A program made the position numbers and the translations under genes. From assembly GCA_026988075.1 (NCBI GenBank), contig JALSLZ010000171.1, positions 1 through 39,660 on the forward strand: DNA of 39,660 nt, in the 5' to 3' direction. Source of the stretch: Flavobacteriaceae bacterium. Lineage in GTDB: Bacteria; Bacteroidota; Bacteroidia; Flavobacteriales; Flavobacteriaceae. Positions 1 to 39,660 of the stretch are shown here, one piece after another. The notes below the pieces were generated by a model, which saw nothing but the letters and a program-made list of their open reading frames with translations, was not told where the DNA came from and did not search any database. Each line of letters starts with the position of its first letter. The first letter of the stretch is position 1.

Positions 1-768
1 CGTTTTTCATCAACTGAATCTCCTTTTACAGAAGCAGAATTCAAATCAAAAACAAATGAAGAATTAACTGATACTTTATACGATGTTGTATACAAACATT
101 ACCAAGAAAAAATCAAAAGAAATGCGATTGCTGCATATCCTGTTATTAAAAATGTTTACGAAACTCAAGGCGATCAATACGAAAGAATTGTAGTTCCGTT
201 TACCGATGGCACAAAAACAATTCAAGTTGTTACAAACTTAAAAGAAGCTTACGAAAGTGAAGGGAAAGTTTTAATAACTGATTTTGAAAAAAATGTTTCT
301 TTATCAATTATTGACGAAGCTTGGAAAAATCATTTACGTAGAATGGATGATTTAAAAACTTCGGTTCAAAATGCCCAATATGAGCAAAAAGACCCTTTAT
401 TAATTTATAAATTTGAATCATTTAAGCTTTTTACAGCAATGCTTAACGATATTAATAAAGAAGTACTTTCGTTTTTATTAAAAGGAGAATTACCAAATCA
501 AAACCCAAATCAAGTAAGCGAAGCAAAAGAAAGACAACGTGAAAAAGTAAAGTTATCAAAAGCAGAGTTTAATAACCCTGCCGAAAATATGCAAACCAAT
601 CAACCTGAACAACCACAAATTACAGAAACAATTGTTAGAACCGAAAAAAAGATTGGAAGAAATGATCGAGTTGAAATTAGAAATGTAATGAATGGTGAAA
701 GCAAAACCGTTAAGTACAAACAAGCTATACCTTTATTAGAAAAAGGAACTTGGGTTTTAGTGGATTAA
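1..768 (+). CDS. secA: Preprotein translocase subunit SecA, C-terminal part (5' end outside window)
   Basis: Frame 1 is open from base 1 (RFSSTESPFTEAEFKSKTNEELTD...DEAWKNHLRRMDDLKTSVQNAQYEQKDPLLIYKFESFKLF), matching the SecA helical scaffold/C-terminal region; ends ESKTVKYKQAIPLLEKGTWVLVD*. The listed ORF at 343 is only an internal Met. Confidence 0.93.
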   Translation, partial: RFSSTESPFTEAEFKSKTNEELTDTLYDVVYKHYQEKIKRNAIAAYPVIKNVYETQGDQYERIVVPFTDGTKTIQVVTNLKEAYESEGKVLITDFEKNVSLSIIDEAWKNHLRRMDDLKTSVQNAQYEQKDPLLIYKFESFKLFTAMLNDINKEVLSFLLKGELPNQNPNQVSEAKERQREKVKLSKAEFNNPAENMQTNQPEQPQITETIVRTEKKIGRNDRVEIRNVMNGESKTVKYKQAIPLLEKGTWVLVD

Positions 769-790
769 TTTTACTCTTTTTATCCTATAA

Positions 791-824
791 AAAAGTCCTT
801 GTAATTAAAATGACAAGGACTTTT
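791..824 (+). terminator. Rho-independent terminator after secA
   Basis: Perfect inverted repeat aaaagtccttgt / acaaggactttt with a 10-nt loop, followed by a T-rich run. Confidence 0.75.
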
Positions 825-1016
825 CTTAACACAATTAAATTTTGAAATGCACTAAATAAATTTGAAATATTTTATGTTTTACAATCTTCAAATTTTAAGC
901 ATCGCAATAGCTATAGTTGAAATTTTAAGTGCGAAAAAACGTGAAAAGACAAATAATTTATAGCGTGTTTTGATGTTGAATTGGTAAAACAAATACTCAC
1001 AACAAACTCTATCTAA

Positions 1017-1055
1017 AAAACGCCCTTTATTTGTAATACAAATAAAGGGCGTTTT
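1017..1055 (-). terminator. Strong hairpin terminator downstream of the beta-barrel gene, possibly bidirectional
   Basis: 18-bp perfect stem aaaacgccctttatttgt / acaaataaagggcgtttt with a 3-nt loop. Confidence 0.75.
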
Positions 1056-1076
1056 AAATAGACAACAGAATATATC

Positions 1077-1703
1077 CTAATAGAATTTATAGCCTAAAGA
1101 AATTTGCGCAACAGCGTTATTACCTTTTAAAGTGATATCGTTTTCTGTTTTATATATATTGGCTAATCCGTAACTATAACGTAAATTAACATTCATACCA
1201 TTATCAAATTCATAACTTGCTCCTAAATTTATACCATAATCAAATGTATTCATAGAGTCTTTAGTGTCTGTCCATTCGTATTTTCCATCACTTTTTTTAG
1301 CAAATAGCAAATATCCAACTTGTGGTCCAGCATCAATACTTATCATATCCGTTACAAAATAACGTACCATAATTGGCAAAATAACATAGTGATTGTTGTT
1401 TTTAAACGAACCTGTTTTTACATCTTCCATATAATATGGCAATTCAGGGTTGTCGTTATTTTGATAAGAGCCTGTTTGCGAACCTTGCATAGAATAAAGT
1501 AATTCAGGTTGCAATGAAAAAAAATCTGATAAGGCAATTTCGGCAACTGCGCCTACATGCATTGCTGGTTTTATACCACTAAAACTATTATCGCCATAGA
1601 TGTTAGATAAATTTGCACCTACTTTAAAACCATAATATGTTTGGGAATTACAATTAATACTTGATAAACTTACAATTACAATGAATACTAAAAAGTGTTT
1701 CAT
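1077..1703 (-). CDS. Porin family / outer-membrane beta-barrel protein (PorT/OMP_b-brl type)
   Basis: Signal peptide, then QTYYGFKVGANLSNIYGD and C-terminal NLRYSYGLANI...AQISLGYKFY; ends in an aromatic residue. Confidence 0.8.
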   Translation of the reverse strand: MKHFLVFIVIVSLSSINCNSQTYYGFKVGANLSNIYGDNSFSGIKPAMHVGAVAEIALSDFFSLQPELLYSMQGSQTGSYQNNDNPELPYYMEDVKTGSFKNNNHYVILPIMVRYFVTDMISIDAGPQVGYLLFAKKSDGKYEWTDTKDSMNTFDYGINLGASYEFDNGMNVNLRYSYGLANIYKTENDITLKGNNAVAQISLGYKFY

Positions 1704-1934
1704 AAAATATATTTTAAGGGATTTTGATTACAAAAATAATATATTTTAATGAAATATCATTAATGTAGCAAATTTCTTTTTTACAGCAATTAATACTTTC
1801 TATGATTTAAAGCAAATTAGTCAAATAAAATTTGCGTTTTTAACGTTAATACGAATCATTCACGGTTAAAATGCAAAACATAACATCAAAAATTAGTATC
1901 AGAAATAATTGATTCATTAAAAAACTTACAATAT

Positions 1935-2972
1935 TTACTTTACGTATTGCACTTCTGCTAAAGGTTTTTCAAATATTTCTGTAAATCCTTGTGCTTTCAT
2001 CCATTGATCGGAATATATTTTACCCATATATCTTGAACCAGAATCAGGAAATATTACAACAACATGAGAATTTTTATCAAAATAACCTTCGTCTGCGTAT
2101 AAATTAACAGCTTCTAAAGCTGCTCCACTTGTGTAACCTACAAACATACCTTCTTGTAGCGCTAATTCTCTACCTCTATATGCTGCGTTTTCATCAGTTA
2201 CTTTCATGAATTTATCAATTAAATTAAAATCCATTGCTGTAGGTACTAAGTTTTTACCCAAACCTTCTATTCTGTAAGGGAAAATTTCATTTTTATCAAA
2301 AATACCCGTTTCATGGTACTTTTGTAATCCTGATCCATAGGCATCAACCCCTAAAATTTTAATTTGTGGGTTTTTTTCTTTCAAATATCTTGCTATTCCA
2401 GAAATGGTTCCACCTGTTGCACTTGCAGCAACAACATGTGTTACCTTACCTTTTGTTTGTTCCCAAATTTCTACCCCTGAAGAAAAATAATGTGCTGTCG
2501 TATTTAACGCATTAAAATATTGATTTATATAAATTGAGTTTGGAGTTTCTTTGTGTAGTTTTTTTGCTACTTCGTAATAAGACCTTGGATCATCAGCTGC
2601 TACTTCTGAAGGACAGACATAAACTTTTGCACCTAAAGTTCTTAGCATATTAATTTTATCTTCAGTTGCTTTGTCTTTTACTGCCAAAACTACTTTATAC
2701 CCTTTTACTGCACCAACCATTGCCAAACTAAAACCTGTATTACCAGATGTTGTTTCAATAATTGTATCTCCTGGCTTTAATTTACCTTCTTGCTCTGCTC
2801 GTTCAACAATATATAAAGCAATTCTATCTTTTACAGAATCACCTGGATTGAATGATTCTATTTTAGCATAAAAATTTCCTTCTAAATTAGCTGTTACTTT
2901 ATTTAATCTTACTAATGGTGTATTACCTACCAAATCAAGAACACTATCTGAAATCTCAGTATTGTTTTTCAT
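1935..2972 (-). CDS. PLP-dependent cysteine synthase family protein
   Basis: [23 protein letters not shown] (PLP Lys region), [10 protein letters not shown] and GTGGTISG-like [14 protein letters not shown]. Confidence 0.9.
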
Positions 2973-3182
2973 TTATGATTGTTTTAATATACATAATATA
3001 ATCTACAAAATTACTAAAAAAAAATCACATAGAAACTTGTAAAAAACACATATTAACAACTTCAACAATCATACCAACTTTAGAATACAATAATTTTGAA
3101 ATTGATATGATTGTTTTTATCTAAAAAACGATACTACAATGATTGACTACAACACGCAATCATTTTACACTTATTAAAAAAA

Positions 3183-3557
3183 TCACAATTCAATTTCATT
3201 ATAAGTAGCAATGATATTTGGAATAATCATATGTAATAATGTACCATAAACCACTTTTGACTTATCTATTAAACATCCTAAAACATGTACATCTCCAAGA
3301 TTAACCATTAATAAAAGTGCATTCATTTCTAAATCTACAAAATGGTATTTACCAACTGGCGGTAAGCCTAAAATTTCAATATTCTCTTCTAAGTTCAGCA
3401 TTACTTTTCCTATTCTGGAAGAAAATTCTGCATTATGATTAATCCCTGCAATAGATAATAAGCTTTTCTTTTCCCACAAATCACAAGAAAGTAGTGCCTC
3501 GCCTAAGACGATACCAAATTCATCTACCAACTGTTTTAAATTGTTATTCATAGTCAA
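3183..3557 (-). CDS. Roadblock/LC7-like small protein
   Basis: 124 aa; the alpha/beta pattern and the segment YHFVDLEMNALLLMVNLGDVHVLGCLIDKSKVVYGTLLHMIIPNII resemble the roadblock/LC7 core. Recognised by eye only. Confidence 0.5.
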   Translation of the reverse strand: MTMNNNLKQLVDEFGIVLGEALLSCDLWEKKSLLSIAGINHNAEFSSRIGKVMLNLEENIEILGLPPVGKYHFVDLEMNALLLMVNLGDVHVLGCLIDKSKVVYGTLLHMIIPNIIATYNEIEL

Positions 3558-3573
3558 AAAAAATTACACTTCA

Positions 3574-4557
3574 TTAAAACTCTTCTACATTTAACACTAC
3601 CAATGTTTGATTTAACAATTGATAGCCTATTTCGCCAAATGTAATAGGTCCTTTTACATTATTTATTTTTTTTCCCTCTAATTCTCCGTATAAATAGTTT
3701 AAAATACAGTTACATGAAAATTCATTATCAGCACTTAAGCTTTTTGTTTTTTCATCAAATTCACCAATGTAGTTTGGTAGATTTTTAGGGAATTTGTAAG
3801 ATTTACTTTGAAAAACTGGCGCAAAGAAACTCACCTCTCCTTTTTCAGCATTAACCTCTTTTATACTCACATTAATAGAAGCACCTGAGTAGTCTGCTAT
3901 TAAAGGTAATTTAGTATCTATTTTATTATCTTCAATATATTTTGCTAAATTTGCATCCTTTCCATTTATCATACAATTTATAACATTAAAGCTATTATTG
4001 TAAAATTTAATCTCATCGTTTGAAACTTCTGGTTGAAAGATATTTACAATATCAATTTGAGCAAACATATTTTCTGGCAATTTAACATGAATAGCAACCG
4101 CTTTGTCTTCGAATATTTCTCCTGTTTGACCAAAATAAGTCTTAGGTGTATCTTTAGAACTCAAGTCCATTCCTGCAATCCAACCAACAATTGGATTGTC
4201 GTACAAACCATTAATATCTTCTGCCTGAACACTATATTCTTCGTGTACTTTTTGAAATGGTGGTATAATTAATAGCGTATAACCATTTTTATAAGAATCT
4301 TCTACTATTTGAGTAATCGTATTTTCATCATAAAAGCACATTCTGTAATCTTCATTATACGTTTTAATTTCATTTACAAAAATTAAATTTTGATTAAATT
4401 TTCCAACATCACTATCCATAAAATAAGGTATCGTTCCTGCAACCCAATTTCCAAGAGGAAGCTCTTTTAATACTCTTTCGTCTCCAGCTAAACTCAAAAC
4501 AAACCCTTGTTTTATAAAAGCTACGACTTCTTCAAATGTATATAATTTACTTTCCAT
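3574..4557 (-). CDS. FIST_C-like sensory-domain protein (uncharacterised)
   Basis: 327 aa; C-terminal SCNCILNYLYGELEGKKINNVKGPITFGEIGYQLLNQTLVVL resembles the FIST_C ending (G..tfGEi....l.NqT..vl). N-terminal LAGDERVLKELPLGNWVAGTIPYF. Confidence 0.5.
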   Translation of the reverse strand: MESKLYTFEEVVAFIKQGFVLSLAGDERVLKELPLGNWVAGTIPYFMDSDVGKFNQNLIFVNEIKTYNEDYRMCFYDENTITQIVEDSYKNGYTLLIIPPFQKVHEEYSVQAEDINGLYDNPIVGWIAGMDLSSKDTPKTYFGQTGEIFEDKAVAIHVKLPENMFAQIDIVNIFQPEVSNDEIKFYNNSFNVINCMINGKDANLAKYIEDNKIDTKLPLIADYSGASINVSIKEVNAEKGEVSFFAPVFQSKSYKFPKNLPNYIGEFDEKTKSLSADNEFSCNCILNYLYGELEGKKINNVKGPITFGEIGYQLLNQTLVVLNVEEF

Positions 4558-5195
4558 TATTTATTACTTTTAAAAATATTAAAAAATGACCAACTTTCTT
4601 TTTCTTGTTTTTCAGCTTGCTTTTCAGCTTGACCTTCAACTTGACTTTCTATTTCATCTATTTTCTGAACCACTTCGTACAATGCTGTATTTTTCTTCCT
4701 TAAATATATATTATCTTCTTGTAAGGTAATAATAAGCTTATTTTTTTCTTGTATCTCTTTTTCTTTTTGATCTACAGATTTTTTATAAAACTCAACTTCT
4801 TTTTCTAATTTAAATAAAGTCATCAAATCTTTTGCTTGCAGATCTTCTTGAATAGGCGCATCAGCATTTTGTTCTTCAATCTTAACTACTGGTTTTTCTA
4901 AATAATCATCTCCAAAAATACTTTTTATATCTTCAGCCATGTTTTTTGCTTTACTAAATTTAGTACACAATGCATACAAATCATCTATTGCAGTTTCAAT
5001 AGATATTGTTCCTTTCTGAATTTGATTTTTTACTTGTGTAATTTTCATCTGAAAGAAAAAATTCTTCAGCTGAACATTTAACTTTCCCGATAGCAGTTCA
5101 TGCCATTCTACATGGTCTTTAGATGGAATAATCATAATATTGTATTTTATAATTGAGTTATAGGGATTGAGGGATTCGTAATTTATCATTAACAA
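4557..5195 (-). CDS. Coiled-coil protein, first gene of the FIST-like/roadblock operon
   Basis: Long charged heptad-rich segment (KLEKEVEFYKKSVDQKEKEIQEKNKLIITLQEDNIYLRKKN) and C-terminal WSFFNIFKSNK. Likely true start is the internal Met at 5135 (MIIPSKDHVEWHELLSGKL). Its stop abuts the start of the FIST-like gene. Confidence 0.65.
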   Translation of the reverse strand: MLMINYESLNPYNSIIKYNIMIIPSKDHVEWHELLSGKLNVQLKNFFFQMKITQVKNQIQKGTISIETAIDDLYALCTKFSKAKNMAEDIKSIFGDDYLEKPVVKIEEQNADAPIQEDLQAKDLMTLFKLEKEVEFYKKSVDQKEKEIQEKNKLIITLQEDNIYLRKKNTALYEVVQKIDEIESQVEGQAEKQAEKQEKESWSFFNIFKSNK

Positions 5196-5253
5196 TAGTA
5201 CAAATATAGTAATTATTTATCAATTCTACCATGAATACTGTAAAAAAACACAA

Positions 5254-5316
5254 GATGTTAGATGTTAGATGTTAGATGTTAAATGTTAAATGTTAAATGT
5301 TAAATGTTAAAGTCTA
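5254..5316. repeat. Tandem heptamer array: 4x GATGTTA + 4x AATGTTA + 1 degenerate AAGTCTA
   Basis: Read directly; 9 units of 7 bp without indels, intergenic between holA and the coiled-coil gene. Confidence 0.95.
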
Positions 5317-5361
5317 AAATTACTCTACAAACAACACACTAACAATCAAAATATTAAACAA

Positions 5362-6360
5362 CTAATGCATTATTTTAAAAAGCAATTCTTTTAAAATATC
5401 ATCTTTAGCATAAAGACTTGCGCCAACACCTTTACTTTTCATATCTGCTTCATGAAGCATTGATATAATTTGCGATACTTTTCGCATGGGATAATTTTTA
5501 GAAGCATCAAAATATTCTGTCACAAAAAAAGGATTAACACCTAATTTTCTCGCTACATTATTTTGCGATTTATCAGACAAACCATGTAATAACAATAATT
5601 TTGTAAACAAATCATTCAATAAAGAAATTGTTACCACTAATGGATTTGCACGTTCGTTTTCTTTAAAATAATTAATAATTTTATTTGCTTTTACAATTTG
5701 CTTTTTACTAATTGCTTTTCGCAATTCAAAATTATTGTAATCTTTACTAATACCTATATTGGTTTCAATATCTTGCGGACTTATAACGGTTTCATTTGAA
5801 AGAACTATCATTAATTTATTAAGCTCATTATTAATTTTACTTAAGTCAGTTCCTAAAAATTCAACCAGCATCATTACCGCTTTGGGTTCTATTTTATAAT
5901 CTTTAGATGATAAGTTTTTTCTAATAAAATCACCTATTTGATTCTCGTACATTTTTTTACTTTCAAACAATACAAAACCTTTCTTTTTTATTGTTTTTGC
6001 TAATTTTTTTCGAGCATCTAATTTTTTATATTTGTAATTAATGACTAAAACTGTTGTTGGCTGTGGATTTTCAACATAGCTTATCAATTTTTCTATTGTT
6101 CTTGACAAATCTTGAGCTTCCTTAACAATAATCACTTGCTTTTCTGCCATCATAGGGAAACGCTTTGCATTAGATATGATTTCTTCTACAGCAACATCTC
6201 TTCCGTAAAGAACCATTTGATTAAAGCCTTTTTCGTCTTCTGACAAAACATTTTTCTCAATATAATCAGATATTTTATCAATAAAATATGCCTCTTCACC
6301 CATTAAAAAATAAATGGGCTTGAGGTTACCTTTTTTTATATCTGCTAATATTGAATTCAA
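5362..6360 (-). CDS. holA: DNA polymerase III subunit delta
   Basis: KPIYFLMGEEAYFIDKISDYIE, KQVIIVKEAQDL, TVLVINYKYKKLDARKKLAKTIKKKG: typical HolA pattern. Confidence 0.88.
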   Translation of the reverse strand: MNSILADIKKGNLKPIYFLMGEEAYFIDKISDYIEKNVLSEDEKGFNQMVLYGRDVAVEEIISNAKRFPMMAEKQVIIVKEAQDLSRTIEKLISYVENPQPTTVLVINYKYKKLDARKKLAKTIKKKGFVLFESKKMYENQIGDFIRKNLSSKDYKIEPKAVMMLVEFLGTDLSKINNELNKLMIVLSNETVISPQDIETNIGISKDYNNFELRKAISKKQIVKANKIINYFKENERANPLVVTISLLNDLFTKLLLLHGLSDKSQNNVARKLGVNPFFVTEYFDASKNYPMRKVSQIISMLHEADMKSKGVGASLYAKDDILKELLFKIMH

Positions 6361-6382
6361 TTATAAATATTTAAATTATATT

Positions 6383-7831
6383 TTAGTAATAGGTATATCT
6401 TCTTACTTTAGCAACATATTTAGCCAATCTTATTACTTGATGAGAATAGCCATATTCATTGTCGTACCAAACGTACAACACTACGTTTTTTCCGTCTTCG
6501 GTAGAAATTGTTGCTTTACTATCAAAAATTGAAGGTGCTGGAGACCCAACAATATCACTCGAAACCAATTCGTGACTCATTGCATATTTTAATTGCTCTA
6601 CCAAATTACCTTCTAAAGCATATTTTCTCATTACTGAATTTATAGCTTCAACACTTGCTGGCTTTTCTAATCGTAGATTCAAAATGGCTAACGAACCATT
6701 TGGTACTGGTACACGAATAGCATTTGACGTAAGTTTACTTTCTAAGCTTGGTATTACTTTAGACACAGCTTTACCTGCACCAGTTTCGGTAATTACCATA
6801 TTTAAACCAGCAGCTCTACCTCTACGGTATTTTTTATGCATATTATCTACCAAATTTTGATCGTTTGTATAGGCATGAATAGTTTCTAAATGCCCACTTT
6901 CTAAGCCAAAACTATCTTCAATTACATTTAAAACTGGTGCAATTGCATTTGTAGTACAAGATGCTGCTGAAAAAATACTAACTTCATCAGGGTTGCTCTT
7001 TTTATGATTTACACCGTAAACAATATTCGGAATTCCTTTTCCTGGAGCAGTTAATAATACTTTATCTACACCTTTACAATTAAGATGTCTTTGCAAGGCT
7101 TCTTTATCTCTAAATGCACCTGTATTATCAATTACTAACGAATTATTAATACCGTATTTTGTATAATCAATATCTTCTGGCTGTTGTGCTTGAATCATAT
7201 AAACAGTAGTACCATTAATTATAAGTGCACTGCGTTCAAAATCAGTTTGTACTACACCCGAAAAATCACCATGAACTGAATCGTTTCTCAATAAAGCCGC
7301 TCTTTTTTCTAAAATAACTGGCGTTAATTCGCCACGAGTAACAATAGCACGTAACCTCATTTGTTTTCCTTTACCTGCTTTTGACATCAACTCTCTGGCA
7401 ACCAACCTTCCAATTCTCCCAAAACCATACAGAACAACATCTTTTGGTTGAAAATCATCTGAAGAATATGCGTCTTTCAATCTTTCTTTTACAAATTCCA
7501 AAACATTATCCGATTTACCTTCATCTAAATGGTATTCAAATGACAACTTACCAATATCTAATTTTGAAGGTGGGATTTCTAATTTTAAAATGGCTCTTGA
7601 AATTTCTAATGCATCAAAAATCGAAATCGGTTTTTGAACAAATTTACTTGAGTATTCTAATAAATTTAATATTTCGCTAACATTTCGGTTTATTAATTGG
7701 TTTCTAAACATAACCAACTCCGTTGACTTATCAAACCATAAATCTGAAACGTTTTTAATAAATTCTACCGTAGCTCGTCTACGATCAGTTTGAAAGGATA
7801 ATTCTTTTTCGTAATTGTGTTCTATTGACAT
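6383..7831 (-). CDS. Glyceraldehyde-3-phosphate dehydrogenase, long Bacteroidota-type form
   Basis: VVLYGFGRIGRLVARELM, catalytic ASCTTNAIAP and WYDNEYGYSHQ. Start set at MSIEHNYEKELSF (7831) because a promoter (7883-7912) overlaps the ORF-track start at 7885. Confidence 0.92.
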   Translation of the reverse strand: MSIEHNYEKELSFQTDRRRATVEFIKNVSDLWFDKSTELVMFRNQLINRNVSEILNLLEYSSKFVQKPISIFDALEISRAILKLEIPPSKLDIGKLSFEYHLDEGKSDNVLEFVKERLKDAYSSDDFQPKDVVLYGFGRIGRLVARELMSKAGKGKQMRLRAIVTRGELTPVILEKRAALLRNDSVHGDFSGVVQTDFERSALIINGTTVYMIQAQQPEDIDYTKYGINNSLVIDNTGAFRDKEALQRHLNCKGVDKVLLTAPGKGIPNIVYGVNHKKSNPDEVSIFSAASCTTNAIAPVLNVIEDSFGLESGHLETIHAYTNDQNLVDNMHKKYRRGRAAGLNMVITETGAGKAVSKVIPSLESKLTSNAIRVPVPNGSLAILNLRLEKPASVEAINSVMRKYALEGNLVEQLKYAMSHELVSSDIVGSPAPSIFDSKATISTEDGKNVVLYVWYDNEYGYSHQVIRLAKYVAKVRRYTYY

Positions 7832-7882
7832 TTTTATTTTAATTAAAAGATTAAAAAATTGAATGGTAATTTGTTCTTTTTG

Positions 7883-7912
7883 CAAATTTAATCAAAAACA
7901 GACTGCTACAAA
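7883..7912 (-). promoter_or_regulatory. Bacteroidota-type promoter for GAPDH
   Basis: Minus strand -7 TAAATTTG (7890-7883) and upstream TTG (7911-7909), about 18 nt spacing. Confidence 0.6.
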
Positions 7913-7925
7913 GGTTTATTAACGA

Positions 7926-7955
7926 AAAAAAACATGTTTTGTCAACATGTTTTTT
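7926..7955 (-). terminator. Rho-independent terminator downstream of the Deg protease gene
   Basis: Inverted repeat aaaaaacatgtt / aacatgtttttt with a short loop, between the Deg stop (8021) and the GAPDH start. Confidence 0.65.
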
Positions 7956-8020
7956 AACACTTTATTTTACTACTTTCATTAGTTAATAAACATTATAGCA
8001 GTTTAATGCTACCTAATTAT

Positions 8021-9427
8021 CTATCTAAAAACATACCTTTCTCTTTCTCCTTTTAAATTAATCATTTCAATTCGCACTACATATTTACCTAAATAATCAG
8101 CTATTAATTGCTCTACATCTTTTGCAGAACTAACCGCAACATCATTAACAGATGTTATTATATAACCATCTTTCACACCGTAATTGATTAAATTTTCGTT
8201 TGTAATATTTGTAATTTTTACACCATTACTTATTTTATAATTTTCTAATTCTTTAACTGACAATCCTTCTAATCTAAACCCTAATTTAGATTTTAACAGT
8301 TCTTTTTTAGACAAAACCACATCTAAACTAATTTCAGAATCATCTCGTAACAAAGTAACATTTACAACATCGTTTGGCTCTTTAGAACGTAAAAAACCAG
8401 TTAAATCAGCATACGAAGCTATTTTTACATTATCAATTTTTGTTATTACATCTCCAGCTTGTATTCCTGCTTTTTCTGCCCCAGAATTTTCATTTACACC
8501 ACCTACATAAAACCCTTCAGAAATTGAAATGTCATAATGTTTTGATAAATTAGCATTCATTTCGCCTCCAGAAATACCAAGTTCTACCTCTTGTACATTT
8601 CCATAAACCAACAAATCATCAATTACTTTTTTTGCGATATTACTTGGCACAGCAAATGAATAACCAATAAACGAACCTGTTTTTGAAGAAATTGCGGTAT
8701 TAATACCTATTAATTCTCCTCGTGTATTTACCAATGCTCCACCACTATTACCTGGGTTTACTGCTGCATCAGTTTGAATAAAAGATTCCATATTCTTATT
8801 ACCTTCTAAATCTCTACCTTTTGCACTAACAATACCTGCTGTAACTGTTGACGTTAAATTATACGGATTACCAACTGCTAAAACCCATTCGCCAACTAAA
8901 ACATTATCCGAATTTGCAAAAGTCATAAATGGCAAATCATTTGCTTCTATTTTAATCAAAGCAATATCATTATTTTGATCTTTACCAATTAATTTTGCCT
9001 TATAGGTTTTTTTATTATTTAAGGTGATTACTATTTCTGTAGCGCCTTTTACAACATGATTATTTGTAACAATATAACCATCAGAAGAAATAATTACTCC
9101 TGAACCAGTACCAACTTGCGCATATTTTTTTGCTCCATAACCTCTTCCATAATAAAGTTCTGCATAAGGATCTCTAACCGTTTTAACCGAAGTATTTTTA
9201 ACATGTACAACTGCATCAACACTTTCTTTTGCCGCTTTTGTAAAATCTAATGCGTTTTCTGGCGCAAAATTAACTCCAGACAGATTACTGGTTTTAACAA
9301 TATTGGCATTTGCAACAAGTTTATTTGTTAATTTTTCTTCTTTTTCATTAATAAATGAAGTGTATAAAACTAAAGCAACAGCGCCTCCAATTAATGATGC
9401 CAAAACTAATGTAAATATTTTTTTCAT
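8021..9427 (-). CDS. HtrA/Deg-family periplasmic serine protease with two PDZ domains
   Basis: GTGSGVIISSDGYIVTNNHVV (His), NDIALIKIE (Asp), NPGNSGGALVN (Ser), followed by PDZ-like segments. Confidence 0.95.
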   Translation of the reverse strand: MKKIFTLVLASLIGGAVALVLYTSFINEKEEKLTNKLVANANIVKTSNLSGVNFAPENALDFTKAAKESVDAVVHVKNTSVKTVRDPYAELYYGRGYGAKKYAQVGTGSGVIISSDGYIVTNNHVVKGATEIVITLNNKKTYKAKLIGKDQNNDIALIKIEANDLPFMTFANSDNVLVGEWVLAVGNPYNLTSTVTAGIVSAKGRDLEGNKNMESFIQTDAAVNPGNSGGALVNTRGELIGINTAISSKTGSFIGYSFAVPSNIAKKVIDDLLVYGNVQEVELGISGGEMNANLSKHYDISISEGFYVGGVNENSGAEKAGIQAGDVITKIDNVKIASYADLTGFLRSKEPNDVVNVTLLRDDSEISLDVVLSKKELLKSKLGFRLEGLSVKELENYKISNGVKITNITNENLINYGVKDGYIITSVNDVAVSSAKDVEQLIADYLGKYVVRIEMINLKGERERYVFR

Positions 9428-9473
9428 TTTTTTTTAAAATTTAATTAAACATTCGTATTCTATATATTTAACC

Positions 9474-9505
9474 CAAAATTATTAAAAAATTGTATTGAAC
9501 ACCAA
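9474..9505 (-). promoter_or_regulatory. Bacteroidota-type promoter for the Deg protease gene
   Basis: Minus strand -7 TAATTTTG (9481-9474) and TTG (9505-9503), about 21 nt spacing. Confidence 0.45.
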
Positions 9506-9712
9506 TCATTAACGCTAATTAACTTTGTTTAACAATTTTTAACATTTTTATATTAAGGAATTGAGAATAGAGAATTGTAAAAAATATATTGTTAACGCAA
9601 ATCATTTCAGCTCTATTCTATAAATTTTACACAAACCAATTATATTCAATCGAAAAAGAGCAAACAATAATCAATATTTGCATTTCATAATTAAATTGCG
9701 CATTTTTGCTGT

Positions 9713-10429
9713 ATGAAATTAGACATTCTTGCCATTGGAGCACATCCAGACGATATTGAATTAGGCTGTGGAGCAACTATTGCTAAAGAGATATCTTTAG
9801 GTAAAAAAGTAGGCGTTTTAGATTTAACTCGTGGCGAATTAGGTACAAGAGGTTCTGCTGAAATTAGAGATAAAGAAGCTTTGGCTGCTGCAAAAATTTT
9901 AGGTTTAAGTAGTCGTGAAAATTTAGCTTTTGCTGATGGTTTTTTTATTAATGACAAAGAACATCAATTAAAAGTAATTGAAATTATTAGAAAACACCAA
10001 CCAGATATTATTCTTTGCAATGCCATTGAAGATAGACATATTGACCACGCAAAAGGCAGTAAACTTGTAAGCGATGCTGCGTTTCTTTCTGGTTTGCGCA
10101 AAATAGAAACATTTTTAGATGGTAAACCTCAAGAAAAGTGGCGACCAAAACACGTATATCATTACATTCAATGGAACACGATTAAACCCGATTTTGTTGT
10201 AGATGTATCGGATTTTATTGACATTAAAATAAAAGCCGTTAAAGCATATGGCTCTCAATTTTACAATCCTGATAGTAAAGAACCCATTTCTCCTATTACA
10301 AGTAAAAATTTTATTGATAGTATAAATTATCGAGCACAAGACTTAGGCCGATTAATAGGCGCCTTATATGCTGAGGGTTTTACTGTAGAACGACCAATTG
10401 CCATTAAAAATTTAGATAAATTAATTTAA
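9713..10429 (+). CDS. bshB1: Bacillithiol biosynthesis deacetylase BshB1
   Basis: MKLDILAIGAHPDDIELGCGATIAKEISLGKKVGVLDLTRGELGTRGS; IEDRHIDHAKGSKLVSDAAFLSGL. Confidence 0.93.
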   Translation: MKLDILAIGAHPDDIELGCGATIAKEISLGKKVGVLDLTRGELGTRGSAEIRDKEALAAAKILGLSSRENLAFADGFFINDKEHQLKVIEIIRKHQPDIILCNAIEDRHIDHAKGSKLVSDAAFLSGLRKIETFLDGKPQEKWRPKHVYHYIQWNTIKPDFVVDVSDFIDIKIKAVKAYGSQFYNPDSKEPISPITSKNFIDSINYRAQDLGRLIGALYAEGFTVERPIAIKNLDKLI

Positions 10430-10436
10430 TTTTTCC

Positions 10437-10466
10437 TTGTTATAAATAATAAAAAGTTTAAATTTG
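10437..10466 (+). promoter_or_regulatory. Bacteroidota-type promoter for tRNA-His
   Basis: TTG (10437-10439), 19 nt, TAAATTTG (10459-10466). Confidence 0.6.
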
Positions 10467-10515
10467 CACTCGCAAATGATATTTGCTGTTCATGAGAAGA
10501 ACTAAAAACAAAAAT

Positions 10516-10590
10516 GGTGGTTGTAGCTCAGTTGGTTAGAGCATCGGTTTGTGGTACCGAGGGTCGTGGGTTCGAATCCCATCTTCCACC
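10516..10590 (+). tRNA. tRNA-His (anticodon GTG)
   Basis: Cloverleaf read by hand: GGTGGTTG TA GCTC..GAGC A TCGGT TT GTG GT ACCGA GGGTC GTGGG TTCGAAT CCCAT CTTCCAC C; G-1:C73 extra pair typical of tRNA-His; CCA not encoded. Confidence 0.95.
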
Positions 10591-10592
10591 CA

Positions 10593-10626
10593 AAAAAGCT
10601 CGCAATCAATAGGTTGCGAGCTTTTT
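10593..10626 (+). terminator. Rho-independent terminator after tRNA-His
   Basis: 13-bp stem aaaaagctcgcaa / ttgcgagcttttt with an 8-nt loop. Confidence 0.85.
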
Positions 10627-10662
10627 AAATTTATAAAGTATTTAAAAAGATATCAAATTATC

Positions 10663-10818
10663 ATGAGTAAAAAAGGAAAAGCAAAAAATGGCACTAACAA
10701 AGCAAAGCATAGCAAACTCCTTAATCAAAAAAAAAATCGAGTAAAGCTAAAAAAAGAACAGAATAAACTCCGCTTAAAAGAATTAAAAGCACTTATTAAA
10801 AAATCTAACCAAGAATAA
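10663..10818 (+). CDS. Small, very Lys-rich basic protein (51 aa)
   Basis: MSKKGKAKNGTNKAKHSKLLNQKKNRVKLKKEQNKLRLKELKALIKKSNQE. The ORF-track start at 10549 lies inside tRNA-His and the terminator, so the internal ATG at 10663 is the plausible start. Confidence 0.6.
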   Translation: MSKKGKAKNGTNKAKHSKLLNQKKNRVKLKKEQNKLRLKELKALIKKSNQE

Positions 10819-10855
10819 TGTTTTTTTATAAACACTTTACAACATCTTAAATTAC

Positions 10856-11857
10856 TTACCAGCTTTCTTTAAAGGTTTTACCATTATAAATAGCATCTGT
10901 TAAAGAAACTAAACCTGCTTTATGCATAATTCTCACGACTTTAATTGGCCAAGTTTTTCTAAAATTATATGAGTTTTTTTTACCGCCAATTCCGTTAATA
11001 AATTGAATTGCCGTACTTTCTTTCAGCAATATTTTTTTACCATGTTTTTTAACCAAAGCATCCATTGCAGCTCGTGTTTTACGATAAGCACTTATTTTAC
11101 TGGTTCTCGATATAAAAACAGTAACAAAATCTGTTACATTTTGCGCATGCGCTTTTGCTTTTGCCTCTGGATGATGTTCTAAATAACCTAATCTAAATTT
11201 TGTTCCTGCCCAAGGCGATGGCCTATAATCTTTTTTTAAGCTTGACGGACGTTGTTCCATATAATATTTACTTTTATCTATCGAAGCTATTTCTAACGAA
11301 TCGAATAAAATGCGTTTGTCTTTTTTCAACCTTGGCAAATACAATGCTGGCAACCTTATATCGCCTCTTCTTTTACTTGAACCTAAACTTAAAATATTAC
11401 CTGTAATTTGACCTATATAACCCTTATTCCAACCTGATTCTAAACCTGCAATCGCTAACAATGCTGCTGGCGGAACATTTTGCTCCATACATACTCTTGT
11501 TGCGTCTACAGATAACTTTTCATAAAACTTAGTAACGTGATTATACTTTCTAAAACTATATATTTTCGGTTTACTACTTGCATTTTTTTTTACAACCACC
11601 TTCGCTTTTTCAATATTTTTCGACTTTATTACTATTTCTTTATCCTTAACGATTTTTTGTTCATGAACGTTAATTTTTGTTATGACAGTAGTATCTTTTT
11701 CAGGCACCGCTTTTTTTTCTAAATTACCTTCTATTATTTCTTTTTTGTTTTTTTTAACTTGTACAACGTCTTTTTTAATAAGATTATTGGTTTCTTTTTT
11801 ACCGTTGCAACTTGACACAACAAGGATAATAATTAAGGCAATAATTGATTTTTTCAT
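10856..11857 (-). CDS. Glucosaminidase-domain lipoprotein (peptidoglycan hydrolase)
   Basis: Lipobox-like IILVVSSCNG; AALLAIAGLESGWNKGYIGQITGNILSLGS; Lys-rich linker. Confidence 0.82.
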   Translation of the reverse strand: MKKSIIALIIILVVSSCNGKKETNNLIKKDVVQVKKNKKEIIEGNLEKKAVPEKDTTVITKINVHEQKIVKDKEIVIKSKNIEKAKVVVKKNASSKPKIYSFRKYNHVTKFYEKLSVDATRVCMEQNVPPAALLAIAGLESGWNKGYIGQITGNILSLGSSKRRGDIRLPALYLPRLKKDKRILFDSLEIASIDKSKYYMEQRPSSLKKDYRPSPWAGTKFRLGYLEHHPEAKAKAHAQNVTDFVTVFISRTSKISAYRKTRAAMDALVKKHGKKILLKESTAIQFINGIGGKKNSYNFRKTWPIKVVRIMHKAGLVSLTDAIYNGKTFKESW

Positions 11858-12004
11858 CTATCTATTTCTGTAAATATTCATTCAAATATATGCTATTTTA
11901 ACAAGTTAAAAAAAATGATGCTTTTTTCAACCAAACAATTTAGTACTTTTGTGTTCATATTATGTGCAATCAAACTTAATTAGCCTTAATAAAACATAAC
12001 AACA

Positions 12005-12847
12005 ATGCACAAAAATAATATTCATAACAACAAATACGATTTAGAAAAATTAAGTGTAATTAATCCTTTATTAAAAGATTCTATTTTTACTAATCAGTAC
12101 GGCAATTTAACCATTGATTTTGCAAAGCCTAAAGCAGTTAAAAATTTAAATTATGCTTTATTAAAAAAACATTATAATATTAATTTTTGGGCGTTTTCTG
12201 ATGACAATCTTTGCCCACCAATTCCAAGTAGGGTTGACTATATTCATTATTTAGCCGATTTAATTCCAAACACTAAAAAAGTAACTGTTTTAGATATTGG
12301 CACTGGTGCAACTTGCATTTATCCATTACTTGGAAACGCAATTTACAACTGGTATTTTATCGGTACTGACATTGATGACAAATCCATTAAAAATGCTCAA
12401 AAAATTGTTAATGAAAATAATCTAAGCGATAAAATTCAGTTTAGACTACAAACTGATGGAAATAATATTCTTAACGGAATTGTAAATCCTCAAGATAAAT
12501 TTACAGTTTCTATGTGTAATCCGCCATTTTACAAATCTAAAGAAGATGCTATAAAAGCAAATAACAGAAAACAAAAAAACCTTAAAATAAACAGTACTAC
12601 ACGAAATTTTAGTGGAACAGCTAATGAATTATGGTATAAAGGCGGCGAAAAAGCTTTCTTACACAACTATTTATATCAAAGTTCGCAATACAAAGGTCAA
12701 TTTGAATGGTTTACAAGCTTGGTTTCGAAAAAAGAATTGATTAAAAGCATGAAAAAATCTTTAACGAAACTAAACGTAAAGCAATTTAAAATTATAGAAA
12801 TGAAACAAGGCAATAAAATTAGCCATATTATTGCATGGCAATTTTAA
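12005..12847 (+). CDS. rlmF: 23S rRNA (adenine(1618)-N(6))-methyltransferase RlmF
   Basis: VLDIGTGATCIYPLLG, NPPFYKSKEDA (NPPF motif), RNFSGTANELWYKGGEKAF. Confidence 0.93.
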   Translation: MHKNNIHNNKYDLEKLSVINPLLKDSIFTNQYGNLTIDFAKPKAVKNLNYALLKKHYNINFWAFSDDNLCPPIPSRVDYIHYLADLIPNTKKVTVLDIGTGATCIYPLLGNAIYNWYFIGTDIDDKSIKNAQKIVNENNLSDKIQFRLQTDGNNILNGIVNPQDKFTVSMCNPPFYKSKEDAIKANNRKQKNLKINSTTRNFSGTANELWYKGGEKAFLHNYLYQSSQYKGQFEWFTSLVSKKELIKSMKKSLTKLNVKQFKIIEMKQGNKISHIIAWQF

Positions 12848-12852
12848 CACTA

Positions 12853-14025
12853 TTATTCATCAAGAATATTTAAAATAATTTTACATCCTTGCTTAATTTC
12901 ATCGATAGAAATATTTAATGGTGGCGTAATTCTAACAGCACTACTTTCAAAAAGCAACCAAAAAAGTAATAATCCATTATCTAATGCTTTTAAAATAAGC
13001 TTACTTGCCTGATCTGCATCATCAACAATTATCGCAAGCATTAAGCCTTTACCTCTAACTTCTTTTATTTTAGGATGTACTAATAATTCGCGAAAAAGAT
13101 TTTCTTTTTTTAGCACATTTCTCATTAAATCTGGCTTTAAAACTTCTTTTAATGTCGCTAAAGCGGATGATGCTATTAATGGATTACCGCCAAATGTTGT
13201 TATATGACCCAATTTAGGATTGTTTTTTAAACTACTCATTAATTTACTTGATGCAATAAATGCACCAATAGGTAAACCACCGCCAAGACCTTTACCTGTA
13301 ATAATTATATCTGGCGACATGTTTTGATTTTGAAATTCAAATAATTTTCCTGTTCGCCCAATACCACTTTGTATTTCGTCTAAAATCAGCAAAGCGCCAA
13401 CTTCTTTACAGCGCTCTTTTACCTTTTTTAAATATCCCTTTTCAGGAACAATAAACCCTGCGCCACCTTGAATTGTTTCTAAAATAACACAAGCTGTTTT
13501 TGTAGTTATTTTAGCAATTTTATCAAAATTATTAAATTCGATAAATTTTGTATTTGGCAACAATGGTCTAAAAGCACGATTTTGATCTTCTGCACCACAA
13601 ACACTCATGGCGCCTTGCGTATTACCATGATAAGAAAATTTCGCACCAATCATTTCGCTACGACCTGTAACTCGTTTAGCCAATTTTAAAGCACCTTCGG
13701 TTGCTTCTGTACCAGAATTAACTAAATAGACTTGGTCAAAATTACTTGGCAAGTTATCAATCAGTAATTTAGATAAAGCAACTGGAGCTTCTTGAACAAA
13801 TTCTCCGTAAACCATAACATGTAAATACTTATCTACTTGTTTTTTTATTGCATCATTTATTTTTGGATTATTGTGACCTAATGTATTTGCAGAAACTCCT
13901 GCAATAAAGTCTAAATATTTTTTGTTATTTACATCATAAACAAAAGTTCCTTTTGCATGAGAAATCTCAATTGATAAAGGTGTATTTGTAGTTTGTGCTT
14001 GGTATTTAAAAAAATCTGATTTCAA
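12853..14025 (-). CDS. Aspartate aminotransferase family protein (class-III PLP aminotransferase)
   Basis: VNSGTEATEGALKLAKR, LILDEIQSGIGRTGKLFEFQ, ITGKGLGGGLPIGAFIAS. Confidence 0.9.
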   Translation of the reverse strand: MKSDFFKYQAQTTNTPLSIEISHAKGTFVYDVNNKKYLDFIAGVSANTLGHNNPKINDAIKKQVDKYLHVMVYGEFVQEAPVALSKLLIDNLPSNFDQVYLVNSGTEATEGALKLAKRVTGRSEMIGAKFSYHGNTQGAMSVCGAEDQNRAFRPLLPNTKFIEFNNFDKIAKITTKTACVILETIQGGAGFIVPEKGYLKKVKERCKEVGALLILDEIQSGIGRTGKLFEFQNQNMSPDIIITGKGLGGGLPIGAFIASSKLMSSLKNNPKLGHITTFGGNPLIASSALATLKEVLKPDLMRNVLKKENLFRELLVHPKIKEVRGKGLMLAIIVDDADQASKLILKALDNGLLLFWLLFESSAVRITPPLNISIDEIKQGCKIILNILDE

Positions 14026-14058
14026 TCTATCTCAATTATTTGGTTCTTTATCAAAAAA

Positions 14059-15627
14059 TTACTTTTCAATGACTTTTTGTTTCTTTTTAATTGACTTTTT
14101 ACTCAATTTAACTTCTTTATTTTTAATAATACCTTTAATAAAAATATCCTCTTTTGTTTTTGGACGTTCATTTTCTCGCCATATAAAATTTTTCAATTTT
14201 CTAATATTTTCTGGCAATTTAGATGGCGGATATGTTTTTCCATCTTCTTTAATTAAATAGCGGATTTCTTTTATTTCTTTATTTTTAAATTTTATATGAA
14301 ATTTACTACAAGTAGTAATTGCAATAGCCATTAATTCAGTTGTTTCATCATCACGTAAGTATGTTAAGGTTTCTCCATTACCCACAAAATCGACTGTTTT
14401 AATTTCGTTATTCTCAAATTTAGCATACATATCTCTGCCTTTAATTTGATTAAAACCTTCAATAGTATCTTTCTGAATTAAAAATGCATCTTCTAAAACT
14501 TTCAAACTATCTAATTTTTCGGTTTTCGGATTGCTCAATAAATGGATTAGTTTACCTGTAATTTGACCGTTTTCCGTCCATAAAACTGGCTTTTTAAACA
14601 TTTTTAATAAACCAGTTGCTTGATTAGAATGTAAAGAATCGCATTTTCCACTCATATCTGGTTTAAAAAATTTAACATTATGGTAAGCTCTAACAATCCG
14701 CTTATCAGGTTTACCTGTAAAAAGCAAAGTGTCGCCATGAATATAAATAGAATCCTTTTCTGTTTTACTTATTGCAACTGCTCTTTTTACCACAAAAGCC
14801 GAATCTTTTTCTCTAAAATATTCTGCATAATTACCTCTTAATACTGTATTATTTATAGTATCTGTCATTATAATATTTCGAGTTGCAGATGCAAAAGCTC
14901 TTTTTCTATCATAATACAAACTATCGCCATCAATGCGCCTGTCTTTATATAAAATATATGCATTTTTGGTAAAATGAGAAACATCTGCTTTGGTATCATA
15001 AAAGCCTTTTTCACAATAAATAAAACTTTCTTTACCTTTGATAGTAGTTTTTCCATACAAATAAGCCTTACCAGTATCTGTAAAATAATCTAAATGCTTT
15101 GATTTTAAAACATATTCTGGGTTTGTAATAATTACATCGGTTTCTGCTTGGAATTTTTTCTCATTTAAAAAATAATTTCCTGTTTCACTTTCTAAAACAT
15201 TGGTATCGTCTTCAATAGTTGCATGATGCCTATAATACAGTTGTTGCGAAACTCTATCAAATTGAAGCGTGTCGGTTTTAAGCGTCATGCTTTGGTCTTT
15301 TAAAACAACATCTCCCCAAGAAAGTGATTGCTTTGTTTTACCATCATATTCAATATATTTACTTGTTTGAATAATTGTATCACCTTGATTTAAAATTACT
15401 TTACCTAATGCTTGTAAATAATTATTTGCATTATATAAAATTGCTTTTTTACATTTTAAAGTAGCGCCATCAACTTCAATAAAAACATTACCTAATGCAA
15501 TGGTTGCATCTGGATAATTTTCTTCATCCGTTTCTAAAAAATCGGCATGTTTAATTGCTATTTGCTTTTCTTGCCCGTAGCACAAACTCGTAGCGATTAA
15601 AAATATAAAAAGAATTGTTTTATTCAA
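14059..15627 (-). CDS. OstA/LptA-like organic solvent tolerance protein
   Basis: Signal peptide; repeated OstA-like strands (DATIALGNVFIEVDGATLKCKKAILYNANNYLQALGKVILNQGDTI; IEYDGKTKQSLSWGDVVLKDQSMTLKTDTLQFDR). Confidence 0.88.
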   Translation of the reverse strand: MNKTILFIFLIATSLCYGQEKQIAIKHADFLETDEENYPDATIALGNVFIEVDGATLKCKKAILYNANNYLQALGKVILNQGDTIIQTSKYIEYDGKTKQSLSWGDVVLKDQSMTLKTDTLQFDRVSQQLYYRHHATIEDDTNVLESETGNYFLNEKKFQAETDVIITNPEYVLKSKHLDYFTDTGKAYLYGKTTIKGKESFIYCEKGFYDTKADVSHFTKNAYILYKDRRIDGDSLYYDRKRAFASATRNIIMTDTINNTVLRGNYAEYFREKDSAFVVKRAVAISKTEKDSIYIHGDTLLFTGKPDKRIVRAYHNVKFFKPDMSGKCDSLHSNQATGLLKMFKKPVLWTENGQITGKLIHLLSNPKTEKLDSLKVLEDAFLIQKDTIEGFNQIKGRDMYAKFENNEIKTVDFVGNGETLTYLRDDETTELMAIAITTCSKFHIKFKNKEIKEIRYLIKEDGKTYPPSKLPENIRKLKNFIWRENERPKTKEDIFIKGIIKNKEVKLSKKSIKKKQKVIEK

Positions 15628-15809
15628 TGTGGTATAATTTACCGCAAATTTAACAAATTAATTGCTTATATAATTTTGTTATCTGTGCTTTATCATTTAT
15701 TTAACAATCCGTTTTATTTTTAATTGAATGTTTTTAATCTTTTTACTAATTTATTTTGTTAATTTGTAACGTTATATAATATTAATTACAATATAATTAA
15801 CCAAGCCAA

Positions 15810-16760
15810 ATGGATACAATAAATAATACCAATTTTAATTTTCCGAATCAAAAAAATGTTTATCGTGGTAAAGTACGAGAAGTCTACAATATTAACAATG
15901 AAATATTGGTTATGATTGCTACAGATAGACTATCGGCTTTTGATGTTGTTTTACCAAAACAAATACCATTTAAAGGGCAAATATTAAATCAAATTGCGGC
16001 AAAAATGCTTTTAGAAACTGCCGATATTGTGCCTAATTGGTTACTTGCAACTCCAGACCCAAATGTTGCCGTAGGTTATTTTTGCGAGCCTTTTAAAGTA
16101 GAAATGGTAATTCGTGGTTATTTGTCTGGTCACGCAGCAAGAGAATATAAATTAGGTAAAAGAGAAATTTGTGGTGTTTCTATGCCTAATGGAATGAAAG
16201 AAAATGATAAATTCCCCATAGCTATAATTACACCTACAACAAAAGCAGATAACGGTTCGCACGATGAAGATATTAGCAAAAAAGATATTTTATCTCAAGG
16301 TATTGTTTCTGAAAAAGATTATGCCATTTTAGAAAATTACACCAAATTACTATTTAAAAGAGGTACGGAATTGGCAAACAAAAGAGGCTTAATTTTAGTT
16401 GATACAAAATACGAATTTGGTAAAACGAAAGATGGCAACATTGTATTAATTGATGAAATTCATACACCAGATTCTTCTCGTTATTTTTATGCTGACGGAT
16501 ATCAAACACGGCAAAACAACAATGAAAAACAGAAGCAACTATCTAAAGAATTTGTTAGACAATGGTTAATTTCTAAAGGTTTTCAAGGTTTAGACGGACA
16601 AACAATTCCGAAAATGAACGATAGCAAAATTAAGGAGATTTCTAATCGATACATCGAGTTATATGGGCAAATTACAGGTTTAAAATTTGAAAAAGGCTCT
16701 ACCAATAACATGCTACAACGTATTGATAAAAATGTAAAAAATTACTTGCAACACATCTAA
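15810..16760 (+). CDS. purC: Phosphoribosylaminoimidazolesuccinocarboxamide synthase
   Basis: [62 protein letters not shown]. Confidence 0.96.
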
Positions 16761-16775
16761 TCAACCGCAATTAAA

Positions 16776-17603
16776 ATGGTAGACATATTAGTTTCGACAA
16801 CATGGCTTAATAAAAATCTAACTAATGATAATTTAATTATTTTAGATGCAAGTCCACTATCAACTGCCACTGGCAAAAAATCTACTTTTAGTAATAAAAT
16901 TATTCCGTTTGCACGATTTTTTAATATTAAAGACGATTTTAGTGACACAAATAGTGAGTTTCCAAATACATTTCCTTCAGTAAAACAATTTGAGGAGAAA
17001 TGTATAAAACTGGGCATAAACAACACATCGCATATTGTTGTTTATGATAATTTAGGCATCTACACAAGCCCAAGAGTTTGGTGGATGTTTAAAACATTTG
17101 GTCATAAAAATGTATCTGTTGTAAATGGCGGATTACCCGAATGGATTAAAAATGGACTTACTACTAATCAAAAAAACAGAAAAAAAACTTATTTAAAAGG
17201 CGATTTCAAAGCTAATTTTAGAGCTGGCAACATCAAGTTCTACAATGACATTATAGCAAACATAACAACTAAAGAATATTTACTAATCGATGCTCGCTCA
17301 AAAGGACGATTTACTGGTAAAGAAAAAGAACCCAGAAAACACTTGCAAAGCGGAAGTATTACAAACGCTATAAACATTCCGTTTAAAGATGTTTTACAAA
17401 ATGGGAAATACAAATCAAAAACTGAATTACTTAACCTATTTAACACTAAAAAAATAGCCCATAAAAATTTAATTTTTAGCTGTGGTTCTGGTATAACTGC
17501 TTGTATTGTTTACTTAGCAAGTGAATTGATATTAAAAAACAATAAAAGCATTTACGATGGTTCATGGGCAGAATGGGCAGAAAAACAAAAATTATTTAAA
17601 TAA
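16776..17603 (+). CDS. Sulfurtransferase with two rhodanese domains
   Basis: IVVYDNLGIYTSPRVWWMFKTFGHKNVSVVNGGLPEW; LIDARSKGRFTGKEKEPR; catalytic loop FSCGSGITACI; YDGSWAEWA. Confidence 0.93.
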   Translation: MVDILVSTTWLNKNLTNDNLIILDASPLSTATGKKSTFSNKIIPFARFFNIKDDFSDTNSEFPNTFPSVKQFEEKCIKLGINNTSHIVVYDNLGIYTSPRVWWMFKTFGHKNVSVVNGGLPEWIKNGLTTNQKNRKKTYLKGDFKANFRAGNIKFYNDIIANITTKEYLLIDARSKGRFTGKEKEPRKHLQSGSITNAINIPFKDVLQNGKYKSKTELLNLFNTKKIAHKNLIFSCGSGITACIVYLASELILKNNKSIYDGSWAEWAEKQKLFK

Positions 17604-17661
17604 CTAACTTACATCTTATTTTTAATATATTTGAGAAGAAAACACCATAAATTGTAAATAC

Positions 17662-17997
17662 ATGTTCAATCAAAACGACATCAATTCATTAATTAACATT
17701 ATCCCAACAGGAAGACAAAATGCAATTACCGCATATATAATTGCTCAAAGTTTAGGATATCCTACTGGAGGAAATCAAGTTAAAACAAGAAACTTAATTA
17801 AGTTCGCCATAGCTAGTGGTAATTTAATTTTAAGTTCATCTAATGAAAATCCTAAAGGTTATTGGATTTCAATAGACAAGTCAGAAATAGTTGACACTAT
17901 ATCATCATTAGAGCATAGAGCAAACGAAATTTTAGATAGAGCTAATAATCTTAAAAACAATTGGAACAATATCAATCCCCAAAATATCATAACATAA
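17662..17997 (+). CDS. Hypothetical protein, phage-type winged-helix-like
   Basis: TGRQNAITAYIIAQSLGY...VKTRNLIKFAIASGNLILSSSNENPKGYWISIDKSEI: same layout as phage-encoded wHTH proteins (ENAIT..eL....g....r.i...I...R..G..I.....GYy...). By eye only. A TATATTTG -7-like element lies at 17626-17633. Confidence 0.5.
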   Translation: MFNQNDINSLINIIPTGRQNAITAYIIAQSLGYPTGGNQVKTRNLIKFAIASGNLILSSSNENPKGYWISIDKSEIVDTISSLEHRANEILDRANNLKNNWNNINPQNIIT

Positions 17998-18080
17998 ACA
18001 TATCGAATTATATCATAACTTTAATTTGATGAATATACTAATCTAAAATAAAAACCGTTTAATAATAAATCACAACTATT

Positions 18081-18914
18081 ATGACAAAACAACTGATTAT
18101 CATTGCACTTACTGTTTTTTTATTTTCTTGCGAAAAAGAAATTAATATAAGTCCAGAAACAAATATAAATACTGCAAAAGCAGTTTACAACCAAGCATAT
18201 CAAGAAAATTTTGAAGCAGACAAAATAGCTGATATTATTACCGATGCAAAAAACGCTTACGTACTTGTAGATCCTTTTTTAGATAATGTAACAGAGTCAA
18301 TAGCTGCCATAAAAGAAAACGGCAATGAAGTTGGCGCTTATATTAGCATTGGTACTGGAGAAAATTATCGAAGTGATTTTTCTGAAATGCAAGCCTATTT
18401 AGTTACAACGCCATGGGAACAATGGAATAATGAATATTTTGTAAATACAACCACTACGGGAATTATTGATATTATGAAAGCTCGTATTGATAAAATTGCA
18501 CTTTGGGGTTGCGATTGGGTAGAATTTGATAATATGGATTGGGTTTACGACAACGATTTAAGAACTACTTACGGTTTTGAAGTAACAGAAGCTGAGGGAA
18601 TTGCTTATTACCAAGAATTATGTGATTATGTTCATGAAAAAGGTATGAAATGCATGGCAAAAAATTTAGTTGAAAATGCTTCCAGTTTTGATGGTGTTTT
18701 ATACGAATCATACCACAATGAAAAAAATTGGTGGGAACAAGATGGAGCGCAAAGCTTTTTAGATGCTGGTAAATTAGTAATTGTTAATCATTATAACGAA
18801 GTAAATTGTGGTGAAATCTATACGGAATACAAAGCCATTTACAATAAAAATTTATCTTTTATTTGTGAAGATGCCAATCTTCATAAATATGTTCATTTTA
18901 ATGAAGAAAACTAA
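18081..18914 (+). CDS. GH114-like endo-alpha-1,4-polygalactosaminidase lipoprotein
   Basis: Lipobox VFLFSCEKE; GAYISIGTGENYRSDF, WGCDWVEFDNMDWVYD, YYQELCDYVHEKGMKCMAKNLVE. Confidence 0.75.
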   Translation: MTKQLIIIALTVFLFSCEKEINISPETNINTAKAVYNQAYQENFEADKIADIITDAKNAYVLVDPFLDNVTESIAAIKENGNEVGAYISIGTGENYRSDFSEMQAYLVTTPWEQWNNEYFVNTTTTGIIDIMKARIDKIALWGCDWVEFDNMDWVYDNDLRTTYGFEVTEAEGIAYYQELCDYVHEKGMKCMAKNLVENASSFDGVLYESYHNEKNWWEQDGAQSFLDAGKLVIVNHYNEVNCGEIYTEYKAIYNKNLSFICEDANLHKYVHFNEEN

Positions 18915-18916
18915 GC

Positions 18917-19516
18917 TTATAAATCTAACTTTAATTGAGTAGGTAATAATTTAAAGGTTTTTCTATGATAGGTAGTAATACCGAATTCTTTTATCCCATT
19001 GCGATGTTGCTTGGTTGGATAACCTTTATTCTTAGTCCAAAAATAATGAGGGAATTCTTTTGCAATTTCTTGCATGTATTCATCTCTATATGTTTTTGCT
19101 AATATAGATGCCGCAGCAATACTCATATATTTGGCGTCTCCTTTTACAATTGTTTTATACGGAATATTATTTAACGCTTTAAATTTATTACCATCAACAA
19201 TAATAAATTCAGGTTTTATATCAAGTGTTTCAATAGATTGATGCATTGCTAAAATTGATGCTTGCAAAATATTTATTTCTTCTATTTTTCGAGCATCTAC
19301 AAAAGAAACCGAAAAAGCCAATGCATTTTCTTCGATAAAAGGTTTTAAAATTTTACGCTGCTTTTCTGTTAATTGCTTTGAGTCATTTAACAATGGATGC
19401 TTAAAATTGTCTGGTAAAATAACTGCGGCAGCAACTACTGGTCCAGCCAAACAACCTCTTCCTGCTTCATCGGTTCCAGCCTCTAATTTATATTTTGAAA
19501 ATTTTAACTTAAGCAT
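18917..19516 (-). CDS. rnhB: Ribonuclease HII
   Basis: [57 protein letters not shown]. Confidence 0.96.
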
Positions 19517-19934
19517 GTTTCTGTTGGTAATAAAAAGCAGGTATTAATAACAATACAAATATAGGATGAATTAAGAATCGTCTAACATAAAACAACGGCA
19601 AATGACTGCTAAAAGCCTGAAATTCAATTATTAAAATCAATGCAATAATCAATATGAAAAAAGCAGCAATATAAAACTGAAAACTAAATTTTATAAACTC
19701 CTTTTTAAACAAAGCATAAATAATTCCTAAAGAGATGCTGGCATTTATTACATATCTATAAAACAAATTAACATATAGTTTAATCGGTTTAATTTCAGGC
19801 AAAGCATCGTGTAAATAGTCGTTTTTAAAATATTCTAAATACGGATCATAAAATAATTTTGATGCCATTGCACGAACTAACACAAGTAAAAAGACCAAAA
19901 TTAATAAAAGTAAATAGTTAAAATACTTATTCAT
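19509..19934 (-). CDS. Exosortase F system-associated membrane protein
   Basis: Small multi-TM protein overlapping rnhB and next to xrt[24 protein letters not shown].. [19 protein letters not shown]. Confidence 0.75.
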
Positions 19935-19936
19935 TT

Positions 19937-20476
19937 TTAGTTTTTTTTAAGATTCGAAAATTTATTTACCCAAATTACCCAGAGCAAAAAAACCATACCG
20001 TAAATAATTGCAGGAAACACCAAACTATGCAAAATTTCTTGATTTTTTGGATATGCAAATATTCCGATAGATAAAACTGCAATTCGAAATACATTGGTTA
20101 TATAAATGAGAATTACTCCTACAATTCCGAAAACAATTGTTGTTTTAATTTTACCCGAAAATGCAATAATAAATGCTAAAAACAATATGATTATACTAAG
20201 CGAATTACAACCTTCAATAACACGTGAAACGTATTTATTATTGACATACATTTTTAAAGACAGTTCATTTTGATGCTGTACCGTTTTTGCATCATAACCC
20301 AAAAAATTTATCACAGAAACTGTTTGATTTGCAACCGTTTCTGTAATAGGCGAACAAGAGAATAAAGTGTTTTTTTCTTGAGTTTTATTTAAATAAAACG
20401 AATACAAACTTACCATTATCAAATAACTGATAAAGAATTTTATTAAAAATAAAATAATTGGCTTATTGTTTTTCAT
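19937..20476 (-). CDS. xrtF: Exosortase family protein XrtF
   Basis: Multi-TM with the exosortase triad: Cys in VIEGCNSLSI, Arg in YITNVFRIAVLSIGI, His in QEILHSLVFPAIIYG. Confidence 0.85.
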   Translation of the reverse strand: MKNNKPIILFLIKFFISYLIMVSLYSFYLNKTQEKNTLFSCSPITETVANQTVSVINFLGYDAKTVQHQNELSLKMYVNNKYVSRVIEGCNSLSIIILFLAFIIAFSGKIKTTIVFGIVGVILIYITNVFRIAVLSIGIFAYPKNQEILHSLVFPAIIYGMVFLLWVIWVNKFSNLKKN

Positions 20477-20515
20477 AATACACGCTACTTAAATACAAAT
20501 ATACGACATTAAACA

Positions 20516-21688
20516 TTATGCTTTTTTACAAACTACAACTACTTTCTCTTCGTCTATATTGGTTGTAAAAAATAAATAATTAACTCCGCCATCTTTTAAT
20601 TTTGTTTTTTTTCGGATTTGAGCAACTGTTTCAGGAAAATTACGGATTGTAATATTTGCTTTTTCAATTCTCAATACCGCTTTTATTTTTTTAGCATTGT
20701 ATTTAATTACTTTTATTATACTAAAAATTCTACCTGGAAAATTAATTAAAACATCCGATGTGTATAAATGGGAATGTTTATGTAATTTATCAACTTTTAA
20801 CAATGCACTTATTTCATTAAATGCACCTGATTTTAGAATAGCTGAATTTGGTTCGTATAAAAATGATTTTGGTAATGAATAACCTGCTTCTTCGCTTTTT
20901 ATTTTAAAATCAAATAACTGATTACCTCCTTTTACAAAATTTATAGTTTTGTAATTTATTTCATCATTAAAATCCTTTTCTAATAAATACAAAACTTCTT
21001 TTACGTCATTATTTACTGCTACGACATGTACTTCTTTTACAAAACCCAACTCATTTATAGCAGCTTTAACGTCTAATAAAGGTGCCGTTTTTACTAAAAT
21101 AATATTTGAATAATTAAATAGTAGAGCTAAGTTATCTGGCAAATTAGGAGTGCAATCTGCTAATAAAAAAACACGCTTTTTAACACTATCTCTTCGTGAT
21201 GGATCTATATAAATAGTACTGAAATTTTTATTGTTATTTTTTAAATAATCAATTCCATTACCTATAATAGTTATTATGTTATCTATTTTTAATTTTTGAA
21301 AATTATACTTCGCTTTAAGCGAAAGTGATTCATTAATTTCACAATGTGTTACTTGCTTATTAGTCTTTGAAAAAGCAAAACAATCTACACCAAAACCACC
21401 AGTTAAATCTATTATGTTTTCGCCTTTAACAAGCTTACTCTTATATTTTGCAGTAATTTCTGAAGATGTTTGCTCTATATTTAGTTTATCTGGGTAATAA
21501 ATATTTTTTGTATTAAACCACGTTGGCAGCTTTTTTTTACACTTATTTTTAGATGTAATTTGCTTTGCTATTTGCTGAATAGAAACCTCTTTAAAAGGCG
21601 AACCTTTTAAAACCAATTTGGTAATTTCTGTATTAAGATTTTTAGTTATAAAATCTTGTACATCTTTATGTAAAATGTGTTTATTCAA
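20516..21688 (-). CDS. THUMP-like class I SAM-dependent methyltransferase (PG_1098-like)
   Basis: IIDLTGGFGVDCFAFSKTNKQVTHCEIN (SAM site), STIYIDPSRRDSVKKRVFLLADCTPNLP, C-terminal domain RIEKANITIRNFPETVAQIRKKTKLKDGG. Confidence 0.85.
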   Translation of the reverse strand: MNKHILHKDVQDFITKNLNTEITKLVLKGSPFKEVSIQQIAKQITSKNKCKKKLPTWFNTKNIYYPDKLNIEQTSSEITAKYKSKLVKGENIIDLTGGFGVDCFAFSKTNKQVTHCEINESLSLKAKYNFQKLKIDNIITIIGNGIDYLKNNNKNFSTIYIDPSRRDSVKKRVFLLADCTPNLPDNLALLFNYSNIILVKTAPLLDVKAAINELGFVKEVHVVAVNNDVKEVLYLLEKDFNDEINYKTINFVKGGNQLFDFKIKSEEAGYSLPKSFLYEPNSAILKSGAFNEISALLKVDKLHKHSHLYTSDVLINFPGRIFSIIKVIKYNAKKIKAVLRIEKANITIRNFPETVAQIRKKTKLKDGGVNYLFFTTNIDEEKVVVVCKKA

Positions 21689-21717
21689 ATTTTAAAAAAT
21701 TAGCACAATAAAATCAA

Positions 21718-23307
21718 TTAAGAAAATTCACTTGTAAAATGTAATTTTACGGTTGGATATTTACTTTGTGTCATTTGAATTGTAAAGGCTGAATCTGCTA
21801 AAAATACCAATTGTCCTTTTTTATCTTTTGCTAAATAACGTTGCTTTATTCTTAAAAACTCTTTGTATTCGTTATTTTTTTCATCTTCTGCTTCAACCCA
21901 ACAAACTTTGTGCATGTTTAAGTTTTCGTAGGTACATTTAGCGCCATATTCATGTTCTAAACGATATTGAATTACTTCAAATTGCAAAGCTCCAACAGTA
22001 CCAATTACTTTTCGTCCGTTAAGGCTTAAGATAAATAATTGTGCAACACCTTCATCCATTAATTGGTCAATACCTTTTGCCAACTGCTTAGATTTCATTG
22101 GGTCTGCATTATTAATATACCTAAAATGTTCTGGCGAAAAACTCGGCACACCTTTAAAGTTTAAAATCTCGCCTTCGGTTAAGGTATCACCAATTCTAAA
22201 ATTTCCTGTATCGTGTAAACCAACTATATCACCAGGAAAAGATTCTTCTACAATTTCTTTTTTTTCTGCAAAAAATGCATTTGGCGAAGCAAATTTCATT
22301 TTTTTATTCAGTTTAACGTGTAAATAATTCGTATTTCGTTTAAATGTACCCGAAACAATTTTTAAAAATGCCAATCTATTTCTATGTTTTGGGTCCATAT
22401 TTGCATGAATTTTAAACACAAAACCTGTCATTTTTTCTTCTTTGGAATCTACCAAACGAATATCTGACATTTTTGGTTGTGGTTGTGGAGCTATTTCAAT
22501 AAAACAGTCTAACAATTCTTTAACTCCAAAATTATTTAAAGCAGACCCAAAAAATACAGGTTGTAAATCGCCACTTAAATAATTTTCTAAATTGAATTTA
22601 GGATAAATGCCTTCGACCATTTCTAATTCTTCACGTAAATCGTTGGCATGCTTCGCTCCTACTATTGTATCTAATTCTGGGTTACTAATATCGGTAAATT
22701 CTATTCCTTGAGAAATAGTTTGTTTTACATCACCATCAAAAATATTTAGTTTTTTATCCCATATATTATAAATTCCTTTAAAATCATAACCCATTCCGAT
22801 AGGAAAACTCAAAGGTGTAACTTTTAAGCCTAACTTCTGCTCTACCTCATCTAACAAATCAAAGGCATCTTTACCTTCTCTATCTAATTTATTAATAAAA
22901 ACAATAATGGGTATTTTACGCATTCTACAAACTGAAACTAATTTTTCAGTTTGCTCTTCAACACCTTTTGCCACATCAATTACTACAATAACACTATCGA
23001 CTGCTGTTAGAGTTCTAAATGTATCTTCAGCAAAATCTTTATGTCCTGGCGTATCTAATATATTTACTTTTTTCTCTTTATAATTAAATGCTAAAACAGA
23101 AGTTGCAACAGAAATACCACGTTGACGTTCAATTTCCATAAAATCGGAAGTAGCGCCTTTTTTAACTTTATTACTTTTTACTGCTCCAGCTTCATTAATT
23201 GCGCCACCAAAAAGCAATAGTTTCTCGGTTAATGTTGTCTTTCCTGCATCTGGATGTGATATAATACCAAATGTTCTTCTGCGTTCTAATTCTTCTAAAA
23301 AAGTCAT
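21718..23307 (-). CDS. prfC: Peptide chain release factor 3
   Basis: RRTFGIISHPDAGKTTLTEKLLLFGGAINEAGAVK, NILDTPGHKDFAEDTFRTL, FINKLDREGKDAFDLLDE. Start assigned to MTFLEELERRRTF; a -7-like TATATTTG (23333-23326) covers the ORF-track start. Confidence 0.95.
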   Translation of the reverse strand: MTFLEELERRRTFGIISHPDAGKTTLTEKLLLFGGAINEAGAVKSNKVKKGATSDFMEIERQRGISVATSVLAFNYKEKKVNILDTPGHKDFAEDTFRTLTAVDSVIVVIDVAKGVEEQTEKLVSVCRMRKIPIIVFINKLDREGKDAFDLLDEVEQKLGLKVTPLSFPIGMGYDFKGIYNIWDKKLNIFDGDVKQTISQGIEFTDISNPELDTIVGAKHANDLREELEMVEGIYPKFNLENYLSGDLQPVFFGSALNNFGVKELLDCFIEIAPQPQPKMSDIRLVDSKEEKMTGFVFKIHANMDPKHRNRLAFLKIVSGTFKRNTNYLHVKLNKKMKFASPNAFFAEKKEIVEESFPGDIVGLHDTGNFRIGDTLTEGEILNFKGVPSFSPEHFRYINNADPMKSKQLAKGIDQLMDEGVAQLFILSLNGRKVIGTVGALQFEVIQYRLEHEYGAKCTYENLNMHKVCWVEAEDEKNNEYKEFLRIKQRYLAKDKKGQLVFLADSAFTIQMTQSKYPTVKLHFTSEFS

Positions 23308-23390
23308 GTTTATTTTTTGATTTTGCAAATATAGTATTTTGGGTTGGTTTGTATTTACAAAATTATTTATTTGAATAGTAATTATAAAAA

Positions 23391-23414
23391 AAGACTGTCT
23401 TTTCAGACAGTCTT
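23391..23414 (-). terminator. Hairpin terminator downstream of the 74-aa ORF
   Basis: aagactgtct tttc agacagtctt flanked by A- and T-rich runs. Confidence 0.7.
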
Positions 23415-23434
23415 TATATTAAATGTTAATATTA

Positions 23435-23659
23435 CTACGTAGTTTCTAATTTTAAAAATTTACTTTTTGTAATGAATTTATTATTTTTTGATTCTCCTAA
23501 TATTAAAATGTCTTTTGTTTTTTTGTATTCTTCAATCGCAATTAACATTTGCCTTTCGTCTTCTCTAAATAATTTAATTCCTTTTTTAGCGCCTTTTTTT
23601 AAAATTTCAATATAAAAACCATCTTTTAATTTTCCTGGTCTTGTTGCGGGTCTTCCCAT
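23435..23659 (-). CDS. Small hypothetical protein (74 aa)
   Basis: MGRPATRPGKLKDGFYIEILKKGAKKGIKLFREDERQMLIAIEEYKKTKDILILGESKN...; isolated ORF with its own terminator. Confidence 0.7.
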   Translation of the reverse strand: MGRPATRPGKLKDGFYIEILKKGAKKGIKLFREDERQMLIAIEEYKKTKDILILGESKNNKFITKSKFLKLETT

Positions 23660-23752
23660 AATCTTTTCTGTTATTTTTAATTACGCACAATATAACGAAA
23701 TTTAATTGACTTATCCAAATATTTAACACATATTTAACTGAACGCTTTCTGT

Positions 23753-24463
23753 TTACCGAATACTAACAACTTTTATATCAATATCTTTAAAAGGCCATTC
23801 GTCTTTATCTGTTTTTTCTAAAATAATTTTATCAATAACATGCATTCCTTTTATTACTTTACCTATAACCGTATGTTCAAAATTTAAATGATGTTGCGGT
23901 TTTTTACTTTGCACAATATAAAATTCAAAAGGTGTTGATAATTTATCAGGGTTGTATTCCCAATCTCTTGCAACAGCTAAAGCACCTCTAAAATGCTTGT
24001 GGTTTTTTCTAAATTCGGGCTTTAATCTATAATTTTTATACTTATTACGAAAATTAATTGTAGTCATTCTGTCTGAGTTTCCAAATTGAGCCACAAAATT
24101 AGGCACTAATCTATGAAAACTGGTTGTGTCAAAATATCCTTTTTTAGCTAAAAAAATAAAGTTTGCACGATGTATTGGTGTGTCTTTATAAAGCTGAAAA
24201 GTAAAATTACCCAAACGTGTTGAAAATTCGACTATAGTTTCTTTATTTATTTTTCCGTAGGCCCTAAAAAAAGCATTTGCGTTATTGTGATTTAAAGTAT
24301 CAGTAACCGTTATATTTTGTTTTTTATACGGTTTCTTTTTTACTTTTAAATTAGTTGATTTTTCTTTTTTTAATTTAGAGATTACCTTTACTTTTTTTTC
24401 ATCATTACATGAATTTAAAAGTAACAGTACTAATAATAGTCTTAAAAAATTTATCATAAACAA
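23753..24463 (-). CDS. Cyclophilin-type peptidyl-prolyl isomerase lipoprotein
   Basis: Lipobox-like LLLLNSCND; FSTRLGNFTFQLYKDTPIHRANFIFLAKKGYFDTTSFHRLVPNFVAQFG; FEHTVIGKVIKGMHVIDKI. Confidence 0.9.
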   Translation of the reverse strand: MFMINFLRLLLVLLLLNSCNDEKKVKVISKLKKEKSTNLKVKKKPYKKQNITVTDTLNHNNANAFFRAYGKINKETIVEFSTRLGNFTFQLYKDTPIHRANFIFLAKKGYFDTTSFHRLVPNFVAQFGNSDRMTTINFRNKYKNYRLKPEFRKNHKHFRGALAVARDWEYNPDKLSTPFEFYIVQSKKPQHHLNFEHTVIGKVIKGMHVIDKIILEKTDKDEWPFKDIDIKVVSIR

Positions 24464-24465
24464 TT

Positions 24466-25008
24466 TTATTTACGAATAATTTCTGCCAACAACTTTTTAG
24501 CTCTTAACAATTTTACTTTAACATTACTCATAGATTCATTTAATTCGGACGAAATTTCTTTATACGTCATTTCTTGAAAATACCTTAATTGTATAATTTC
24601 TTGATAATGTGGCTTTAACTTTTTAATATAAGCCAATAATTTTGCTAAATTTTGTTCTGTTATTATTTTATCTTCAATTGATGGACTTTCATCTTTAATG
24701 TCAAAAAATTTATCATTTCCATCTATTGAAATAATTCCTTTTTTCTGTTTACGCAGTTGATCTATAAAAATATTTTTCGAAATAGTAATCAACCAAGTTT
24801 TAAACGTATAATTTTCATCATAAAGCACCAATTTATCAAAAGCCTTAGCAAATGAACGAATGGTATTATCTTCTGCTTCATCTGGATCTTTAGTCTTTGA
24901 CAACTGAAATAAATAAACATCTTTCCAATACATGTTCAACAAGGTTTTGTAAGCGCCTTGACTTCCGTTTTTAGCTTTTTGTATTGTATTTTTTATATCG
25001 TTAGACAT
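24466..25008 (-). CDS. RNA polymerase sigma-70 family (ECF-type) sigma factor
   Basis: ALCOHOL-free region 2 pattern DAEDNTIRSFAKAFDKLVLYDENYTFKTWLITISKNIFIDQLRKQ (as PDEAEDNTIRSF...) and region 4 LKPHYQEIIQLRYFQEMTYKEISSELNESMSNVKVKLLRAKKLL. Confidence 0.9.
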   Translation of the reverse strand: MSNDIKNTIQKAKNGSQGAYKTLLNMYWKDVYLFQLSKTKDPDEAEDNTIRSFAKAFDKLVLYDENYTFKTWLITISKNIFIDQLRKQKKGIISIDGNDKFFDIKDESPSIEDKIITEQNLAKLLAYIKKLKPHYQEIIQLRYFQEMTYKEISSELNESMSNVKVKLLRAKKLLAEIIRK

Positions 25009-25043
25009 TTACTCTATTATTTAATTTAAATATTGATTTTTTT

Positions 25044-25274
25044 CACTTTTCATTCTACATTTTTCACTCTACATTTTTCATTTATCACTTTTCATTCTAC
25101 ATTTTTCACTCTACATTTTTCATTTATCACTTTTCACTCTACATTTTTCACTTTTCATTTATCACTCTACATTTTTCATTTATCACTTTTCATTTATCAC
25201 TTTTCATTTATCACTTTTCATTTATCACTTTTCATTTTTCATTTTTCATTTTTCATTTATCATTTTTCACTTTT
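25044..25274. repeat. Perfectly phased heptamer array, 33 x 7 bp, five variants (CACTTTT, CATTTAT, CATTTTT, CATTCTA, CACTCTA)
   Basis: Parsed by hand with no indels; every unit fits CA[TC]T[TC][TA][TA]. The first two 42-bp blocks (units 1-6 and 7-12) are identical. Confidence 0.97.
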
Positions 25275-26370
25275 CCCATTCAACAGGTTTTGAAAAAATA
25301 TTTCCCATAAAGATACGCATTTGAATCATAATCAAAAACAATTCCAAAAAAGGCAAATATAAAATTAAGTCTGCTTCTTTTAATTTTTTAGCAGATAAAC
25401 CATAAATAAGGTATTGCAAAACAATTCTAAAAACAAATAATGTAACAACAAAATATACATTTTTAGCTGCAATCATTAAAAACACTGTTAAAAACCAAAA
25501 CAAAAACTGACTTACATAAAACAACCCTAATAATATTTTATGTTTCAATTTATAAGCGTTTGCAGTAGAAACATGTCGCCTTTTTTGATAAATCCACTTT
25601 TTTAAATTCGTATGTGCTTTTGAATACGTAAAACTATTTTCTAAAAAACATATAGCTACATTATTTTTAGCCACTTGATTAATAAATAAATCATCATCGC
25701 CAGATTTAATATATTTATGGCTTTCAAATCCGTTTGCATTTAAAAAAAGTGTTTTTTTATACGCCAAATTTCTACCAACACCCATATAAGCCAAATTAGC
25801 TTTGGCATAAGAAAAATATTGGATTGCCGTTAACAAGGTTTCAAAACGTACTAATTTATTTAACCATGAATTACTTGTTTTTTCATAAGCACCATAACCT
25901 AAAACAATTTCATTTTCTTGAGTAAAATGTGAAGTCATTTCATTAATCCATTGATCAGAATAAACAACGCAATCAGCATCAGTAAATAATAAATATTCAA
26001 ATTTAGCAAGCTTTACACCTTGCGTTATTGCATTTTTTTTATTTCCATTAGATTGCGCATCAGTAAGATTAACAATTTTTATATTTGAATGCTTTTCTGC
26101 AAAAAAACGCATTATTTTTAATGTATCATCTGTTGAATGATCATTAACTAAAATAATTTCGAAATTATCATGTTTTTGACTAATTATTGACGGCAGACTT
26201 TCAGCTAAATTTTCAGCTTCATTTTTTGCACAAACAATAATAGAAATTGGTAATTTAGTTTCTTTGGCTTTCTTATCACTAAAAAAAGCAAACCGACTAA
26301 ACAACAAAAAATAATACAAAACTTGAATAAATACAATTATTAAAAATAGTATTTCAAGTAAAAATAACAT
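25267..26370 (-). CDS. Glycosyltransferase family 2 membrane protein
   Basis: ISIIVCAKNEAENLAESLPSIISQ, EIILVNDHSTDDTLKIM, LLFTDADCVVYSDQWI, KWIYQKRRH, and C-terminal TM segments. Confidence 0.9.
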   Translation of the reverse strand: MLFLLEILFLIIVFIQVLYYFLLFSRFAFFSDKKAKETKLPISIIVCAKNEAENLAESLPSIISQKHDNFEIILVNDHSTDDTLKIMRFFAEKHSNIKIVNLTDAQSNGNKKNAITQGVKLAKFEYLLFTDADCVVYSDQWINEMTSHFTQENEIVLGYGAYEKTSNSWLNKLVRFETLLTAIQYFSYAKANLAYMGVGRNLAYKKTLFLNANGFESHKYIKSGDDDLFINQVAKNNVAICFLENSFTYSKAHTNLKKWIYQKRRHVSTANAYKLKHKILLGLFYVSQFLFWFLTVFLMIAAKNVYFVVTLFVFRIVLQYLIYGLSAKKLKEADLILYLPFLELFLIMIQMRIFMGNIFSKPVEWEK

Positions 26371-26588
26371 TATTTAATATCGATAACAGGCGTTACTTCA
26401 TTGTCCAAATTAGTATCACAACCGTTTTCATTACCACAACCACAGGTAATTCCTCTTTCTTTCATTTTTACATTTTTACCTGCACAAGTACCATCAAATT
26501 CGCCATTTTTCTTTGCCCAAATTTTAATAGCAATTCCTGCAAATCCTAATCCCAATAAAGCCGAAGCAATTAATATTAATTTAAACAT
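26370..26588 (-). CDS. Small membrane/secreted Cys-containing protein
   Basis: Start reassigned to MFKLILIASALLGLGFAGIAIKIW; then CAGKNVKMKERGITCGCGNENGCD. Stop overlaps the glycosyltransferase start (TAATG). Confidence 0.7.
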   Translation of the reverse strand: MFKLILIASALLGLGFAGIAIKIWAKKNGEFDGTCAGKNVKMKERGITCGCGNENGCDTNLDNEVTPVIDIK

Positions 26589-26716
26589 AAAACATCTATT
26601 TTTAGGTTGCAAATTTACAACTATTACCACAATAATAAAAAGTTGTTATTAACAAAATTTATATTTCACTTAAAAAACACTACATTTATAATTATTAATC
26701 AAAAATTATAAAGAAA

Positions 26717-27400
26717 ATGAAAAAATTATTCGCTGAGTTTTTCGGCACATTTTGGCTTGTTTTTGGAGGATGTGGTAGTGCAATTTTTGCTGCTGGTTTT
26801 CCAGAATTAGGTATTGGTTTTGTTGGCGTTTCGTTAGCATTTGGTTTAACCGTCTTAACAATGGCATATGCCGTTGGACATATTTCTGGAGGTCATTTTA
26901 ATCCCGCAGTTTCATTTGGCTTATGGGCTGGAGGAAAATTTGAAGCTAAAGATTTGTTAGGTTACATTATTGCACAATTGATAGGCGCATCTGTTGCTGC
27001 AGCAATGTTATATTTAATTGTATCTGGTAAAGAAGGATTTACAGATATTGGTGGTTTTGCAGCAAATGGTTACGGTCATTTATCGCCAGACAAATACAGC
27101 ATGCAATCGGCTTTTATTGCTGAATTTTTATTAACAATGTTCTTTTTATTAATTATTTTAGGAAGCACAAATGACAAAGCACCTAAAGGTTTTGCTCCAA
27201 TTGCTATTGGATTAGCATTAACCTTAATACACTTAATAAGTATTCCTATTACAAATACTTCAGTTAATCCTGCCAGATCAATGAGTCAAGCAATTTTTGC
27301 AGGCGGCGAATACTTAACACAATCGTGGCTATTTTGGGTTGCACCAATATTAGGCGCAATTACTGCTGGTTTTATACATAAAAAATTATTTGACAAATAA
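26717..27400 (+). CDS. aqpZ: Aquaporin Z
   Basis: Two NPA boxes ([33 protein letters not shown]) and [24 protein letters not shown]. Confidence 0.96.
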
Positions 27401-27428
27401 TTTCACTTACTAATCACCATAATGGTAT

Positions 27429-27469
27429 AAAACCCATTTCGAGTATTTTAAATATTCGGAATGGGTTTT
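27429..27469 (+). terminator. Terminator after aqpZ
   Basis: About 19-bp stem with two G-T wobbles: aaaacccatttcgagtatt / aatattcggaatgggtttt, 3-nt loop. Confidence 0.75.
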
Positions 27470-27552
27470 AAATTAAATTTAGAAATTTTTACACAATACT
27501 TACCTAAAAATAAAATAGATTTGTATTTTTGTAAGATTCTAATTTATTTTTT

Positions 27553-29898
27553 TTGTCAGACTATATACAACATTTAAACGATGCTCAAAAACAAGCTGTA
27601 TTACAGTTAAATGGTCCTTTGCTAATTATTGCAGGTGCTGGTTCTGGAAAAACTCGTGTATTAACATACCGAATTGCACATATGATGCAAAAAGGTATTG
27701 ACCCATTTAATATTTTAGCCTTAACATTTACTAACAAATCGGCACGAGAAATGAAAAATCGTATTGCCAAAATTGTTGGGTCAAATGAAGCAAAAAACTT
27801 ATGGATGGGAACATTTCATTCCGTTTTTGCAAGAATATTACGGTCAGAAGCCGAAAAAATAGGCTTTCCATCTAATTTTACAATTTACGACACACAAGAT
27901 TCTGTTAGACTAATAACAGCCATTATTAAAGAAATGAATCTTGAAAAAGACCGATATAAAGCCAAACAAGTTTTAGGTCGAATTTCTCAATACAAAAACA
28001 GTTTAATAACAGTTAGAGCATATAATAATAACCCTGAATTAATTGAAGCAGATCGAGAATCTGGCAGACCAAAATTAGGACAAATTTATGCACATTATGT
28101 AGACCGATGTTTTAAATCTGGCGCAATGGATTTTGACGATCTTCTTTTACGAACTAACGAACTGTTAACTCGTTTTCCAGAAGTATTAGCCAAATATCAA
28201 AATCGATTTAGATACATAATGGTTGATGAATATCAAGACACCAATCACTCACAATATTTAATTGTTAGAGCATTAGCCGATCGCTTTCAAAACATTGCTG
28301 TAGTTGGTGATGATTCGCAAAGTATCTATTCATTTCGTGGAGCAAATATTCAAAATATTTTAAATTTTCAAAAGGATTATCCCGATGTTAAGACGTATAA
28401 ATTAGAACAAAACTATCGTTCAACAAAAAACTTAGTAAATGCTGCGAATAGCGTCATTGTAAAAAACAAAACCCGATTAGATAAAGAACTATGGACCGAT
28501 AACTCATCTGGCGAACGCATCAAAGTAATGCGAACTATTTCAGATGCTGAAGAAGGACGTTTTGTAGCTCGTAGTATCTGGGAAAACGCAATGAACAATC
28601 AATTACCTTTTGATAATTTTGCTATTCTATATCGTACCAATGCACAATCAAGAGCAATGGAAGACGCCTTAAGAAAAAAAGGAATTAAATATAGAATCTA
28701 TGGCGGCTTATCATTTTACCAACGTAAAGAAATAAAAGACACGCTTTCCTATTTACGTGTTTTAGTTAATCCAAATGACGAAGAAGCTTTAAAAAGAATT
28801 ATTAATTATCCTGCTCGTGGCATTGGTCAAACTACATTGCAAAGATTAACCGTTGCAGCAAATCATTACAATAAATCTATTTTTGATATTATTGAAAATT
28901 TAGACAAAATTGATTTAAAAATTAACACAGGTACAAAAAGAAAATTGGCTAACTTTTTAACCATGATTAAGAGTTTCAAAATAGAATCGAAAACTAAAAA
29001 TGCTTTCGAAATTACGAATCTTATCATTAAAGAAGCAAAAATTGTACGTGATTTAGAAAAAGACGAAACTCCAGAAGCTGTAAGTAAAGTTGAGAACATA
29101 CAAGAATTACTTAACGGTATTAAAGATTTTGTTGACGAACAAAAAGATAAAGAAGATGCCAATACTTCATTAGCTTATTTTTTAGAAGATGTTGCGTTAG
29201 CTACAGATTTTGATAAAGAAAAAGACGATGATACACCAAGAGTATCCTTAATGACCATACATTTATCTAAAGGATTAGAATATCCATACGTATATATTGT
29301 AGGTTTGGAAGAGAATCTTTTTCCATCTGGCATGAGTTCAAACACTAGAAGTGAATTAGAAGAAGAACGAAGATTATTTTATGTTGCCCTAACAAGAGCC
29401 GAAAAACAAGCTTACTTAAGCTATGCTCAAACACGTTATCGTTGGGGTTCTTTAATAGATTGCGAACCAAGTAGATTTATTGAAGAGATTGATGATAAAT
29501 TTTTAGACTATATTGCACCACAAATTCCCCCTTCAATAAATAAATACATTGACAATGACATTTTTGGAGATGTTCCAAAAAATTTAATAAGATTTAAAAA
29601 ACCAATAAGTAAGACGCGTATAATGAAGGACAAAACAATTACTATTAGTACTCCTAAACGGTTTACAAAACTAACAACAGCAAAAGAAAATTCGAAAGAT
29701 CAAATAGATGGTCAACTAAAACCAGGTGTTTTTGTTATGCATCAAAAATTCGGAAGAGGAATCATTGAGGCTATTGAAGGCGAAGGCACAGATAAAAAAG
29801 CAGAAATTCATTTTGAAAAAGAAGAATTTGGTGTGAAAAATTTGTTGTTACAATTTGCCAAATTAAAAGTTCTAAGAACTAAAAAAAGAAAATATTAA
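27553..29898 (+). CDS. UvrD/PcrA-type ATP-dependent DNA helicase (apparent TTG start)
   Basis: LNDAQKQAVLQLNGPLLIIAGAGSGKTRVLTYRIAHM, YIMVDEYQDTNHSQYLIV, VVGDDSQSIYSFRGANIQNI, LMTIHLSKGLEYPYVYIVGLEENLFPS, RRLFYVALTRAEK. Confidence 0.96.
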   Translation: MSDYIQHLNDAQKQAVLQLNGPLLIIAGAGSGKTRVLTYRIAHMMQKGIDPFNILALTFTNKSAREMKNRIAKIVGSNEAKNLWMGTFHSVFARILRSEAEKIGFPSNFTIYDTQDSVRLITAIIKEMNLEKDRYKAKQVLGRISQYKNSLITVRAYNNNPELIEADRESGRPKLGQIYAHYVDRCFKSGAMDFDDLLLRTNELLTRFPEVLAKYQNRFRYIMVDEYQDTNHSQYLIVRALADRFQNIAVVGDDSQSIYSFRGANIQNILNFQKDYPDVKTYKLEQNYRSTKNLVNAANSVIVKNKTRLDKELWTDNSSGERIKVMRTISDAEEGRFVARSIWENAMNNQLPFDNFAILYRTNAQSRAMEDALRKKGIKYRIYGGLSFYQRKEIKDTLSYLRVLVNPNDEEALKRIINYPARGIGQTTLQRLTVAANHYNKSIFDIIENLDKIDLKINTGTKRKLANFLTMIKSFKIESKTKNAFEITNLIIKEAKIVRDLEKDETPEAVSKVENIQELLNGIKDFVDEQKDKEDANTSLAYFLEDVALATDFDKEKDDDTPRVSLMTIHLSKGLEYPYVYIVGLEENLFPSGMSSNTRSELEEERRLFYVALTRAEKQAYLSYAQTRYRWGSLIDCEPSRFIEEIDDKFLDYIAPQIPPSINKYIDNDIFGDVPKNLIRFKKPISKTRIMKDKTITISTPKRFTKLTTAKENSKDQIDGQLKPGVFVMHQKFGRGIIEAIEGEGTDKKAEIHFEKEEFGVKNLLLQFAKLKVLRTKKRKY

Positions 29899-29912
29899 TC
29901 GTTTATAATTTA

Positions 29913-30560
29913 ATGATGAACAATATTACAGGTTACGAATTACAATATAACTCTGAAAGAGAAAATTTATTAATTCCAGAATACGGAAGACATGTACAGA
30001 AATTAGTAAATCATTGTATTTCTTTACCAACCAAAGAAGAGCGTAATAAAATGGCGCTTGCTATAATTGAAGTAATGGGTAATTTACAACCACATTTACG
30101 TGATGTACCTGATTTTAAACACAAACTTTGGGATCAACTTTACATTATTGCAGACTTTAAATTAGATGTAGATGCACCTTATGAAGTGTTAACTAAAGAA
30201 GAATTAAAAGCAAAGCCAATCAAATTACCTTACCCAAAAACAGCCAATAAGTATCGTTTTTACGGTAATAACATCCAAATAATGATTGATGAAGCTGTTA
30301 ATTGGGAAGATAGCGAATTAAAAGAAGCACTCAATTTAACAATTGCAAATCACATGAAAAAGTGTTTTTTAAATTGGAATAAAGACACTGTTGATGATGC
30401 CGTTATTTTTAAGCATTTAAAAGAATTGTCAAATGGTAAAATAGACTTAGATGCCAAAGAAATAATCTTGGCAGAATCTTCAAGTTTAATTAGCAAGAAA
30501 AAAGCGACAACTACAAACAAAAAGAACAACAAAAAAAATTACGGTCGTAAAAGAAGATAA
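29913..30560 (+). CDS. DUF4290 domain-containing protein
   Basis: YELQYNSERENLLIPEYGRHVQKLVNHCISLPTKEERNKMALAIIEVMGNLQPHLRDVPDFKHKLWDQL; located directly before murA. Confidence 0.85.
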   Translation: MMNNITGYELQYNSERENLLIPEYGRHVQKLVNHCISLPTKEERNKMALAIIEVMGNLQPHLRDVPDFKHKLWDQLYIIADFKLDVDAPYEVLTKEELKAKPIKLPYPKTANKYRFYGNNIQIMIDEAVNWEDSELKEALNLTIANHMKKCFLNWNKDTVDDAVIFKHLKELSNGKIDLDAKEIILAESSSLISKKKATTTNKKNNKKNYGRKRR

Positions 30561-30612
30561 TTTTTATTTTTAATAAAATTAAAATTACACAACGACATCT
30601 AAATATTTAAAA

Positions 30613-31920
30613 ATGGCTATATTTAAAATTGAAGGCGGACATCAATTAAAAGGCGAAGTTACTCCTCAAGGTGCTAAAAATGAAGTTTTACAAATTATTT
30701 GTGCTACATTACTAACTCCCGAAAAAGTAATAATTGATAATGTTCCTAATTTAATTGATGTAAACAAATTAATATTTATCCTTAAAGAGTTAGGTGTTAA
30801 AGTCAATCAGTTAACCGAAAATAAATATAGTTTTCAGGCAGACAATATCGATTTAGATTATTTAGAATCTAAAGAATTTAAAAAAGATGGTGCTTCGCTT
30901 AGAGGTTCTGTTATGTTGGTTGGTCCATTATTAGCCAGATTCGGAAAAGGATATATACCAAGACCTGGAGGAGACAAAATAGGCAGAAGAAGATTAGATA
31001 CGCATTTTCAAGGCTTTATAAAATTAGGAGCAAAATTCCGCTATAATAAAGATGAATATTTTTATGGCGTTGAAGCAAAAGAATTAAAAGGTACTTATAT
31101 GCTTTTAGACGAAGCATCGGTTACAGGAACTGCCAATATTATTATGGCGGCAGTTTTAGCAACTGGTAAAACTACAATATACAATGCCGCATGCGAACCC
31201 TATATACAACAATTATCAAAAATGTTGAATAGTATGGGTGCAAAAATTACTGGCGTTGGTTCAAATTTATTAATTATTGAAGGTGTTAAATTTTTAAATG
31301 GTTGCGAACACCAAGTTTTACCAGATATGATTGAAATTGGTTCTTGGATTGGTATCGCTGCAATGACTAAATCTGAAATTACAATTAAAAATGTTAGTTG
31401 GGAAAATTTAGGCCAAATACCAACTATCTTCAGAAAATTAGGAATAAAGTTAGAGAAAAAGAATGACGATATTTATATCCCTGCACAAGCCAGCTACGAA
31501 ATAGAAGGATTCATTGACGGGTCATTACTGACAATATCAGATGCACCATGGCCAGGATTTACACCTGATTTATTAAGTATTATTTTAACAATAGCAACGC
31601 AAGCAAAAGGTTCGGTGCTAATACATCAAAAAATGTTTGAAAGCAGATTATTTTTCGTAGATAAGCTAATAGATATGGGTGCGAAAATAATACTTTGCGA
31701 TCCACATAGAGCCAATGTTATTGGGCACAACCATCAATCATCATTAAAAGCAACGACCATGTCTTCGCCAGATATTAGAGCAGGTGTTTCTTTATTAATT
31801 GCTGCTTTATCTGCTAAAGGCACTAGCACAATTCATAACATTGAACAAATTGATAGAGGCTATGATAATATTGACAAAAAACTAATTGCTCTTGGTGCTA
31901 AAATTGAACGATTAAATTAA
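30613..31920 (+). CDS. murA: UDP-N-acetylglucosamine 1-carboxyvinyltransferase
   Basis: FKIEGGHQLKGEVTPQGAKNEVLQIICATLLTPE; IPRPGGDKIGRRRLDTHFQGFIKLGA; ASVTGTANIIMAAVLATGKTTIYNAACEPYI. Confidence 0.96.
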   Translation: MAIFKIEGGHQLKGEVTPQGAKNEVLQIICATLLTPEKVIIDNVPNLIDVNKLIFILKELGVKVNQLTENKYSFQADNIDLDYLESKEFKKDGASLRGSVMLVGPLLARFGKGYIPRPGGDKIGRRRLDTHFQGFIKLGAKFRYNKDEYFYGVEAKELKGTYMLLDEASVTGTANIIMAAVLATGKTTIYNAACEPYIQQLSKMLNSMGAKITGVGSNLLIIEGVKFLNGCEHQVLPDMIEIGSWIGIAAMTKSEITIKNVSWENLGQIPTIFRKLGIKLEKKNDDIYIPAQASYEIEGFIDGSLLTISDAPWPGFTPDLLSIILTIATQAKGSVLIHQKMFESRLFFVDKLIDMGAKIILCDPHRANVIGHNHQSSLKATTMSSPDIRAGVSLLIAALSAKGTSTIHNIEQIDRGYDNIDKKLIALGAKIERLN

Positions 31921-32000
31921 TTAGCACAGCTACCTGAATATTAGAATAATTTTAACAACTTATCAATTACTCCATTTTATAAAATCGCTATATTTACAGT

Positions 32001-33998
32001 ATGAAAAAACAAATCGTTTTTATACTATTTTTTTTATTTTCAAATATACTATTTGCACAAATAAAACCATTATTATCTTCTAAAAAGAAAGGTCAAAATG
32101 TGCTAAACCAGTATTCAAATCGTTTAGGAGATACTAAATTAGACAGCTTATCAAATAGAGATGAATTTAAAGTAGAATTAAGTCAAGAAACTACTTACAA
32201 AGACTATAAAATAATTTTATCTTCTAAAGACACCATCTATGTTGACACAACCTTAACGATGAAAAAAGATTATAAATTCAACTTTCTTAGAAAAGATAAT
32301 TTTGAATTACTGCCTTTTCACAATCAAGGTCAAACATTTAATAAATTAGCCTATAATTTTAATACCGAAAGTTTATATCCTGAATTAGGAGCAAAAGCAA
32401 AACACTTTAATCATTACGAGGTTAAAGACATAAACTACTACCAAGTTGCAACTCCTTTTACTGAATTAGCATATAGAAAAGGTTTAGAACAAGGGCAATC
32501 TTTAGACGCCTTAATTACTTTTAATTTAAGTAAAAGACACAACATATCGTTAAGTTACAAAGGCTTACGATCACTTGGTAAATACAGGCACAGCTTAGCC
32601 AGCCATAAAAACATGCGTTTTACGTATTCTTACAAGAGCAAAAAAGACAAATACAATCTTAGAATTCATAACACAGCACAAGAAATTTACAATGAAGAAA
32701 GTGGTGGTTTAATAGAAACTGCGGTTACAAATTTTGAATCTGCCGATACTGATTTTAAAGATAGAGGGCGATTAGAAACTTATTTTATTGATGCAAATAA
32801 TATTTTACGTTCTAACAGATATTATTTAGAACATAGTTACAATTTGTATTCTAAAAAGGATAGCATTTCAACAAAATACAAATTAAACGTTGGGCATGTT
32901 TTTACTTACAAGACTAAACATTACGAGTATTATCAAAATACAAAAAATAGTTTTTTTGGAGAATCATTCACCAATAAAATATTAGATGCAAATCATTTAA
33001 ACGAAACTTACAATCAACTAAATATATCTTTGGTTTCTGATAAAATATTAGGTAAACTAAAATTATTTATTGATAATTATAAGTATAAATATAATTTTAG
33101 AAATGTTGTTTTTATAAATAACGCCGAAATACCACAAAGCATTAACGATAGAGTTAATTCGGTTGGCGCTATTTGGAAAACACAATACAAAGGCATTGCA
33201 TTAAATGCAAAAGCAGCTTCAACAATTACAGGTAATTTAAATGGAAATTATATAAACATTTCTGCCAGTTATAAAAAGGACAGCTTATTTACTTTAAAAG
33301 CTTCTTTATTAAACAATAGCAAACTACCTAACTTTAATTTTCTAATCAATCAGAGTAATTACAAAGCATACAACTGGAACAATACCACTTTTAAAAACGA
33401 ACTTAATAATACGCTTTTATTTGAATTGAATTCTGATAAATTAATAGATGCATCTGCTCAAATTACACGATTAGACAACTATACTTATTTTGGCGATACA
33501 ATTACTGGTGAGCAAACCAAGCCGCTACAATACGCAAATACAGTTAACTATTTAAAAATTAGAGCGTCAAAAGCCATTAGTTATAAATGGTTTACTTTAG
33601 ACAATACAATTATGTATCAAAAAGTAGCTAATGAAGCTACTGTTTTTAGAGTTCCTGAGTTAGTTACTCGAAATACAATATATTACTCCAATTCTATTTT
33701 TAAGAAAAAACCGATGTATCTTCAAGCAGGTATTACATTTAAATACTTTACAAAATATTACGCAAACGGCTACAATCCGTTATTGTCAGAATTTCAATTA
33801 CAAAATGAAGTAGAAATAGGTAATTACCCAATTTTTGATATTTTTGTAAATGCACGAGTTAGGTCAATGCGATTGTTTTTAAAAGCCGAACACATTAATA
33901 CTTTATTTAGCAAAAATAAAAATTATTATTCGGCACCAAATTATCCATATCGTGATTACACCTTACGTTTTGGTGTAGTTTGGAATTTCTTTATATAA
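32001..33998 (+). CDS. Putative outer-membrane porin
   Basis: Signal peptide (FILFFLFSNILFAQ), long beta-strand-rich body, C-terminal YRDYTLRFGVVWNFFI. Confidence 0.75.
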   Translation: MKKQIVFILFFLFSNILFAQIKPLLSSKKKGQNVLNQYSNRLGDTKLDSLSNRDEFKVELSQETTYKDYKIILSSKDTIYVDTTLTMKKDYKFNFLRKDNFELLPFHNQGQTFNKLAYNFNTESLYPELGAKAKHFNHYEVKDINYYQVATPFTELAYRKGLEQGQSLDALITFNLSKRHNISLSYKGLRSLGKYRHSLASHKNMRFTYSYKSKKDKYNLRIHNTAQEIYNEESGGLIETAVTNFESADTDFKDRGRLETYFIDANNILRSNRYYLEHSYNLYSKKDSISTKYKLNVGHVFTYKTKHYEYYQNTKNSFFGESFTNKILDANHLNETYNQLNISLVSDKILGKLKLFIDNYKYKYNFRNVVFINNAEIPQSINDRVNSVGAIWKTQYKGIALNAKAASTITGNLNGNYINISASYKKDSLFTLKASLLNNSKLPNFNFLINQSNYKAYNWNNTTFKNELNNTLLFELNSDKLIDASAQITRLDNYTYFGDTITGEQTKPLQYANTVNYLKIRASKAISYKWFTLDNTIMYQKVANEATVFRVPELVTRNTIYYSNSIFKKKPMYLQAGITFKYFTKYYANGYNPLLSEFQLQNEVEIGNYPIFDIFVNARVRSMRLFLKAEHINTLFSKNKNYYSAPNYPYRDYTLRFGVVWNFFI

Positions 33999-35102
33999 AT
34001 GAATAAATTTTTAGGTTTCATCGTATTATTTTGTTTTACATTAAACGCAACTTCACAAAATAAAAAACACGTTTATTTTAACGTAGATGCATTTTATGGT
34101 ATTGCCTTAGAGCATGACAAATCATTAGCTACCGCTATTCAAGGTAACCCGTTTGGTTTTATTATTGGCTACTCCATAAAAAACACCAAAAATGAAGAGT
34201 GGTTAAAATATTACAATTATCCTGAATTTGGAATTTCTACTTTATATCAAAATACAAATTCAACTATTTTAGGAGAAATGTATGGTACGTATATTCATTA
34301 CAATTTTTATTTAAACAATAGAAACGCTAAAAATAAATTTTTATTTAGACCGGCATTTGGCTTAGGCTATATTTCAAAACCCTATGATAAAACAACCAAT
34401 CCATACAATTTTGCATTAGCAACAAAATTTGCAGGCACAGCCTATTTTAAATTAAACTATCAACGAGAATTCCTTAAAGGCAAATTAGGCTTAAATAGCG
34501 GCTTAACCATCATTCATTTTTCAAATGCTGCATTTAAGAATCCTAATTTGGGTTTAAATACTTTCGCCTTTAATTTGGGTTTAAATTACAATTTAATTGA
34601 CGAAACCACCAATTATCAAAAAAAAGAAAAAACTCCAAAAACTAAAAGTAAATTAAATTACAGCCTAATTTTTAGAGCAGGTTTAAACGAAAGTAAAAAT
34701 CCAGATAGTGGCCAATATCCTTTTTATGTAGGCACTTTTCAGATAACAAAAAAAATAAATTTCAAATCAACACTAACTTCAGGTATTGATTTTTTTAAAG
34801 CAACTTTTTTAAATAATTACTTGCAACAAGAAAAAGAATTAATTACCAACACAAAAGACAATACAAAATACAAAACCAATAGAGTTGGTCTTTTTGTTGG
34901 ACACGAACTATACATAAATCATTTTTCAATGATTTCTCAAATTGGTTATAATATATATTATCCCAATAAATATGTAAGTAGAATGTATGAGCGTTTCGGT
35001 TTTAAAACCAAATTAAACGACCATTTTTTTACTGAACTAACCTTAAAATTAAATTTATTCAGAGCCGAAGGTTTAGAGTTTGGTGTTGGATATAAATTTT
35101 AA
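33999..35102 (+). CDS. Acyloxyacyl hydrolase / PagL-like lipid A 3-O-deacylase
   Basis: Signal peptide; PagL-like motif LTIIHFSNAAFKNPNLGLNTF; beta-barrel end GLEFGVGYKF. ATG directly follows the porin stop. Confidence 0.75.
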   Translation: MNKFLGFIVLFCFTLNATSQNKKHVYFNVDAFYGIALEHDKSLATAIQGNPFGFIIGYSIKNTKNEEWLKYYNYPEFGISTLYQNTNSTILGEMYGTYIHYNFYLNNRNAKNKFLFRPAFGLGYISKPYDKTTNPYNFALATKFAGTAYFKLNYQREFLKGKLGLNSGLTIIHFSNAAFKNPNLGLNTFAFNLGLNYNLIDETTNYQKKEKTPKTKSKLNYSLIFRAGLNESKNPDSGQYPFYVGTFQITKKINFKSTLTSGIDFFKATFLNNYLQQEKELITNTKDNTKYKTNRVGLFVGHELYINHFSMISQIGYNIYYPNKYVSRMYERFGFKTKLNDHFFTELTLKLNLFRAEGLEFGVGYKF

Positions 35103-35185
35103 TTTTTTAACTATTTTAAAAAAAATGTCCTATTTCGATAAATTGAATCGTCATAGTAGTATATAAACAAATTAAAACATTTATT

Positions 35186-35527
35186 ATGAAAGAATTTATG
35201 ATGATTTTTAGAAATGATGTAGATCAACCAAAACCATCGCCAGAACAAATGCAGGCAATGGTACAAAAATGGCAAGACTGGATTGGCGGCATTGCAGCTC
35301 AAGGCAAATTTGTAGCTACGAATGCATTGGGTTTTCAAGGTAAAACAATCAATTCAAATAATACCGTTACAGATGGTCCGTATGCCGAAGTTAAAGAAAT
35401 TGTTGGAGGATATTTAATCTGCAAAGCAATCAATATTGATGATGCAATAGCATTAGCCAATGGCTGTCCTGTGCTTACTTTAGGAGGAAAAGTAGAGGTT
35501 AGAGACGTTATGGTTTTCAACAAATAA
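35186..35527 (+). CDS. YCII-related (DGPF-type) protein
   Basis: MKEFMMIFRND...QMQAMVQKWQDWIGGIAAQGKFVATNALGFQGKTI..TVTDGPYAEVKEIVGGYLICKAINIDDAIALANGCPVL..GGKVEVRDV. Confidence 0.9.
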   Translation: MKEFMMIFRNDVDQPKPSPEQMQAMVQKWQDWIGGIAAQGKFVATNALGFQGKTINSNNTVTDGPYAEVKEIVGGYLICKAINIDDAIALANGCPVLTLGGKVEVRDVMVFNK

Positions 35528-35533
35528 AATGAT

Positions 35534-35575
35534 TAAATAATGGATAATTAATAACAGTTAGTTATCCATTATTTA
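35534..35575 (+). promoter_or_regulatory. Long intergenic hairpin between the YCII gene and the ECF sigma gene
   Basis: TAAATAATGGATAA / TTATCCATTATTTA perfect 14-bp arms, extended inward by TTAAT/GTTAG (G-T wobbles), about 19 bp total around loop AACA. Confidence 0.8.
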
Positions 35576-35585
35576 TATTAATCAA

Positions 35586-36821
35586 ATGACAGAAAATCAA
35601 CTTATTCCAAATTTATTTCGGTCAGAATACAGTAAAATTATTGCTGTATTATGTAAAAAATTTGGACTATCAAACATTCAAATTGCAGAAGATATTGTTA
35701 GCGATACATTTTTAAAAGCATCTGAAACATGGGGTTTAAAAGGTGTTCCAAACAACCCAACTGCATGGCTATACAAAGTTGCAAAAAACAAAACCATAGA
35801 TTATTTTAGGCATGAAAATACTTTTATTAATAAGGTATTACCAGAAATAAAAAATAAATACACAAACGTATCAATAGTCAAAATAGATTTGTCTGAGCAC
35901 AATATTAAAGACAGCCAATTACAAATGTTATTTGCTGTTTGTAACCCAATTATATCAATAAAAAATCAAATTACATTTGCTTTACGAGTTTTATGTGGTT
36001 TTGGAATTGACGAAATTTCAAATGCACTACTAACAAATAATACAGCTATCAATAAGCGTTTAACAAGGACAAAAAAGAAACTCAGAACCGAAAAAATAAA
36101 TTTAAAATTTCCAAATAATAAAGAATTAGAAGTCCGTTTAGATAACGTTTTAACTATTTTATACCTGCTTTTCAATGAAGGATACTATTCATCTACATCA
36201 AATAAAAGTGTCAAAAAAGAGCTGTCAATTGAAGCAATGCGACTTTTACATATGCTATTAAATTATAAACCGACATCAGTACCTAAAGCCAATGCATTAA
36301 TGGCATTATTTTGCTTTCAATCATCTCGATTCGATGCAAGAATTGATACAAATGGCAAATCAATTTTATTTAAAAATCAAGATCGTAAAAAATGGAATTA
36401 CGAGTTAATAGAAAAAGGAGAATTCTACTTAAACCTTTCATCAAAAGGAATTAAAACATCAAAATACCATTTAGAAGCCGCAATAGCATTTTGGCATTCA
36501 AGAATCGAAACAAACGAAAATGAAAAATGGAATCATATTCTTCAATTATATAATCGTTTAATTCAAATATCATATTCTCCTATTATTGCACTTAACAGAA
36601 CCTATGCTTTATCAAAAGTTAAAGGAAAGAAAATAGCACTAACAGAAGCATTAAAGATTAATTTAAAAGACAACCATCTTTACCATACATTAATTGCTGA
36701 TTTATACAATAAAATTGACAAAGAAAAACAAATAAATCATCTTAAAAAAGCATTAAAATTAGCAGACACAAAAAATGACAAATTAGTCATTATTAACAAG
36801 TTAAAAGCTTTAAACAATTAA
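35586..36821 (+). CDS. ECF42-like RNA polymerase sigma factor with C-terminal TPR-like extension
   Basis: LFRSEYSKIIAVLCKKFG..QIAEDIVSDTFLKASETWGLKGVPNNPTAWLYKVAKNKTIDYFRHE; LYLLFNEGYYSS; SPIIALNRTYALSKVKG; adjacent to a DGPF protein. Confidence 0.88.
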   Translation: MTENQLIPNLFRSEYSKIIAVLCKKFGLSNIQIAEDIVSDTFLKASETWGLKGVPNNPTAWLYKVAKNKTIDYFRHENTFINKVLPEIKNKYTNVSIVKIDLSEHNIKDSQLQMLFAVCNPIISIKNQITFALRVLCGFGIDEISNALLTNNTAINKRLTRTKKKLRTEKINLKFPNNKELEVRLDNVLTILYLLFNEGYYSSTSNKSVKKELSIEAMRLLHMLLNYKPTSVPKANALMALFCFQSSRFDARIDTNGKSILFKNQDRKKWNYELIEKGEFYLNLSSKGIKTSKYHLEAAIAFWHSRIETNENEKWNHILQLYNRLIQISYSPIIALNRTYALSKVKGKKIALTEALKINLKDNHLYHTLIADLYNKIDKEKQINHLKKALKLADTKNDKLVIINKLKALNN

Positions 36822-36838
36822 AGTAATCTCATACAAAG

Positions 36839-38380
36839 CTATAACGGAATATTACCGTGTTTCCTTACAGGCATATCCATTTTTTTACCTTCTAACATTT
36901 TAAAAGCTTTTATTAATTTTCTTCTGGTATTTTTTGGTAAAATAACCTCATCAATAAAACCACGTTTAGCAGCTCCATACGGATTGGCAAAATTATCGGC
37001 ATATTCTGCCTCTTTTTCTTTCCATTTCTCTTCTGGATTTTTTGCTGCTCTTATTTCATTTTTAAAAATTATTTCGGCAGCTCCTTTTGCTCCCATTACA
37101 GCAATTTCTGCTGAAGGCCATGCGTAATTTAAATCTGCTCCGATATGTTTTGAGTTCATTACATCGTAAGCGCCACCATAAGCTTTTCGTGTTATTACAG
37201 TAATTTTTGGCACTGTAGCTTCGCTTAAAGCATATAATAATTTTGCACCGTTTGTTATAATTCCATTCCATTCTTGGTTGGTTCCTGGCAAAAATCCTGG
37301 CACATCTACCAAGACTAATAACGGAATATTAAATGCATCACAAAAACGTGTAAATCGTGCTGCTTTTCTTGAACTTTCTACATCTAAAACTCCTGCTAAA
37401 ACCATTGGTTGATTTGCAACAACACCAATAGATCTTCCGCCAAGGCGAGCAAAACCAACAAGAATATTTTCTGCATAATTTTTATGAATTTCATAAAAAC
37501 TATCCGCATCAATAATACCACTAATAATATGATGCATGTCGTAAGGTTTATTAGGATTATCAGGTATGATATTTGACAATACTTCTCTAACCTCATCTTG
37601 CAATTTATACGCTAATTGCTTTGTTGTTTCTTGATTATTTTGCGGCATATAACTTAATAGCAGCTTAATATCTTCTAACAATTCTACATCATTTGCAGAC
37701 GTTGTATGTGCAACACCAGACTTTGTAGAATGTGCACTTGCGCCACCTAATTCTTCTGAAGTTACCGTTTCATTAGTTACTGTTTTTACAACATTTGGAC
37801 CAGTTACAAACATATAACTTGTGTCTTCAACCATCATTGTAAAATCGGTTATTGCAGGTGAATAAACTGCTCCACCAGCACAAGGACCCATAATTCCTGA
37901 AATTTGAGGTATTACTCCTGATGCTTTTACATTTCTATGAAAAATATCTGCATAACCACCTAACGAACGTACACCTTCTTGAATTCTTGCTCCTCCAGAA
38001 TCATTTAATCCAATAATTGGTGCTCCAACCTGCAAAGCTAAATCCATTATTTTACATATTTTTTCGGCGTGAGTTTCAGACAAAGAACCTCCAAAAACAG
38101 TAAAATCTTGTGCAAAGATATAAATCAACCTTTCATTTATTGTTCCGTAACCAGTAATTACACCATCACCATAAAATTTCATGTTTTCTAAACCAAATTC
38201 TGTAGTTCTGTGTGTTACTAAAATACCTATTTCTTCAAAAGAACCTTCGTCTAACAAATAATTAACACGTTCACGAGCCGTTAATTTTTTCTTTTCGTGT
38301 TGCCTTTTAATTCGTACTTCTCCTCCGCCTAATTTGGCTAAGGCTTTTTTTTCGTTTAGGTTTTTTATTTTTTCTTTCAT
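36839..38380 (-). CDS. Acyl-CoA carboxylase subunit beta (carboxyltransferase)
   Basis: [93 protein letters not shown]. Confidence 0.95.
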
Positions 38381-38526
38381 GTTTTTTTTATTACCTCGGT
38401 AGATTTATAGACTGCTATGCTACATTTATTTGTATTAATTTCTACCTTAAATTATTAAAAATCAAGTATTAGGTTGTACCTCAAATTTCTTGGTTTTTTA
38501 TTTTTTACTTCTTGACTCTTGTTTTT

Positions 38527-39660
38527 CTACTGCGCTATTCTTAACAATTTTTTATCCTTCAAATATTTTTTTAAAGCAATTTTTGCGGCAATTTTAGCTT
38601 CTTCATTACTCTTCGTTTCTATCGCTTTAGCAGAATAGTAATCTTTTACAAAGTGCGTATTAAAGTTTCCTGAACGGAACGATTCGTGCTCAAAAACAAA
38701 TTTTCCGAAAGGCAAAGTTGTCTGTACACCTTCTATTTGATAATTAGCAATTGCTTTTAACATCAATGCCATTGCTTCGTTACGTGTATTGGCATAAGTG
38801 ATTAATTTAGAAATCATTGGGTCATAATAAATTGGAATATCCATTCCTTGTTCAAAACCATTATCTACTCTAATTCCTTTTCCTATCGGGAGTTTATAAA
38901 CTTTTAAATTACCAACACTTGGTAAAAAATTATTCAATGGATCTTCTGCATAAATACGCAATTCAAAAGCATGACCGTTAATTTGTAAATTTTCCTGCTT
39001 TACGGATAATTTTTCGCCTCGTGCAACTTGAATTTGCATTTCAACTAAATCAACTCCTGCTATAATTTCGGTTACAGGATGTTCAACTTGCAACCTTGTG
39101 TTCATTTCTAAAAAGTAAAAATTATTATCATCGTCTAATAAAAACTCTACAGTTCCTGCGCCTAAATAATCACATGCTTTTGCTACTTTTATTGCAGCTT
39201 GCCCCATTTTTTCTCTCAATGCTGGAGTTAGTATTGCAGATGGTGCTTCTTCTACCACTTTTTGGTGCCTTCTCTGAATACTACATTCACGTTCAAATAA
39301 GTGAATTACATTGCCGTGACTGTCTGCCATAATTTGTATTTCGATATGTCTTGGCGAAGCGATGTATTTTTCAATAAAAACAGCGCCATCCCCAAAAGCA
39401 GAAATAGCCTCACTAATAGCTCGTTTCATTTGTTCTTCTAATTCACTTTCTTTTTCAACTACACGCATTCCTTTTCCTCCGCCACCAGCAGATGCTTTAA
39501 TCAAAATTGGAAATCCTATTTCTTTTGCTATCTCTATTGCTTTATTAACATCTGTAATTGCATTATCAATTCCTGGCACCATTGGTATGTCGTAGTTTTT
39601 CACAGCTTCTTTTGCCGCTAACTTAGACCCCATAATTTTAATGGCTTTTTCTTTTGGACC
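38527..39660 (-). CDS. accC: Acetyl-CoA carboxylase biotin carboxylase subunit, partial (5' end beyond window)
   Basis: Frame continues upstream of the listed Met to the edge (GPKEKAIKIMGSKLAAKEAV); PILIKASAGGGGKGMRVV, ERECSIQRRHQKVVEEAPS, FLEMNTRLQVEHPVTEIIAGVDLVEMQI. Confidence 0.96.
   Translation of the reverse strand, partial: GPKEKAIKIMGSKLAAKEAVKNYDIPMVPGIDNAITDVNKAIEIAKEIGFPILIKASAGGGGKGMRVVEKESELEEQMKRAISEAISAFGDGAVFIEKYIASPRHIEIQIMADSHGNVIHLFERECSIQRRHQKVVEEAPSAILTPALREKMGQAAIKVAKACDYLGAGTVEFLLDDDNNFYFLEMNTRLQVEHPVTEIIAGVDLVEMQIQVARGEKLSVKQENLQINGHAFELRIYAEDPLNNFLPSVGNLKVYKLPIGKGIRVDNGFEQGMDIPIYYDPMISKLITYANTRNEAMALMLKAIANYQIEGVQTTLPFGKFVFEHESFRSGNFNTHFVKDYYSAKAIETKSNEEAKIAAKIALKKYLKDKKLLRIAQ

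Follow-up and report, generated by a model that had tools for sequence, protein, structure and literature searches.

The window analysed here is a stretch of 39,660 nt from a Flavobacteriaceae bacterium, in which a heptamer array of 33 units (25044 to 25274, read on the minus strand) lies between two genes of the same direction. Its upstream neighbour is a glycosyltransferase (GT) family 2 gene (25267 to 26370, minus strand), assigned from Pfam PF00535 (E=5.6e-26) and from its relatives. The downstream neighbour is an ECF-type sigma factor gene (24466 to 25008, minus strand; Pfam PF08281 and PF04542), orthologues of which are present in 49 of 60 relatives, and the next co-directional gene (23753 to 24463, minus strand; Pfam PF00160, E=4e-36) encodes a cyclophilin-type PPIase. 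The array had earlier been placed 36 nt from the start of the sigma factor gene, and this placement is refined here, the space between array and ATG being an A/T-rich leader of 35 nt (25009 to 25043, minus strand). The GT gene does not end before the array: the ORF list and comparison of the junction place its TGA stop codon (25267 to 25269, minus strand) in the upstream edge of the array, within the first two minus-strand units. The encoded protein ends in EWEK, compared with HW or HWK as is usual in the family, and the GT and sigma factor genes are 258 nt apart.

Direct reading and unit counting resolve the 231 bp of the array into 33 heptamers with zero indels, drawn from five words: CATTTTT (ten units), CACTTTT (nine), CATTTAT (eight), CACTCTA (four) and CATTCTA (two). 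On the mRNA strand these read as NNNARTG (AAAAATG, AAAAGTG, ATAAATG, TAGAGTG and TAGAATG), with G present and C absent. The earlier note had described this composition, the strict heptamer phase and two levels of higher-order repeat, and our recount reproduces them: units 1-6 are identical to units 7-12, forming 42-bp blocks, and units 20-27 alternate between CATTTAT and CACTTTT, forming 14-bp repeats. Tandem Repeats Finder, proposed as a check, agrees with a call over 25039 to 25275 (score 277). Runs of three CAYTYWW units number 33 in the window, 31 of them inside the array, against an expectation of 0 from 100 shuffles of the window. In 0.69 Mb of the same genome the 42-bp block occurs only in this array, which indicates that the higher-order structure arose locally, and the local 42-bp and 14-bp duplications support the slippage-type expansion that had been suggested.

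The genome is a draft of 1.95 Mb in 221 contigs, about 70% complete, and 33 units is the count as assembled. The fragmentation of the draft, including a contig (C44) that ends within a perfect 18-copy CACTTTT array (L095:4159-4285), could point to a false expansion or collapse during assembly. However, the array in the window has unique sequence on both flanks within a 39.7-kb contig, its mixed words follow a non-repeating order, and similar arrays are present in complete single-contig relatives (for example G365, G335 and G331); an assembly artefact is therefore extremely unlikely. What the end of contig C44 does suggest is that such repeats break the assembly and that the number of arrays in this genome is probably underestimated.

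Folding of the array gives no sign of RNA structure (z=+1.26), and the Bacteroidetes-type -7 motif TANNTTTG is absent from the minus strand of the array and the 35-nt leader. A search of the window for known RNA families returned one tRNA as the sole match. From the orientation of the genes, and with no promoter recognised in the gap, the array would lie within a GT-sigma transcription unit and is probably co-transcribed as unstructured, C-free RNA. The plus strand across the array is open for 86 codons (25033 to 25293), encoding FHFSLFT-like repeats, and carries no signs of a gene; antisense ORFs of this kind across heptamer arrays may get mis-annotated as proteins.

Comparison with relatives indicates that the array is new in this lineage. 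Among 29 relatives with this locus read, 22 have the GT gene directly upstream of the sigma factor gene, with a gap of at most 30 nt and mostly with overlap, and the array is absent from the junction in all 22. In the genus mates G001, G002 and G003 the junction reads TGGTAATTG, the stop codon touching the start codon. Comparison of this intergenic region between related genomes, which had been recommended beforehand, leaves our genome alone with the array. Two further arrays behave in the same way. The gap between pheA (prephenate dehydratase) and the aminotransferase gene measures -23, 2, 61, 61 and 80 nt in genus mates, in each case with no array, and the last ~12 residues or so of PheA in our genome are array-encoded and missing from the genus mates; an array at lysS (lysine-tRNA ligase) is likewise absent from them. 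All three arrays tested (GT-sigma, pheA and lysS) are thus specific to our genome among those compared. The pheA array (L104:3266-3545, contig C204) occupies the entire gap and is flush with both genes.

The main local effect of the repeat is that a gene pair conserved in the family as overlapping or abutting is now separated by 258 nt, and it is probable that translation of the sigma factor has been uncoupled from termination on the GT message, that is, freed from dependence on ribosomes finishing GT. For the sigma factor gene, this means that a conserved overlapping pair has been pulled apart by a repeat.

The array is one of about 20 period-7 arrays in this genome. The pattern of four consecutive CAYTYWW units gives 184 overlapping matches, corresponding to ~14 separate arrays, and a scan of 0.69 Mb finds further period-7 arrays, one of which also lies in the window. 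Seventeen of the arrays range from 8 to 47 units, and AAAAGTG, AAAAATG and ATAAATG are mixed together in most of them. Their neighbours are unrelated to one another (lysS, pheA, mpl, a DnaJ-like gene, dnaK and parA). The second array in the window (5255 to 5318) consists of ~8 copies of ATGTTAA/ATGTTAG in the gap between a DNA polymerase III delta subunit gene and a gene for a 212-aa protein; its RTG strand is antisense to both neighbours, with the gene ends 44-60 nt away.

Since these words are found again in ~20 arrays with unrelated neighbours, the array is not a device of the sigma factor operon, and the role specific to the sigma factor/PPIase operon proposed in the earlier note is not supported. 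The idea of a spacer survives in part, as a spacer within a co-directional gene pair, and loses its specificity to that operon. It might still be argued that unit number sets the GT-sigma spacing or RNA stability and varies between cells (phase variation), because the array is long, perfectly periodic and adjoins a sigma factor gene, and such arrays usually vary in unit number. However, no relative with the same gene pair has an array, the same type of array adjoins housekeeping genes, and 7-nt changes would fall outside coding frames in a region with no promoter motif whose spacing could shift. Phase-variable repeats act on a surface gene by altering its reading frame or the spacing of its promoter; here the array lies between coding frames, lacks a -7 motif and neighbours GT, sigma factor and PPIase genes, and phase variation has been argued against for a comparable class (Rehm et al. 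2015, PMC4692102). Length tuning is accordingly quite improbable, and the array is best read as one of a genome-wide repeat class rather than as a special sigma factor switch.

Across the Flavobacteriaceae the class is patchy. At least one array of four CAYTYWW units is present in 45 of 400 sampled genomes, representing 39 of 237 genera; the reversed pattern also catches other heptamer arrays and was not used as a null. Period 7 dominates where no motif was used for selection: in 0.4 Mb of the relative G365 it accounts for 12 of 13 short-period arrays with at least four copies. The words are specific to genomes, such as TTGAGTG in G007, TTGAATG in G209 and TTAAGTG in G282, and two arrays of one genome have a common consensus word in a fraction of 0.30 of pairs, compared with 0.11 ± 0.03 after shuffling. 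Such sharing points to spread or homogenisation within a genome, or to a bias common to its arrays, and away from slippage at each site independently. Some arrays at different sites are adjoined by conserved sequence, of ~30 nt in G007 (L088, L089 and L092) and of ~120 nt in G209 (L233, L235 and L232, in G209/G382), which makes the array, in some genomes, one component of a longer repeat element found at dispersed sites. A long intergenic region of G331 (L204:1046-2765) holds five consecutive heptamer arrays, all with different words.

The placement of the arrays relative to genes follows a strong rule. With flanking genes recorded for 104 CAYT-class arrays, as longest-ORF calls rather than curated annotation, the array starts within 8 nt of the upstream gene's stop codon in 44 of 66 cases when the RTG strand is sense to that gene and in 1 of 36 when the other strand is sense. 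Among CAYT arrays with both flanks known, 43 are stop-adjacent, where uniform placement in the gap would give 11 ± 2. One strand of the search motif itself contains stop codons, and the survey was therefore extended to every period-7 array of these loci, whatever its motif. For motifs outside the selection, a stop codon is at most 8 nt away in 19 of 44 arrays with G on the sense strand and in 1 of 26 with C there (Fisher p=3e-4); for the arrays as a whole the counts are 55 of 119 and 3 of 69, respectively. In samples taken without any choice of motif (0.4 Mb of G365, loci chosen by the S23 gene family and random contigs of our genome), stop codons lying 5' of the G strand are within 30 nt in 18 of 22 cases, as against 2 of 13 for those lying 3' of it (p=2e-4). 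Flavobacteriaceae heptamer arrays thus tend to begin right after a stop codon with the G-bearing strand forward. A weaker excess exists at start codons, since neighbouring starts lying 5' of the G strand are within 8 nt in 9 of 56 cases and those lying 3' of it in 4 of 112. In our genome the strand rule is broken most clearly by a 43-copy array (L105:9156-9456, contig C205), which is antisense to both co-directional neighbours with gene ends 29-50 nt away.

PF05635 genes, which encode the four-helix-bundle protein of 23S rRNA intervening sequences, often lie within arrays of period 7 or 8. A period-7 array lies within 160 nt of 13 of 30 PF05635 genes and of 9 of 321 ordinary genes of our genome (p=2e-10), a comparison that mixes genomes and gives an approximate effect size. 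Heptamer or octamer arrays were found at loci L201, L203, L206, L211, L212, L216, L218, L246, L258, L265, L282 and L305-L334, and at L212, L216, L309, L314, L320 and L333 similar arrays stand on both sides, as if the gene had moved into such repeats or together with them.

Several explanations of the position and strand rule were considered. The ATG or GTG every 7 nt might be taken to indicate selection for start codons, but this was rejected, as RTG is equally well preserved in the interior units of arrays antisense to genes (94% of 292) and of sense arrays (89% of 539). A stop codon acting as the seed of the array fails as a general rule, as stop codons outside the array stand in a roughly uniform register to the unit. 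Our genome shows no GC skew in background 3' regions, and a skewed background after stop codons was therefore rejected as the cause of the strand bias. A giant hairpin between a G-type array and a complementary C-type array downstream is not supported, reverse-complement words accompanying 11 of 44 stop-adjacent arrays and 6-8 in composition controls.

A TGA every 7 nt places stop codons in all three frames within 21 nt, and the array could thus act as a fail-safe against readthrough or frameshifted ribosomes. The mRNA strand of the array in the window has TGA or TAG/TAA in each frame, and among the stop-adjacent G-sense arrays that are not of the CAYT class, 15 of 22 carry stops on the sense strand. 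However, the unit is free of stops in the other 7 of 22 (for example TGTTGGG and TGGTTTT), none of 7 arrays with a stop (TGA) on the C-rich strand abuts a stop codon on that strand, and 33 copies far exceed what a fail-safe needs. We hold such a function to be very unlikely. Although the numbers are small, the stop-free units and the 0 of 7 indicate that the strand composition of an array is a better guide to its position than stop codons are. As general explanations, selection for start codons and stops in several frames are both disfavoured. The antisense strand bears C, lacks G and has a pyrimidine-C dinucleotide in every 7-nt unit, a composition expected of a Rho utilisation site, and a putative loading site that blocks antisense transcription into the gene end would produce the bias at stop codons. 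However, C-type arrays also lie just before start codons (within 8 nt in 5 of 9 motif-unselected cases on the 5' side), where they would terminate a gene's own leader, and a role in Rho loading is highly unlikely.

The best rival for the origin of the array is transcription-coupled expansion, in which RNA left free of ribosomes after the stop codon, bearing G and lacking C, would re-anneal to the C-bearing template as an R-loop and promote slippage, the array being the scar. It would account for the location after stop codons and the strand bias, for the rarity of arrays inside ORFs (7 of 104), for the random register of stops outside the array and for the degenerate period-7 signal that persists on the 3' side only. 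Two convergent gene pairs of G365 (L337:3682-3925 and L343:15683-15850), each with one G-sense array directly behind each stop codon, agree with it. However, it does not directly predict the arrays on the start side, and a single G per unit makes a weak R-loop former; on balance we consider it unlikely. A polar process that extends the repeat toward the 5' end of the G strand until it reaches the edge of an ORF would fit the start-side data too.

The explanation that we favour, with moderate confidence, is that a heptamer repeat grew by slippage at the GT stop codon in this lineage and is tolerated rather than selected as a regulator. The genome-wide family, the dominance of period 7, the absence from relatives, the position rule, the local duplications and the fold z-score of +1.26 all count for it. 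Against it, the strong strand bias at stop codons is not explained by pure neutrality alone, and the sharing of words within genomes speaks against independent slippage of each array. The strand preference in convergent gaps is 10 to 1 for the CAYT class but 7 to 6, and thus not clear, for other motifs. A wider and more tentative proposal is that bacterial heptamer arrays are gene-end elements under one sequence-independent rule. They would arise or persist at stop codons, the C-poor strand being the mRNA strand, through a process coupled to transcription or translation that distant phyla share, and quadruplexes, start codons and stop codons would not be the cause; we regard this as possible, though rather doubtful.

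Among mid-length tandem repeats of bacteria, heptamer arrays are the most common. Cyanobacterial short tandemly repeated repetitive sequences also prefer heptanucleotides, and slippage has been proposed for them. Long simple sequence repeats have likewise been described as preferring heptanucleotides, with slippage proposed (Mrazek 2007, as cited in PMC4679880). The array in the window resembles them in its 7-nt tandem unit, longer than chance, and in its proposed origin by slippage, and our genome has many such arrays scattered genome-wide and mainly intergenic; as far as the citing papers describe them, those surveys did not report a rule of stop codon and strand. As for protein binding, a paper on an RbpB-type RRM protein of B. 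theta describes a preference for AU-rich RNA and gives no heptamer match.

TAACTGA direct repeats have been described in Beggiatoaceae, cyanobacteria and some Bacteroidetes (MacGregor 2015, PMC4679880), together with intergenic heptamer arrays of mixed words in the Flavobacteriaceae Gramella, Aequorivita and Elizabethkingia. The TAACTGA arrays are missing at the same junction in relatives and carry stops in all frames of one strand, and in these features, as in being intergenic heptamers, our array is like them. However, its words are different, and the Beggiatoaceae arrays stand just upstream of start codons, whereas those studied here begin at stop codons (35 nt to the start in the window, and a class median of ~107 nt to a sense start).

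The one detailed study, which tied the strand of heptamer arrays and their position at stop codons to G-quadruplexes, concerned the G-rich repeats GGGAATC and GGGGA(T/C)T of Xanthomonas and Nostoc (Rehm et al. 2015, PMC4692102). These repeats lie near a stop codon where they are on the sense strand and upstream of ORFs where they are antisense, and the 5' neighbour is the closer one whichever way it points. Like them, the arrays studied here are tandem heptamers, genome-wide, intergenic and variable in unit number from one array to another, and they obey the same rule, its weaker start-side part included; in the window the stop codon falls inside the array itself. The host group differs, the words vary between Flavobacteriaceae genomes, and array lengths of the kind seen here contrast with the four copies preferred in Xanthomonas and Nostoc. 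The Xanthomonas and Nostoc units contain G-tracts that form quadruplexes, whereas the units here have isolated G only, which makes a quadruplex impossible. That the same rule holds in AT-rich arrays of this kind removes the quadruplex explanation for them and makes the reason for their siting testable. The array in the window is thus best read as a lineage-specific case of the known heptamer repeats, from which it differs in following the strand and stop codon rule with no potential for quadruplex formation.
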